Below, one piece after another: positions 1 through 64,000 of a stretch of DNA of 64,000 nucleotides. Made by a program: the position numbers and the translations under genes. Positions within the stretch are counted from its first letter, which is position 1. Every line of letters begins with the position of its first letter. The DNA lies in NCBI GenBank assembly GCA_949505625.1, contig CATBQD010000002.1:93650-157649 (forward strand), given 5' to 3'. The DNA comes from an uncultured Bacilli bacterium. Its GTDB lineage: Bacteria; Bacillota_I; Bacilli_A; RF39; UBA660. The notes under the pieces were generated by a model. The model saw only the letters and a program-made list of their open reading frames with translations, had not been told where the DNA came from and made no database searches.

Positions 1-1
1 T

Positions 2-1477
2 TTTTGTGCAAAAGAATTACAGACTTCTTTTCCAGAACAAGCAATTTATTTTTATATAAAAAAACTGTTTCCAGATGCTATAAATGGCGATCGTCATTTG
101 AAAATGGAATTAGATATTTTTATTCCATCAAAAAAAATTGCTATTGAGTATGATGGTTCGTTTTGGCATAAAAATTTAAAAAGTGATGAAAGAAAAAACA
201 AACTTTGTAGAGAAAATAAGATTCTTCTCTTTAGAGTAAAAGAAAATATAAAAGAAGAAAGTGTGGAAAATGATTATTTAAGAATTATTCCATGTGCATA
301 TTCTGATGCTGGAATAAAATCTGCCATAGAACTTATAACAAAATACTTAAAGAAGAATATAGATGTTAATTTAGATAGAGATCGTGTTTTAATATATGAA
401 TCTTTTATAAACAATCAAAAAGATCAATCTTTAATGGTGCTTAACCCTAGTATTACAAAGGAATGGAATAATGAAAAGAATGGTGATTTAAAACCAGATA
501 TGGTTACAGCAAATAGCGCTAAAAAAGTCTGGTGGAAATGTAAAAAAGGACATGAATGGCAAGCAATAATAAGAAGTCGAAATAATGGAAGTGGTTGTCC
601 TTTTTGTGCAAATCAACAAGTTCTTAAAGGTTATAACGATCTTGTAACAGTTAATCCAGAATTAGCAAAAGAATGGAATTATGAAAAAAATTGTGATCTA
701 AAACCAGATATGATTATGCCAAATAGTGAAAAAAAAGTTTGGTGGAAATGTAATAAAGGACACGAATGGCAAACAATGGTAAAAAATCGTAATAATGGAT
801 CAGGATGTTTAATTTGTGCAAATCAACAAGTTCTTAAAGGTTATAATGATCTTGTAACAGTTAATCCAGAATTAGCAAAAGAATGGAATAATGAAAAAAA
901 TGGTGATTTAAAACCAGATATGATTATGTCAAATAGCAGAAAAAAAGTTTGGTGGAAATGTAAAAAAGAACATGAATGGCAAACAAGTATAACTAATAGA
1001 ACTCGTGGAACTGGATGTCCATATTGTTCAGGAAGGAAAACCATTGTTGGCTATAATGATCTTGCAACAGTTAATCCAGAATTAGCAAAAGAATGGAATA
1101 ATGAAAAAAATGGTGATTTAAAACCAAATATGATTATGCCAAATAGTAGTAAAAAAGTTTGGTGGAAGTGTAATAAAGGACACGAATGGCAAACGAGTAT
1201 ATCTAATAGAACACGTGGAACTGGATGCCCTATTTGTGTAAATAAACAAGTGCTTAAAGGTTATAATGATCTTGCTACTATTAACCCAAAACTTGCAAAA
1301 GAATGGAATAATGAAAAGAATGGTGATTTAAAACCAAATATGATTACTCCAAATAGTAATAAAAAAGTTTGGTGGAAATGTTCAAAATGTGGACATGAAT
1401 GGAAAGCAATTATTGCTAATAGAAATAAAGGCAGAGGATGTCCCAAATGCCATTATACTACATTAAAAATAAGTTAA
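2..1477 (+). CDS. Zinc-ribbon repeat protein with Vsr/DUF559-like endonuclease-type segment (5'-truncated by window edge)
   Basis: Frame is open from base 2 (FCAKELQTSFPEQAIYFYIKKLFPDAINGDRHLKMELDIFIPSKKIAIEYDGSFWH...), so the listed TTG start at 98 is not the true start. Five tandem ~70-aa units of the type NPELAKEWNxEKNGDLKPDMI...KKVWWKCxKGHEWQ..GxGCPxC. Confidence 0.8.
   Translation, partial: FCAKELQTSFPEQAIYFYIKKLFPDAINGDRHLKMELDIFIPSKKIAIEYDGSFWHKNLKSDERKNKLCRENKILLFRVKENIKEESVENDYLRIIPCAYSDAGIKSAIELITKYLKKNIDVNLDRDRVLIYESFINNQKDQSLMVLNPSITKEWNNEKNGDLKPDMVTANSAKKVWWKCKKGHEWQAIIRSRNNGSGCPFCANQQVLKGYNDLVTVNPELAKEWNYEKNCDLKPDMIMPNSEKKVWWKCNKGHEWQTMVKNRNNGSGCLICANQQVLKGYNDLVTVNPELAKEWNNEKNGDLKPDMIMSNSRKKVWWKCKKEHEWQTSITNRTRGTGCPYCSGRKTIVGYNDLATVNPELAKEWNNEKNGDLKPNMIMPNSSKKVWWKCNKGHEWQTSISNRTRGTGCPICVNKQVLKGYNDLATINPKLAKEWNNEKNGDLKPNMITPNSNKKVWWKCSKCGHEWKAIIANRNKGRGCPKCHYTTLKIS
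434..1450 (+). repeat. Five coding tandem repeats, ~210 bp period (zinc-ribbon module)
   Basis: ggttataacgat/ggttataatgat/ggctataatgat recur at 629, 839, 1049 and 1259, exactly 210 bp apart; a more diverged unit starts near 434. Confidence 0.9.
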
Positions 1478-1513
1478 CAGTTATAGTTTAAAATGTTATA
1501 ATTTAATTGGCAG

Positions 1514-2206
1514 GTGATAATTTTGAAAATATATAATGAAGCTCAAATGAATACTGACGCTTTAAATAGGTTACAACAAATTTTAGTAACCCTTGAAAAA
1601 TTTATTATAGATCTTAATTTAGATGGATTTAAAGGCATTAAAATTATTTCGGATTCGCTATTACATTCAAATTCTGATGGACACATGGAGAATAAAACTA
1701 TATTTTTACCAAAAAACAAAATACAAAAATACATATATGATGGCGAAAATGATTTGATAAAATCTACACTATATCACGAATTATGTCACATTGATTTAGA
1801 AAATAAATTACCTAAATTGCATTCGTTACACGAAAAAAGTGTAAATATTGAAGATGATATAACTTGTTTTACTATAATGATTTATATAGAGTATCTTGCA
1901 CATTTAAAAAGTTCAAATATAGAAACTTTGGCAAATCAATTAAAATTTTATAACTCAATAAATGAATATAATTGGAATTTTGATGATGAAGTAGATAAAG
2001 TATATTTTATAAAGTATGTTCCTTATATAATTGGAAGAGATGTAAATAATAAATATCTTTCTTCAATCTATAATAAAGAATTAAAAAAACGTATTGAAGA
2101 AATAAAAAAAGAATTTGAAAAATTGTCTACTACAAAACTAATTGATGATTATAGCATATTATATGACTTAGAAAAAATCGTGAAAAAATATATAACTAAT
2201 GATTAA
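1514..2206 (+). CDS. Putative zinc metallopeptidase-like protein (HExxH)
   Basis: YHELCHIDLENK contains an HExxH motif; GTG at 1514 or TTG at 1523 as start after aggtg. Confidence 0.5.
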   Translation: MIILKIYNEAQMNTDALNRLQQILVTLEKFIIDLNLDGFKGIKIISDSLLHSNSDGHMENKTIFLPKNKIQKYIYDGENDLIKSTLYHELCHIDLENKLPKLHSLHEKSVNIEDDITCFTIMIYIEYLAHLKSSNIETLANQLKFYNSINEYNWNFDDEVDKVYFIKYVPYIIGRDVNNKYLSSIYNKELKKRIEEIKKEFEKLSTTKLIDDYSILYDLEKIVKKYITND

Positions 2207-2326
2207 AACAAAAAAAGAAATGAGCAGTATTTTTACTTTTAATTGAGAGTAAAATATATACTTAAATGAATTTTTAAATATCCTATTCCATAAATACTAA
2301 AAATGTGGTATATTATTAGTAGTAAC

Positions 2327-2454
2327 GGAGGATATTAGTTATTGAAGAAAAAGTTGTAGATAACTACGACACTCGCTCCATTGACGAATCTGTTCGAACT
2401 TTTCGGACATTGATATATAAAAAGCTAATTGAATAATTGGCATTTTTTTATATC
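2327..2454 (+). other. Candidate structured RNA or non-ATG small ORF ending in a terminator-like hairpin
   Basis: GGAGG at 2327; hairpins 2353-2370 (GTTGTAG/CTACGAC, one GU) and 2391-2409 (TGTTCGAA/TTCGGACA); AT-rich hairpin 2411-2454. An open frame also reads IEEKVVDNYDTRSIDESVRTFRTLIYKKLIE*. Confidence 0.4.
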
Positions 2455-2536
2455 AACATAGGTATTTTAGTATTTATGTTAGTAATATAGGGTGAGTTAT
2501 ATATTTTGAATATATAAAGCATTTTAAGGAGAATAT

Positions 2537-3538
2537 ATGAAAAGTAAAGAAATTTATAAACAATATAGAAAAAGCTGTTTTCTTAATATGGATTTTAAAC
2601 ATTTAATATTTTCTTCTATGGTAAATTGTGCTTATTTTCCATTTAAAATATATGAAAAAGAATTACCGTTTTCTAAAGAAAGAAGTTTATTAACAAAATA
2701 TATTTATGCTTATTTTCGTATATTAGATGATATGATAGATGACGAAACTGTGGAAAGTATTTTTTATGGTGATTTTGAAAATATAAAAAGACAAAAAGAG
2801 GAATATTTGCTTAAAAAAATAGAGTTTATAAAACGAAAAAGTAGTCCAAATGATAATTTAGATATACTAATGAATGATATCTTAGCTTTTGCAGATAAAA
2901 TTGGAGTAAATATTGAAAAGGAATGCATCTCAGTCATTAAAAGTTTATTATTTGATGTTAAAAGAACGAGCGATATAAAAAACGGTCAAATTATTTTAAG
3001 CGCTAGAAATGAAATTTTAAGATATTATTATGATTGTTATATGGCATGTCATAAAATCGGAGTAATTGTTACAAGTGCTGAAGAATATGACGAGATATTG
3101 TTACAAAATTTAGGATATGTTAGAAGAAATTATTTTATTTTAAGAGATTTCTTTGAAGATATTAATAGAGGATTAATAAATATTCCTATAGAAGATGTAA
3201 ATAATCTTGGCATTTCAGATGAAATGTTTATTTCATTAGCAAATTTAAATGAACATTTAATAATTGAACTCAAAAGAAAAGGATTTAATCATCCTTCTTT
3301 ACAACAATACATAAATCCACAAATAGAAATGTGGTTAAATGAATTATTAGAAAAGTCGATACGCTTATTAAATGATTATCAAAATAGTGCTAGGATTAAA
3401 ACATATATTGATTTGGTTTGTGAAGTACTATTTTATAAAAAAAGTTTATCAGATGTTATGGTTAAATTAATGTTAGAGGATACAACATCATGTTATTTGC
3501 GAAAATTAAAATTACACAGAATAAAAAATAAATTATAA
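2537..3538 (+). CDS. Squalene/phytoene synthase-like (trans-isoprenyl diphosphate synthase, head-to-head type) protein
   Basis: RILDDMIDDE acidic motif and NYFILRDFFEDINRGLINIPIEDVNNLGIS, resembling the SQS/PSY second motif (LRD..ED...G...P.edl...g). Confidence 0.6.
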   Translation: MKSKEIYKQYRKSCFLNMDFKHLIFSSMVNCAYFPFKIYEKELPFSKERSLLTKYIYAYFRILDDMIDDETVESIFYGDFENIKRQKEEYLLKKIEFIKRKSSPNDNLDILMNDILAFADKIGVNIEKECISVIKSLLFDVKRTSDIKNGQIILSARNEILRYYYDCYMACHKIGVIVTSAEEYDEILLQNLGYVRRNYFILRDFFEDINRGLINIPIEDVNNLGISDEMFISLANLNEHLIIELKRKGFNHPSLQQYINPQIEMWLNELLEKSIRLLNDYQNSARIKTYIDLVCEVLFYKKSLSDVMVKLMLEDTTSCYLRKLKLHRIKNKL

Positions 3539-3577
3539 GTTGTAGATATCTATGTTATTCGTTACAAACCAAAGTTT

Positions 3578-3606
3578 AATCGAACTAAGAAGTTCGATTT
3601 TTTAAT
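3578..3606 (+). terminator. Rho-independent terminator
   Basis: AATCGAACT aaga AGTTCGATT followed by T-run. Confidence 0.75.
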
Positions 3607-3688
3607 GGTTAAAAGCACTTTATTCATTTATCTTGCTTTTTTTAGAATTTTAGTGTAGGATAACAACTACATTAAAGGGGGCTGTTAT

Positions 3689-5245
3689 ATGACTTTTTGT
3701 CAAGATATATATGATATGCTATGTAGAAGACATCCTGGGAGTAAAATTTATGTAATTGGGGATCATCATTTTTTTCATAAGAATATTATTGAGTATACAC
3801 GAAGCGAATTTGATAATATAGAAGCAATGAATGAACATATTATAAATGCTCATAACGAAGTAGTAGGGAAAGATGATATTGTAATATTTTTAGGAGATTT
3901 TTGTTTTAAAAATTCTATGATAGGTCCATTTTGTGCTAGTATGAATGGTCATAAATATTTGATATTAGGGAATCATGATTTAGGAAGTTTAGAAAAAAGA
4001 TATCATTCTTTAGGGTTTGAAGGAGTTTATACCACTCCTATTAAAATTAATAATGGATTTTTGTCTCATGAACCATTGATTAAAGGTGAAAAGAATGATT
4101 TAACATTTCAAGGAATATTAAGTGAGTTTGTTAATTATGATGGTGGAGTTAATTATCATGGTCATATTCACGAAAATTGTGGTAATATCTCTGCTGCATA
4201 TATAAATGTGACATGTGAGGCACAAGCATATAAACCAATATTGATTGGAGAAACTCCTAATATAAAAACCACTAATGGAACATCCTTATTCATCAATACT
4301 GGCGAATTTGAAAAGGCTTGTGGCATGATTCATAAATCATTTTGTTTTGATGGAAAATTACTTTTGGATGATTATATTTATTCAATGATGCTTGAGAGTT
4401 TAACTTCTTATTATAATCAAAGTTTTGTTCAAGGTTCTTTTGGATTATGTAAAAAATATGGTTATATATCTTCATTTTCTGATCTAGATATATCCTGTTT
4501 TTATGATCCTTCTAAAAGTAAAAATAAAAATTTTGGCATGTTAAAAACGATTTCGGATGAAATGTATGAACATTTGAAAAATATAGATGGAATCAATTTA
4601 GAGTTTTTTAAAAGGTTTTCGAATTTAAGAATTTTTAGTGCTTCACTGGCTAGAGATAATGCTACTTTTTCTAAATGTTATTCAGATATGAATTTAATAC
4701 TTTTAGATTGTTATAGAAGTTCCGATTTTCTAGATTTGTGTGGTGGAACTTTAATTGAAAAATTTCTTTCTAAAATTGATTCTTCAATGTTAACAGATTT
4801 TTGTTTTCCGCGATTTCATGTACAGACATTAAAACCTGTTGGTGATATTTCTAATTTAATTCTTCAAATGCTGTTTCAAGAAGAAAATGCTTCAAAAAAA
4901 GCATTGGCTTTAAAAAAATTGCACTATGTTTATAAACATGCTATAAAAGATGAAGTATTAGAGAACTTTTTAGATACTTTTATAAGATTCTTTTTACGAA
5001 ATGTCACTCTTTTAGCATCTTGGGGAAGGACTGGAGAAGTAGATTATATCAGAGAACAATTTTCAAATTTACATTCTTTAATAGAACATTATATTAGAAC
5101 GATCCCAGAACCTTTAATAGGACAAATATATGATGTACTTACAAATCCTAATTCTTTATTTTTAGAAGTATATGAAGAACTTATTAGTACTCCTTTAGAA
5201 CAGACTTTTGATAGCTGTACAAAAATAATGAGAAAATTAAAATAG
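3689..5245 (+). CDS. Metallophosphoesterase fused to nucleotidyltransferase-like domain
   Basis: N-term calcineurin-like motifs IGDHHFFHKN, LGDFCF, LGNHD, YHGHIHE; middle GSFGLCKKYGYISSFSDLDI resembles the NT signature GSx(n)SDxD; helical C-terminus. Confidence 0.65.
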   Translation: MTFCQDIYDMLCRRHPGSKIYVIGDHHFFHKNIIEYTRSEFDNIEAMNEHIINAHNEVVGKDDIVIFLGDFCFKNSMIGPFCASMNGHKYLILGNHDLGSLEKRYHSLGFEGVYTTPIKINNGFLSHEPLIKGEKNDLTFQGILSEFVNYDGGVNYHGHIHENCGNISAAYINVTCEAQAYKPILIGETPNIKTTNGTSLFINTGEFEKACGMIHKSFCFDGKLLLDDYIYSMMLESLTSYYNQSFVQGSFGLCKKYGYISSFSDLDISCFYDPSKSKNKNFGMLKTISDEMYEHLKNIDGINLEFFKRFSNLRIFSASLARDNATFSKCYSDMNLILLDCYRSSDFLDLCGGTLIEKFLSKIDSSMLTDFCFPRFHVQTLKPVGDISNLILQMLFQEENASKKALALKKLHYVYKHAIKDEVLENFLDTFIRFFLRNVTLLASWGRTGEVDYIREQFSNLHSLIEHYIRTIPEPLIGQIYDVLTNPNSLFLEVYEELISTPLEQTFDSCTKIMRKLK

Positions 5246-5248
5246 CCA

Positions 5249-5308
5249 AAAACTGTAAAGTAGAAATGTTTCAATAACTTATTTAGCATTATACTTACAG
5301 TTTTTTTA
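5249..5308. terminator. Bidirectional terminator between convergent genes
   Basis: AAAAACTGTAAAGTA ... TACTTACAGTTTTTTT. Confidence 0.6.
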
Positions 5309-5361
5309 TAAGAAAAAAGAAGATAATAAATATCTAATATTTTTTTTTGTTAATAAGTGTA

Positions 5362-6129
5362 CTATTTTGAATAGGTTAGCTTTTTTCCTTCTATAGCAAT
5401 TTCTGTATTTGGAAAAACATTTTGTGCTTCTTTTAAATATGCTTCTTTATTTTCTTCTGGCCAAAAATGAGTGAGAAGTAATTGTTTTGCATGTGCTAAT
5501 TCGGCAATTTTAGCAGCTCTAGAAGCTGTCATATGGGTTGTACTATTAGAGTTATGAGTTTTTAAAAATGAGCTTTCACAAATAAGTAAGTCAGAATTCT
5601 GTGCAAATTTTATAATACCTTCTATATTGTTTGTTCCAATATCTGATGTATATACTAGTTTAAATTTCTGACTTTGCAATTTTATCATATAAGATTCAAT
5701 TGTATGAGAATGGTTATCTTCAAAGCTTATCATAAAATCACCAATTTGATAGGTTTGCATGTTATGAATTGAATGATAATCGGCAAAACTTTCTTCATTT
5801 GCGAGAATAGCAGCTCTATTAAATCTAAAATCATGATCTGGCATATAAATTTGGATTTTTTGATCTAATTGCCCTAAGTTATGATGACAGAAAGATGCAT
5901 ATTGTAATGCACCAATATCACCAATATGGTCATTATGGAAATGAGTAAGAAAGATATGCAAATTATTTAAATCATTTGGAAGATGGAGAAATCTTACAAT
6001 TCCGTTTCCACAGTCTAATAATATTTTATAATCTTGAAACTTTATTAAAAAGCCTGGACAGTTCATATTTTTTTTAGGATAGGGTGAAATAGTACCTAAT
6101 GGTATGATTGTAATTTTCATTCTGATCAA
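5362..6129 (-). CDS. MBL-fold metallo-hydrolase (RNase Z-like)
   Basis: FLTHFHNDHIGDIGAL (HxHxDH) motif; YTSDIG. Confidence 0.85.
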   Translation of the reverse strand: MIRMKITIIPLGTISPYPKKNMNCPGFLIKFQDYKILLDCGNGIVRFLHLPNDLNNLHIFLTHFHNDHIGDIGALQYASFCHHNLGQLDQKIQIYMPDHDFRFNRAAILANEESFADYHSIHNMQTYQIGDFMISFEDNHSHTIESYMIKLQSQKFKLVYTSDIGTNNIEGIIKFAQNSDLLICESSFLKTHNSNSTTHMTASRAAKIAELAHAKQLLLTHFWPEENKEAYLKEAQNVFPNTEIAIEGKKLTYSK

Positions 6130-6239
6130 ACTCCTTTTAATAAATTTATTATATATTTAATTTTTCTTTTTGAAAAATATTTTTTTGTTATATATAATAT
6201 AATCATATATTATAAAAGTCTATGGTTCTACTCATAGAC

Positions 6240-7310
6240 TTAACTAACTTTTTCTAAAAGTGTAATAGGGCAATACCCATCTTTGAATGCAATTCCAATA
6301 TGATTGAGAGACTTAAAAATCATATCATCACTTTCATTGTAATTGGAAAAATAATTTTCTTCTGTAACGGTTTCATAGAAAATCTTATTTAGTCTTTTAT
6401 GATCAGAATGGCTTTGTTCATAACCATAGTCAATATCTAAAAAGTATTTTTGTATTTCTTCATTATTGATATCAATACGATAAATATCTTTTGCTTTTAG
6501 AACTTGTTCCATTTTAGGACCTAATTCTTTATATGGTAGGTATTTAAAAAAATAAATATAGTTTGTTCCAAATGGACCACGAAACAAAGTTAAAGCATCT
6601 AGGATATCTTCTCTTGTTAAACTGTTTTTATCTCTATTTAAATATTTTTTATTCCAACCATTTACAATTCTTTCTTTATATTTTATTACAGATTGATCAA
6701 ATAGTTTATATAATTTATGGTCATACATATATTGTAAACTAAGTAAGCCTTTATTTGTATCAGCATCTTTATTGACTAAATGATAAAAATAAAGAGGTTC
6801 ATTTAATCTGATAATTTTTCCTTTTTCAGCAAATTTATAGTATTCATCACAAGAAATATGGAAAGGTGGCTTTTCATATTCGTAAACAATGGTAGGAACA
6901 TTTTTATTTTGAACAAATTTTTGTTTTACGTCAAGTAATAGTTCTTTTAATGTATTATATTCATGAATACCAGAGTATTCTCCCCATGAGTGTTCAAACC
7001 AATAGACTTTTCCATTTTTTTCATAAGTTAAAAAAGTATGGCTTGGTAATCCATCATTTTCATAAGTGCAAATAAAAAAGGTTCTTACATTTTTATTCTC
7101 TCGTTCGAATAAAAAGCGTTCCAATTCTACTTGATCCCAACAAACACCACATTTTTTTTCAAGCAGTTCATTTGGAGATAATAAGTAATAAAAATCATAG
7201 AATTCTTCATCCCATTTTTTAGGATTTGTTTTTATAATATTATTGTTATCTTGATCTAAGAAACCATATTCAATAGAATTCATAGTTTCCATAATTTTGT
7301 TTTCTAACAT
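6240..7310 (-). CDS. Transglutaminase-like fold protein with additional C-terminal domain
   Basis: KKCGVCWDQVELERFLF...SHTFLTYEKNGKVYWFEHSW: Cys/His/Asp-like arrangement; second half RGPFGTNYIYFFKYLPYKELGP. Confidence 0.5.
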   Translation of the reverse strand: MLENKIMETMNSIEYGFLDQDNNNIIKTNPKKWDEEFYDFYYLLSPNELLEKKCGVCWDQVELERFLFERENKNVRTFFICTYENDGLPSHTFLTYEKNGKVYWFEHSWGEYSGIHEYNTLKELLLDVKQKFVQNKNVPTIVYEYEKPPFHISCDEYYKFAEKGKIIRLNEPLYFYHLVNKDADTNKGLLSLQYMYDHKLYKLFDQSVIKYKERIVNGWNKKYLNRDKNSLTREDILDALTLFRGPFGTNYIYFFKYLPYKELGPKMEQVLKAKDIYRIDINNEEIQKYFLDIDYGYEQSHSDHKRLNKIFYETVTEENYFSNYNESDDMIFKSLNHIGIAFKDGYCPITLLEKVS

Positions 7311-7609
7311 GATACCTCCTATAAAATAAATTTTATTTTTTTCATTGCTGTTATTAGATGTAATTTTTCTATTTCTTTCTTATATTTTCTCTTCCAAATT
7401 TATTATATCGAAGAAAAAGAGGAAAGTAAAATAAATTTTTTTATTATGTCAAATAATAATTTTATTGTCTTACTATTAACTTGATAGAAATGTAACAGAA
7501 ACTATGTTTGTTATCTATGTGTCAAACAATCAAAAAAAAAGCAAAAATATTGAGAATTTGAGCATAATAAGCTATAATGATAGAGTGCGAAGAGAAAGGA
7601 TATGATGAT

Positions 7610-9808
7610 ATGCAGAAAAGGATGATGAAAAGTAATAAAGGTTGGACAATTATATTTAATATTTTGTTTGTGATCTTAATTATATCATCTTTTTATATGT
7701 TATATTCAATTTCATTACTAAATGGGATAGAGAATAAATTACGATTGATTGGTACAATTGTGATTATTGTTATAGCAGCTTTATTCATTTTTTTATCAAT
7801 ACTTTCTATTTTAAAACATCAAAAAAAGCGAAGAATTATATTAGCTGTATTGATAATATTTTATTCTGGAATCTTAATATTTTTAGTTGCTAATATTCAC
7901 ACAGTGATTGAAAAATTAGGTCGTGTTAGTACAACGACAACAACATATTCTGCAAGCTTAGTGACTTTAAATAGTAATAAAGCAGAAAATATTGATGATA
8001 TTGGTTCTGCTTCTATTGGAATGTTAAAGGATGAAAATAGTATTGATGGACATCAGCTTCCAAAAGAAATTATGAAAAAAAATAAATCAATTTCTAATAA
8101 TAAGGTTATTTACTATGATGATTATGTATCTATGTTGAATGCTTTATATGAAGGGGAAATTGAATATATCTTTTTACCAAGTGGCTATGTTTTGTTGTTC
8201 CAATCATTAGAAGGATATGAACATATAGAAAATGAAACAAAAGTTTTAGATTCTATTGATAAGGATATAAAAAGTACAATTGCAAAAGGTGGAAATAAGA
8301 TAGATAAGCCGTTTACAGTGTTATTGATGGGAGTGGATTCTGAAAAAGAAAATATTAAAGGTGCATCCTTTAATGGTGATTCTCTTATGTTAATTACTTT
8401 TAATCCAACTACTTTGAATACGACGATTGTAAGTATACCAAGAGACACTTATGTTCCTATTTCTTGTTTAAATGGAAGAAAAAACAAAATTACACATGCA
8501 GCATGGGGAGGAGAAAGCTGCATGATTAGTACCATTGAAAATTTTACTGGAATAAAAATAGATTATTATGTGAAAATTAACTTTAAAGGTGTTGTTAAAT
8601 TAGTAGATAATTTAGGCGGCATTGATGTTGATGTTCCAATTGATTTCTGTGAACAAGATAGCAATCGTGACTTTGGCAATCTAATTTGCCTAAAGAAAGG
8701 ACAACAAACATTAAATGGAGAACAAGCACTTGCGCTTTCTCGCCACCGAAAAACCATTAATGATTTTATTCGTGGTCAAAATCAACAACTTGTTGTAAAG
8801 GGACTTATGAATAAAGCAAAATCAATTAGAAGTATTGATACAATTTATTCATTATTAGATACTTTAAGTAATAATATGGAGACAAATATGACAACAAATG
8901 AAATCTTATCTTTCTATAATGTTGCAAAAGAAATATTAGAAAAAAGTAAAGAAACGAGTAAAGTTGAGGAATTGCTTGGAATGCAAAGACTTTATATTAG
9001 TGGTTTTGATGCTATGATTTATGATTATGATTCCAAATTAAATGCTGGAACAAAGCTTCGACTTTATAATTTTGTACCGTATGATGGAAGTATTAAAGAT
9101 GTTGTGAATGCTATGAAAGTAAATTTGGGATTAGAAAGTCCTAAAGTAATAAAATCATTTGAATTTGATGTGGATGAACCATATGTAGAAACTGTAATTG
9201 GAAAAGGAACTTATAAAGATACAACTTTATATTTACTTCCAAATTTTGTAGGTTATAATCAATCAAAAGCAATTGCATATGGAAAAGAGCATGGAATAAA
9301 GGTTAATGTGAATACTGTTAGTTCTGCTCAAAATGCAGGTCAAGTTATTAGTCAAAGTCTTCATGATGGAATGGATGTAAGCGCTATTAATAAAAATGTT
9401 GGTTTAACAATAATTGTTTCTGATGGTAAGGGTGGAAATATTAATAATGAGGAAGAGGAAAAGGATGAGTTTCTTCCAGATTTTGTAGGAAAACTATATA
9501 ATGGAACCACATTGGAAAATTTTACTAAAAACAATCCAACAATTCGGATTGCGCTAGTGAAAATCTCATATGGAGAAAAAGGATATGATAGTTCCAAAAA
9601 AGGACAGATTATTTCACAAGACAAAAAAGCAGGAACGGCATTAGAAAAATTAAAAGGAGAAACGATTACATTAAAATATATAGATCCATCAGAAGAAGAG
9701 CCAGATAATAAACCAACTGATCCAGATGAAGGGGAAGATATAGATAAAGAGGAAACTGATGAAGGAACTGGTGCAGAACTTCCCGATGAATTAAATCCAG
9801 GAAACTAA
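7610..9808 (+). CDS. LytR-CpsA-Psr (LCP) family protein with C-terminal PASTA-like domains
   Basis: FTVLLMGVDS...NGDSLMLITFNP...VSIPRDTYVPI (LCP) and LPNFVGYNQSKAIAYGKEHGIKVNVNTVSSAQNAGQVISQS (PASTA-like). The ATG at 7577 overlaps a TATAAT; 7610 is the likelier start. Confidence 0.85.
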   Translation: MQKRMMKSNKGWTIIFNILFVILIISSFYMLYSISLLNGIENKLRLIGTIVIIVIAALFIFLSILSILKHQKKRRIILAVLIIFYSGILIFLVANIHTVIEKLGRVSTTTTTYSASLVTLNSNKAENIDDIGSASIGMLKDENSIDGHQLPKEIMKKNKSISNNKVIYYDDYVSMLNALYEGEIEYIFLPSGYVLLFQSLEGYEHIENETKVLDSIDKDIKSTIAKGGNKIDKPFTVLLMGVDSEKENIKGASFNGDSLMLITFNPTTLNTTIVSIPRDTYVPISCLNGRKNKITHAAWGGESCMISTIENFTGIKIDYYVKINFKGVVKLVDNLGGIDVDVPIDFCEQDSNRDFGNLICLKKGQQTLNGEQALALSRHRKTINDFIRGQNQQLVVKGLMNKAKSIRSIDTIYSLLDTLSNNMETNMTTNEILSFYNVAKEILEKSKETSKVEELLGMQRLYISGFDAMIYDYDSKLNAGTKLRLYNFVPYDGSIKDVVNAMKVNLGLESPKVIKSFEFDVDEPYVETVIGKGTYKDTTLYLLPNFVGYNQSKAIAYGKEHGIKVNVNTVSSAQNAGQVISQSLHDGMDVSAINKNVGLTIIVSDGKGGNINNEEEEKDEFLPDFVGKLYNGTTLENFTKNNPTIRIALVKISYGEKGYDSSKKGQIISQDKKAGTALEKLKGETITLKYIDPSEEEPDNKPTDPDEGEDIDKEETDEGTGAELPDELNPGN

Positions 9809-9826
9809 TTTAGTTTCCTTTTCTTA
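9799..9826 (+). terminator. Rho-independent terminator overlapping stop codon
   Basis: AGGAAACTAAT/TTAGTTTCCTTTTC. Confidence 0.65.
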
Positions 9827-9859
9827 TATAAACATGTTATAATGTGCTTGGTGAAAGTT

Positions 9860-10546
9860 ATGCAGGAATTATCTAGATTAGAACTTCTGATTGGTCAAGA
9901 ACAATTAGAAAAATTGTGTCGAAAAACGGTTCTTGTTTTAGGTCTTGGGGGAGTAGGAGGATATGCAGTAGAGGCTTTGGCTCGTAGCGGAATTGGGAAA
10001 CTTGTTTTAGTTGATTATGATACTATTGATATAACAAATTTAAATAGGCAATTGATTGCTACAAAATCTAATATAGGAAATTTAAAAACAAAAGCTTGGA
10101 AGGAAAGAGTTGAAGAAATATCTAATACAAAAGTTACTACTATCACAGAAAGAATTACAGAAGAAAATATAAATCTTATTTTTCAGGAATCTATTGATTA
10201 TGCAATAGATGCTTGTGATACTATAAGTGTAAAATTCGAATTTTTAAAATATTGTTTACAGAATGAGATTCCTTTTGTAACTTGTCTTGGAACTGGAAAA
10301 CGTCTTGATGCAAGTAAAGTAGAAATAACAGAACTTATGAAAACTGAAAATGATCCAATAGCTAAAATTCTTAGAAAAAAAGTAAGAGATGAAAAAATAA
10401 AACAGAGAATTCCTGTTATTTATAGTAGAGAAATTCCTAGAAAAATAGAAGGAACCACGATAGGTTCTAGTGCTTTTGTACCTGGAAGTGCTGGAATAAT
10501 GGCCGCTAATTTGGCTTTTCAAACACTGTTAGAAGGTGAATCATGA
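9860..10546 (+). CDS. tcdA: ThiF/MoeB-like E1 protein, tRNA threonylcarbamoyladenosine dehydratase (TcdA) type
   Basis: VLVLGLGGVGGYAVEALARSGIGKLVLVDYDTIDITNLNRQ. ATG at 9842 overlaps TATAAT, so 9860 preferred. Confidence 0.85.
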   Translation: MQELSRLELLIGQEQLEKLCRKTVLVLGLGGVGGYAVEALARSGIGKLVLVDYDTIDITNLNRQLIATKSNIGNLKTKAWKERVEEISNTKVTTITERITEENINLIFQESIDYAIDACDTISVKFEFLKYCLQNEIPFVTCLGTGKRLDASKVEITELMKTENDPIAKILRKKVRDEKIKQRIPVIYSREIPRKIEGTTIGSSAFVPGSAGIMAANLAFQTLLEGES

Positions 10547-11085
10547 AAAAAGAAGATAAAAGACTTTATAATATTATTAAAAAACTAAAAGGCAATGTTT
10601 TGATCATAGGAATAGAAGATGAACAATTACTTGATGCAATTAATAAAAATTTAAATATTGTACATTGCAATATGTTAAATGCAATTACAAATATTTCTAG
10701 CGAAAGCAAAAAGAAAAAAGGAATAAAGAAAAATTTTCAAATAAAGAAATTAAGAAGAAAATTTCATAAAAAGAAAATAGATGATATTCTTTGTAATATA
10801 GATGATATTTATCTATATTTAAAAACATTTGTAAAAGATAGCGTTTATATTAATCGTGGAAAATTATATTTTTATGGGGAAAAAGGAAAATATGATTTGG
10901 AAAAAACCATTATAAAATATAAAAAATATCATGCAAAAGTAGAACAGAATTTTGAAGGAAATTATTTCTTTATTACAGTTTCAAATGAATCTAGTAAAAC
11001 CAATAAATTAAAAGACATTTGGTTTTCTATTAGTGAATTTATGATATGGTTATATGAAATAGTAGGAGATATGCTTATTAATTAA
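10543..11085 (+). CDS. Hypothetical protein, basic, possibly degenerate Rossmann-like N-terminus
   Basis: ATGA overlap with upstream gene; GNVLIIGIEDEQLLDAINKNLNIVHCNML. Confidence 0.6.
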   Translation: MKKEDKRLYNIIKKLKGNVLIIGIEDEQLLDAINKNLNIVHCNMLNAITNISSESKKKKGIKKNFQIKKLRRKFHKKKIDDILCNIDDIYLYLKTFVKDSVYINRGKLYFYGEKGKYDLEKTIIKYKKYHAKVEQNFEGNYFFITVSNESSKTNKLKDIWFSISEFMIWLYEIVGDMLIN

Positions 11086-11147
11086 AGAAAATCTCCTTTT
11101 TTATTTGTTAATCTTTAAAATAATGGTATAATAAAAATGGTGAGAAC

Positions 11148-11873
11148 ATGATAAAACAAATCGCAAATGTAAATGTAAATTATGTTGATTATGGTAAAGG
11201 AAATGGTACTCTTGTTTTTTTACATGGTTGGGGACAAAATATAGAGATGATGAAACCAATTGCTGATCCTTTTCAAAAAAATTTCAGAATCATTATTCTC
11301 GATTTACCTGGTTTTGGAGAAAGTGGAGAACCAAATTTTGTATGGAGTTTATATGATTATGTAGAAATGCTTCATACATTACTGTTGGAACTTAAAGTTG
11401 ATAATCCAATTTTATTAGGTCATTCTTTTGGAGGGAAAATAAGTCTTTTATATGGAACGAAATATAATGTAGAAAAAATTGTGACTTTTGGAAGTCCTTA
11501 TAAAAGAGAAGTGCAAGAAATTAGTATGAAAACGAAGGTATTAAAAGGATTAAAAAAAGTACCAATTATAAATAAATTAGAGGGATTTGCGAAAAAACAT
11601 ATTGGTTCAACAGATTATAAAAATGCAAGTCCATTAATGAGAGAGATTATGGTAAACCATGTTAACTTAGATATATCAAATCAATTAAATAAGATAAAAG
11701 CACCTACATTATTGATTTGGGGAACTTTAGATGAAGCAGTGCCAATTGAACAGGCATATGAACTTGAAAAATTAATTCCCGATGCTGGAGTAGTAGAATT
11801 CTCAAACTGTACACATTATGCGTATTTGGAAAATCTGGCAGGAACAATTAACGTATTACGTAATTTCTTATAG
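11148..11873 (+). CDS. Alpha/beta hydrolase
   Basis: VFLHGWGQN, GHSFGGK nucleophile elbow, HYAYLE. Confidence 0.9.
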   Translation: MIKQIANVNVNYVDYGKGNGTLVFLHGWGQNIEMMKPIADPFQKNFRIIILDLPGFGESGEPNFVWSLYDYVEMLHTLLLELKVDNPILLGHSFGGKISLLYGTKYNVEKIVTFGSPYKREVQEISMKTKVLKGLKKVPIINKLEGFAKKHIGSTDYKNASPLMREIMVNHVNLDISNQLNKIKAPTLLIWGTLDEAVPIEQAYELEKLIPDAGVVEFSNCTHYAYLENLAGTINVLRNFL

Positions 11874-11882
11874 GAGGTTTTT

Positions 11883-13472
11883 ATGTTTTGGACATTTTTC
11901 TTTACAACAATTCCTTTTTTAATTGTTATTATATTGAAATCAAAAAAAGCATTACATATGTTGCAGCAAAACTGGTATAATGATGGAAATCGTTACATTG
12001 ATTGGATTTTTAAAAATCCTAAAAAGGTTTTTGTAGGACTTGACATATTTTATATTTTGTTTTTCTTAGGTAAACTTATTGATACTGAAATCTTATTATT
12101 TCTATTTTTTTCATTTTCTTTAATGGTTGTTGTTACAACTTATCAAAAAATGCATCATGAGCAAACTAAAAAACCACTTGTTGTAACCAAGCGTGTTCGA
12201 AGACTTATTTATACAACGATTCTTTTATATGGTGTTATTTATTTATTGATTGGTATTTTCTTTAAAAGAACAAATTTATATCTTTATTTTGGAATATTAG
12301 GTATTCTTGGATATGTTCATTATTTTGTGATATTGATAGCAAATATTATAAATAAACCAGTTGAAAAATATGTCTTTTATTATTATAAAAGAAAAGCAAT
12401 TTCAAAATTAAATAGTATGAATAATATGTCTATAATTGGGATTACTGGAAGTTATGGAAAAACAAGTAGCAAGAATATCTTAGCTGATATTTTAAATGTA
12501 AAATATAATGCTTTTCCAACTCCTAAAAATTTTAATACAACTTATGGTATGATTAATACAATTAATAATTATTTAGATAAATTTAGTGATTATTTTATAG
12601 CAGAAATGGGTGCATTTAAAGTAGGAGAAATCATGGAGATATGTGATTTAGTTCATCCAAAATATGGGATTTTAACAAAAGTTGGAACAGCACATTTAGA
12701 AAGCTTTGGAAGCCGAGAAAATATTCAAAAAGGAAAATTTGAATTGATTGAATCCTTACCTGAAGATGGAATTGGAATATTAAATGCTGATGATTCATAT
12801 CAAAAATCATATCAGTTAAAAAATAAGTGTAAAATTGTGTGGATTGGAATAGAAAATGAAGCAGATGTAAGAGCAATAAATATTGAGCTTTCTTATAAAG
12901 GAACAAGTTTTGACGTTATTTTAAAAGGAGATAAAACCAAATATCATTTTGAAACCAAACTATTAGGAAAGGCAAATGTCTATAATATTTTAGCTGGAAT
13001 AGCGCTTGGAAAAGAATTTGGATTATCTATGGAACAATTATTTTTAGGGGTAAAAAGAGTAAATGCAATAGAGCATCGTTTAGAACTTAAAAAATATGGG
13101 AATATTAATCTTATAGATGATGCTTATAATTCAAACCCAGATGGCTCAAAGATGGCGGTAGAAGTACTTGGAATGATGCCAGGTAAAAAGATTATTGTAA
13201 CTCCTGGAATGATTGAATTAGGACCAGACGAATATCATTATAATAAAACTTTTGGAGAACAAATTGCAAGTGTAGTAGATGAAGTTATTTTGATTGGGGA
13301 AAAGCAAACTAAGGCAATTCAAGATGGGTTAAAAGCAAAAAAGTTTAAAACAGAACATATTCATATTTTAAATGATGTGAAATTGGCTTTTCCATTAATG
13401 CAAAAGTTAGCGGAGAAAGAAACTTATGTATTATTAGAAAATGATTTGCCAGATATATTTAATGAAAAGTAG
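11883..13472 (+). CDS. murF: Mur ligase family protein, MurF-like, with N-terminal TM segments
   Basis: GITGSYGKTSSKNILADIL P-loop; NAIEHRLELKKYGNINLIDDAYNSNPDG. Confidence 0.85.
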   Translation: MFWTFFFTTIPFLIVIILKSKKALHMLQQNWYNDGNRYIDWIFKNPKKVFVGLDIFYILFFLGKLIDTEILLFLFFSFSLMVVVTTYQKMHHEQTKKPLVVTKRVRRLIYTTILLYGVIYLLIGIFFKRTNLYLYFGILGILGYVHYFVILIANIINKPVEKYVFYYYKRKAISKLNSMNNMSIIGITGSYGKTSSKNILADILNVKYNAFPTPKNFNTTYGMINTINNYLDKFSDYFIAEMGAFKVGEIMEICDLVHPKYGILTKVGTAHLESFGSRENIQKGKFELIESLPEDGIGILNADDSYQKSYQLKNKCKIVWIGIENEADVRAINIELSYKGTSFDVILKGDKTKYHFETKLLGKANVYNILAGIALGKEFGLSMEQLFLGVKRVNAIEHRLELKKYGNINLIDDAYNSNPDGSKMAVEVLGMMPGKKIIVTPGMIELGPDEYHYNKTFGEQIASVVDEVILIGEKQTKAIQDGLKAKKFKTEHIHILNDVKLAFPLMQKLAEKETYVLLENDLPDIFNEK

Positions 13473-13487
13473 AAAGAAGTTGAGTTT

Positions 13488-14687
13488 ATGAAAATTAAAG
13501 TTGGTGTATTATTTGGAGGAGCTACTGTAGAACATGAAGTTAGCATTATTTCAGCAGTGCAAGCCATGGGACATATGAATCCAGAAAAGTATGACATTAT
13601 CCCAATTTATATTGGAAAAGATAGAATTTGGTATACTGGGAAAATGCTTATGGATATTGAAGTTTATAAGGATTTAGATATGGTAAAAAGATATGCCAAA
13701 CAGGTAATGTTATGTAAGAAAGATGGGGCTTATGTATTAGAAAATACAAAAGGATTGTTTCGAAAAACAGTAGCAGAATTAGATATTGCATTTCCAATTG
13801 TTCATGGAAATAATGCAGAAGATGGGACTTTACATGGTCTTTTAGATACTATCGGAATTCCATATGTTGGAAGTGGAGTATTAGGATCTGCTTTAGGACA
13901 AGATAAAGTAATTATGAAACAAGTAATGAAAGAAGCAGGTCTTCCTATTGTTGATTATACATGGTTTTTTGATAATGAATATTTAGAAGATACGGATAAT
14001 ATTTTGAAAAATATTAAAAAAATTGGCTATCCTGTTATTGTAAAGCCTGCTACATTAGGAAGTAGCGTTGGAATCACTTTTGTAAAAGACCATGACCATA
14101 TTATTGATGCTATCAATGAAGCGATGCGTTATGATAATAAAATTGTTGTAGAAAAAGCAGTAGAGGAATTAACGGAAGTAAATTGTAGTGTTCTTGGAAA
14201 TTATGAATATAGAGAAGCTAGTGTATTAGAAGAAGTAATGGGTACTGAGGAATTCTTAACATATCAAGACAAATATTTAGGGAATGCAAAAGGTTCTAAG
14301 TCAAAAGGAATGGCTTCTACAAATAGAATTGTACCAGCTAGATTAGATAACAAGATGACAGAAGAGATCCAAGAATTAGCCAAAGAGGTTTGTCGAGTAT
14401 TAAATCTTAGTGGAGTAACTCGAGTTGATTTCTTAATTGATAAAAAGAAAAATCAAGTGTATGTAAATGAACCAAATACAATTCCCGGATCATTATCATT
14501 CTATTTATGGGAACCAACGGGAAAGAAGTATGAGACTCTTTTAGATGATATGATTACATTAGGTATTAAAGATTTTAAGAGAAAAAGCAAAAAGATTGAC
14601 ACCTTTGAAACAAATATTTTAAGTAATTTTGGGGGAGTAAAAGGTTCAAAAGGATTAAAAGGTATAAAAGGAGCAAAGAGAATGTAG
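13488..14687 (+). CDS. ddl: D-alanine--D-alanine ligase
   Basis: GVLFGGATVEHEVSIISA, GSSVGITFVKD, VNEPNTIPGSLSFYLWE. Confidence 0.93.
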   Translation: MKIKVGVLFGGATVEHEVSIISAVQAMGHMNPEKYDIIPIYIGKDRIWYTGKMLMDIEVYKDLDMVKRYAKQVMLCKKDGAYVLENTKGLFRKTVAELDIAFPIVHGNNAEDGTLHGLLDTIGIPYVGSGVLGSALGQDKVIMKQVMKEAGLPIVDYTWFFDNEYLEDTDNILKNIKKIGYPVIVKPATLGSSVGITFVKDHDHIIDAINEAMRYDNKIVVEKAVEELTEVNCSVLGNYEYREASVLEEVMGTEEFLTYQDKYLGNAKGSKSKGMASTNRIVPARLDNKMTEEIQELAKEVCRVLNLSGVTRVDFLIDKKKNQVYVNEPNTIPGSLSFYLWEPTGKKYETLLDDMITLGIKDFKRKSKKIDTFETNILSNFGGVKGSKGLKGIKGAKRM

Positions 14688-14761
14688 ATTCTCTTTTTTT
14701 ATTACAGAATTGTTGATTTGTTGTATAATATAAGTATGGAATTTTATAAAAAAAGAGGAAT

Positions 14762-15259
14762 ATGATACAACAAAAAAAAGGAATCTATAATCTTACTTAT
14801 GAGGCAAACGATAAAGCAGGAAATATAACAAAAGAAGAGTTTGTTTTAACCGTAAAGGAAAAAGTTGTAACCAAGCTAAAAGACAATGCAACTTCTTCAA
14901 ATGGGATTGCTGGGACAACCAAGAAAGGCTATAAAATAGAAAAGAAAAATGGTATTTATTATACCAATAATATTTTAATTGCCAATAAAACATATGCGTT
15001 ACCTAGTACTTATGCGCCCGGATTATTACCAGAATTAAATAATGTGTTTCATGAATTAAAAGCAGCTGCTTTAGAAGATGGAATTGAACTAAAAATTATT
15101 AGTGGATTTCGCTCCTATCATTCTCAAAATAGTATTTATAATAATTATGTTGCAAGAGATGGTAAGGAAGAAGCAGATGCTTATTCAGCAAGGGTAAGTC
15201 ATTCTGAACATCAAACAGGTTTAACGATTTTAGGAATTACAAGCGAGTATCAAAATTAA
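14762..15259 (+). pseudogene. Truncated M15 D-Ala-D-Ala carboxypeptidase (VanY-like) remnant
   Basis: Contains SGFRSYHSQNSIYNNYV...SHSEHQTGL then ends abruptly as TILGITSEYQN*; no signal/TM N-terminus; zinc-ligand Asp of SxHxxGxAxD and everything C-terminal are missing. Confidence 0.75.
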
Positions 15260-15301
15260 TCTATACCAAATCATAAATTTGTGTTATAATGTATATGGAA
15301 T

Positions 15302-15377
15302 TGCCTCGTAGCCAAGTGGTAAGGCATCGGACTCTGACTCCGACATTTCGCTAGTTCGAACCTAGCCGAGGCAGCCA
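15302..15377 (+). tRNA. tRNA-Gln (anticodon CTG), CCA encoded
   Basis: TGCCTCG/CGAGGCA acceptor, TCGGA-CTCTGAC-TCCGA anticodon arm, TTCGAA T-loop, CCA. Confidence 0.93.
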
Positions 15378-15394
15378 AATATATATGGAATAAG

Positions 15395-15585
15395 CATTGA
15401 ATAAGAAGAGTATAATAGTAGCTTTTTTAAAGAGACTTCATGGTTGGTGGAAATGAAGAAAAAGCCTATTAGAAGAAGCTTAGGAGCTTAAAAACGTTGA
15501 TGGCGTTAACATGAAGAGATAATAGAAATATTATGAAGTAAGGTGGTACCGCGAAATTTCGCCCTTACAACATAATATTTTTTTG
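15395..15585 (+). promoter_or_regulatory. T-box leader upstream of gltX
   Basis: AAGGTGGTACCGCG at 15540-15553 (T-box antiterminator core), followed by GCGAAATTTCGCCCTTAC and T-run. Confidence 0.88.
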
Positions 15586-15607
15586 CTTTTTAGAGAGGAT
15601 TGATAAA

Positions 15608-17260
15608 ATGACAAACAAAGAATTAGCCAATTTAATATTTCCAAATATTACAAAAAGTATAGAAGATTATGAGAATTTATATCCAAAAAGAAATTTAGAT
15701 GAAAAAGCAGTTGTTACCAGATTCGCACCTTCTCCAACTGGATTTGTACATTTAGGTTCTTTATTTTCTTCATTTGTTGCTAGAAAAGTAGCAACTCAAA
15801 CAAATGGAGTTTGTTTTCTTCGAATTGAAGATACAGACCAAGAGAGATTAGTAGAAAATAGTGTAACAGAAATCATTCGTGATTTAAAAGATTATCATAT
15901 TGAATTTGATGAAGGAATGACTAGCGAGACAGAGGAAAAAGGAAGTTATGGGCCTTATATTCAGAGCAAGCGAAAAGATATCTATCAGACATTTGCAAAA
16001 CATTTAATTGAAGAAGGACTGGCTTATCCATGTTTCTTAACAGAAGCTGAATTAGCAGAAATCCGTGAAGTACAAGAAGCATCAAAAGAGAGAATTGGAT
16101 GTTATGGAAAATATGCGAAATATAGAGATTTGCCAAATGAAATGGTTACAGAAAAAATTAATAATGGAGAGCCATACATTATACGTTTAAAATCGCCTGG
16201 AAATTTTGATAAAAAAGTGGCTGTGAATGATTTAATTAGAGGAAAAATAGAATTTCCAGAAAATGATTTGGATATCGTAATTATAAAAAAAGATGGACTA
16301 CCAACTTATCACTTTGCCCATTTAGTAGATGACTATTTAATGAGAACTACTCATGTTATTAGAGGAGATGAATGGGTATCTTCTTTACCTGTACATATTC
16401 AGTTGTTTCAAGTATTTGGATTTGAAGCACCAAAATATGCGCATCTTTCACCACTTATGAAAATTGATGAAGAAACAGGAGGAAAAAGAAAACTAAGTAA
16501 GAGAAAAGACCCAGAATTGGCAGTTAGTTATTATCATGAAGCAGGAATTCCAGAAGAAGCAGTTTTACTATATTTGATGACAGTAGCAAACTCTAATTTT
16601 GAGGCTTGGTTTGATGCTAATCCAAATGCTTCTATAGAAGAATTTACTTTCGATTTTAAAAAAGTAAGTGCAAGTGGAGCTTTGTTTGATTTAGAAAAAT
16701 TAAACAATATTTCTAAAAATTACATTAGTAAATTAAAGGCAAGTGAAGTATATGATAGAACACTTAATTATGCCAAAGAATTCGATTTAGAATTCGCTTC
16801 TATTTTGGAAAAATATCCAGAATATTCTACTTCTATTTTCAATATTGAAAGAGAGCAAAAAAAGCCAAGAAAAGATTATGCAACATTTAAAGATGTAAAG
16901 AATGAAGTTTGGTATATGTATGATGAATACTTTACTGGAGATTTAAACTATGAATTTGGTAAGGTTAATGATAAATCAGAAATTCATACAATTTTATCTA
17001 CTTACTTTACAAAATATTATAATCCTATGGATGATAAAGAAACTTGGTTTAATAAGGTAAAAGAATTATCGAATGAATTAGGATATTGTCCTGATATGAA
17101 AGAATATAAGGCAAATCCTGATGCTTATAAAGGAAATGTAGCAGATATCAGTACTGTGATTCGTGTTGCTCTTACTTCTAAATCACAAACTCCAGATTTG
17201 TATGAAATTTTAAAACTTTTAGGAGTAGAAAGAATTCAAAATAGAATTTCTAAGTTTTAA
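15608..17260 (+). CDS. gltX: Glutamyl-tRNA synthetase
   Basis: RFAPSPTGFVHLGSLFSSFVAR, FLRIEDTDQERLVENSV, GGKRKLSKRKDPE. Confidence 0.95.
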   Translation: MTNKELANLIFPNITKSIEDYENLYPKRNLDEKAVVTRFAPSPTGFVHLGSLFSSFVARKVATQTNGVCFLRIEDTDQERLVENSVTEIIRDLKDYHIEFDEGMTSETEEKGSYGPYIQSKRKDIYQTFAKHLIEEGLAYPCFLTEAELAEIREVQEASKERIGCYGKYAKYRDLPNEMVTEKINNGEPYIIRLKSPGNFDKKVAVNDLIRGKIEFPENDLDIVIIKKDGLPTYHFAHLVDDYLMRTTHVIRGDEWVSSLPVHIQLFQVFGFEAPKYAHLSPLMKIDEETGGKRKLSKRKDPELAVSYYHEAGIPEEAVLLYLMTVANSNFEAWFDANPNASIEEFTFDFKKVSASGALFDLEKLNNISKNYISKLKASEVYDRTLNYAKEFDLEFASILEKYPEYSTSIFNIEREQKKPRKDYATFKDVKNEVWYMYDEYFTGDLNYEFGKVNDKSEIHTILSTYFTKYYNPMDDKETWFNKVKELSNELGYCPDMKEYKANPDAYKGNVADISTVIRVALTSKSQTPDLYEILKLLGVERIQNRISKF

Positions 17261-17264
17261 TAGG

Positions 17265-18992
17265 ATGATTGTAAAAAATTGGAATTTAAAATTTTTATGT
17301 GAAGGAGAAAATGAGTGGCAAGAATTAGGAACTAAATTAACTCAAAAAATAGAATCTTTAAAAGATTTACTAACAAAAGTAGAAACAGAAGTAGATATCA
17401 AAAATGTAATAGAAGCCAAATTAGAAATGGACCAGTTGCTAGAACGAATCTATTGTTATCCTAAAAGATTATTAGATTTGAATAACAATGATAGTGATGC
17501 GAAAGCAATGTTTACAAAAGCGCTTTCTTATTATGAGGAAACAGAAAAAGTGAGTGCATTAGTAAAAAAAGTGATAATAGAAAATTCTGATTTGGTAGAT
17601 AGTTTTCTTTTAAAGTTTCCTCATTTTAAAAGATATATTGAGTTGATTCGTAGAATGGAAGAACATCAAGTTCAAAATGAAGAAGCTTATGCAATCCAAA
17701 AAAAAGAACTAGAAACTTTAAAAGATATTTATCGTTCTCTAGTTCGACAAGATTTGAAATTTAGAGATATTAATACAAATGAACCAATAACAGAAGCAAC
17801 ACTTTCTGGTCTGTCTCATTCTAAGAATGTAGAAGAACGCAAACAAGCTTTTGAAATTACGATGAATGCTTATAAGGAAATCTCTAATACTTTAGCGACG
17901 ATTTATCAAAATAAAATAAGAGTAGAAGAAGAACTTGCTAAAGAAAAGGGGTTTGCTTCTCATTTAGAATCTTATCTCTATGAAGATGGTCTACCAAATT
18001 CTATTGTCTCTAATTTAATTACAACAGTAAGAGCTAATTTAGATATTGAACACGATTGGATGCAATATAAAAAAGAAGTATTGGGCTTATCAGAATTTCA
18101 TCTTTATGATATGCAACAAACTGCTTTTTCTGATGTTTTTAAAGAAATACCATTAGAAGAAGCCATGCAAATATTGAAACAAAGTTTTGGATTATTAGGA
18201 GAAGATTATATAACAAAATTAGAGGAAGGTTTTTCTAGTGGTTGGCTTGATTTAACAGTAAGTAAAACCAAACGAAAGGATTCTTTTAGCTGTATTACTT
18301 ATAGTGGTGCTCCTTATACAATGTTACAATATAAAGAAGATTCTGAATCTTTACGTATTCTAGCTCATGAAACTGGTCATATGCTTCATACTGCTTATGC
18401 TAAGGAAAATCAATTTGAATATTTTGAATATTCTCTTTTCTTAGCAGAAATTGCATCTAAAGTTCATGAAATATTGTTGTATCATCATTTGATAGAAAAA
18501 AGTGAAAGTGAAGAAGAAAAAAATTATTTTTTAGAGCAAATGCTTTCTAGTTTTTGTACTTCTTTATTTTCCCAAACAATGTTAACAGAATTTGAAGTAG
18601 AGGTTCATAAAAAATTGCAGAATCAAGAATCTATTGGGACTGAAACACTACAATCTGTTTATTTTTCTTTGGCAACAATTTATTATGGAGAGTCTTGTAC
18701 AATGGACCAATTAGTAGGAGTTACTTACGGAAAAATTCTACATTTTTATCTCTATCCTTCCTATTATGTATGGCAATATGGAGTAGGGGTTTCGATTGCT
18801 TATAAAATAGCAGCAGATTTAATCGATAATAATCATAATATGAGAAGAAACTATATTGAATTTTTAAAAGCTGGAAATAGACTCAGTGTTGCTGATTCTC
18901 TTAAACTAATTGGAATAGATTTAGAAGATGGAACTTATGTAGAAGAGGCGTGTGAATTCATGAAGAAGAAAATGAAGGTGTTAAAACGATGA
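17265..18992 (+). CDS. M3 family oligoendopeptidase (PepF-like)
   Basis: LAHETGHMLHTAYA HExxH motif; M3-type length and C-terminus. Confidence 0.9.
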   Translation: MIVKNWNLKFLCEGENEWQELGTKLTQKIESLKDLLTKVETEVDIKNVIEAKLEMDQLLERIYCYPKRLLDLNNNDSDAKAMFTKALSYYEETEKVSALVKKVIIENSDLVDSFLLKFPHFKRYIELIRRMEEHQVQNEEAYAIQKKELETLKDIYRSLVRQDLKFRDINTNEPITEATLSGLSHSKNVEERKQAFEITMNAYKEISNTLATIYQNKIRVEEELAKEKGFASHLESYLYEDGLPNSIVSNLITTVRANLDIEHDWMQYKKEVLGLSEFHLYDMQQTAFSDVFKEIPLEEAMQILKQSFGLLGEDYITKLEEGFSSGWLDLTVSKTKRKDSFSCITYSGAPYTMLQYKEDSESLRILAHETGHMLHTAYAKENQFEYFEYSLFLAEIASKVHEILLYHHLIEKSESEEEKNYFLEQMLSSFCTSLFSQTMLTEFEVEVHKKLQNQESIGTETLQSVYFSLATIYYGESCTMDQLVGVTYGKILHFYLYPSYYVWQYGVGVSIAYKIAADLIDNNHNMRRNYIEFLKAGNRLSVADSLKLIGIDLEDGTYVEEACEFMKKKMKVLKR

Positions 18993-19543
18993 ATGAATTA
19001 GAAAAAATTTTATTAAAAGAAAATATTTTAACTTCTATAAAAGAAAATGAGAAAACCTTATTTGAGCTCATTCCAGAGTTAAAAAGAATGATTGGTTTTT
19101 CTCATAAGCACCCTCATCATCATTTGGATGTCTGGGGACATACCTTATTAGCGCTTTCTTTTAGTGAAGCAGACTTAGAGATAAGAACCGCTTTGCTCCT
19201 TCATGATATTGGAAAAGTTACTTGTTATCAGGAGGGAGAAATTAGACATTTTCATGGGTATCCATATGAATCATTTCGTGTTGCAGTTCCAATTTTAGAA
19301 CGATTAGGGTATTCTCATAGTCAGATTGCACGTATTGGATTTTTGATTGCTTGTCATGATGAAAGTGCCTTAAAGGTAGCATCTGATATGCCTAAAGAAT
19401 TAATAGAAAAATTAATAAAGATGCAATATTGTGATGCAAAAGCCCATCATCCAGATTATGTACAAGGGAAAGTAGCGCGATTAGATAATATTGTAGATTC
19501 TCTTGGGATTTCTTTAGAAAATTCAGTTTTAAAACAACAATAG
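18989..19543 (+). CDS. HD domain phosphohydrolase
   Basis: HHHLDVWGHTLLAL...TALLLHDIGKVTC. Confidence 0.85.
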   Translation: MNELEKILLKENILTSIKENEKTLFELIPELKRMIGFSHKHPHHHLDVWGHTLLALSFSEADLEIRTALLLHDIGKVTCYQEGEIRHFHGYPYESFRVAVPILERLGYSHSQIARIGFLIACHDESALKVASDMPKELIEKLIKMQYCDAKAHHPDYVQGKVARLDNIVDSLGISLENSVLKQQ

Positions 19544-19628
19544 TTGTTTTTTTTCTGAAATTTTTGTGAAATTGACTATTATTTTTAATCGTGATAAGAT
19601 AAACCTGAAAAGAAGTTTTGGGGAAGTG

Positions 19629-20339
19629 ATGCATATGGAAATGCAAGGGGAACTAGCGAATATTGAAGAAAAAGAAACTGTATTTGCACAAGGAATTTGT
19701 GGAATGAAATTATTTTGGATTTTTGTAATAGCTTCTATTTTTGGAACTTATTATGAACAAATTTTGAATGCTATAACAATGTATTTTAGAACAAATGAAT
19801 TTGTCTGGGAATTTCGTAGAGGGGTTTTATATGGCCCTTTTAGTCCGATTTATGGAGCAGGAGCAGTATTGATGATTTGGATTCTTGGAAGAAAAAACAG
19901 AAAACCTTGGAAAACAATTTTTTTAGGAGCATTATTAGGTGGAAGTTTCGAATATATTATTAGTGTATTACAGGAAATCTTTGTTGGAAGTACATCATGG
20001 AATTATAGTGGTCAATTTTTAAATATTAATGGAAGGACAACGATTCCAATTATGATTGCGTGGGGAATTATGTGCTTTATTTTTGTAGATAAAATATATC
20101 CATATTTGTCGAATGCAATTGAAAAAGTGCCTTATCACTTTGGAATGGTCATTTCAAGAATCATGATTTTATTATTGTGTATGGACATGTTAATTTCTTG
20201 GACTGCTTTATTTAGGCAGTATATGAGAACATTAAATCATCCTCCTGCTACGGTGATAGGAGAACTATATGACAGAATTTATTCTGATGCAGTTTTAGAA
20301 TATCATTTTCCAAATATGAAAATAAAAGGTGGCAAATAG
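19629..20339 (+). CDS. CmpB-like putative ABC-transporter permease family membrane protein
   Basis: GVLYGPFSPIYGAGAVLMIW...LLGGSFEYIISVLQE...W.YSGQFLNINGRTTIPIMIAWG. Confidence 0.75.
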   Translation: MHMEMQGELANIEEKETVFAQGICGMKLFWIFVIASIFGTYYEQILNAITMYFRTNEFVWEFRRGVLYGPFSPIYGAGAVLMIWILGRKNRKPWKTIFLGALLGGSFEYIISVLQEIFVGSTSWNYSGQFLNINGRTTIPIMIAWGIMCFIFVDKIYPYLSNAIEKVPYHFGMVISRIMILLLCMDMLISWTALFRQYMRTLNHPPATVIGELYDRIYSDAVLEYHFPNMKIKGGK

Positions 20340-20342
20340 AGT

Positions 20343-21563
20343 ATGAAGATTGTATTTTATGTAAGTTCTTTTGTAATTGCAATTGGGCTCATTCGAATTT
20401 TGGTATGTCTAATAAAAAGAAATAAGATTAAAAATGTTCCTATAAAAGAGGTAAAAGAAGACGCTAATTTCTGTATTTTAATACCAGCAAGAAATGAATC
20501 AAAAGTAATTGAAACATTACTTTCTAGTATTATGAAACAAACATATTTACCATCTTCCATTTATGTTGTGGTAGAAGATAATCTGGATCCTACAGTAGAA
20601 ATTTGCAAAAGATACCAGGCCAATGTATTTGTAAGAACAACGATAGAAGGTAGAAGAAGAAAAGGATATGCTTTAGATGAAGTGTTAAAAAGTATCAATA
20701 AAAACTATGATGCTTATGTTATTTTAGATGCTGATAATATTTTAGATGAAAATTTTCTAAAAGAAATGAATGAAACTTATAAAAAAGGATATGATATCGG
20801 AGTAGGATATCGTAATTGTAAAAACGGAAATGAAAGTATTTTTGCGGCCACTTCTGCTCTCACATTTTCTATGATTAATACTCTTTCTAATGAAGTTCGA
20901 GTAAGAAGAAACAAGAATATTACTGTTTCTGGGACAGGTTTTTATATTAGAGGTAATTGGATAAAAAAATGGAATGGATATCCCTTTCATTCTTTAACAG
21001 AAGACTACGAATTAAGTTTGTATGCAACTCTTCATAATATGACTTCTACTTATAATGAAAAAGCAATTTTTTATGATGAACAACCAGTTACTTATAAGGA
21101 AACTATAAAGCAAAGAGTGAGATGGATTCGAGGATATTTTGATTCTAGAAAAGAATATGTACCCTTATTAATGAAGGCTTATAAAAATACAGGTTCTATT
21201 TCTCAATATCAAGCAACCATTGGAGTAAAACCTTATGTTTGGATTGTGGTTGGTCTTGTAATTGCTTTTTTCGGTCAATTGGGAATATTATTTTATCAGG
21301 CAATCGTTCAAAGTAATTTTGTGTATTCTCTTTCGTTTTTAGGAATTCTATTCGGAAGTATTTATGGAGTTTTATTTATTTTTACTTTGATATTATTAAT
21401 GTTAGAACGAAAAAAGTTGAATTTATGCTTTTCGATGAAATTAAAGGCTTTATTTTTTAATCCAATTTTCTTGGTTACATATGTTTATTGTGCTTTAAAA
21501 GCGGTTTTAAAAAAAGAGATTACATGGGATACAATCATTCACCAATCCAATAATATTAGTTAG
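20343..21563 (+). CDS. Glycosyltransferase family 2
   Basis: FCILIPARNESKVIETLLSSI, DADNILDENFL, LTEDYELS, QRVRWIRGY. Confidence 0.88.
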   Translation: MKIVFYVSSFVIAIGLIRILVCLIKRNKIKNVPIKEVKEDANFCILIPARNESKVIETLLSSIMKQTYLPSSIYVVVEDNLDPTVEICKRYQANVFVRTTIEGRRRKGYALDEVLKSINKNYDAYVILDADNILDENFLKEMNETYKKGYDIGVGYRNCKNGNESIFAATSALTFSMINTLSNEVRVRRNKNITVSGTGFYIRGNWIKKWNGYPFHSLTEDYELSLYATLHNMTSTYNEKAIFYDEQPVTYKETIKQRVRWIRGYFDSRKEYVPLLMKAYKNTGSISQYQATIGVKPYVWIVVGLVIAFFGQLGILFYQAIVQSNFVYSLSFLGILFGSIYGVLFIFTLILLMLERKKLNLCFSMKLKALFFNPIFLVTYVYCALKAVLKKEITWDTIIHQSNNIS

Positions 21564-21619
21564 AGATGAATAGATAAAAATAAATACGTATTATTAATTT
21601 TTGTGTAATAATTATAAAG

Positions 21620-21660
21620 ATAAGTTAGACATTTGTTTTTAATGTTTAACTTATTTTTTT
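21620..21660 (+). terminator. Rho-independent terminator
   Basis: AAGTTAGACATTtgttttAATGTTTAACTTATTTTTTT. Confidence 0.7.
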
Positions 21661-21812
21661 ATATATTAGGAAATGAGTGCAATAAAAAGGATATGAGAAA
21701 GATATAAGATATAATTAATTAGGGAGCAGCAAACTAATATTGATAAATTTATTAAAAATATAAGATTTTATTTTGTATCAAAGTGAAAATTATAAAAAAT
21801 AGGAGGTTTTAA

Positions 21813-22646
21813 ATGAATCAAATAAAAGAATGCAATGAAAATATTTTTGAGAGTATAAGACATATTGATGAATATGGCAATGAATATTGGAATGCAAGAG
21901 AATTGATGCTATTACTTGAATATAGCAAGTGGGAAAACTTTCATAAAGTTATCAAAAGTGTAATGATTGCATGTGAAAAAAGCAATTATCGCATTGAGGA
22001 TTGGCTTCCCGAAGTCAGGAAGCCAATCATAAGTGGGAAAGGTAGAAAAAGCTTTATAGTTGATTATAAATTGTCTAGGTATGCTTGTTATTTGATAGCA
22101 CAGAATGGGGATAGTAGGAAAACTGTAATTGCGCTTGCCCAAACTTATTTTGCAATTCAAACCAGAAAACAAGAAATTAGTGAAAAAGAATATGGAATGC
22201 TTACTGAAGACGAAAAAAGATTTTATCAAAGAAACTTAACAAAAAAAGGAAATTATTCTTTAAATAGAATAGCTATACAATCAGGCGTTAAGAATTTAGA
22301 TAAATTTCATAATGCTGGTTATAGAGGCTTATATAATGGTGAGACAGCAGATGATATTGCAAAGAGAAAGAGTTTAAGATATCGAGAAGATATTTTAGAC
22401 AATATGGGAAGTGAAGAATTAGCTGATAATCTATTTCGCATTGTGCAAACTGAATCCAAATTAAAAAATGAAAAAATTGATAATGAATTTGATGCAAATA
22501 TTACTCATTATGAAGTTGGAAGAGCAGTAAGAGAAACAATTGAGAAACTAGGAGGTACAATGCCAGAAGAATTACCAACTCCTAAAAAATCATTAAAAGA
22601 ATTAGAAAAAGAAAATAAAGCTAAGTTGAATTTTGTATCATATTAA
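21813..22646 (+). CDS. dinD: DinD-like DNA damage-inducible protein (BRO N-terminal type)
   Basis: YWNARELMLLLEYSKWENFHKVI...DYKLSRYACYLIAQNGDSRKTVIALAQTYFAIQTRKQE. Confidence 0.88.
   Translation: MNQIKECNENIFESIRHIDEYGNEYWNARELMLLLEYSKWENFHKVIKSVMIACEKSNYRIEDWLPEVRKPIISGKGRKSFIVDYKLSRYACYLIAQNGDSRKTVIALAQTYFAIQTRKQEISEKEYGMLTEDEKRFYQRNLTKKGNYSLNRIAIQSGVKNLDKFHNAGYRGLYNGETADDIAKRKSLRYREDILDNMGSEELADNLFRIVQTESKLKNEKIDNEFDANITHYEVGRAVRETIEKLGGTMPEELPTPKKSLKELEKENKAKLNFVSY
21999..22028. repeat. Perfect 11-bp inverted repeat inside dinD
   Basis: GATTGGCTTCC-cgaagtca-GGAAGCCAATC. Confidence 0.95.
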
Positions 22647-22722
22647 TATGATAAATTTCTCATTCGTTTACTTTTTTAATGCCATATGATACAATAATTT
22701 TAGAAATAAAGGTAGTGGAAGC

Positions 22723-23907
22723 ATGTCAAAGAATTATCAGTCATTATTTAGCTTAAGACTTTTAAAAAGTATTATTGGTATATTTACAAGTAATTTTTTA
22801 GTTCTTTATTTTTTAGAATTAAATAATCAAAATATTTTACCTCTTGGAATTTATTATATTGTTGTATATCTTACTATATTTTTAACCATCTTTTTTGTTA
22901 GAAATATTTGTAAAACAGAAAAGAGAATTTATTTACTTCGCATTGGAATTTTATTAAATTTTATTTATTTTTTATTACTTGCTATATTAAAAGAAAAAAT
23001 TATTTCTTATGTTTGGTTAATTGGTTTAGTTTATGGATTAGAAGAAGGATTCTATTATTCCATTTATAATAACTTTGAATCTACAGGAATTAATAATGAA
23101 GAACGTGCTAAATTTATTGGTTCTTATACTGCTTGGAATGCAATACTCGGAATGCTGATTCCAATCTTCTTTGGTTCTTTAATCAGTGCAGAAGGATTTG
23201 GAAAGGGTGTAATTGTTGTTCTTGTTTTAGTAGTTTTTCAAATTGCTTGTTCTTTGATATTTAAAGATTCTCATGTTCCAAAAGCAAATAAAACAAACTT
23301 AAAAAAATATGCTGAATTAGTAGAACGAAAGACTTGTATTCAAAAATCTTATTTGTTATCCATTTTTGAAGGATTTATTTATAATGGAGCTTTCAGTAGT
23401 ATTATTACTGTTTATGTAATTAAAGTATTTAATGGAAGCTTTGAACTAGGTATCTTTACAGCACTTTTTAGTATTGTCACTTGTATTTGTGGAATTTTAT
23501 TTGCTAAAAAAGTAAGAGAACAAGACTATCAAAAATTATTAAAATTTTCTACTTTTTTTATGATAGTAGGTACTATTTTTATCATGATTGCTTGTAATCC
23601 TTTTACTGTTATTTTGTTTAATTTCTTTCAATCTTTTTCAAAATCTTTGATGACTCTTATCAATGAAAAAAATAAGTTTGATATTACCAATTTATCAGAG
23701 ATTAAAAATAAATATAAAGAAGAATATTTTTTAGGGGTAGAGGGATTTTTGATGATTGGAAGAATTATGAGTTATGGAATTTTCATTTTACTTTCTTTTG
23801 CAACGACAACAATGGAAACCAATCTTATTTTAGCGCTTTTTATGCTTTTCATATTTTGTTTAGGAGCTTCTGCTATTTCCCTTAATAAAGAAAGGAGAAA
23901 TCTATGA
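22723..23907 (+). CDS. MFS-type transporter
   Basis: ~12 hydrophobic segments; GLVYGLEEGFYYSIYNNFES. Confidence 0.75.
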   Translation: MSKNYQSLFSLRLLKSIIGIFTSNFLVLYFLELNNQNILPLGIYYIVVYLTIFLTIFFVRNICKTEKRIYLLRIGILLNFIYFLLLAILKEKIISYVWLIGLVYGLEEGFYYSIYNNFESTGINNEERAKFIGSYTAWNAILGMLIPIFFGSLISAEGFGKGVIVVLVLVVFQIACSLIFKDSHVPKANKTNLKKYAELVERKTCIQKSYLLSIFEGFIYNGAFSSIITVYVIKVFNGSFELGIFTALFSIVTCICGILFAKKVREQDYQKLLKFSTFFMIVGTIFIMIACNPFTVILFNFFQSFSKSLMTLINEKNKFDITNLSEIKNKYKEEYFLGVEGFLMIGRIMSYGIFILLSFATTTMETNLILALFMLFIFCLGASAISLNKERRNL

Positions 23908-24830
23908 AAATAGAAACCATTCAGTCTAAAAAAGATAACTTAAAGTTAGAGCTTGCAATTATAGAACCAAAACAAAATCCAATTGGAATTGTACAAATTT
24001 CTCATGGTATGGCAGAACATAAAGAACGTTATTTTCCTTTTATGGAGTTTTTAGCCAAACATGGTTATATTGCAGTTATTCATGACCACAGAGGACATGG
24101 AAATAGTGTGAAAAGAAAAGAGGACTTGGGATATTTTTATACTAGAGATAGTGCTTATATTGTAGATGATTTATATCAAGTAACTGAATACATAAAAGAA
24201 AAGTATCCAAATTTAGAAGTTGCATTATTTAGCCATAGTATGGGAACTTTAGTATCTAGATGCTATATTGAAAAGTATGATAAAGAAATTAAAAAGTTAA
24301 TTTTATGTGGACCTCCAACAAAGAATAATCTTGTAGATATTGGAATCTTGAGTGCAAAATTGATGATTTTATTAAATGGAGAGCATCATAGAAGTAATTT
24401 ATTACAAAAACTAACATTTGGTAGTTATAATCAAGGTTATAAGATAGAAAATAGTTGGGTTTGTTCTGATGAACATTCGGTAGAACAATATAATAAAGAT
24501 GAGCTTTGTGGTTATATCTTTACAAATAATGGTTTCTTAAATTTATATCAACTAATGAAGCAGGCTTATAAAAAGAAAAACTTTAAAGTTCAAAATGAGA
24601 GATTAAGTATTTTTATGATAGCAGGAGAAAAAGACCCTGTTATTCAAAGTAACAAGAAATTTGAACAATTAAAACAATTTTTAAATGAAGTTGGATATCA
24701 AAAAATCTCTACAAAATTGTATTCAAATAGACGTCATGAGATTTTAAATGGTTTATCAAAAGAGGAAGTCTATCAAGATGTTTTGGAGTTTCTAAAAGAT
24801 AATGAAATAGAGGAGAAATATGAGAAATAA
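23904..24830 (+). CDS. Alpha/beta hydrolase (lysophospholipase/monoacylglycerol lipase-like)
   Basis: [35 protein letters not shown]. Confidence 0.88.
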
Positions 24831-25416
24831 AACAATTACAAGGAAAATTACACAAGGAATGTATGTGTTAACAACAAAAGATGGTGGATGTGTTGTAGAT
24901 GCAGTATCACAAATTAGTGCAGGAGAAAATCCGCTTATTTCTGTAGCAGTTATGAAGAAAAATTATACAAATGAATTGCTTCATAAAAATGATAGATTCG
25001 CACTTTCTATTATTGGAATGAATACAAATCCTGAAATTATTAAAACGTTTGGATTAAATTCAATGAGGGATATCAATAAATTTGAAAAAACAAAAATGGA
25101 AGAAATAGAAGAGATTCCAATTGTAGAAGATTCCTTAGGATATATGATTTTAGAAAAAATGGATATGATAGAAAATGATACACACACTTTGGTGATTGGA
25201 AAATTGATAGAAGCAGATGTATTTAAAAATGAAGAAGCTATGAGTTATGGGTATTATCAAGAACATAAAGAAGAGTTATTAAAAGTAAAAACAGAAGAAG
25301 GAAAAACAGCTTTTATTTGTACGGTTTGCGGATATGTATATTATGGAGAAGAATTACCTGACGATTTTGTGTGTCCTATCTGTGGAGTTGGAAAAGAATT
25401 ATTTCGAAAACAATAG
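24820..25416 (+). CDS. Flavin reductase-like domain fused to rubredoxin (high-molecular-weight rubredoxin type)
   Basis: [32 protein letters not shown]-terminal rubredoxin. Confidence 0.88.
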
Positions 25417-25461
25417 TTCTTTTTTCTTTCCTATGATATACTAAAATATAAGGTGATAGGA

Positions 25462-25866
25462 ATGAAAGCAATAACCATAAAACAACCTTGGGCAACATTA
25501 ATAGCAGAAGGCTATAAAAAGTATGAATTTAGGACTTGGAGAACAAAATATCGTGGGGAAATACTCATTCATGCTGGTAAGGGAATTGATAAAAAAGCAG
25601 TGGAGAGATTTAAACATTTGAATTTAAATTATCCAATTGGTCAAATCATTGCTAAAGCGGACCTTACGGATTGTGTTAAAGTAGATGATAGATTAAGAGA
25701 AGAATTAAAAAAGATTGATTCTATTGTATATAAAGGGGTTATTGATAAAACTTCTAATGATTGGGATGGATATGGATTTCAATTAGAAAATGTTCAAAAA
25801 ATAAAACCAATTGAAATAAATGGCAAATTAAGCTTATGGGATTATGATGGTGATTTAGAAATATGA
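25462..25866 (+). CDS. ASCH domain protein
   Basis: MKAITIKQPWATLIAEGYKKYEFRTWRTKYRGEILIHAGK. Confidence 0.88.
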   Translation: MKAITIKQPWATLIAEGYKKYEFRTWRTKYRGEILIHAGKGIDKKAVERFKHLNLNYPIGQIIAKADLTDCVKVDDRLREELKKIDSIVYKGVIDKTSNDWDGYGFQLENVQKIKPIEINGKLSLWDYDGDLEI

Positions 25867-26516
25867 TAATAGAAGAAGAAATTTTTGAAACTGCACATTA
25901 TGAAGAAACTAAACTTTTAAATTATGGATTTAAGAAACAAAAGCAAAATTTCTATTATGAAACTACAATTTATAATGGAGAATTTTCTGTAGAGATTACT
26001 ATCACTGAAGCAGGAAAAGTAAATGGTAGAATGATAGAGTGTTGTTCTAATGAAGAATTCTTTAATTTTAGATTGAATACAGATGGTGCTTTTCTAAATA
26101 GTTTAAAAGAAGAATATATAAAATTATTAGAGGATATTAAAGAAAATTGCTTTCAATATACAAAGAAGAAAAATTATTGGGTTGTTCCTGCTAGTGTAAC
26201 TAGATATGATGTCATATCGCATTTTGAAAATTATGATACAATTACTTGGAGACAAAGAGCAGATATAAAGTTACAGGATATCGTTTATATTTATATTGGC
26301 AGTCCAATTTCTTCTATTATGTTTCAGTGTGAAGCAATAAAAGTAAATTTTGTAGGAGAACATCAAAATACGATGGAATTAAAATTAATAGAAAAATATG
26401 AAGCTGGTATTTATTCGTTAGAAAAACTTAAAAACTATGATTTGAGAGCAATTAGAGGTACTAGAAGAATGCCAGAAAAAGCTTTAGATTTTTTAAATAG
26501 AAAAGAGGAAAAATAA
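25863..26516 (+). CDS. MmcQ/YjbR-like N-terminal domain plus EVE/PUA-like C-terminal domain
   Basis: YGFKKQKQNFYYETTI..FSVEITI and NYWVVPASVTRYDVISHFENYDTITWRQRADIKLQDIVYIYIGSPISSIMFQCEAI. Confidence 0.65.
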   Translation: MIIEEEIFETAHYEETKLLNYGFKKQKQNFYYETTIYNGEFSVEITITEAGKVNGRMIECCSNEEFFNFRLNTDGAFLNSLKEEYIKLLEDIKENCFQYTKKKNYWVVPASVTRYDVISHFENYDTITWRQRADIKLQDIVYIYIGSPISSIMFQCEAIKVNFVGEHQNTMELKLIEKYEAGIYSLEKLKNYDLRAIRGTRRMPEKALDFLNRKEEK

Positions 26517-26905
26517 TGGAACAAGAAATGAATGAAATAAATGTAGAAACAGAACCTTTATTTGAGGAATATGTTGATTTTGAAACTTTTAGCAAGTCTG
26601 ATTTTAGGGCTGTTAAAATTAAGGATTGTAAAGCTGTCTTAAAAAGTAAAAAATTATTAGAATTTACTTTAGATGATGGGACAGGAATCGATAGAACAAT
26701 TTTAAGTGGGATTCATGCTTTTTATGAGCCAGAAGAATTAATTGGAAAAACGGCGATTGCCATTTTAAACTTGCCACCTAGAAATATGATGGGAATTGAT
26801 TCTTGTGGAATGCTGATTTCTGCTGTTCATAGTGAAAATGGAGAAGAAAAACTACATCTTCTTTTGGTAGATGATAGTATTCCAGCAGGTGCAAAATTAT
26901 ATTAA
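26516..26905 (+). CDS. Stand-alone EMAP/tRNA-binding (MetRS C-terminal/CsaA-like) OB-fold protein
   Basis: DFETFSKSDFRAVKIKDCKAV...DDGTGIDRTILSGI...GKTAIAILNLPPRNMMGIDSCGMLISA. Confidence 0.85.
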   Translation: MEQEMNEINVETEPLFEEYVDFETFSKSDFRAVKIKDCKAVLKSKKLLEFTLDDGTGIDRTILSGIHAFYEPEELIGKTAIAILNLPPRNMMGIDSCGMLISAVHSENGEEKLHLLLVDDSIPAGAKLY

Positions 26906-27006
26906 ATAGATATAAGCTTTGATAAGAAATTATGAAAGCTTATTTTATATTACAATATTGTAATATAGAAAAAATGAGTTTGTGCTATAATAAAAAAAGA
27001 GGGGAT

Positions 27007-27681
27007 ATGATGAAAAAAATACTCATTGTAGAAGATGATGAATCAATTAGAATAGAGTTGTCAGAATTGTTACAAGCATCTGGATATGAGCCAGTAATGG
27101 TTACAGATTTTGAAAATGTAGAGACTGAAATTCTAAAAAAAAATCCAGATTTAATTTTATTAGATATTAATATTCCTTATGTTAATGGTGAAATATTGCT
27201 TCAAAAAATTAGAAAAAATATGGATACACCTGTTATTATGGTAACCAGTAAAAATACAGAAGCAGATGAATTATTATCTATGATGTATGGAGCAGATGAT
27301 TATATTACAAAGCCATATAATCCTAATATTTTATTGTTTCGTATTGCCAATATTTTTAAAAGGCAAAATAAAAATGAAGAGGTTTTTTCCTATTTTGATA
27401 TTGATATTGATAAAGAGCGTGGAATTTTAAGAAAAAATGGAGTAGAGGTATTTCTTACTAAAAATGAGATGCTGATTTTCTCTTACTTAGTGATGCATAA
27501 AAATGAAATTGTCACTAGAGATGAATTGATGACTACATTATGGGATAGTGCTTTTTATATTAATGATAATGCTCTTACAGTAAACATTAGTAGATTAAGA
27601 GCAAAATTAAAAGAAATTGGATATGAAAATGCAATTGAGACTAGAAAAGGTTATGGGTATATCTTACATGAAATTTTCTAA
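27007..27681 (+). CDS. OmpR-family response regulator (BceR/YxdJ-like)
   Basis: ILIVEDDESIR...LILLDINIPYVNGE...TSKN...DDYITKPYNPNILLFR; winged-helix C-terminus. Confidence 0.9.
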   Translation: MMKKILIVEDDESIRIELSELLQASGYEPVMVTDFENVETEILKKNPDLILLDINIPYVNGEILLQKIRKNMDTPVIMVTSKNTEADELLSMMYGADDYITKPYNPNILLFRIANIFKRQNKNEEVFSYFDIDIDKERGILRKNGVEVFLTKNEMLIFSYLVMHKNEIVTRDELMTTLWDSAFYINDNALTVNISRLRAKLKEIGYENAIETRKGYGYILHEIF

Positions 27682-28687
27682 TTATGTAAAAGATAAATGG
27701 TATGCTATCCTTTTATATTTCTTTTTTACGTTTCTTTTTCTTTTATTATTTTTTGCTTTTAAATTAAAAATGCAGTTAATTGTTATATTTTTAACTTTAT
27801 ATTTTCTCTTTTTTTCTCTTTTATTATTGATTGATTTTTTTAGAAAAAAATCTTTTTATCAGAAGCTTTTGTTCCAAATAAAAGAATTAGACCAAAGTTA
27901 TCTCATTACAGAACTATTAGAAGAACCAAATTTTTATGAAGGAAAACTTTTTTATCAAGCACTTTATGAAATTAATAAATCGATGATAGAAAATATTAAA
28001 AACTATGAATATCAAACTAATGATTTTAAAGAGTATATTGAAATGTGGATTCATGAAGTGAAAATCCCAATTTCTAGTTTGGTTTTAATGGCTCATAATC
28101 ATAAAGAAAAGTTTCCTGTGAAGGCAACAGAACAAATGAAAAGAATAGAAGATTATGTAGAACAAATCCTTTATTATGTAAGGAGTGAAAATGCTCATAA
28201 AGATTATTTAATTAACGAAGTATCTTTGGAAAAAGTAATTGCATCAGTAGCACTTAGAAATAAAGATGATTTATTAGAAAATCATATTGATTTTATTGTA
28301 TCTTGCCATGGAGAAACCGTATTAACAGATTCAAAATGGCTAGAATTTATATGTAATCAAATTATTAATAACAGTATTAAATATAAGGATGAAAAAAAAG
28401 AATCTTATATTAAAATAACGGTTAAGAAAGAAAAACAAAATACCATATTAGAAATAGAAGATAATGGAATAGGAATACCAAAAACAGATATAAAAAGAGT
28501 ATTTGATAAATCATTTACTGGATATAATGGAAGAATCAAAAAACATTCTACTGGAATGGGCTTGTTTATTGCAAAAAAATTATGTAAGAAGCTTGGGTCC
28601 AAAATAGAAATTGAGTCGATTCAAAATGTTTATGCAAAGGTTTCTATTTTCTTTTATGAGAATACTTATTATGATGTTTTAAAGTAA
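27668..28687 (+). CDS. Intramembrane-sensing-type histidine kinase (BceS/YxdK-like)
   Basis: Two TM segments with minimal loop; WIHEVKIPISSLVL; NSIKYK; GIGIPKTDIKRVFDKSFTGYNGR. Confidence 0.88.
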   Translation: MKFSNYVKDKWYAILLYFFFTFLFLLLFFAFKLKMQLIVIFLTLYFLFFSLLLLIDFFRKKSFYQKLLFQIKELDQSYLITELLEEPNFYEGKLFYQALYEINKSMIENIKNYEYQTNDFKEYIEMWIHEVKIPISSLVLMAHNHKEKFPVKATEQMKRIEDYVEQILYYVRSENAHKDYLINEVSLEKVIASVALRNKDDLLENHIDFIVSCHGETVLTDSKWLEFICNQIINNSIKYKDEKKESYIKITVKKEKQNTILEIEDNGIGIPKTDIKRVFDKSFTGYNGRIKKHSTGMGLFIAKKLCKKLGSKIEIESIQNVYAKVSIFFYENTYYDVLK

Positions 28688-28695
28688 CCTTACAG

Positions 28696-28716
28696 TTTTG
28701 TAAGGTTTTTGTAAGG
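28696..28716 (+). promoter_or_regulatory. Direct repeat TTTTGTAAGG x2, 11-bp period; candidate response-regulator box
   Basis: TTTTGTAAGG at 28696-28705 and 28707-28716. First copy also pairs with upstream CCTTACA. Confidence 0.55.
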
Positions 28717-28774
28717 GAAAACAAACGACAAAAATAATGATTTACTTTATGATGTTTATGAAAGGAGTTATATT

Positions 28775-29542
28775 ATGGAACCAATTTTAAAAATTGATAA
28801 AATTGAAAAATATTATGGTAGTAGGTCGTCTCTGACAAAAGCGATAGATAATTTATCTTTTACTGTAGAAAAGGGAGAATTTGTAGCGATTATGGGAGCT
28901 AGTGGAAGTGGAAAAACAACCCTTCTTAATTGTATTTCTACAATTGATAGAGTGACTAGTGGACATATTTATGTTGGAGGAGAGGACATTACAAAATTAA
29001 AAGGTTCTTCTTTAAATCGTTTTAGAAGAGAGGAATTAGGATTTATTTTTCAAGATTTTAATTTGTTAGATACTTTAACAGCTTATGAGAACATTGCTTT
29101 AGCGCTTTCTATTCAAAATATAAAGACAAATGAAATAGAAGCGCGTATTAAAAAAGTCGCAGAAGAATTAGATATTAAAAGTGTTTTAAACAAATATCCT
29201 TATCAAATGAGTGGTGGACAAAAACAACGTGTAGCTTCTGCTAGAGCGATTATTACAAATCCAAAATTAATTTTGGCAGATGAACCAACAGGAGCACTTG
29301 ATTCAAAATCTTCTAAAATGTTACTAGAAAGATTTAATCATTTGAATGATGCTTTAGATGCAACGATTTTAATGGTTACTCACGATGCCTTCACAGCTAG
29401 TTATGCGAAAAGAGTTATTTTTATTAAAGATGGTAAAGTATTTAATGAGTTTGAACGAGGAAATGATTCTAGAAAAGAATTCTTTGATAAGATCATTGAT
29501 GTTGTAACACTTCTAGGAGGAGATTTAAATGATGCTCTTTAA
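28775..29542 (+). CDS. ABC transporter ATP-binding protein (BceA/YxdL-like)
   Basis: [38 protein letters not shown]. Confidence 0.92.
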
Positions 29543-31580
29543 ACTATCTATTAAAAATATTAAAAAAAGTTTTAAAGATTACGCTATTTATTTTTTTACA
29601 TTAATTCTTGGAGTAGCAATTTTTTATGTTTTTAATGCTATTGATAGTCAAACTGTATTGTTAGATGTAACAAGAGATACTAGAGAACTTATTAAGCTGA
29701 TGACAAATATGCTATCTGGAGTAAGTGTCTTTGTTTCCTTTATTTTAGGATTTTTGATTATTTATGCATCCAGGTTTTTAATCAAACGACGAAATAAAGA
29801 ATTTGGAATTTATTTAACACTTGGAATGAGCAAACGAAAAATTTCGATGATTTTATTTTTTGAAACCTTCTTAATAGGTTTACTTTCTTTAGTAGTTGGA
29901 TTAGGATTAGGCGTTTTGATTTCACAATTTATGAGTTTATTAGTAGCGAATATGTTTGAAGCTGATTTAACAGAATTTGCGTTTACATTTTCGAGTAGTG
30001 CTTGTATAAAAACATTCATTTATTTTGGGATTATGTATTTTATGGTTATGATTTTTAATACAATCAATGTTAGTAAATGTAGGTTAATTGACTTGTTACA
30101 TGGAAGCAAAAAAAGTGAAAAAGTCAAATTAAAAAATCCAATTTTTTGTACTATTTTATTTATCATAAGTGCTTGTATGTTAGGATATGCTTATTATTTA
30201 GTGACTGTTGGATTCGAAGAATTATCCAATGCATCAGATATATTCATTCCTATTATTTTAGGGACTATCTCTACCTTTTTGATATTTTGGTCATTATCAG
30301 GTCTTATTTTAACGCTTGTAACAAGAATAAAGAGATTTTATTATAAAGCACTGAATAGTTTTACATTAAGACAAATTAGTAGCAAAATTAATACAACAGT
30401 ATTTTCAATGTCCGTTATTTGTTTAATGTTATTTATTACGATTTGTGTATTGTCATCTGCATTATCAATCAAGAATTCGATGACAGCAAATTTAAAAACA
30501 TTAGTACCAATTGATGTACAGTTTACAAAAACGCGTTATTTAAATGACGGACAAGTAGAACAGAATGTAGTAGATGATTCAAAAATCACAATACATGAAA
30601 CATTAAAACTTCTAGAATTTGATATGGAAACGAATTTAAAAGATGTTGTAGAATTAGACCTTTATGATACTGGATTGACATTTAAAGATACACTTGGAAA
30701 TTATTATAATGAGGCTTCAAAAAAATATCCATTTATGACATTTGATACCAAAGAAGATTTTATAAAGCTTAGTGATTATAATCGTTTAGCCCGTCTTTAC
30801 GGATTAGAAGAATATACATTAGAAAGTAATGAATATATTGCAGTTGCTGATTATAAGGAACTTGCAACAATTAGAAATGAAGCCTTAAAAAGAAATGTTC
30901 CAATTATGATTGAAAATGAAAAATATTATCCAAAATATGCGGAATGTAAAAATGGATTTTTATTTATAAATAGTACTCATTCAAATTCTGGATTCTTTAT
31001 TGTTCCAGATGAAGCATTAGTAAATAAAGCAATATCCATTAGTATGATGAGTGCAAATTATAAAGCAAATGATGAAATAGAAAAAAACAAAATAGAAGAG
31101 CGTATTGCAGTAGACTTAGAAAATCATCCTTACGTTAATTCAACAACGTTAAAAGGAATAACGAAGATAAAGTTGTATGAAACGAGTGTTGGTTTAGGAG
31201 CAATGGTAACTTTTATTGGGCTTTATTTAGGGATTATCTTTTTAATGAGCAGTGCTGCTATATTAGCGCTTAAAGAATTGTCAGAAAGTACTGATAATAA
31301 AGAACGTTTTAGAGTGTTAAGAAAAATTGGAACAGATGAGAAAATGCTTCATCAAGCATTATTTAGACAAATTGGAATTTTCTTCTTATTTCCTCTATTA
31401 ATTGCGATCATTCATTCTATTTTTGGAATCTTATTTTGTAATCGTCTTTTAGCTGTATTTGGGGATGATGAGTTATTACCATCTATTATTATGACCGCAT
31501 TTTTTATTGTTTCTATTTATGGCGGTTATTTCTTACTCACTTATTTTTGTAGTAAAAACATTATTCGTGAAAAGATATGA
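29529..31580 (+). CDS. ABC transporter permease (BceB/YxdM-like)
   Basis: FtsX-like, LGMSKRKISMILFFETFLIG; follows BceA-like gene. Confidence 0.88.
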   Translation: MMLFKLSIKNIKKSFKDYAIYFFTLILGVAIFYVFNAIDSQTVLLDVTRDTRELIKLMTNMLSGVSVFVSFILGFLIIYASRFLIKRRNKEFGIYLTLGMSKRKISMILFFETFLIGLLSLVVGLGLGVLISQFMSLLVANMFEADLTEFAFTFSSSACIKTFIYFGIMYFMVMIFNTINVSKCRLIDLLHGSKKSEKVKLKNPIFCTILFIISACMLGYAYYLVTVGFEELSNASDIFIPIILGTISTFLIFWSLSGLILTLVTRIKRFYYKALNSFTLRQISSKINTTVFSMSVICLMLFITICVLSSALSIKNSMTANLKTLVPIDVQFTKTRYLNDGQVEQNVVDDSKITIHETLKLLEFDMETNLKDVVELDLYDTGLTFKDTLGNYYNEASKKYPFMTFDTKEDFIKLSDYNRLARLYGLEEYTLESNEYIAVADYKELATIRNEALKRNVPIMIENEKYYPKYAECKNGFLFINSTHSNSGFFIVPDEALVNKAISISMMSANYKANDEIEKNKIEERIAVDLENHPYVNSTTLKGITKIKLYETSVGLGAMVTFIGLYLGIIFLMSSAAILALKELSESTDNKERFRVLRKIGTDEKMLHQALFRQIGIFFLFPLLIAIIHSIFGILFCNRLLAVFGDDELLPSIIMTAFFIVSIYGGYFLLTYFCSKNIIREKI

Positions 31581-31705
31581 TGTTGATGCGTTTTGATAGA
31601 ATTATGAAAGTAATAGAAGATTTTTGGTTACCAGTTTTAAGCCCTCTTGTACTATTATTTTTATTGTTTTTAGTAATTGCTGAATTTAGAAAGAAAAGGA
31701 AGTGA
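31577..31705 (+). CDS. Unannotated 42-aa single-TM small protein
   Basis: ATGA overlap with permease stop; MMLMRFDRIMKVIEDFWLPVLSPLVLLFLLFLVIAEFRKKRK*; not in ORF track. Confidence 0.65.
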   Translation: MMLMRFDRIMKVIEDFWLPVLSPLVLLFLLFLVIAEFRKKRK

Positions 31706-31709
31706 GATA

Positions 31710-32048
31710 ATGGAAAGTATTAAAGAAAAATTACCTATTATTATTGGAACTATTTTGTTTATAATACTTTGTGGTTGTGTGCTTTTCTATATGGAAAATT
31801 ATAATAAGATTTATTATACTAGAATTGATAATACAAAAATAGAAAAGTTATCAGCGAAAGAATATGAATATAAATTAGTAACCTATGATAAAAATGGAAA
31901 GAAAAAAGAATTAAAATTTAAAACCAGTAGAGAACTTAGAGAGACTGCGTTTTTAGAGTTAGAAGTTCGAATTATGGGAGTTCATTCTTGGAAGGAAGTA
32001 ACCTATGGAGATTTACCCAAAGAAGTTCAAAAAAAATATAGTAAATAA
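31710..32048 (+). CDS. YxeA family protein (DUF1093-like)
   Basis: YYTRIDNTKIEKLSAKEYEYKLVTYDKNGKKKELKFKTSRELRETAFLELEVR..GVHSWKEVTYGDLPKEVQKKY. Confidence 0.75.
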   Translation: MESIKEKLPIIIGTILFIILCGCVLFYMENYNKIYYTRIDNTKIEKLSAKEYEYKLVTYDKNGKKKELKFKTSRELRETAFLELEVRIMGVHSWKEVTYGDLPKEVQKKYSK

Positions 32049-32077
32049 AAAAAATAGAGAAAATCTATCTTTTATAA

Positions 32078-32107
32078 AAAGGTTAACAAATATTTGCTAA
32101 CCTTTTA
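32078..32107. terminator. Bidirectional terminator
   Basis: AAAAGGTTAACAAATATTTGCTAACCTTTT between convergent genes. Confidence 0.7.
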
Positions 32108-32122
32108 TTATGTCATTAAAAT

Positions 32123-32920
32123 TTATCCAAGCGCAATATCTAAAATCATCATAATGGAAAATCCAATTAAAGTAAATAATGCCATCAAATCTTTTTTTTG
32201 ATTGGTTTGACTTTCAGGAACTAATTCTTCAACGACAACATAAATCATAGCTCCAGCAGCAAAAGCAAGTAAAAAAGGTAAAAGAATACGTACTTTCATT
32301 ACTAAAATAGCGCCTATTACACCAGCAATTGGCTCTACAACTCCACTTAATTGTCCTACTAAGAAAGCCTTATTTCTAGTCATTCCGTCTCTTCTAAGTG
32401 GCATGCTTACAGCTGTTCCTTCTGGAAAGTTTTGAAGTCCAATTCCAAGTGCTAAAGTCCAAGCTGCAGCAAGTGTTGCTCCCTCTAGACCATAAATAAC
32501 AGAACCAAAAGCAACACCAACTGCCATTCCCTCTGGAATATTGTGTAAGGTAATAGAACTTACTAACATAATAGAACGTTTTCTATTAGATTTTTTATTG
32601 GATGACTTTTTGTCAAAAATATCATATAATTTATCTCCAATAAATAATAATAGTCCTCCACTAAAAAAGCCAATAAAAACAACTAACCAAGGAATTAAGT
32701 TTAAACTTTCAGACATAGAAATAGCAGGAGCAATCAGTGAGAAAAAAGATGCAGCGATCATAACACCAGCTGCGAATCCAAGCATTCCATCCATCACATT
32801 TTTATTAATTTTTTTGAAAAAGAAAACGAAAGCAGCACCAATTGCGGTAATACTCCAAGTGAATAAAGTTGCAAGTAGAGCTTGCCAAATGGGATTTAAA
32901 GATAGTATAAAATCAAACAT
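32123..32920 (-). CDS. ZIP family metal transporter
   Basis: HNIPEGMAVGVAFGSV ... GLQNFPEGTAVSMPLRRDGM. Confidence 0.92.
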   Translation of the reverse strand: MFDFILSLNPIWQALLATLFTWSITAIGAAFVFFFKKINKNVMDGMLGFAAGVMIAASFFSLIAPAISMSESLNLIPWLVVFIGFFSGGLLLFIGDKLYDIFDKKSSNKKSNRKRSIMLVSSITLHNIPEGMAVGVAFGSVIYGLEGATLAAAWTLALGIGLQNFPEGTAVSMPLRRDGMTRNKAFLVGQLSGVVEPIAGVIGAILVMKVRILLPFLLAFAAGAMIYVVVEELVPESQTNQKKDLMALFTLIGFSIMMILDIALG

Positions 32921-33064
32921 AAGTAAACCTCCACTATTACTGTATTCTGAGGTTTGAAAAGGGAGTGGGCTATGTCAAGTGAAAGGAAATCAAAAGGAAA
33001 AAAACAAGAAAATCTTTTGGTTCTAAAAAAAGTAAGCTATAATATTAATATAGGAGTGATATTT

Positions 33065-33535
33065 ATGAAAAAAGTAATTCTTCTGTGTAGTTTGTTTGCT
33101 TTAATATCAGGATGTGGGAAGAAAACAATTTTAGAAGATGACTATGTTGTTAACACTATCGGAAAAATGAATTGTAATCATGAAGCAGAATTATATTATA
33201 GTGATGGTGAAAGAACTGTTTATTTAATGTGCTTAGAAGATGTATTTTTGATTGATAAAAATGGTGAGATGACGCTTCGAGAATTTTTAGAACATTATGA
33301 TACGGTTGAAATTCCAATGGATCGTTTTACATCTCCACTTTTAATAGAAGAACAATTATTTGATGGTGGAACTAGAATTTATAAAGATGACCCAGATAAA
33401 CAATATACAAGCGATGGAATTACAGTAGTAAAATGTCAGACAATGGAAAAAAACCAGGATTATTATATAGGCCCTAAAGACATGAAAGTAGAAGATATTA
33501 AAAATGGATATTGTGGAAAGGGAGGTTTGCAATGA
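33065..33535 (+). CDS. Hypothetical lipoprotein
   Basis: MKKVILLCSLFALISGCGKK lipobox. Confidence 0.7.
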   Translation: MKKVILLCSLFALISGCGKKTILEDDYVVNTIGKMNCNHEAELYYSDGERTVYLMCLEDVFLIDKNGEMTLREFLEHYDTVEIPMDRFTSPLLIEEQLFDGGTRIYKDDPDKQYTSDGITVVKCQTMEKNQDYYIGPKDMKVEDIKNGYCGKGGLQ

Positions 33536-33735
33536 GAAATTGTTTAAGATGTGAAAAAGAAATGATAGAAGATTTAGGTATAAAAGTAGAAGGCGCTGCA
33601 TATGGTATAAAGATAACAGAGCAAGGAATTTTAAATGGGAGTTTGGGAAAGGTAAAATGTGCAGTTTGTCCAGAATGTGGTTATATAGAACCTTATATAG
33701 AAGATACTTCTAAAATTAAAATAAATACAAAATAA
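33532..33735 (+). CDS. Zinc-ribbon small protein
   Basis: CLRCEKE...CAVCPECGYIEPY. Confidence 0.7.
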   Translation: MRNCLRCEKEMIEDLGIKVEGAAYGIKITEQGILNGSLGKVKCAVCPECGYIEPYIEDTSKIKINTK

Positions 33736-33738
33736 CTA

Positions 33739-33780
33739 TTAAAAAAATTGTAAGTTTATTATGGCTTACATTTTTTGTTT
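33739..33780 (+). terminator. Rho-independent terminator
   Basis: AAAAAATTGTAAG...CTTACATTTTTTG. Confidence 0.6.
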
Positions 33781-33883
33781 GAAAGTAGTATATATTAGTA
33801 GAATTTCAGGGAAGAAATCTGTTTTTTCTTGACTTCATAATTTCTTTATTTTATACTTACTATAAGGAGTTAGGAGTGATACG

Positions 33884-34201
33884 ATGGAACAAGAAATTAT
33901 GAATAAAAAACAAGAATTAGAGGCTTGGCTTAGTGATCCACATGAACTAGGAACTAAACCATTTGAAATAAAATATGTAACGCAGTTTGAAGACGAAGAT
34001 GGAATTCATTGTACGATTTTTAAATTTCAAAAACATTTTTTAGGGAAGTGGTATTTGGGAATCGTAAGTGATTCAGGTACATTTAGTGAAATGAAGGAAT
34101 TTGATATGATGACTGCAACAGAAGATGCAAAAGAACTATTAGAAATGCTTAAAAATTATTGGAAAGAAAGAGCAAAAGAATTTAGTGAACAAGAATCATA
34201 A
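33884..34201 (+). CDS. Hypothetical protein
   Basis: ORF with upstream AAGGAG; no family recognised. Confidence 0.6.
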   Translation: MEQEIMNKKQELEAWLSDPHELGTKPFEIKYVTQFEDEDGIHCTIFKFQKHFLGKWYLGIVSDSGTFSEMKEFDMMTATEDAKELLEMLKNYWKERAKEFSEQES

Positions 34202-34865
34202 AAAGCAATATTATATTTATGAAATGCATTTGCCAACTCTTTCCATTTTATCCTTTTTATTACTTTTTTTAGCTGCAATTCCTTGTATTTTTTTAGAATT
34301 AGAGATTACTCGGACCACATTGGTGTGGACAATCCTATTGATGATTCCATGGCTATTATTTCATGAATTATTACATAGCTTTTCTTATATGATATGCGGA
34401 GCAAATTTTAAAAATATTACTTATGGGATTAGCTTAGAAAAAAGTGTTTTATATTGCCTATGTAAGCAAAATATCAGTAAGAAAAATATTTTAGTTTCTT
34501 TACTTACCCCATTTTTTCTGATTGGCATTGTAACTTATATTTTAGGCACTTTTCTCGGAAATGAAATACTGATTTTATTATCTATATTAAATATCAGTGG
34601 CAGTGTAGGAGATTTGGTAATGTTTTTCTTTATTGTTAAATTAAAAGAGATTGAATTTTCGGAATTTGATAATCCTTTAGCATTTGGAATTTTTACAAAA
34701 GAAAATTTAGAAAAAGAAAAGGCGTTTGGACTTCGTTTTATGGAAAAGAAAGAAGCGTTATCACGAATTGATTTTCAGAAAGTTCGTATTAGTAAGCTTA
34801 GTATTTTGATTTTAATTAGTTTACTTTTATTATGTGGTTTCTTACTATTTTTAAATTGCATATAA
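34185..34865 (+). CDS. DUF3267-like membrane metalloprotease-type protein
   Basis: PWLLFHELLHSFSYMICGANFKNITYGI: HExxH inside TM context. Confidence 0.65.
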   Translation: MNKNHKKQYYIYEMHLPTLSILSFLLLFLAAIPCIFLELEITRTTLVWTILLMIPWLLFHELLHSFSYMICGANFKNITYGISLEKSVLYCLCKQNISKKNILVSLLTPFFLIGIVTYILGTFLGNEILILLSILNISGSVGDLVMFFFIVKLKEIEFSEFDNPLAFGIFTKENLEKEKAFGLRFMEKKEALSRIDFQKVRISKLSILILISLLLLCGFLLFLNCI

Positions 34866-35071
34866 TAATATGAAGTTTATCCAACACTATAGAGAATTTT
34901 GTTTATTGACTTTCATTTGGCTTTTTCATACAATAGTAACTGATTAAGAAGTCAATAAAAAAGCAGCATATATTCTATGTTTTTCATTTATTGAAGTACT
35001 TGAAGTTATTTTATATAGGTATGTTAAAAATGAATATTAGAAATTTAAGATTAAGATTGTAGGTGAAAAAG

Positions 35072-36115
35072 ATGGCAAATTTATTTGATTATGTAAAAAA
35101 ATATGGAAATCAAACTTTTATAGAGAAACCTTTTAATGAAATTGATAATTTGGTTTTTTCTTCTTTGTCTTATCTAGATTTTTCAAATACAGCAATTAAT
35201 ACAAACTCTTGTACTTTAGAAAATATTGGAAAAGAATATCTATCTAAAAATACTTATAAAGAGGTTAAAAAGTTAGGAATTGCCATGAAAGATGCCTATC
35301 AATTAATAGAAATATTGATTACAAAAAAGAGATATCAAGAAGTTTTATTATCTGATTATGTTTATAAAACGAATTTAGATATGCAATTTTGTGCACTTAC
35401 ATTTCATGTTTCTAAAAATCTGAAATATATTTGTTTTGAAGGAACAGATGAGCAAATTAGCGGTTGGAAAGAAGACTTGAAGTTGGCATCTACTTTCCCT
35501 GTACCAGCTCACGTAGAAGCAGTCCATTATGTAAATGAACATGTTTCATTATTTGGCCCAGATGTTATTATTGGAGGTCATTCTAAAGGTGGAAACCTTG
35601 CTTTAGTAGCTGGAATGTATATGAAGTTTTATAAGAGTAATAAGGTGAAAAAAATATATAGTAATGATGGCCCTGGTCTTCGAACGAAAGAGTTTTCTTC
35701 AAAGCAATATCAACGAATTAAGAAAAAGTACATTCATATTGTACCAAACTCTAGTGTTGTTGGGATGCTTTTAAGAAGTGATTGCTATAAAGTTGTAAAA
35801 TCTAGCAAACAAAATATTTTTGGGCATGCTATGTCTACTTGGCAAATAGAAGATGATAAATTGGTTCCTAGTGAATTATCATTAAAAAGTAAACAGCTTG
35901 AAAATAGTGCTCATGCTTTACTTGAATTATATAGTGATGAAGAAAAATCGGAAGTGACGGATTACTTATTTGGTGCTATGGAAGAAGCTGATATGAAAAA
36001 AACATTCGATTTATTCAATTTAAGAAAATTGTTAAAGTTTAAAAAGAATTTAAAAAAGGTAAACTCAAAAGCAAAATTAATTGCCCGAGATTTTATTTTT
36101 ATGATTGCAATATAG
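35072..36115 (+). CDS. Mbeg1-like (DUF2974) alpha/beta-hydrolase-type protein
   Basis: YICFEGTDEQISGWKEDLKLAST...IIGGHSKGGNLALVAGMY. Confidence 0.8.
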   Translation: MANLFDYVKKYGNQTFIEKPFNEIDNLVFSSLSYLDFSNTAINTNSCTLENIGKEYLSKNTYKEVKKLGIAMKDAYQLIEILITKKRYQEVLLSDYVYKTNLDMQFCALTFHVSKNLKYICFEGTDEQISGWKEDLKLASTFPVPAHVEAVHYVNEHVSLFGPDVIIGGHSKGGNLALVAGMYMKFYKSNKVKKIYSNDGPGLRTKEFSSKQYQRIKKKYIHIVPNSSVVGMLLRSDCYKVVKSSKQNIFGHAMSTWQIEDDKLVPSELSLKSKQLENSAHALLELYSDEEKSEVTDYLFGAMEEADMKKTFDLFNLRKLLKFKKNLKKVNSKAKLIARDFIFMIAI

Positions 36116-36175
36116 AGATGATTTTATTGTCTCTTTTTTTTGACTATGTTATAATTGATATACGAGGATGATAAA

Positions 36176-36871
36176 ATGGATTTAGTTGTAATTTATGATT
36201 TTGATGGAACATTGACACCATATTCTTTACCACAGTATAAGATATTAAAAAAATGTGGTTATGATGATAACAAAATTATGTCGTTGATTCAGTCCATTAT
36301 GGAGCATAAAAACATGGGATTATATGAAGCTTTTTGTGATGCAATTTATACAATAATGGTGGAAAATAATATCGAAAGAACTGTAGAAGCAGTTTGTGAA
36401 GGTGCAGAGCAGATTGAATTTAATTTGGGTGTTATTTCATATTTTAAAAAATTTAAGAGTGTAAATCATTTTGTTGTTACTTCTGGGTACGAAGAATATG
36501 TCAGAAGAACTGCAATAGCGCCTTATTTAAAAGAAATTTATGGAACAAAAATTTCTTTATTTGAGGAAGATTTTCAACTAGATTATTTGATGACAGATGA
36601 AAAAAAGGTAGAAGCAATAGAAAAGATTTCTAAGGATTTTGGATATGATTTTAAAAATATGATTTATATTGGAGATGGATTGACAGATAAATATGCATTT
36701 GAATACATTCATAATCATGGTGGAACTGCTATTTATATAGGAGAAAGAAATGATGAAGCTGGAAAACTTATAGAATTAGGCATTATTGATGAGTGTTTTG
36801 ATAGAAACTTTGAAGCAGGAAGTGGATTAGCTCAATATATGGAAAGTAGGCTAGAAGAAAATGAAAAATAA
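36176..36871 (+). CDS. HAD family hydrolase
   Basis: VVIYDFDGTLTPYSLP; MIYIGDGLTDKYAF. TTG at 36155 unlikely; ATG 36176 follows GAGG. Confidence 0.82.
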   Translation: MDLVVIYDFDGTLTPYSLPQYKILKKCGYDDNKIMSLIQSIMEHKNMGLYEAFCDAIYTIMVENNIERTVEAVCEGAEQIEFNLGVISYFKKFKSVNHFVVTSGYEEYVRRTAIAPYLKEIYGTKISLFEEDFQLDYLMTDEKKVEAIEKISKDFGYDFKNMIYIGDGLTDKYAFEYIHNHGGTAIYIGERNDEAGKLIELGIIDECFDRNFEAGSGLAQYMESRLEENEK

Positions 36872-37274
36872 AGTGTTGATAATATTTGCTGTTGTATTAG
36901 GTACAATTTCAATCATTCTTTTTGGAATTAAACAAAATAATACAATGTTTGCCAAAAAAGAGATTGGAGAATCTACTATGTATTCCAAAACAGATATTGA
37001 AGCTGCTATGAAAATAGTTTTGAAGGAATTTAAGACTTATCCAGCAACCTTAAAGAAATTATGGTATGAAGAAAATATCAAAGAAAATGAAGAATGGGCA
37101 AAAACTTATAATGCAGAAGAAGCAATTGTTTTGCGCTCTAATTTTAAAACTTATTCTGGATCGAAAGCAATGGAAGAAGGGCTTAATTCAAATTCAGAAT
37201 ATTCTAAATGGCAATGGATATTAGTAAGAACAAATAAAGGGAATTGGGAATTAAAAAATCAAGGACAAGGATAA
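36861..37274 (+). CDS. Hypothetical exported/membrane-anchored protein
   Basis: N-terminal TM MKNKVLIIFAVVLGTISIILFGI. Confidence 0.6.
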   Translation: MKNKVLIIFAVVLGTISIILFGIKQNNTMFAKKEIGESTMYSKTDIEAAMKIVLKEFKTYPATLKKLWYEENIKENEEWAKTYNAEEAIVLRSNFKTYSGSKAMEEGLNSNSEYSKWQWILVRTNKGNWELKNQGQG

Positions 37275-37293
37275 AAATAAAGGAGAGATTAAT

Positions 37294-38031
37294 ATGTTAG
37301 AAGGTCGTGTTGCAATTATTACAGGAGGAACTAGGGGAATTGGACTAGAAATTGTAAGAACATTTAAAGAAAATAAAGCAGAAGTGATTTTGTTTGGTTC
37401 TAAAAAAGAAACTGTAGAAGAAGCAGTTTTAAAACTAAAAGAAGAAGGAATGGAAGTAAAAGGATATTATCCAAACTTAAATAGTACAGAAGAAATTAAT
37501 CAGGTTATAGAAGAGATTATGAAGGATTATGGTCATATTGATATTTTAGTTAATAATGCTGGTATTTCAGCAAATAAGAAAATAGAAGATACTACTTCAG
37601 AAGATTTTGTGAAAATTATGGATTTAAATGTGAATGCAATATTTAATATGACAAAAGCAGTTGTTCCATATATGAAAGAAAGGAAAGATGGAGTTATTTT
37701 GAATACAAGTTCTATGGTTAGCATTTATGGTCAACCATCAGGAGTAGGTTATCCAACTAGTAAATTTGCTGTTAATGGTCTTACGAAGTCTCTTGCTCGT
37801 GAACTTGCGCCTTTTCATATTAGAGTGAATGCTGTAGCACCTGGAATTACTAATACTGATATGGTGGCATCACTTCCAAAGGAAATGATAGAACCATTAA
37901 TTAAAACAATTCCACTTGGAAGAATTGGAGAACCTAGAGATATTGCCAATGCTTTTCTATTTTTGGCAAGCGATCTAGCTTCTTATATAACAGGGATTGT
38001 TTTATCTGTTGATGGAGCAGCTAGAAGTTAA
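37294..38031 (+). CDS. SDR family oxidoreductase (FabG-like)
   Basis: AIITGGTRGIGLEIV, NNAGIS, YPTSKFAVNGLTKSLA. Confidence 0.9.
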   Translation: MLEGRVAIITGGTRGIGLEIVRTFKENKAEVILFGSKKETVEEAVLKLKEEGMEVKGYYPNLNSTEEINQVIEEIMKDYGHIDILVNNAGISANKKIEDTTSEDFVKIMDLNVNAIFNMTKAVVPYMKERKDGVILNTSSMVSIYGQPSGVGYPTSKFAVNGLTKSLARELAPFHIRVNAVAPGITNTDMVASLPKEMIEPLIKTIPLGRIGEPRDIANAFLFLASDLASYITGIVLSVDGAARS

Positions 38032-38052
38032 GCAAAGTAATTTGCTTTTTTT
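38032..38052 (+). terminator. Rho-independent terminator
   Basis: AGCAAAgtaaTTTGCTTTTTT. Confidence 0.65.
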
Positions 38053-38113
38053 GATAAAAAAATGCTTTTCATTCTTAAATTGATTATATATAATAGAAAT
38101 TGGAGGATAGGTT

Positions 38114-39229
38114 ATGGAGCTGGCAAGAGAACTGTTAAATTATAGAAAAAATGGAAAAGCAATTATTGTAAATTCAGTATTGGAAAATATAGATGTATTG
38201 ACAGAAGAAGAACTGAAAGATGTTTTAGTCCGATTCAAGGATTTACTTCATCCAGTTATGACAAGTGTCTATATTCCGAGTGCCTCGATGATGCGAATAA
38301 TACAAGAATATGCACCAAATATGAAAGTGCAATTTAAAACTGGGAAAAGTGGAGGAACTCCAATTCTTCCAATTACATGTGACGAATTTTTTGTGGGAGA
38401 AATGTATTTTAATTCTATTTTAGAAGGATTAAACCCAGAATGGAGTGATTTCCAAAAATATAAATATTTATATAATTCTTTAGGAATGATGCTATCTTAT
38501 GATTTTGATTTACAATTAGATACAGAGTTTAGTCAGGTTCATGATAGTTATGCAAGAAATATTTTTACATCAATTACAAGAAATTGGGGAGTTTGTACTT
38601 CATTTGCAGCTAGTTATGATTATCTTTGTTATAGAGCAGGTTTAGAAAGTGAAATTGTAATGGAAGAAGAACATGATTATATTGTTATTAGTCCAGATGG
38701 ATTAGGGGACTATTTGGTTGACCCAACATGGGATGCAGCATTTGTGAAATTTGGGATTAGAACTAAGAACTTTGCAATTTCTAAAGAACAGTTTATAAAA
38801 AATGGTCATCATTTGGAAGAAACAGAAGCGGCCGATTATCAAATAGAAGAATTATCAGAAGAAGAAATAGAAGCTTTGGATAAAAGTATTGGATATTTAG
38901 AGAAGTTTGGTGGTATTTATAAAGACAATTATGTCAAAGAATTGATGAACAATCTAGAAGGAGAATCTTTGTTTGAAAAAATATCTTCATTTTTAGAAAA
39001 AATAGAAACTATGCTAGCTGTAGGAAGAGCAACTCTTAGTGACTATGAAAAACTATTAAATTATGCTTTGTCACAAAATCCAATATTAAAAAAACAAGTG
39101 CAGGTCTATGATACTACTTTAAGAAATCAGGATAGAGTCTTGGTTGTGAAAGTAACTGAAAATGAAAAAGTAAAAGAATATATATTGAAAAAAGGATTTG
39201 ATCTTAATCAATCAAAATATCAAATTTGA
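38114..39229 (+). CDS. Transglutaminase-like protein
   Basis: NWGVCTSFAASYDYLCYRAGLESEIV...HDYIVISPDGLGDYLVDPTWD. Confidence 0.65.
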   Translation: MELARELLNYRKNGKAIIVNSVLENIDVLTEEELKDVLVRFKDLLHPVMTSVYIPSASMMRIIQEYAPNMKVQFKTGKSGGTPILPITCDEFFVGEMYFNSILEGLNPEWSDFQKYKYLYNSLGMMLSYDFDLQLDTEFSQVHDSYARNIFTSITRNWGVCTSFAASYDYLCYRAGLESEIVMEEEHDYIVISPDGLGDYLVDPTWDAAFVKFGIRTKNFAISKEQFIKNGHHLEETEAADYQIEELSEEEIEALDKSIGYLEKFGGIYKDNYVKELMNNLEGESLFEKISSFLEKIETMLAVGRATLSDYEKLLNYALSQNPILKKQVQVYDTTLRNQDRVLVVKVTENEKVKEYILKKGFDLNQSKYQI

Positions 39230-39266
39230 GTTTGTATGTTATAATAGGTATAGAAGGGAGGATATT

Positions 39267-39677
39267 ATGAGTGCTATAATTTTCAGTGCGCTATTTGTAA
39301 TTGTACCAATTTTAAGTTTAGGAATTTTTGTTTTGGTATTTGCTTTGATATTTAGTCCTAAATTAAGAGGCAAATTTATGAGCAAACAAATAAAGGCCGC
39401 AAATTATATGTTGAAAGATGTTCAGGACGATTTAACAGAAATGGGAGCAATTTCTGGAAGAATTAATGCAAATACTAGAAAAAGAATTCTAGACCAGAAT
39501 GAAGATGTGTTAAAAGATGTAGAAATTAGAGAAGCAAACATTGAAAAAGAAGGAATAGAGATTAAAACAAGAGCAATAAAAGATGGCTTTAAGGGAGATA
39601 CCATGTACTGCAAACATTGTGGGGCTTTAATTGATGAAGATTCTAAATTTTGTAAGAAGTGTGGGAAAGAGCAATAA
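39267..39677 (+). CDS. Membrane protein with C-terminal zinc ribbon
   Basis: TM N-term; MYCKHCGALIDEDSKFCKKCGKEQ. Start at 39267 after GGGAGG. Confidence 0.75.
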   Translation: MSAIIFSALFVIVPILSLGIFVLVFALIFSPKLRGKFMSKQIKAANYMLKDVQDDLTEMGAISGRINANTRKRILDQNEDVLKDVEIREANIEKEGIEIKTRAIKDGFKGDTMYCKHCGALIDEDSKFCKKCGKEQ

Positions 39678-39851
39678 TTTGATAAACTTTATAAGAGTTT
39701 TATTATATTAGAGAAACTTGAAATTTAAAATAATGAATTGAATTATTATCTTTTATAACTAAAAAATTGCAAATCATATTTTTGATTTGTTTTTTGTTAT
39801 GTTATAATAGAGACAAAGATAACATTGTAAATGATTGGTGGTGGAAAGTTA

Positions 39852-40685
39852 ATGAATGAGATCGCGATTATTTCTGATATTCATGGAAATTTAGAAGCAT
39901 TGAAAACTGTTTTAGACGATATAGAAAAGCGGAATATACAACAAATCTATTGTTTAGGGGATATTATTGGAAAAGGAATGCATTCAGAAGAATGCCTTAA
40001 TTTAGTGAAGCAAAATGCACAAGTGATTGTAAAGGGAAATTGGGAGGAGTTTATATCAAAAGGAAAAGAATCGTTTCCTAAAAAAAAAGATATAGAAAGA
40101 TATGAATTTTTGGAACAACAATTATCGAAAGATAATATTAACTATTTAAAAACATTACCGTTTTTTTACGAATTTTATATAAGTGGCAGATTAGTTAGAA
40201 TTTATCATGCTACTCCATCTAATACAATAGATTCAATTTTAAATATAGACACATTAGAAAATTATTATCAGCAATTTTTGTCAAGTGAAAATATCAAGAG
40301 TAAAGAAATCGCAGATATTGTAATATATGGTCATACACATATGCAATATATGCAAAAGCTATATAATAGGACTTTAATAAATGCTGGATCAGTAGGAAAT
40401 TCATTTGACATTTTTAGAAATGCAGAAAAGGATGGAAAAATAGAAAATACAATAACTGTTAGCTATGTGATTATAAAAGGGATTTATAATTCTATGAATC
40501 TAGATGATTTTATATCTATTGAATTTGTAAATCTTCCATATAACATAGAAAAAGAACTTGTTCAAAATGAATTAAATATTGAAAAGGAAGAATATGCCAA
40601 AGAATTACAAACTGGGGTTTACAGAAATGTAGAAAAATATGATAAAAAACTTCAAAATGTAGGAATTGATATTAGTCAAATATAA
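39852..40685 (+). CDS. Metallophosphoesterase
   Basis: IAIISDIHGNLEAL, CLGDIIGKG, VKGNWEE, YGHTHMQY. Confidence 0.85.
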   Translation: MNEIAIISDIHGNLEALKTVLDDIEKRNIQQIYCLGDIIGKGMHSEECLNLVKQNAQVIVKGNWEEFISKGKESFPKKKDIERYEFLEQQLSKDNINYLKTLPFFYEFYISGRLVRIYHATPSNTIDSILNIDTLENYYQQFLSSENIKSKEIADIVIYGHTHMQYMQKLYNRTLINAGSVGNSFDIFRNAEKDGKIENTITVSYVIIKGIYNSMNLDDFISIEFVNLPYNIEKELVQNELNIEKEEYAKELQTGVYRNVEKYDKKLQNVGIDISQI

Positions 40686-40727
40686 CTTGTTTTTGATGTG
40701 ATATAATGAAAGAAAGGAATAAGTAAT

Positions 40728-41417
40728 ATGGATCAAGAAAAAATAGGAAAATTTATAAAAGAAATCCGCTTGAAAGAGAAATTAAGTCAGCAAAAATTTG
40801 CAGATAAATATGGTGTTACTTATCAAGCTGTAAGCAAATGGGAAAATGGAAAAAACATTCCTGATATTGCTATTTTAAAACAAATGTGTGAAGAATATCA
40901 TATGAATTTAGATAACTTTTTAGAAACCAAAATTCCTTCAAAAAGAAAAAATATTTTTTGGATTCTTATTCCAATTATTGCTCTTTTCATTTTCTTATTT
41001 TTATTCATTTTATTTAGTCCTAAAAAAAATCATTTTGAATTTAAAACATTATCTTCAAATTGTAATAATTTTAAATTATATGGGAGTATGGCCTATAATG
41101 ACATTAAATCTTCTATTTATATTTCTAATATTACTTATTGTGGAGAGAAAGAACATAGAGAATATGAAACAATTGAGTGCTCTTTATATGAAACGGATGG
41201 AAAAATAAAAGTAGAAATTAGCAAGTGTGAATCTAAAAATAATGTTTCCTTAGAAGAGTTTTTAAAAGACTTGAATTTTAAAGTGGATCATTATGAAAAA
41301 AGTTGTAAGATATATAAAGAAAATAGTTTATATTTAGAAATCGAAGCCAAAGAAAAAAATGAAAAAATAACTTCTTATAAAATTCCACTTCAGCTTCAAG
41401 ATAATTGTGCTTCATAG
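40728..41417 (+). CDS. XRE-type HTH regulator with C-terminal TM segment
   Basis: IGKFIKEIRLKEKLSQQKFADKYGVTYQAVSKWENGKNIPD then TM. Confidence 0.85.
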   Translation: MDQEKIGKFIKEIRLKEKLSQQKFADKYGVTYQAVSKWENGKNIPDIAILKQMCEEYHMNLDNFLETKIPSKRKNIFWILIPIIALFIFLFLFILFSPKKNHFEFKTLSSNCNNFKLYGSMAYNDIKSSIYISNITYCGEKEHREYETIECSLYETDGKIKVEISKCESKNNVSLEEFLKDLNFKVDHYEKSCKIYKENSLYLEIEAKEKNEKITSYKIPLQLQDNCAS

Positions 41418-41419
41418 TT

Positions 41420-41447
41420 CTCAACCTAAAGTTGAGAATCACTCAAC
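41420..41447. promoter_or_regulatory. Three alternating CTCAAC/GTTGAG half-sites at 11-bp intervals; candidate operator or alternative hairpins
   Basis: CTCAAC 41420, GTTGAG 41431, CTCAAC 41442, just upstream of a likely promoter for 41509. Confidence 0.45.
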
Positions 41448-41508
41448 TACAATTTGCTTGAATTTTCACAAATTTCATTTATAATAAAAAATAGAAGGAG
41501 GAATTTTT

Positions 41509-42132
41509 ATGAATAAAAAAATAATATTACCACTTATTTTAATGGTAATGCTTGCTGGATTAGGTAGTATTCTAATATGGAATAAACATAATGAGGAAAC
41601 AAAGGAGCCAGAAGTGAGCAATCAGGATTCTAAAAAGTTTGCATCAGAATATACAAATGTAACAGAAGATAATGTATTTGTTTATAGAAATGTAGATGAA
41701 ATTATCAAAATTATGGAGCATGGAACAGGTGTTGTTTATTTAGGCTATCCAGAATGTCCTTGGTGTCAAGCTTATGTTCCCTATTTAAATGAAGTGGCTA
41801 AAGAAATTGGAATTGAAAAAATTTATTATTGTAATACTAAAAAAGTAAAAGACGAAAATATGGATAAGTATAAAGAATTGATATCTTTATTAGATGGTCA
41901 TCTTCAATATAATGATGAGGGAGAACAATGGATTTATGTACCAAATGTATCTTTTCATATTGAAGGTAAAATCATAGGAAATGATTATGAAACTTCTAAG
42001 GATACACATAATCTGAAAGATCCAAAGGAATATTGGACAGAAGAAGAAGTAAAAGATTTAAAAGAAACTTTAACTGATTATATGAAACAAGTTGATACTG
42101 CATTAAGCATGTGTACAGATTGCAATAAGTAA
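41509..42132 (+). CDS. Membrane-anchored thioredoxin-fold protein (CPWC)
   Basis: VVYLGYPECPWCQAYVPYLNEVAKEIG. Confidence 0.75.
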   Translation: MNKKIILPLILMVMLAGLGSILIWNKHNEETKEPEVSNQDSKKFASEYTNVTEDNVFVYRNVDEIIKIMEHGTGVVYLGYPECPWCQAYVPYLNEVAKEIGIEKIYYCNTKKVKDENMDKYKELISLLDGHLQYNDEGEQWIYVPNVSFHIEGKIIGNDYETSKDTHNLKDPKEYWTEEEVKDLKETLTDYMKQVDTALSMCTDCNK

Positions 42133-42173
42133 GAAGCCTTTGTGGAAGACTTCCCTTTCTTAAAAAGGCTCAT

Positions 42174-42200
42174 AAACAGACTAGAAATAGTCTGTTTTTT
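42174..42200 (+). terminator. Rho-independent terminator
   Basis: AAACAGACTA gaaa TAGTCTGTTTTTT. Confidence 0.85.
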
Positions 42201-42237
42201 CCTGTATAATGAAATAAAAGAAAAAGGAGTTTAGAAT

Positions 42238-42876
42238 ATGAAAGAAAAATATAATAAATATATCAATGAAAATCATACATTTGATAGAATGACAATGATT
42301 GGAATATTTTGTCTCATTACTGTGATTGCAGGTGTTTTTGGCTTTCTATATGAATTTATTTTTTATTACTTTAACGGTGGAATGAAAGAGTTTTTTTGGA
42401 GAGGGGGAAACTTTTTACCTTGGATTAATATCTATGCAATAGGAGCATTGGCAGTATATATCTTTGCATATAAATATCGATCAAAACCATTAAAGGTATT
42501 TTTAATTAGTGTGATTTCATCAGGAATTATAGAATTAATTGGTGGACTTGGTTTATATGTTTTAGGGGATGGATTCCGTTGCTGGGATTATAATACCGAA
42601 ATCCTAAATTTTGGAAATATAGGTGGTTTTGTTTGTCTTAGAAGTGTTCTTTTCTTTGGACTTTCTAGTTTAATGCTTATTTATTTGATTGTACCTCTTT
42701 GTTTCTTTTTTGCGCATAAGCTTCCTAAAAAGTTATTTTTAATAATTACAATTTCTTTATGTGCTGTTATTTTATTTGATGAAATTTATAATTTGCTAAT
42801 TGCTAGAATACTAGATTTACCTAGAGCATCAGATATTTATAAACAGCTTGGTTTTCACTATGTTAGTTTTAAATAG
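42238..42876 (+). CDS. CmpB-like membrane protein, paralog of 19629-20339
   Basis: GVFGFLYEFIFYYFNGG..FFWRGGNFLPWINIYAIGAL...GIIELIGGLGLYVLGDGFRCWDY. Confidence 0.6.
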   Translation: MKEKYNKYINENHTFDRMTMIGIFCLITVIAGVFGFLYEFIFYYFNGGMKEFFWRGGNFLPWINIYAIGALAVYIFAYKYRSKPLKVFLISVISSGIIELIGGLGLYVLGDGFRCWDYNTEILNFGNIGGFVCLRSVLFFGLSSLMLIYLIVPLCFFFAHKLPKKLFLIITISLCAVILFDEIYNLLIARILDLPRASDIYKQLGFHYVSFK

Positions 42877-42891
42877 AAAGGGTTGGACGAT

Positions 42892-43731
42892 ATGGCAGTA
42901 AATGTCGTAATTAAAGAAAAAGGGTTATTTTCTAAAAAGCATGATATCAAAGAATTTATTTTTGAAGATATGGGTTATGGAATTGCAGATGAGGCTTTTA
43001 GACTAATAGAAGGACAAACTGGTAATATTACAATTGTTTATCATAAAGAAAAAGTAGAAAGAGGAATCGAATTATCATTAGAAAATGGAAAAGTCCATCT
43101 ACGCATGTCATTACCAACAGGGGAAAATGAAATTATTTTCTTTTATGATTATGTTAAAAAAATCTGCGAGTTATTAAATACAACGACATTTGAAAGAGAA
43201 GAAGAAAAATCAACATTCGAAGATATACCAAAATATATAGAACTTGATAAAAATGCTAGTGTTCAGGCATTAAAAGATATGGAAGAAAAATTAAGAGATG
43301 GTACATATTCTTCTATGTTTTTATACACGGTTTATAATCCTATTACGATTGGAACAAAAGAGCTTTCTACATTTAAACAAGATATTAAAGAACTCGGAGT
43401 ATTTTTAGAAGAGAAGCAAAGCATTGATGCTTATTATAGTAGTCCTAGAGTATATCAAAGACCAAATGATACTTATTTTGGTATTTATACCATAACAGAA
43501 GAAGTTTTATCAATTTTCCCATTAGAAACTAATTTGAATGTAAATGGAACAAAAGTAGAGGATGTATATATGGCTTTTATTTTTGAGGAAGAAATGAAAG
43601 GAGTTATAAAATATTCAGATTTCCTTTCTAATACTGATGTCAATAATTTCTATGACTCCAATCATTTTTTAATCTCTTTAAAGAAAAAAGAAATGAGATC
43701 TCTTTTAGAAAAATATAAAGTAGAAATATAA
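42892..43731 (+). CDS. DUF4299-like protein
   Basis: Whole-protein resemblance (VVIKEKGLFSKKHDIKEF...MSLPTGENEIIFFYDYVKKIC). Confidence 0.5.
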   Translation: MAVNVVIKEKGLFSKKHDIKEFIFEDMGYGIADEAFRLIEGQTGNITIVYHKEKVERGIELSLENGKVHLRMSLPTGENEIIFFYDYVKKICELLNTTTFEREEEKSTFEDIPKYIELDKNASVQALKDMEEKLRDGTYSSMFLYTVYNPITIGTKELSTFKQDIKELGVFLEEKQSIDAYYSSPRVYQRPNDTYFGIYTITEEVLSIFPLETNLNVNGTKVEDVYMAFIFEEEMKGVIKYSDFLSNTDVNNFYDSNHFLISLKKKEMRSLLEKYKVEI

Positions 43732-43771
43732 TTTAATTTTAATAGTTACTTGATAGAACGGAAGGATAAAA

Positions 43772-44515
43772 ATGAAGTTAATATTGGAAGAGCATTTTGA
43801 TAATTTAAATAATTGGAATTTTGAATATGGTTTTGTTAGAAATCATGAAGATCAGTATTATGTAGATCGGAATATAAAACTAGAAAATGGTATTACTATC
43901 TATGGAAAAAAAGAGAAAATTGAAAATTCTAATTATGATAGAAATAGTCAAGATTGGAGAAAAAATAGAAGATTTGGATATTATACTTCTACATCAATTA
44001 ATACAAAAGGCCATTTTGATTTTAAATATGGAATGATGGAAGTGAAAGCTAGAATTCCAATTTCAATAGGAGCGTGGCCAGCAATTTGGTTGATGGGCAG
44101 TGAAGAAGAATACCCATATTGCGATGAAGTAGATATAATGGAAATGTATTTGTGGCAGAATCAACCAACAATATTAGGAAATTTTATGTATTATGGTAAC
44201 CAACAATGCAATTGGAATACAAAAATGATTGCAGCAAATTATTTTAAAGAAAAAGATAACAATTGGGAAAATCAATTTCATATATGGAAATTAGACTGGA
44301 ATAATCAATATATGCGTATATATTTAGATGACGAATTAATTAACCAAATTGAAATTGCTAAATTTAAAAATGGAAACTTTCATAAAAATTATTATATTTT
44401 ATTGAATTTAGCAATTGGAGGACATGGTGCTTTGCCAGAAGAAGGTGAGCTTCCTCTTAAATATGAAATCGAATATGTAAAAGTATATCAGAAAGAGGAA
44501 GATTACAATGGCTGA
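43772..44515 (+). CDS. Glycoside hydrolase family 16-like protein, no signal peptide
   Basis: WPAIWLMGSEEEYPYCDEVDIMEMY matches GH16 ExDxxE catalytic motif; FHIWKLDW. Confidence 0.85.
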   Translation: MKLILEEHFDNLNNWNFEYGFVRNHEDQYYVDRNIKLENGITIYGKKEKIENSNYDRNSQDWRKNRRFGYYTSTSINTKGHFDFKYGMMEVKARIPISIGAWPAIWLMGSEEEYPYCDEVDIMEMYLWQNQPTILGNFMYYGNQQCNWNTKMIAANYFKEKDNNWENQFHIWKLDWNNQYMRIYLDDELINQIEIAKFKNGNFHKNYYILLNLAIGGHGALPEEGELPLKYEIEYVKVYQKEEDYNG

Positions 44516-44999
44516 AGAAATAGAAATTTTAAATTTATTGGATAGTCCTCAATATTTGAGGGAAGTATCAGAATGGATATGGAACCAATGGTCTAAAAAT
44601 CATGGTTATACTTTAGAGGATGTTATTTATAGAACAAAACATTCATTATCGAAAAATAGCATTCCAGCCATGTATATCGCCGTATACCAAGAGGAAGTAA
44701 TAGGAGTTGTTTCTATATGGAGGAATGATTTGAATTCTAGGCAAGATTTATTTCCTTGGATGTCTACATTATTTGTAAAAGAGAAATATAGAAATAAAGG
44801 TGTTGGAAAAAAGCTACAAGCAATATGTATAAATAATTCTCGAAAATTAGGATATAAGAATTTATACTTGATTACTGATCATGAAAATTATTATGAAAAA
44901 ATGGGATGGAAATTCCTTGAAAAGGCTCCGCTAGGAGATGGATATTATACAAGAATATATAATTATGAATTAGAAGATAACGTGGGTTTTAACTATTGA
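44508..44999 (+). CDS. GNAT family N-acetyltransferase
   Basis: STLFVKEKYRNKGVGKKLQAICINNSRKLGYKNLYLITDHENYYEKMGW. Confidence 0.88.
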   Translation: MAEEIEILNLLDSPQYLREVSEWIWNQWSKNHGYTLEDVIYRTKHSLSKNSIPAMYIAVYQEEVIGVVSIWRNDLNSRQDLFPWMSTLFVKEKYRNKGVGKKLQAICINNSRKLGYKNLYLITDHENYYEKMGWKFLEKAPLGDGYYTRIYNYELEDNVGFNY

Positions 45000-45088
45000 A
45001 ATATCTTAGTTTCAAACAAAAATGTTAAAAATGTTGAATGAAAAAAGAAAATGTGCTATAATGTTTTTGTAAAAAAGGAGTGAGAGAT

Positions 45089-45427
45089 ATGGCAAAGTTT
45101 TGTCAAAATTGTGGTACTGAAATCAAAGATGGAGCAGATATTTGCTTAAATTGTGGAAAACAAGTATCAAAAGGAAGTAATAGTAATGGCCAAGGAGGCG
45201 GAAAATCTAAAATCGCTGCTGGCTTATTAGGAATCTTCTTAGGATCATTTGGAGTTCATAACTTTTATTTAGGTTATACTGGAAAAGCAGTTGCTCAATT
45301 ATTGATAACAGTTCTTACTTGCGGAATTGGCGCAGCAATTTCAAGTATCTGGGGATTAATTGAAGGAATTCTAATTTTAACTGGAAGCATTGATAAAGAT
45401 GCAAACGGAAATTATTTAGAAAACTAA
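45089..45427 (+). CDS. Zinc-ribbon + TM2 domain protein
   Basis: MAKFCQNCGTEIKDGADICLNCGKQ; LLGIFLGSFGVHNFYLGYTGKAVAQLL. Confidence 0.9.
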   Translation: MAKFCQNCGTEIKDGADICLNCGKQVSKGSNSNGQGGGKSKIAAGLLGIFLGSFGVHNFYLGYTGKAVAQLLITVLTCGIGAAISSIWGLIEGILILTGSIDKDANGNYLEN

Positions 45428-45451
45428 AAGTCTTAATAGACTTTTTTCGTT

Positions 45452-45817
45452 ATGAATAGAATTTTTAAGAGTTTTTTATTTCTTATAGAATTTGTAATGT
45501 GTTACTTGATTTTATCTGGCAAGCTTTTTACAAATTGTATAATAAAACAATTTTTTCATATTTCTTGTCCAGCGTGTGGTTTTACTAGAGGTTTTAGAGC
45601 TATATTAAATGGTGAGTTATTAAAAGCCATTGAATATAATTTATTGTCTATACCAGTTTTTATATTTTTTGTTCTTGTAAATAGTTATCTTATCTATGAT
45701 ATTATAACTGGAAAAAAGAAAACAGATCATATTTTTAATAGATTAGGAAAATTTACAATTCCTATTTTGTTTATATTATTATTGAATATGATTATTAATA
45801 ATTTTAGAGGAATATAG
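45452..45817 (+). CDS. DUF2752-like membrane protein
   Basis: CPACGFTRGFRAILNGELLKAIEYNLLSIP. Confidence 0.8.
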   Translation: MNRIFKSFLFLIEFVMCYLILSGKLFTNCIIKQFFHISCPACGFTRGFRAILNGELLKAIEYNLLSIPVFIFFVLVNSYLIYDIITGKKKTDHIFNRLGKFTIPILFILLLNMIINNFRGI

Positions 45818-45962
45818 ATAAATCTTGATTTAGATTGTTTTTTTAATACTTATCATAATATTAATGAATTATAATATTGAATTGAAAAATTATAAAAAGA
45901 AATAGGTTTGCTTATAACATATTTCTTTTTTCTATGTTATACTATTAATAGGAAGTGATTTT

Positions 45963-46307
45963 ATGGCAAAGTTTTGTGGTAATTGTGGAAAGGAATTAAA
46001 AGAGGGAGCTTATGCATGTTTAAATTGTGGCAAAAAAGTAGTCCAGACTTCTACAGCGGTTCCAAAAGATTTTGATAAAAATTTAATTATTGCAATAGTA
46101 GTTGGGATAATTGGGGTTGCATTAATTGCGTTTTTTTGGTTGTTTATTGCTGTGTCTGAAGAATTAGAGTCAGAAAATTTTACAAATTATTCAACTAGAA
46201 AATCTTGTTGTGGGAAAGCAGGCGGAAAATGGTTAGATGACAGATGTATTGAAGGGTATTGGTTTGATGATGATTATTATGATAGTTGCATAGATAATAG
46301 TTTTTAA
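45963..46307 (+). CDS. Zinc-ribbon membrane protein
   Basis: MAKFCGNCGKELKEGAYACLNCGKK plus TM; Cys-rich tail. Confidence 0.8.
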   Translation: MAKFCGNCGKELKEGAYACLNCGKKVVQTSTAVPKDFDKNLIIAIVVGIIGVALIAFFWLFIAVSEELESENFTNYSTRKSCCGKAGGKWLDDRCIEGYWFDDDYYDSCIDNSF

Positions 46308-46314
46308 AAGATAA

Positions 46315-46341
46315 AGAATCTAAAAAATTTAGATTTTTTTC
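46315..46341 (+). terminator. Rho-independent terminator
   Basis: AATCTAAAaaaTTTAGATTTTTT. Confidence 0.65.
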
Positions 46342-46344
46342 TTT

Positions 46345-46378
46345 TTGTAACTTACTTGTAACATTGTTTGTTTATACT
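46345..46378 (+). promoter_or_regulatory. Direct repeat TTGTAAC x2, 11-bp period, upstream of TATACT -10; candidate response-regulator box
   Basis: TTGTAAC 46345-46351 and 46356-46362; TATACT 46373-46378. Confidence 0.5.
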
Positions 46379-46396
46379 AAAAATAGAGGTGTAAAT

Positions 46397-47068
46397 ATGG
46401 AGATATTAAAGGTAGAAAATTTAACTAAAATTTATGGAAAAGAGAATAATCAAGTTATTGCTTTAGATCATGTTTCTTTCTCTATTGAAAAAGGAGAGTT
46501 TGTAGCGATTGTAGGAGCCAGTGGATCTGGAAAATCAACATTGCTTCATTTAATTGGTGGAGTAGATAGACCAACTAGTGGTCATGTTTATATAGAAGGA
46601 CAAGATATTTATCATTTTAATGATGACAAATTGGCTATATTTAGAAGAAGGCAAGTAGGACTTATTTATCAGTTTTATAATTTAATTCCGATTTTAAATG
46701 TAGAGGAAAATATTACTTTACCATTAGACTTGGATAATCGTAAAATAGAAAAAGGAAAGTTAGAAGAATTATTGAAATTATTAGGATTAGAAAATAGAAG
46801 AAAACATTTGCCGAATGAATTATCAGGAGGACAACAGCAAAGAACGAGTATTGGGAGAGCTTTAATTACAAGTCCAGCCATTATTTTGGCAGATGAGCCT
46901 ACAGGAAACTTAGACAGTAAAGCAAGTGATGAAATTATTCATTTGTTAAAAAAAGCCAATCAGGAATATCAACAAACGATTATTATGATTACTCATAATT
47001 TAGAATTGGCGTCTTTTGCAGATAGAATTATTAAATTAGAAGATGGAAGAATCGTTGAGGTGAAATAA
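46397..47068 (+). CDS. ABC transporter ATP-binding protein (MacB/LolD type)
   Basis: GASGSGKSTLLHLIGG, LSGGQQQRTSIGRAL, LADEPTGNLDS. Confidence 0.92.
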   Translation: MEILKVENLTKIYGKENNQVIALDHVSFSIEKGEFVAIVGASGSGKSTLLHLIGGVDRPTSGHVYIEGQDIYHFNDDKLAIFRRRQVGLIYQFYNLIPILNVEENITLPLDLDNRKIEKGKLEELLKLLGLENRRKHLPNELSGGQQQRTSIGRALITSPAIILADEPTGNLDSKASDEIIHLLKKANQEYQQTIIMITHNLELASFADRIIKLEDGRIVEVK

Positions 47069-47069
47069 C

Positions 47070-49535
47070 ATGAAGGCGTTAAAAAGAATCGTTTTTAAAA
47101 ACTTAAAATTGAATAAGAGAAGAACGGCTGGAACTGTTCTTGGCATTATTCTTTCAACTATGCTTATTTGTGTTGTTTTGTTTTTATTTTCTAGTTTTTA
47201 TTATATTATTATTGAAAGTCAAACCAATTCATTTGGATATTATCATATGCAAGTAGGCTCTTTAGATGAAAATGATATTGAAACTTTAAAACTAAACCGC
47301 GACATTAAAGAAGTATATCCTGTTTTTTCTGTTGGAACGAGTGAAATAGAAACCAATGAAAAAGAAATTAAGCAGTTTTTAGTGTTATCTATGAGTGAGA
47401 ATTCTTCAAAAAAATTAGGATATAAATTAGTAAGTGGAAGATATCCTAAAAAAGAAGATGAAATCATATTTTCTCAATCTTGGATGAAAGATATTCCATA
47501 CAGTGTTGGTGATACGATTACACTTAATATTAGCACATCAGATTTTAATTCAAAAGAAGAATTAACTGAAAATCAAAAAACATATAAAATTGTAGGAATT
47601 GCAAATTATGGAGAAGGAAGACCATATGCATTAGTTGGAAATACCAAGGATTATGCTGAACTAAATGCTTATATTGTATTAAAAAATCCTAGAAATTATA
47701 AAAGTGTATTACCAGAAATCGAAAAAAAATATTGTAATTCATTATGTATGCAGAATGAATTTATATTACAAATGGAAAGCTTTGATTTTGAAAATCCAAA
47801 TATAAAAATTGTTTTTGGAATAGGTTCTGTTATTTTATTTATTATTGTATTTATGAGTTTTTTCTGTATAAAAAATATTTTTATGATTTCAATGACTGAA
47901 AAAATGAAGTTATATGGAATGTTACGTAGTGTAGGCGCTACAAAAAAGCAGATAAGGAGAAGTATTCTTTTAGAAGGGTTTTTGCTTGGATTAATTGGAA
48001 TCCCACTTGGGATTATATTTGGTATTCTATTAATTTATTTTTTATTTTTTTGTATGAACATGATTGTTGGAGAATATTATTTTGAAAATATGAAATATTT
48101 AGAAGTCCATTTATCGATTTTACCTATACTGATGGCCACACTCTTAAGTATGATTACTATTTATTTTTCTTCTAATCGTGCAATTAGAAAGTTAAAGAGA
48201 ATTGTTCCTATTGAAGTACTAAAAAATAGTGGGGAAATTAATTCAAAAAAGATTAGAATTCCTAAATGGATTAAAAGATACATGAAAATAGGAGGAGTAA
48301 TTGCTTATAAAAATCTGAAAAGAAGCAAGAAAAAGTATCGAGCAACAGTAATCTCACTTATTGTTTGTATATGTTCTTTTGTTTTAGCAAATTCTCTCAT
48401 TAAAGAGGCTTTAAATAGTGCTAAAAATAGATTTGATATAAAAGATTATAATGTGTTTGTAGAAAATGCTCATTTACTAAATAAAGAAGAATTAAAAACA
48501 TTAAATCGTTTAAAGAACATTCGAAATTATTATAATGCTTATAATAGTGCTTATCTTTATCAATCAGACAATAAATCGGATGGTTATTTAGAAATATACG
48601 ATTTAAGTAAAATTGTAAATAATCCATATTTTTCTATTATACAGGATGGAGATTGTGAAAGTGATGCTCAAGGTTATATACATTGTTCTAGTGGGCATGC
48701 TAATTTATTAATAGTAGCTTTAGATGATACTAATTATCAGACTTATTTGAAACAATTAAATTTAGATATTAAAGAAATGGAAAAGAAAGGAATTTTAATA
48801 GACTTGCTTCCGAGTTGTACCGTTGCAAACAAAGACTGCCAAAGAGATTATATTTATACAGAACATGATATAATAGAAGGGATTTATCATGGAGAAAAAT
48901 TATCTATTGAAGTAGCAAAAGTAACTTCACTTATTCCAAATGGTGTTACAACACATGAAATGTCTTCAAAACTAATCGTGTCTCTCTCTGATTATCAAAA
49001 CCTGAATTTTAAGCTTGCCTCTATAGGAATTGATGCACAAGATCCTTACCAAACATATGAGGAAATTACAAATATAAATGATAAATTAGATGTATATAAC
49101 TATACTGCATCTCAAAGAAGAGAATATTCTTTTTTCTACCTTCTGAAGCTTCTTTTATACTGGTTTTTAGGAATAATAGCTAGTATTGCAATTATTAATA
49201 TTTTTAATACGATTACATCAAATGTTCATTTGAGACAAAATGAATTTGCAATTTTAAAAAGTATTGGAATGACAAGGAAAGAATTTCATCAAATGATTAT
49301 TTTAGAGACTATTTTTTATTCCGTAAAATCACTTATTATTGGTTCTTTCTTAGGATTCTTGGGAAGTTTTATCATTAGTAATTATATTCTTCATGAACCG
49401 TTTCATTTTCCTTATCAGTCTATTATAGTTTCTATTTTATTTATATTTGTATTTGTATTTATCGTCATGTGTTATTCTTTTTCAAAAATAAATAAACAAA
49501 ATATTATAGAAACGATTAGAAATGAAAATATATAA
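47070..49535 (+). CDS. FtsX-like ABC transporter permease
   Basis: MLRSVGATKKQIRRSILLEGFLLGLIGIPLG; duplicated FtsX domains (KSIGMTRKEFHQMIILE). Confidence 0.88.
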   Translation: MKALKRIVFKNLKLNKRRTAGTVLGIILSTMLICVVLFLFSSFYYIIIESQTNSFGYYHMQVGSLDENDIETLKLNRDIKEVYPVFSVGTSEIETNEKEIKQFLVLSMSENSSKKLGYKLVSGRYPKKEDEIIFSQSWMKDIPYSVGDTITLNISTSDFNSKEELTENQKTYKIVGIANYGEGRPYALVGNTKDYAELNAYIVLKNPRNYKSVLPEIEKKYCNSLCMQNEFILQMESFDFENPNIKIVFGIGSVILFIIVFMSFFCIKNIFMISMTEKMKLYGMLRSVGATKKQIRRSILLEGFLLGLIGIPLGIIFGILLIYFLFFCMNMIVGEYYFENMKYLEVHLSILPILMATLLSMITIYFSSNRAIRKLKRIVPIEVLKNSGEINSKKIRIPKWIKRYMKIGGVIAYKNLKRSKKKYRATVISLIVCICSFVLANSLIKEALNSAKNRFDIKDYNVFVENAHLLNKEELKTLNRLKNIRNYYNAYNSAYLYQSDNKSDGYLEIYDLSKIVNNPYFSIIQDGDCESDAQGYIHCSSGHANLLIVALDDTNYQTYLKQLNLDIKEMEKKGILIDLLPSCTVANKDCQRDYIYTEHDIIEGIYHGEKLSIEVAKVTSLIPNGVTTHEMSSKLIVSLSDYQNLNFKLASIGIDAQDPYQTYEEITNINDKLDVYNYTASQRREYSFFYLLKLLLYWFLGIIASIAIINIFNTITSNVHLRQNEFAILKSIGMTRKEFHQMIILETIFYSVKSLIIGSFLGFLGSFIISNYILHEPFHFPYQSIIVSILFIFVFVFIVMCYSFSKINKQNIIETIRNENI

Positions 49536-49582
49536 AGGCTTTCTGCCTTTTTATGTTATACTAAAAAGAGGGAGCAAATGAT

Positions 49583-50233
49583 ATGAGAATTTTATTGATT
49601 GAGGATAGTGAAATGATTATCAAAGGATTAGGATATGCACTTTCTGAAAATGGTTATGAACTTCATATAAAAAGTACAATAAAAGAAGCAGAGTTATTTT
49701 TAAATAAAAATAGAGTAGATCTTATTATATTAGATGTTTTACTACCAGATGGGGATGGCTTTTCTTTTTTCCAGAACAATATTAATAAAGAAAATATTCC
49801 AACAATATTCTTAACAGCAAAAGATGAAGAAGAGGATATTGTAAATGGTCTTATGATGGGGGCAGAAGACTATATAACAAAGCCATTTTCTACTAAAGAG
49901 CTTTTGGCACGCATTTCTAAAATATTACTTCGCCATCAAAATACAAACAAAATAAAAGTAAAAAATATTACATTTGATATAGAAAAAATGGTTGTCTATA
50001 GAGACCTTCAACCAATAGAATTTACAAGCTTAGAATTAAAGCTTTTGCATCTTTTATTTTTAAATATTGGGAAAGTCGTTTCTAGAAATACAATATTAGA
50101 TAGTATTTGGCAATGGACAGGAAATGAAGTAGATGACCATACAATAACAGTTTATTTAAAAAGAATTAGAGAAAAACTAGGAAATAATAATATTATTATT
50201 ACAGTAAAGGGAATTGGATATAGGATTGATTGA
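49583..50233 (+). CDS. OmpR-family response regulator
   Basis: RILLIEDSEMII...LIILDVLLPDGDG...AEDYITKPFSTKELLARI. Confidence 0.92.
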   Translation: MRILLIEDSEMIIKGLGYALSENGYELHIKSTIKEAELFLNKNRVDLIILDVLLPDGDGFSFFQNNINKENIPTIFLTAKDEEEDIVNGLMMGAEDYITKPFSTKELLARISKILLRHQNTNKIKVKNITFDIEKMVVYRDLQPIEFTSLELKLLHLLFLNIGKVVSRNTILDSIWQWTGNEVDDHTITVYLKRIREKLGNNNIIITVKGIGYRID

Positions 50234-50234
50234 T

Positions 50235-51443
50235 ATGGAAAATAAAGTATTGTTAAAAAAATATTTAAAAAAAACAGGTTTTACTTTAATATTATTTCTA
50301 ATCTTATTTCTGTTTTTCCAAAAAGGAACGTATCAAATTTATGTTATTCGTACGAATCAGAAAATAAACGCAATTTTAGAAAAGGTTATAGAACAATATC
50401 CAAATGTTTCTAAAAATGAATTAATTGAATTACTAAATAGTAAAAGTGTTAAAAGTTCATTAGCAAGTGATTATGGAATTGATATAAATAAAGAATCTTA
50501 TTTACCAGAAAATGATAGACAACTTTTTTGGAACATACTATTCAGTATTCTGTTTTTTCTTATTTTGATAGGTGTATTAGGAAAACTATTTTTAGAATAT
50601 CAAAATAAAAAAGATAAAGAACTTCAGTCGATTATAAAGTTGATAGAACAAATTAATCGAAAAAATTACGAAATTGATATTGATACAATGTCAGAAGATG
50701 AATTTTCTATTTTAAAAAATGAAATTTATAAAACAACATTGCTTTTGAAAGAAGAAGCTGAAGTTTCCAAAAAGGATAAATTAGAATTAAAGAAATCATT
50801 ATCTGATATTTCACATCAACTAAAAACACCGCTTTCCTCTATTTTAATTCTTTTAGATAATATGATTGATAATCCTAATATGGAACAAAAGGTAAGAGAG
50901 GAATTTATTCATGATATAAAAAGAGAAATCATGAACATTAAATTTTTAGTAGGAACGATTCTTAAATTAGCGCAGTTAGATTCTAATACTGTAAAATTTC
51001 TAAATGAACCAGTTTCCATTTCAAAATTATTAACGGAAGCAAAAGAAAATGTACAAGCATTATGTGATTTAAGAAATGTTTATATAGAAGTATATTTGGA
51101 TAAAGAAAGTAAAATCAATTGCGATCTTAAATGGCAGGTTGAAGCGATCACCAATATTTTAAAAAATTGTGTAGAACATTCTTTTTCAAATACAAATGTA
51201 ACAGTTCATGTAGTAAGCACTCCACTTTATGTTAAAATTTATATTGAGAATATTGGAAATCCAATTGATAGAAAAGATCTACCCCACATTTTTAAGCGTT
51301 TTTATAAAGGAAAAAATTCTAGAGAGGATAGCATTGGAATAGGGCTTTCGCTTTCTAAAAAGATTATTGAAAGTGCGAATGGTACAATTTATGTAATTTC
51401 TAATAATGAGAAGACTGAATTTCAAATTACTTATTTTATATAG
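50235..51443 (+). CDS. Sensor histidine kinase
   Basis: SDISHQLKTPLSSIL; LKNCVEHSF; DSIGIGLSLSKKIIES. Confidence 0.92.
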   Translation: MENKVLLKKYLKKTGFTLILFLILFLFFQKGTYQIYVIRTNQKINAILEKVIEQYPNVSKNELIELLNSKSVKSSLASDYGIDINKESYLPENDRQLFWNILFSILFFLILIGVLGKLFLEYQNKKDKELQSIIKLIEQINRKNYEIDIDTMSEDEFSILKNEIYKTTLLLKEEAEVSKKDKLELKKSLSDISHQLKTPLSSILILLDNMIDNPNMEQKVREEFIHDIKREIMNIKFLVGTILKLAQLDSNTVKFLNEPVSISKLLTEAKENVQALCDLRNVYIEVYLDKESKINCDLKWQVEAITNILKNCVEHSFSNTNVTVHVVSTPLYVKIYIENIGNPIDRKDLPHIFKRFYKGKNSREDSIGIGLSLSKKIIESANGTIYVISNNEKTEFQITYFI

Positions 51444-51517
51444 TTAGTTGCACTTATTATAGAAAGATAAAAAAATTAGATAAGAAGATGATTTGATTAT
51501 CTTTTTTTATTTTCGCC

Positions 51518-51571
51518 TTGACAATTGAATAGACGTTCAACTATAATAAATATGGTTGAACAATTATTCAA
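51518..51571 (+). promoter_or_regulatory. Promoter of cadC-like/cadA-like operon with two ArsR/SmtB-type TTGAA-N6-TTCAA operators
   Basis: -35 TTGACA 51518-51523, -10 TATAAT 51542-51547; TTGAA-N6-TTCAA at 51525-51540 and 51556-51571. Confidence 0.75.
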
Positions 51572-51600
51572 TTATACATAAGATGTAATAGGAGGTTTTT

Positions 51601-51963
51601 ATGGGAAGAAATGAATTTACTTGTGACTGTAATATTATTCATCAAAAAGCAGTAGATGAAGTGTTACAAAAAATGCCGACAGAAAATACTTTTAATCATT
51701 TGGCTGATTTATTTAAATTAATTGGAGATACTACAAGATGTAGAATTCTATTTGCACTTGATAACGATGAAATGTGTGTGTGTGATTTAGCCAATGTTCT
51801 AAATATGACGAAATCTTCTATATCACATCAACTTGCGGTTTTAAGAAGAAGTGGAGTTGTTCGATGTAGAAAAAGTGGAAAAGAAGTGTATTATACTTTG
51901 GATGATGAGCATATAGTGAAACTATTTGAAATCGGACTAGAACATATTAACCATAGAGGTTAG
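51601..51963 (+). CDS. ArsR/SmtB family metalloregulator (CadC-like)
   Basis: LADLFKLIGDTTRCRILFALDNDEMCVCDLANVLNMTKSSISHQLAVLRRSGVV. Confidence 0.92.
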   Translation: MGRNEFTCDCNIIHQKAVDEVLQKMPTENTFNHLADLFKLIGDTTRCRILFALDNDEMCVCDLANVLNMTKSSISHQLAVLRRSGVVRCRKSGKEVYYTLDDEHIVKLFEIGLEHINHRG

Positions 51964-51976
51964 AAAGGAAGATAAC

Positions 51977-54061
51977 ATGATGAAATATCAATTTCAAATG
52001 CATAGTTTAGATTGTGCGAATTGTGCAAACAAATTAGAAAATTCTTTTAAGAAAGTGAAAGGTATTAAAAATGTTACTGTTAATTTTATGACTCAAACTC
52101 TGGTTTTTGAATGTAAAGAAGAACAGAAAAATGATATTTTAAAAGAAATTGAAGCAATTATTCAAAAAGAAGAACCAGAAGTAACTTTAAAAGAAAAAAA
52201 AACTAACGAAGATAGAGATTTTAAAATACGATTGATTCAAATTATTATTTCATTTGTACTTTTAATAATTGCATTATTTTTAAAAGACACAAAAGAATTG
52301 TTTTCGTTGATATTATATGTGATTTCTTATTTCTTTGTTGGATATGAGGTATTATTAAAAGCGATTCGTAATATTATTCATGGAAAAGTATTTGATGAAA
52401 ACTTTTTGATGGCAATTGCAACGATTGGAGCCTTTGCCATTAAAGAGTATCCAGAAGCTGTGGCGGTTATGCTTTTTTATCAGATCGGAGAATTGTTTCA
52501 AGATTATGCGGTAGATAAATCAAGAAAATCGGTGACAAGTTTGATGGATATGAGACCTGATTATGCGAATATCTTTCGCGATGGGGAGCTTTTAAAAGTA
52601 GATCCTAATGAGGTAAAGATTGGAGAAATAATACTTGTTAAACCTGGCGAAAGGATTCCTTTAGATGGTATTGTAGTTGAAGGAGAATCTATGCTTAATA
52701 CAAGTGCTTTAACAGGAGAGTCGGTTCCAAGAAAAGTGACTACAGATGATGAGGTATTAAGTGGATGCATCAATAATGATGGAATGTTAAAAATTAAAGT
52801 AGATAAAGAATTTGGTGAATCGACTGTAAGTAAGATTTTAGATTTGGTGGAAAATGCAAGTAGCAAAAAATCAAAATCAGAAAATTTTATTAGTAAATTT
52901 GCAAAATTTTATACACCTATTGTTGTTGTAATAGCCATTTTCTTGGCTGTAATTCCTCCAATGATACAAAAAGAAGCTACATTTATAGAATGGATGTATA
53001 GATCCCTATCATTTTTAGTAGTGTCTTGTCCTTGTGCATTGGTTATTTCTATTCCATTATCGTTTTTTAGTGGAATAGGAGCTGCTTCTAAAATGGGAGT
53101 TTTGATAAAGGGAAGTAATTATTTAGAAGCACTTGCCAATGCTGAAGTTGTTGTATGTGATAAAACCGGAACTTTGACAGAAGGAGTTTTTAGTGTTCAG
53201 AAAATAGAAGCTATTAAATATTCTAATGATGAGTTATTAAAATATGCAGCAATGGTAGAGAGCTTTTCAAATCATCCTATTTCTCTTTCTTTAAAACAAG
53301 CATATTGTGAAGAATTTGATCAAAATTTAGTCACTGAGATTCAAGAGTTTCCTGGTAAAGGTGTTATGGCAAAAGTGGACGGAAAAACAGTTTTAGTAGG
53401 AAATGAGAAATTGATGCTGGAATTTCATATTAAAATTGAAAAAAATAAAGAAATTGGTACTATTTTATATGTTGCTATTGATGGCCTATTTGCAGGGACA
53501 ATATTAATTTCAGATAAAATCAAGGAAGATTCTTATAAGGCAATTCGGTCATTTAAAAATAATAATATAGATAAAATTGTTATGTTGACAGGAGACCATG
53601 AAAATGTGAGTAAATATGTTTCTGAAACTTTGAACTTAGATGAATATCATGCTGAATTATTACCAACTGATAAAGTGTCTTGGGTAGAAAAATTAATGGC
53701 CAAAAAATCATCAAATGGAAAATTAATATTTATGGGAGATGGAATGAATGACGCTCCAGTGCTAGCTTTATCAGATGTCGGAGTTGCTATGGGTGGTCTT
53801 GGAAGTGATGCTGCAATAGAAGCAGCAGATGTGGTGATTATGACAGACACTCCATCAAAACTTGCTAATTCTATAAAGCTTTCTAAAAAAACAATGAGAA
53901 TTGTGAAACAGAATATTATTTTTGCAATTGCTGTAAAAATAGGAGTATTAATATTGAGTGCTTTTGGAATTGTAAGTATGTGGGCTGCAGTTTTTGCGGA
54001 TGTGGGGGTGTCTGTATTAGCGATTCTAAATTCCTTAAGAATTTTAAAAACAAAATTTTAA
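51977..54061 (+). CDS. cadA: Heavy-metal P1B-type ATPase (Cd/Zn/Pb type, CadA/ZntA-like)
   Basis: HMA LDCANCANKLE; SCPCALVIS; CDKTGTLTEG; GDGMNDAPVLA. Confidence 0.92.
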   Translation: MMKYQFQMHSLDCANCANKLENSFKKVKGIKNVTVNFMTQTLVFECKEEQKNDILKEIEAIIQKEEPEVTLKEKKTNEDRDFKIRLIQIIISFVLLIIALFLKDTKELFSLILYVISYFFVGYEVLLKAIRNIIHGKVFDENFLMAIATIGAFAIKEYPEAVAVMLFYQIGELFQDYAVDKSRKSVTSLMDMRPDYANIFRDGELLKVDPNEVKIGEIILVKPGERIPLDGIVVEGESMLNTSALTGESVPRKVTTDDEVLSGCINNDGMLKIKVDKEFGESTVSKILDLVENASSKKSKSENFISKFAKFYTPIVVVIAIFLAVIPPMIQKEATFIEWMYRSLSFLVVSCPCALVISIPLSFFSGIGAASKMGVLIKGSNYLEALANAEVVVCDKTGTLTEGVFSVQKIEAIKYSNDELLKYAAMVESFSNHPISLSLKQAYCEEFDQNLVTEIQEFPGKGVMAKVDGKTVLVGNEKLMLEFHIKIEKNKEIGTILYVAIDGLFAGTILISDKIKEDSYKAIRSFKNNNIDKIVMLTGDHENVSKYVSETLNLDEYHAELLPTDKVSWVEKLMAKKSSNGKLIFMGDGMNDAPVLALSDVGVAMGGLGSDAAIEAADVVIMTDTPSKLANSIKLSKKTMRIVKQNIIFAIAVKIGVLILSAFGIVSMWAAVFADVGVSVLAILNSLRILKTKF

Positions 54062-54152
54062 ATCTTGTAAAATATCTTGAAATAATTAGAATAGGTTTTT
54101 ATCAGAAATTATATGTGTTATGATTTATTATTTTATCTTTTAATTCTTTATA

Positions 54153-54178
54153 GGTGGATTCTTTGATCCATCTTTTTT
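54153..54178 (+). terminator. Rho-independent terminator
   Basis: GGTGGATtctttgATCCATCTTTTTT. Confidence 0.8.
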
Positions 54179-54267
54179 GTTTGTATAGAATTTGGTAGTG
54201 AACTATGCTATAATGATAGTATTAATAATCATTTAAAAGATGTATTGATGAAGGCAGGTAGACTATA

Positions 54268-54471
54268 ATGAGCAAATATGAACCATTGTGGGAATATTTA
54301 AAATTTCAAAAAAAGGATAATTATACATTATCTTATTCAGAAATAAAAAATATATTAGGATTTGATATAGATCATTCTTTTTTATCTTATAAAAAAGAAT
54401 TGAAAGAATATGGATACGAAGTTAGTAAAATATCAATGAAAGAAAAAATAGTAATTTTTAAAAAAATATAA
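54268..54471 (+). CDS. Small DUF7662-like protein
   Basis: MSKYEPLWEYLKFQKKDNYTLSYSEIKNILGFDIDHSFLSYKKELKEYGYEV. Confidence 0.65.
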   Translation: MSKYEPLWEYLKFQKKDNYTLSYSEIKNILGFDIDHSFLSYKKELKEYGYEVSKISMKEKIVIFKKI

Positions 54472-54744
54472 CAATAATCTAACTTGAAGGTAAGGTATAT
54501 ATAACATTGTATTCTGGATTGGTTTGTTTTCTTAGCGTTAAATAATTATTAGAATTGAATAAATAAGGTATATGATATTTGTATCTGGGCTATTATGATT
54601 ATTTTATATAATTATCTTTATAATATATTAGTTTTGAAGAAAGAATTTGATTATTAAAATAAAATTTATTTATAAAGAGTTGGCTAGGATAGAATAAATG
54701 ATATTCATATTTAATGAAAGCTGTATTTTTATGGAGGGGAAAAT

Positions 54745-55338
54745 TTGAAAACAGAAAATATTGCTATACTTGATACAGAAACAACATGGAAGAATCATTT
54801 GATGTCAATAGGAATTGTAATTGCTGCAGATGAGACGTTTGAGATTGTGGATAAAAGATATTATATATTACTTCCTAATAAGTATGAAGGCGGTATGTAT
54901 ATAAGAGCTCTATATATAAATGGAGTGCATGTCGATAAGGAAGGCTCAAGACAAACTATTATTGAAGATATAAAAAACTTTTTAAAAGCTCATAATGTTC
55001 AGCGGATATTTGCTTATAATGCTTTATTTGATTACGGACAATTACCAGAATTAGATTATTTTAAATGGTATGATATTATGAAGGTTGCAGCTTATAAACA
55101 GTATAATTATAAGATTCCAATTGATGCTGAATGTTTTAAAACAGGGAGATTAAAGTGTGGTTTTGGAGTTGAAAATATGTACCAACTTTTAAGTGGTAAC
55201 TATCGTTATTGTGAAACACATAATGCTCTTTTGGATGCAAGAGACGAACTTGCTATTATGAAAATGATGAATGTCTCTATAGAAAGATATGAACAAGCTA
55301 AAATAGGTACTTATAAAACAAATTCTTATAGTAAGTAA
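54745..55338 (+). CDS. DnaQ-like 3'-5' exonuclease
   Basis: IAILDTETTW; FAYNALFDYGQL; THNALLDARDEL (DEDD-type). TTG start after GGAGGGG. Confidence 0.8.
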   Translation: MKTENIAILDTETTWKNHLMSIGIVIAADETFEIVDKRYYILLPNKYEGGMYIRALYINGVHVDKEGSRQTIIEDIKNFLKAHNVQRIFAYNALFDYGQLPELDYFKWYDIMKVAAYKQYNYKIPIDAECFKTGRLKCGFGVENMYQLLSGNYRYCETHNALLDARDELAIMKMMNVSIERYEQAKIGTYKTNSYSK

Positions 55339-55434
55339 TTTGTTTTTTATTTTAGTTTTAAAATAATAAAAAAAAACGCTTGACTTAAAGCTCACTTTAA
55401 ACTGTATAATCTTTTTTATAAGAGGAAATATAAT

Positions 55435-56034
55435 ATGAAAAAAATTTTAAGTTTATTGTTTATTTTTGCTTTGATAATTGGAGTAACAGGATGTGAGAAT
55501 GTAGAAACAAAGAAGGAACAGAAAAATGATAAGGGAGGTTATACAGAATTGAATAAAGATAGTAAAAGCTTAGTATTGTATTTTAGTGCGACAGGCACAA
55601 CAGAAAAAGTGGCTAAGATGATTAGTGAAGCGACAAATAGTAACATCATAGAAATTGTACCAAAAGATAAATATATATCTGATGATTTAAATTATAATAA
55701 AGATGATACAAGGGCAAATAGAGAAATGAATGATTTAAATGCTAGACCAGAAATAGAAAATGAAATTAATATAGTGCAATATGATACCATTTATATCGGT
55801 TATCCTATTTGGTGGGGAACAAATCCTAGAATCATTTTAACTTTATTAGATAATGTTGATTTCAAAGGTAAAAATGTCGCTTTGTTCTGTACTTCTGGTG
55901 GAAGTGGAATTGAACAGAGCGTAGCTGATTTGAAAGAATATAATAGTGAAGTTAATTGGTTAGGTGGAAGAAGGTTTTCTTCGAATGTTTCACAAGATGA
56001 GCTACAAGATTGGATAAATAGTTTGAATTATTAG
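55435..56034 (+). CDS. Flavodoxin lipoprotein
   Basis: Lipobox VTGCEN; LVLYFSATGTTEKVAKMI; YIGYPIWWGTNPRIILTLL. Confidence 0.9.
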   Translation: MKKILSLLFIFALIIGVTGCENVETKKEQKNDKGGYTELNKDSKSLVLYFSATGTTEKVAKMISEATNSNIIEIVPKDKYISDDLNYNKDDTRANREMNDLNARPEIENEINIVQYDTIYIGYPIWWGTNPRIILTLLDNVDFKGKNVALFCTSGGSGIEQSVADLKEYNSEVNWLGGRRFSSNVSQDELQDWINSLNY

Positions 56035-56049
56035 AAAGGAAAATAGAGA

Positions 56050-56475
56050 ATGGAAAATCAAGATTTTGATAAATTAAATATATTTGGAAAAGGGGAACCA
56101 AATATTAATTTCGTACAATATTTTAAAGGAAATTCTTTTCTGAACCCTCTTACGAACCCCAAAGAGTGCCCCCTTTTTTTAGCCAATGTAACATTTGAAC
56201 CAGGGTGCAGAAACAATTGGCATATTCATAAATCGACTTCTGGTGGTGGACAAATTTTGGTTTGCATAGCAGGGTCTGGCTGGTACGGGGAAGAAGGAAA
56301 AGAACCAGTCAGTTTGGAACCAGGAATGGTTATCAATATTCCAGCTAATGTAAAACATTGGCATGGCGCTAAGAAAGATTCTTGGTTTAGCCATATTAGT
56401 GTTGAGGTTCCTGGAGAAAACATTCAAAACGAATGGTTAGAAGACGTATCAGATGAATATTATGACAATTTATAA
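56050..56475 (+). CDS. Cupin domain protein
   Basis: FEPGCRNNWHIHKSTSGGGQILVCIAGSGWYGEEG...PGMVINIPANVKHWHGA. Confidence 0.88.
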   Translation: MENQDFDKLNIFGKGEPNINFVQYFKGNSFLNPLTNPKECPLFLANVTFEPGCRNNWHIHKSTSGGGQILVCIAGSGWYGEEGKEPVSLEPGMVINIPANVKHWHGAKKDSWFSHISVEVPGENIQNEWLEDVSDEYYDNL

Positions 56476-56721
56476 AAGGACCCTGAATGAAGTCAATCCA
56501 CTATGTTAGATGATTGACTTTTTAAAAAATAATTTTTCTCAGTATTTACAATAATTATCTTTTGTTTTATAGAGATGTAATCTATTTAAAGGATGATATC
56601 GTGAAAATAGGAAAGTGTGAGTGAAAGGCAGAATATTTCTCGATAGAATGAGTGAACCAGCAGTATGTTTCATTTTTTAGGTGTAAATAGTATGATTGTT
56701 TTATGTAAGGAGGATTTTGTC

Positions 56722-57231
56722 ATGGATCAAATAAAAATTGGGAAATTTATTGCAGAATGTAGAAAAAAACAGAATTTAACACAAGAACAATTAGCTGGAA
56801 CATTGAATATTACAAAAAATGCAGTTAGTAAATGGGAACGAGGATTAAGTTTAATGGATATGTCATTATTAAAACCATTAAGTCAAATTCTTGGAGTTTC
56901 CATTACAGAAATCTTAAATGGAGAAACTCTAAAAGAAGAAGAAATGATGAATAAAAGTGAGGAAACAATAGTCCAATTATCAGAATTATATGATTTAAAA
57001 TCAACCAGGTATGGAATTATTGGAATGGCATTGGTTTTTATATTATTGGTCGTTATTTCAGCTTTTAAGGGCTTCCCAATAACTGGTTTAACGAGTTTAA
57101 TTTGTGCTTATAATGCAATTGCGTTTTTTAGTAAATATAGATTTGAAAAAGATCAAACCAATTTATTTACTAGTGTAATGTTTATGATTGCATCAGTATC
57201 AAATTTTATGGCTTTTATCATAAATAATTAA
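56722..57231 (+). CDS. XRE-type HTH regulator with C-terminal TM segments
   Basis: IGKFIAECRKKQNLTQEQLAGTLNITKNAVSKWERGLSLMD. Confidence 0.85.
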   Translation: MDQIKIGKFIAECRKKQNLTQEQLAGTLNITKNAVSKWERGLSLMDMSLLKPLSQILGVSITEILNGETLKEEEMMNKSEETIVQLSELYDLKSTRYGIIGMALVFILLVVISAFKGFPITGLTSLICAYNAIAFFSKYRFEKDQTNLFTSVMFMIASVSNFMAFIINN

Positions 57232-57244
57232 AGGCGGGGATATA

Positions 57245-57360
57245 ATGAGTAAATATAATCGATTGTGGGAGTATTTAAAAAAATAAACAAGATTGTTATC
57301 AATTATCTTATGCAGAAATAAGATATATTTTACCCAGATAAAATAGTGTCTTTTTAAGAA
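57245..57360 (+). pseudogene. Frameshifted DUF7662-like paralog
   Basis: MSKYNRLWEYLKK* then, one frame over, KQDCYQLSYAEIRYILPR*; parallels intact MSKYEPLWEYLKFQKKDNYTLSYSEIKNIL at 54268. Confidence 0.75.
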
Positions 57361-57371
57361 GGGGGAGAAGA

Positions 57372-57875
57372 ATGAAGAAAAAGGTAATTATAAGTTGTAT
57401 TGTGATAATTATAGTCATGATAGGACTCACAGTATTCTTAAACGAACATTTAAATCAGCCAGCAGAAACAATCGGCAATTATCCTACAGATAATAATATG
57501 AATGAAGGAAATGATACTATGAAATTGTATATCAAAATTGGAAATAAAATTTTAACAGCAACATTAGCTTCTAATTCATCAGCAGAAGCTTTGGTAAAAA
57601 AATTAAAAGGCGAGGATCTTACGATTGAAATGAGTGACTATGCCCATTTTGAAAAAGTAGGTTTATTGGGTTTTCATTTGCCAACCAATGATACTGAATT
57701 TACAACAGAGTCTGGAGATATTATCCTTTATCAAGGAAATCAAATTACCATTTATTATGATACCAATCATTGGAAGTTTACAAAGATAGGAAAAATTGAT
57801 GATATTTCTAAAACGGAATTAAAACAGATTTTAGGAAGTGGAGATGTTATTATAACATTCAGTTTGAAACCATAG
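57372..57875 (+). CDS. Cyclophilin-like-fold protein, membrane anchored
   Basis: MKLYIKIGNKILTATLASNSSAEALVKKLKGEDLTIEMSDYAHFEKVGLLGFHLP. Confidence 0.75.
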   Translation: MKKKVIISCIVIIIVMIGLTVFLNEHLNQPAETIGNYPTDNNMNEGNDTMKLYIKIGNKILTATLASNSSAEALVKKLKGEDLTIEMSDYAHFEKVGLLGFHLPTNDTEFTTESGDIILYQGNQITIYYDTNHWKFTKIGKIDDISKTELKQILGSGDVIITFSLKP

Positions 57876-57942
57876 AGAAGTTTTATTGCCTAAAATTGCT
57901 CTTCATAGTATAATATAATTAGGAATAAAGATTGGAGAAACT

Positions 57943-58281
57943 ATGATGTATAATTTTGAATTAAAAGACCATGAAGAACCCATTGATGTATTTGATGATA
58001 TATGGGTAAGACAAGAAGATAATGAAAAAAGGACATCAGTTGCGCTTACCAATCAAAGATTATTATTTTTAGGTTATGATAAATTTGATTGCAAAGAAAC
58101 CCTCAGAATTGCTAGAAACATAGATTATTTAAGATGTAAAGAAATATATTATCAAATCAATTTAGAAGAAATAATAAATATTGAAAAATTAGAAAACTAT
58201 ATTGTTCATGTATCTGACAGTGTAACTTTTGAATTTGATAATGATGAGTTATTTCACTTAATATTAGAACAGTTAAAGTAA
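57943..58281 (+). CDS. Hypothetical PH-like protein
   Basis: ORF with RBS; VALTNQRLLFLGY resembles PH-domain-like regions. Confidence 0.45.
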   Translation: MMYNFELKDHEEPIDVFDDIWVRQEDNEKRTSVALTNQRLLFLGYDKFDCKETLRIARNIDYLRCKEIYYQINLEEIINIEKLENYIVHVSDSVTFEFDNDELFHLILEQLK

Positions 58282-58385
58282 AATGAATGAAATCTATTTA
58301 AATGATGTCAATAAATTTATTACTAAATATTTAGATTTATTTTGATAATTTGGTATAATCAGGAATTCGAAATGAGGGAACGATT

Positions 58386-58572
58386 ATGAAAAGTATAAAT
58401 ATGTACATGTTGTAGGGAAAGGAACATTTGTTACGATCAAATTTAAAGGATATGAGGAAATTATTAATCAGTATGCTGAAAAAGGTTATCGTTATGTTGG
58501 ATTTATTCCCATTTGTATAACAGGTCATGGATTCATTAGTGAAATAGATTTGATATTTGAAAAGGATGAATA
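58386..58572 (+). pseudogene. Frameshifted DUF4177-like small protein
   Basis: ATGAAAAGTATAAATATG: start frame ends at TAG, but the shifted frame reads ..YEKYKYVHVVGKGTFVTIKFKGYEEIINQYAEKGYRYVGFIPICITGHGFISEIDLIFEKDE*. Confidence 0.7.
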
Positions 58573-58662
58573 AACAGTAATTGAGTTTGTTCTATAGAAA
58601 ATTTGTCTTTGTTTATATTATGTTTCATATAACAAAAACAATGTATAGTAATTGTAGAGGGA

Positions 58663-59373
58663 ATGAGTATGACAGTTAGAAAAATCATTACTGGAATATA
58701 TAGAACATGGCGGAGAAAATCCATTAAAAGGAGAGGTCTCACTTTCAAAAGAAGAAATAATGAAACTAATTTCTGAATACCATCTAACTACTATAGCAGC
58801 AAAATTACGCCAAAAACAATTATTAACTGCACTCAAGGTGGCAGCTTTAGGAACGATGATTGGAGGTATGCTGTTTATAAATACAGGTAATAGGCAATTA
58901 TCAGTTATAGAAAAAAGTAAGCCAACATCTGTATTAGTAGAAGACTCAAAAATAAAAGAAAAAAAAGGAAACACATTTCCTATATTAGACAATTTGAAAC
59001 CAGTACAATCAGATACAATAGATATGGCAGATTTGTATCTAAAACCAGTTGAAGAAATAGTTCTTGAAGTAATATGTGGAAATTGGGGAAATGAACCAGA
59101 GCGTATGCAGAAACTAACAGAAGCAGGATATGACTATTTTCAAATTCAAGGTTATGTAAATCAAGTATTGATTAACAATGTACCGATAACGAATTTAAGA
59201 GCAATTGACGTAATTGCTAGGGAAGTTATACAAGGAAAATGGGGAGAAGGAGAAGAAAAAAACAAAGATTAGAAAAAGTTGGTTTTGATGTTCATTTAAT
59301 CGAAAGTGTTATATTACAAACAGTTGCAGAAGAAAGTTTAGAAACTCCTAAACAATATACAAAAATAAATTAA
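58663..59373 (+). pseudogene. Frameshifted membrane protein with two CW_7 (Cpl-7)-like repeats
   Basis: Frame of 58760 ORF extends upstream (QLEKSLLEYIEHGGENPLKGEVSLSKEEIMKL...) to an out-of-frame ATG; C-term VLEVICGNWGNEPERMQKLTEAGYDYFQIQGYVNQVL, then IAREVIQGKWGEGEEKNKD* continues in another frame as RLEKVGFDVHLIESVILQTVAEES. Confidence 0.7.
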
Positions 59374-59385
59374 ATAATTGAAGGA

Positions 59386-59555
59386 ATGAAAATTAAAATA
59401 TATTAACAAATAATTATTTACTCTTGTACTAGTAGGTGCAATTACATTTAATTAGATATAATACGACAGAAATGATTGCTGATAGTAATAACTATGATGT
59501 ATTAAATACAACATTTGAAAATGAAGATGGAAATGTTTGGAAAGTGGGATTTTAA
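59386..59555 (+). pseudogene. Small secreted-type protein remnant
   Basis: ATGAAAATTAAAATATATTAA after GAAGGA, then fragments TLVLVGAITFN* and YNTTEMIADSNNYDVLNTTFENEDGNVWKVGF* in different frames. Confidence 0.5.
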
Positions 59556-59746
59556 CAAGCGTATCAGATATAAAGAAATATGTTTAAGTAATTAAATAAT
59601 TTGTTAGGGCTATTAGAAGTTTTGATAGCTCTTTTATTTTTAGTGTTCCATTTAATCTTAAATTAATATTATGATAGAAATTTAGTAAAAGTATTGTAAG
59701 AATTGTCACTTTATGTTAAGATAATAATGTCTTCAAAAAGACATAT

Positions 59747-59823
59747 GGTCTGTTGGTGAAGTGGCTTAACACACCACCCTCTCAAGGTGGCATACGTGGG
59801 TTCGAATCCCATACAGACTACCA
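59747..59823 (+). tRNA. tRNA-Glu (anticodon CTC), CCA encoded
   Basis: GGTCTGT/ACAGACT acceptor, CCACC-CTCTCAA-GGTGG anticodon arm, GGGTTCGAATCCC T-arm, CCA. Confidence 0.93.
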
Positions 59824-59899
59824 AATTTGAATAAAAAACAGTGTTTACTGTTTTTTCTTTTAAAATTATGATATATTAGTTAAAAAGGTGGAAGTAAAT

Positions 59900-60856
59900 A
59901 TGAATAAAGATACGTTAAACTTTATGAAATGGCAGTTACTTTCTAGATTGCCTAATGGAAGTATTTATGAAAGAGTCAAAGAAGGTAGGAAAGCAAAAAA
60001 TCTTTCAGAAGATAATTCATTTTATTATATTTATTGGAAAGATTTAAATAGCTCTAATCTAAAGAAGTATGTACTCGGGACCTTCAAAACTAGCGAAACA
60101 AATTATATTTCTTTTATTAGGTGGTTAGATAGAAATTATCAAATGGAAGACTTTTATCAAATAAAAACATCTATTGGAACAATTAAGATTCCAAGACCAA
60201 ACCTAGAGGATTATAAATGTTTTAAAGCAGAATTCCTAGATATTGTCATGCCTTATTTGGTAGAAGAAAATAGACCTCAACCATTCTTGGAAGGACCATA
60301 TGAATATCAGGATGTTACTTTAAAAGCAGGAGATACTGTATTAGATTTAGGAGCTAATTATGGGTTATTTTCAAGTGTAGCACTTGCAAAAAACTGTGAG
60401 GTTTATGCATTTGAACCAACTAGAACAGTCAGAGAAAATTATTTAGAAAAAATTCAAAAAGAAAATCCAAATATGAAAGTTGTTTCGAAAGCGGTTTCAA
60501 ATTATACAGGTGTTTCCAGTTTTGAACTTTGTAAAGAACCTTCTTGTAATAAGTTGGTACAAGATGAAACGGGAATAGAATCTGTACAAGTTGCAACAAC
60601 TACTATTGATGATTTTGTATCTTTCCAAAAATTAGGCCATGTTGATTTTATCAAAGCAGATATTGAAGGAGCAGAGAGACTGATGTTAGAAGGTGCAAGG
60701 AAAACAATAAGAGAGTTCGCACCAAATTTATCTATTTGTTATTACCACAAATTAGATGATTTAAAAACTTTAACAAGAATGCTTCATGAAATAAACCCCA
60801 ATTATGAGATAAAAGCCCAATACCGAAAGTTATATGTGAAAGATAGAAGAAAATGA
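59900..60856 (+). CDS. FkbM family methyltransferase
   Basis: DTVLDLGANYGLFSSVALAKNCEVYAFEPTRTVRENYLEKI; VDFIKADIEGAE. Confidence 0.88.
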   Translation: MNKDTLNFMKWQLLSRLPNGSIYERVKEGRKAKNLSEDNSFYYIYWKDLNSSNLKKYVLGTFKTSETNYISFIRWLDRNYQMEDFYQIKTSIGTIKIPRPNLEDYKCFKAEFLDIVMPYLVEENRPQPFLEGPYEYQDVTLKAGDTVLDLGANYGLFSSVALAKNCEVYAFEPTRTVRENYLEKIQKENPNMKVVSKAVSNYTGVSSFELCKEPSCNKLVQDETGIESVQVATTTIDDFVSFQKLGHVDFIKADIEGAERLMLEGARKTIREFAPNLSICYYHKLDDLKTLTRMLHEINPNYEIKAQYRKLYVKDRRK

Positions 60857-61329
60857 AAGACGTATATCATATATTGGAAAAATATCAAATCTCATATCAA
60901 AAAGCAGAACATGGAGCAGTATTTTCTGTAGAACAATCTCAAAAAATAAAAACATTAATAAAAGGAATTGGGTGTAAAAATCTATTTTTAAAAGATCATA
61001 TTCATTACTTTATTGTAATATTAAATGATGAACATCAAATTCCTTTAAAACAGATTCAAGAGCAAATAAAATCGAAAAGATTAAGTTTTGGAACAGAAGA
61101 GGAATTATTCAAAATTTTAGGATTAAAAAAGGGCTCTGTTAGTCCGTTTGGAATTTTAAATGATAAGGAAAATAAGTGCATTCTGGTAATTGAAAAAAGT
61201 TTAAAAGGAAAAACATTATTATTTCATCCAAATGTCAATACAGCAACGATTTCTATCTCTTATGATGATTTTATTAAATTTGTAACACTACAAAACCATG
61301 AATATAAAATGATAAATGATAAGATGTAA
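60853..61329 (+). CDS. YbaK/ProX-type aminoacyl-tRNA deacylase-like protein
   Basis: KNLFLKD...YFIVILNDEHQIPLKQIQEQI...RLSFGTEEELFKILGLKKGSVSPFGILND. Confidence 0.85.
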   Translation: MKDVYHILEKYQISYQKAEHGAVFSVEQSQKIKTLIKGIGCKNLFLKDHIHYFIVILNDEHQIPLKQIQEQIKSKRLSFGTEEELFKILGLKKGSVSPFGILNDKENKCILVIEKSLKGKTLLFHPNVNTATISISYDDFIKFVTLQNHEYKMINDKM

Positions 61330-61384
61330 CATAAATACTATTGTTTCATCTTTTTTTATGCTATACTTTTAACAGGTGATAACA

Positions 61385-62515
61385 ATGATATATTTAGATT
61401 ATTCAGCAACAACGCCTGTAAATGACCAGGTGTTAGAAAGTTATATAAAAGCGAGTCAAAACTTTATAGGAAATCCAAATTCTTTACATCGTTTGGGAAT
61501 AGAAGCAAATCAGTTAATTAATGATGCAACAGAACAAGTAGCTAATTTACTTCATATTCGTCCTAGTGAAATTATTTATACAAGTGGCTCTTCTGAATCT
61601 AATAATACGGCTATTAAAGGAATTGCCCTCAAATATCAAAATCGAGGAAAACATATCATTACAACAGAACTAGAACATTCTTCTGTAATTGCGCCACTTC
61701 AATATTTAATGGATTTAGGATTTGAAGTAGATTTTGTGAAATTAGATAGCAACGGAAAAATCGATTTAGAACATTTAAAATCTTTGCTTAGAGAAGATAC
61801 AATTTTGGTAACAATTGCTTCTGTCAGTAGTGAATTAGGGATACTTCAACCAATTGAGGAAATTGGAAAGCTCTTAAAAGAGTATCCAAAATGTTTCTTT
61901 CATGTAGATTTGACACAAAGTATCGGAAAAGTAAATTTATCTTTAGAAAATATTGATTTAGCAAGTTTTTCTGCTCATAAATTTTATGGAATGAAAGGAA
62001 TAGGCGTTCTTATAAAAAAAGAAGGAATTTCAGTTGAACCACTCATTCATGGAGGAAAAAGTACAACCGTTTGGAGAAGTGGAACTCCAGCTTTACCATT
62101 GATTGTTTCATTAGCAAAAGCACTTCGTTTAATCCTTCAAGATTCAAAAGAAAAAGAACACAAAGTAAAAGAATTAAATGAATATTTAAGAAATGAGTTA
62201 GAAAAGATAACTGGAATACATATTAATAGTAGTGAAGAAGCAATTCCCCATGTTTTAAACTTTAGTGTTCCGGGGATAAAACCAGAAACATTACAACATG
62301 CTTTAGAAGAAAAGAATATTTTTATATCAACTCAAACAGCATGCTCAAAAGGTGGAAGCCCATCAACAGCAGTTTTCTCTGTTACCCATAATGAAGAATA
62401 TGCGAAAAGTAGTTTGCGTGTTAGTATTTCTCATCTTTCAACCAAAGAAGAATTAACTATTTTTTTAGATGTACTCAAAAAAGCAATTGAAAGGTTACAA
62501 TTAAAGCATGAATAA
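61385..62515 (+). CDS. Cysteine desulfurase (NifS/IscS-like)
   Basis: MIYLDYSATTPVNDQVL; YTSGSSESNNTAIKG; SFSAHKFYGMKGIGVL. Confidence 0.92.
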   Translation: MIYLDYSATTPVNDQVLESYIKASQNFIGNPNSLHRLGIEANQLINDATEQVANLLHIRPSEIIYTSGSSESNNTAIKGIALKYQNRGKHIITTELEHSSVIAPLQYLMDLGFEVDFVKLDSNGKIDLEHLKSLLREDTILVTIASVSSELGILQPIEEIGKLLKEYPKCFFHVDLTQSIGKVNLSLENIDLASFSAHKFYGMKGIGVLIKKEGISVEPLIHGGKSTTVWRSGTPALPLIVSLAKALRLILQDSKEKEHKVKELNEYLRNELEKITGIHINSSEEAIPHVLNFSVPGIKPETLQHALEEKNIFISTQTACSKGGSPSTAVFSVTHNEEYAKSSLRVSISHLSTKEELTIFLDVLKKAIERLQLKHE

Positions 62516-63107
62516 AGTACTTGTAAAAGAAGTAGAAGAATTAGAACATGTACAATATTGTCATTTTGAAAAAGAAACGATTTTAAGCTTTGAACATTAC
62601 ATTAAATTTCAAAACTGTGAATTTGAAAAAGTAACATTTAATGGAGATTTTGAAGGAATTAGTTTTAGGGATGTTATCTTTAATGAGTGCAGCTTTTCAA
62701 ATTCTAATTTTTATGGTTCTAGTCTTATTAAAACTAATTTTCATAGTTGCAATTTAATGGGAACGAATTTTAGTGGAAGTACGTTTCTAGATTCAATTAT
62801 TTCAAATTCCAAAGCTAACTATAGTAACTTTAATAGAAGTATTTTAAAACATTCTAAATTATTAGAAAATGATTTTAGCGAAGCTGGTTTTTCAGGGCTT
62901 AAATTAGAGCAAATAACTTTTCAAAATAATCGTTTTTTAAAGGCTGATTTTCATAATACTGCATTAAAACAAATAGATTTTAGCACTAATGAAATAGAAG
63001 GGATTATTGTAAATTTAGAAGATTTGAAAGGAGCAACTATAACAATGAATCAGGCCATTTCTTTTTTCCCATTATTAGGGATTAAAATTAAGGAGGAAGA
63101 AAAATGA
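62508..63107 (+). CDS. Pentapeptide-repeat protein
   Basis: FNECSFSNSNFYGSSLIKTNFHSCNLMGTNFSGSTFLDS repeats. Confidence 0.88.
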   Translation: MNKVLVKEVEELEHVQYCHFEKETILSFEHYIKFQNCEFEKVTFNGDFEGISFRDVIFNECSFSNSNFYGSSLIKTNFHSCNLMGTNFSGSTFLDSIISNSKANYSNFNRSILKHSKLLENDFSEAGFSGLKLEQITFQNNRFLKADFHNTALKQIDFSTNEIEGIIVNLEDLKGATITMNQAISFFPLLGIKIKEEEK

Positions 63108-63367
63108 GAGTTATAAGTATTAGTGCGATTTGGTGTAGCAGTTGTTTATTGATGAAAAAGAATTATCAAAAAGTAAAAAAAGAATTTCAAAATTTAGAAT
63201 GGATAGATTATGATTTGGATTTTGATATAGAGGCTTCTCATTATCAAGTAGGGGAAAAACTTCCTGTGCTGATTTTTGAAAAAGACCAAGTAGAACAGTC
63301 TAGATTAGTAGGAGAAAAGAAAGTAGAGGAGATTATAAAATGGCTAGAAGAAAATATTGCAAGCTAA
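63104..63367 (+). CDS. Thioredoxin-like protein
   Basis: ISISAIWCSSCLLMKKNYQKV. Confidence 0.8.
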   Translation: MRVISISAIWCSSCLLMKKNYQKVKKEFQNLEWIDYDLDFDIEASHYQVGEKLPVLIFEKDQVEQSRLVGEKKVEEIIKWLEENIAS

Positions 63368-64000
63368 TCATTTTCTTTTCTATTTTAATTGCTTCTTTTT
63401 GTCTTTTGCCTATGTCAGGACAGGCTTCTGAAAAAGTAAAACTCTATTTATTTTATTCTAATAGTTGCCCTCATTGTAGAGACGAAAAAGAATTTTTAAA
63501 TCAGATTAGGAATGAATATTCTAACTTGGAAATTGAACTATTAGAAGTAACAGAAAACCCTGCTAATTCAGAATTATTAGACAAAGTAAAAACAGCACTT
63601 GGAACTGAGAATAATTATGTTCCTTATACAGTCATTGGGAAAATAGGACTTACAGGCTATAATGAAAATATAGCAGGACAAATAGAACATTTTATCAAAC
63701 GATTTTCAAATGAGAAAACAATTGATGTTGTAGAAAAAATAAGAAATGGCGAAAAAATAGAAAACTTGGAAGAGGACACTTCAAATAATAGTTCAAAGGA
63801 AGAAATAGAAGAAGCTCCAATTACTGTTCCAATTTTAGGAAAAATTAATCCTAAAAAAGTATCTTTACCAATCCTTGCTGTTATTATGGGATTTATTGAT
63901 GGTTTTAATCCTTGTGCAATGTGGGTATTATTATTTTTAATTAGCATGCTAATTGGAATGAAAGATAGAAAAAAAATGTGGATTTTGGGAATTACTTTTT
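63340..64000 (+). CDS. Secreted thioredoxin-like domain fused to membrane domain (CcdA/DsbD-like), 3'-truncated by window edge
   Basis: MARRKYCKLIIFFSILIASFCLLPMSGQASEKVKLYLFYSNSCPHCRDEKEF...LPILAVIMGFIDGFNPCAMWVLLFLISMLIGM; open to window end, absent from ORF track. Confidence 0.82.
   Translation, partial: MARRKYCKLIIFFSILIASFCLLPMSGQASEKVKLYLFYSNSCPHCRDEKEFLNQIRNEYSNLEIELLEVTENPANSELLDKVKTALGTENNYVPYTVIGKIGLTGYNENIAGQIEHFIKRFSNEKTIDVVEKIRNGEKIENLEEDTSNNSSKEEIEEAPITVPILGKINPKKVSLPILAVIMGFIDGFNPCAMWVLLFLISMLIGMKDRKKMWILGITF

Follow-up and report, generated by a model that had tools for sequence, protein, structure and literature searches.

What does a bacterium do with a phosphoesterase and a nucleotidyltransferase (NTase) joined in one chain? 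The question is raised by a single open reading frame at 3689..5245 (+, stop codon counted in) of the window, the 64,000-nucleotide stretch of DNA analyzed here (G+C ~27%; host genome 1.49 Mb), which opens with ATG and encodes 518 amino acids. The first-pass annotation of this DNA had read the product as a metallophosphoesterase (MPE) fused to an NTase-like domain, and motifs, profiles and catalytic residues invariant in 20/20 homologs bear this out; we regard the two-domain assignment, MPE plus AbiEii/MenT-like NTase, as very probably correct, with both folds predicted from models. Our preferred answer, to which we give a probability of roughly 35%, is that the protein works alone as a bifunctional enzyme on the 3' ends of RNA, probably of tRNA, either healing and tailing them or serving as writer and eraser. 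Among phage-defence and toxin families, that of the AbiEii/MenT NTases is one of the commonest, and the reversal or restraint of their tRNA modification is only partly known; the fusion offers a direct test of whether a phosphoesterase in cis can undo or prepare nucleotide addition at RNA ends. We found no paper describing an AbiEii-MPE fusion in a literature search of incomplete coverage, and the architecture is apparently undescribed so far.

By its motifs and family model, the N-terminus (residues ~15-188; 3731..4252, +) is a calcineurin-like metallophosphoesterase with predicted enzymatic activity. The superfamily motifs DxH, GD, GNH(D/E), H and GHxH are all present, as GDHHFFHKN (D25, H27), GDF (D70), GNHD (N95-H96-D97), SHEP (H127) and GHIHE (H159, H161), and the calcineurin-like motifs noted in the first-pass annotation are not due to chance: the Pfam model Metallophos (PF00149) is matched at 31.6 bits against a cut-off of 21.5, and the phosphoesterase family phrog_547 at E 3e-38 over residues 15-188. 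The residues expected to bind metal or act in catalysis are D25, H27, D70, N95, H96, H127, H159 and H161, and D25, H27, G69-D70, G94-N95-H96-D97, H127, G158-H159 and H161 are invariant in 20/20 homologs. The closest relative of solved structure is Aquifex aq_1665 (PDB 1xm7; sequence E 7e-6, fold E 2.2e-6), and the full motif set is common to the fusion and to proteins of this kind, which we take to be COG4186. These COG4186/phrog_547-type relatives are mostly short proteins consisting of the MPE only, whereas in the fusion the MPE forms the N-terminal third. Stand-alone relatives are carried by many phages, and our literature search found no RNA substrate for the COG4186/aq_1665-like subfamily.

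The second domain (residues ~196-350; 4274..4738, +) carries the motif GSFGLCKKYGYISSFSDLDI with G249, S250, D265 and D267. The Pol-beta-type pattern hG[G/S]x(9-15)DhD is matched by G249-S250-x14-D265-L-D267, together with an invariant third acid, D333, which is assigned by its invariance and strand position rather than from a ligand-bound structure; D340 (in LDCY) was rejected for this role, since it varies and D333 does not. The second metal-binding acid is thus present across homologs (D265 and D267 in 20/20, with D333 as well), and the GS..SDLD region holds up as a Pol-beta-type NTase. PADLOC AbiEii profiles match 9/10 homologs (best E 9.5e-10); Pfam, run on 10 homologs at E<=1, gave no match to PF08843 (AbiEii) and one weak Polbeta match, in 1 of the 10, and PF08843 has no match in the host genome either. 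A profile of the C-terminal domain was run against two overlapping sets, 395 genomes from the class and 392 from the phylum. Besides the fusion family it recovers stand-alone proteins whose genes immediately follow one that is AbiEi-like/DUF6088 or similar, the arrangement of AbiEii. In hhalign, the C-terminal domain of the fusion aligns to stand-alone AbiEii-type proteins at 28% identity over 71 columns (E 9.6e-9), with LFINTGEFEKACGMIHKSFCFDGKLLLDDYIYSMMLESL...QGSFGLCKKYGYISSFS-DLDI of the fusion family set against LHKNPQEFSDTLLAVAKHLHTSPAIIEKDYYVTMFLEKL...KGGTSLSKCYQLIHRFSEDIDL on the AbiEii side. A reading of phrog_19731 as a separate phage family was rejected, since it matches many of the loci that AbiEii matches.

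Structure prediction agrees with the profiles. AlphaFold2 models built on ten sequences (whole protein, pLDDT 85.8 and pTM 0.87; C-terminal part alone, pLDDT 92.4 and pTM 0.89) show the NTase fold, and Foldseek against the PDB places MenT3/TglT (Rv1045) at the top for both (E 1.4e-6 and 3.2e-6), with a TM of about 0.5 for the C-terminal part; the solved structures searched with the C-terminal profile gave no match. An identity as cGAS or CD-NTase was rejected, since cGAS and CdnC rank well below MenT3 (TM about 0.25), and viral fold matches (TM about 0.3) were set aside as evidence. Aminoglycosides or lincosamides are the substrates of many small bacterial Pol-beta-type NTases that are followed by a helical domain, and the protein might by analogy be an antibiotic-inactivating NTase with the MPE as accessory hydrolase; we hold this to be very improbable, as Pfam and NCBIfam gave no match to an NTase family for either drug class, and the top fold matches include none.

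The C-terminus (residues ~355-518; 4751..5242, +) is helical in the AlphaFold2 models, as had been supposed at first reading, and has P374, N389, R433, N438 and R447 invariant. It fits MenT only loosely. A HEPN/MNT-like tail was rejected, because it is without Rx4-6H, there is no invariant His past residue 161, and no His is conserved near R437-N438.

The fusion shares with AbiEii/MenT proteins (DUF1814, PF08843; e.g. MenT3/TglT Rv1045) the N-terminal helices and an NTase core with hG[G/S]...DhD. AbiEii motifs I and II read hG[G/S]x15DhD (PMC3985639), against x14 in the fusion, which is the same motif one residue shorter, and hhalign aligns the two. The fusion differs from these proteins in its attached MPE, the lack of an antitoxin gene, its other helical tail and the missing PF08843 match. 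The toxicity of Streptococcus AbiEii requires the motif I Gly, the motif II Arg and both Asp, the motif III Lys/Arg and the motif IV Asp (PMC3985639), and MenT1 requires D41, K137 and D152 (PMC10435456). The fusion family retains the motif I Gly and the motif II Asp residues, but the motif II Arg is not conserved (position 262 is S/A/T/K/R/D/N/I in homologs, versus R in 10/10 aligned AbiEii). Nor do we find the motif III Lys, whose aligned column, beside the invariant N389, is L in nearly all homologs and never Lys, or the motif IV +DxxD, whose aligned Asp column is K/R in a helix with no conserved Asp; both of these calls rest on an uncertain alignment, because profile comparison of the C-terminus detected no similarity to AbiEii past residue 350. 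Past that residue we noted just two conserved candidates for a Lys or Asp/Glu, K/R410 and D/E386, and neither fits the AbiEii pattern. The fusion protein is not a bona fide AbiEii toxin, and the lost toxicity motifs call for caution in assuming toxin action.

The same residues bear on an alternative in which toxin and restraint would form one polypeptide switch. Here an AbiEii-derived NTase would write nucleotides on tRNA or another target, stopping translation in the case of tRNA, and the fused MPE would erase the modification or activate the NTase by dephosphorylating it; such a chain would resemble a toxin-antitoxin pair with no separate antitoxin, a self-contained abortive-infection or addiction module. 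The ancestry of the NTase in AbiEii/MenT speaks for it, as does the documented switching off of MenT toxins by auto-phosphorylation of the active site (PMC11375011), and S264, next to D265, is invariant. AbiEii loci elsewhere in the class adjoin an antitoxin-type gene, unlike the fusion loci, where the MPE would fill that place; no AbiEi/MenA antitoxin or other conserved partner lies beside the fusion in about 24 loci. We nonetheless find this alternative rather unlikely, since the motif II Arg, III Lys and IV Asp, mutation of which abolishes the toxicity of AbiEii or MenT1 (PMC3985639, PMC10435456), are not conserved. A defence role, which the first-pass annotation had raised along with a stress function, is possible through the AbiE lineage of the NTase, and has against it the same residues and the lack of an antitoxin partner. 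A relative with neither antitoxin gene nor toxicity motifs but with a fused MPE would show how a toxin is turned into a self-contained enzyme.

The loss of motifs III and IV with retention of the carboxylates can also be taken to suggest a changed substrate, and the NTase might then place an NMP on a protein or small molecule from which the MPE would take it off. The GlnD uridylyltransferase/uridylyl-removing enzyme is a precedent for a single chain that both writes and erases, and HD-domain CCA-adding enzymes likewise combine an NTase with a phosphohydrolase. This is an analogy only, as the hydrolase of both is an HD domain and that of the fusion an MPE, and the architectures are not homologous. 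The helical tail, with its invariant R433, N438 and R447, might serve such a modifier as a new domain for binding its substrate; against this, no conserved neighbour gene offers itself as a target, the NTase core is closest to families acting on RNA, and we judge the proposal unlikely.

To see whether both halves have been kept, we compared homologs. The 385 genomes of the same order hold ~20 full-length or near full-length fusions, all in one family, and there is besides one more distant named fusion (L043, 34% identity). The fusion architecture is retained in 20 full-length homologs, of which nearly all belong to a single family of gut Bacilli with small genomes; the publicly named homologs are uncultured Tenericutes/Bacilli MAGs, and we take the group to be that of the RF39-like gut bacteria. 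Shorter matches in the 385 genomes are mostly MPE-only proteins, and no intact NTase half standing alone was recognized there. On the NTase side, G249, S250, K255, K256, S264, D265, D267, K308 and D333 are invariant in the 20. Pairwise dN/dS values (Nei-Gojobori, several pairs having near-saturated dS) span 0.11-0.19 in the MPE half, while the NTase half gives 0.11-0.34, and purifying selection acts on both domains. Because the catalytic residues are invariant in 20/20 and dN/dS is low in both domains, both activities appear, as judged from sequence, to have been kept.

The gene is patchy in its distribution, sometimes decayed, and found near mobile-element genes. Broken copies include one with a stop between the halves (L053), one with a frameshift (L059), a remnant (L063) and a truncated copy (L062). 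This pattern would suit a self-restrained toxin; on the other side, the fusion was not found in the phage and plasmid record collections searched, and no defence-island context is consistent among loci. No copy of the fusion was confirmed in the viral contigs searched, and with the absence from both collections a phage or plasmid origin was rejected. In its own genome the fusion gene sits in an accessory block that starts left of the window with genes for a large serine recombinase and a Mob/Pre relaxase (L080:3791-7713). In a congener without the fusion (L076), the recombinase ends after its first 107 residues and the gene for an MBL-fold protein comes right after it, which suggests that the whole block was lost there. 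At 98-1477 (+; L080:7836-10127) lies the gene of a DUF4379 treble-clef repeat protein, whose phage relatives are homing-endonuclease-like; its full ORF of 763 aa starts left of the window.

The neighbourhood was rejected as a functional clue. The nuclease-like and HExxH genes, earlier taken as a hint of function, are not conserved beside homologs, and a survey of homologous loci found no neighbour family shared beyond close relatives. The convergent gene 3' of the fusion (5362-6129, -) encodes an RNase Z-like MBL-fold protein (NCBIfam E 1e-35, below the cut-off) with weak similarity to Apyc1. RNase Z is reported to be a deAMPylase (PMC12663964). A partnership with the fusion was rejected, because the MBL gene is syntenic in genus members whose examined locus is without the fusion gene. 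Genes for tRNA synthetases (SerRS, ThrRS, IleRS) lie near the fusion in some genomes and seem enriched; since thrS and serS lie close to each other in L042, this proximity probably reflects shared ancestry, most cases going back to one ancestral thrS-serS locus, and we set it aside as an independent signal. T-box control was likewise rejected, as no T-box or other Rfam element lies directly upstream of the fusion gene.

Between the upstream gene and the fusion gene, a terminator-like hairpin with a T-run (3578..3607, +), a weak match with 1 found against 0.6 expected, suggests that the fusion gene may be on a transcript of its own, and the gene looks monocistronic. A purine-rich, ribosome-binding-like AAAGGGGG precedes the start (3674..3681, +), with similar start-proximal G-rich runs in most homologs. 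In the start regions of many homologs (e.g. window 3674-3681), the ribosome-binding site is AAGGGGG, not AAGGAGG. Because there is no conserved partner gene and the gene looks monocistronic, both steps probably take place within one polypeptide.

The simplest reading is that one enzyme acts twice on a single substrate, in steps that are sequential or chemically opposite. Because the nearest relatives of the NTase by profile and fold are AbiEii/MenT, the substrate shared by the N-terminal binuclear-metal MPE and the C-terminal NTase would most likely be a 3' end, that of tRNA or of some other RNA. MenT toxins lengthen the acceptor ends of tRNA (PMC10435456, PMC11541572), and of the earlier suggestion of a signalling or nucleic-acid-end-modifying enzyme, the end-modifying part fits these relatives, of which the members studied work at tRNA 3' ends. 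In the RNA-end enzyme, the NTase would use an NTP to attach an NMP to a free hydroxyl, and the MPE would hydrolyze a phosphoester at the same end. If it heals ends, the MPE would clear a 3'- or 2',3'-cyclic phosphate before the NTase restores nucleotides; if it writes and erases, the MPE would take off the nucleotide that the NTase had added. We infer that each half is active, that the two work on RNA, and which reaction comes first. Since the AbiEii motif II Arg, III Lys and IV Asp are not conserved, the substrate preference may have moved off tRNA. In Pnkp-type RNA-repair enzymes an MPE heals 2',3'-cyclic or 3'-phosphate RNA ends within a multidomain enzyme, which again is an analogy only, their transferase being a covalent ligase-type nucleotidyltransferase with a kinase and that of the fusion of Pol-beta type.

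Other features of these loci stand on their own. Directly 3' of one divergent fusion homolog is a defence-like pair of an AAA_21 ATPase and RloB (L061:290-2489). Upstream of the fusion gene, 2537-3538 (+) encodes a lone 333-aa protein with a weak likeness to squalene/phytoene synthases (best NCBIfam E about 0.01) and the motifs DDMIDDE and DFFEDINRG, unusual for such a gut bacterium. Further along the window, at 15302-15569 (+), a tRNA gene is followed at once by a T-box leader, upstream of a glutamyl-tRNA synthetase-like gene at 15608.
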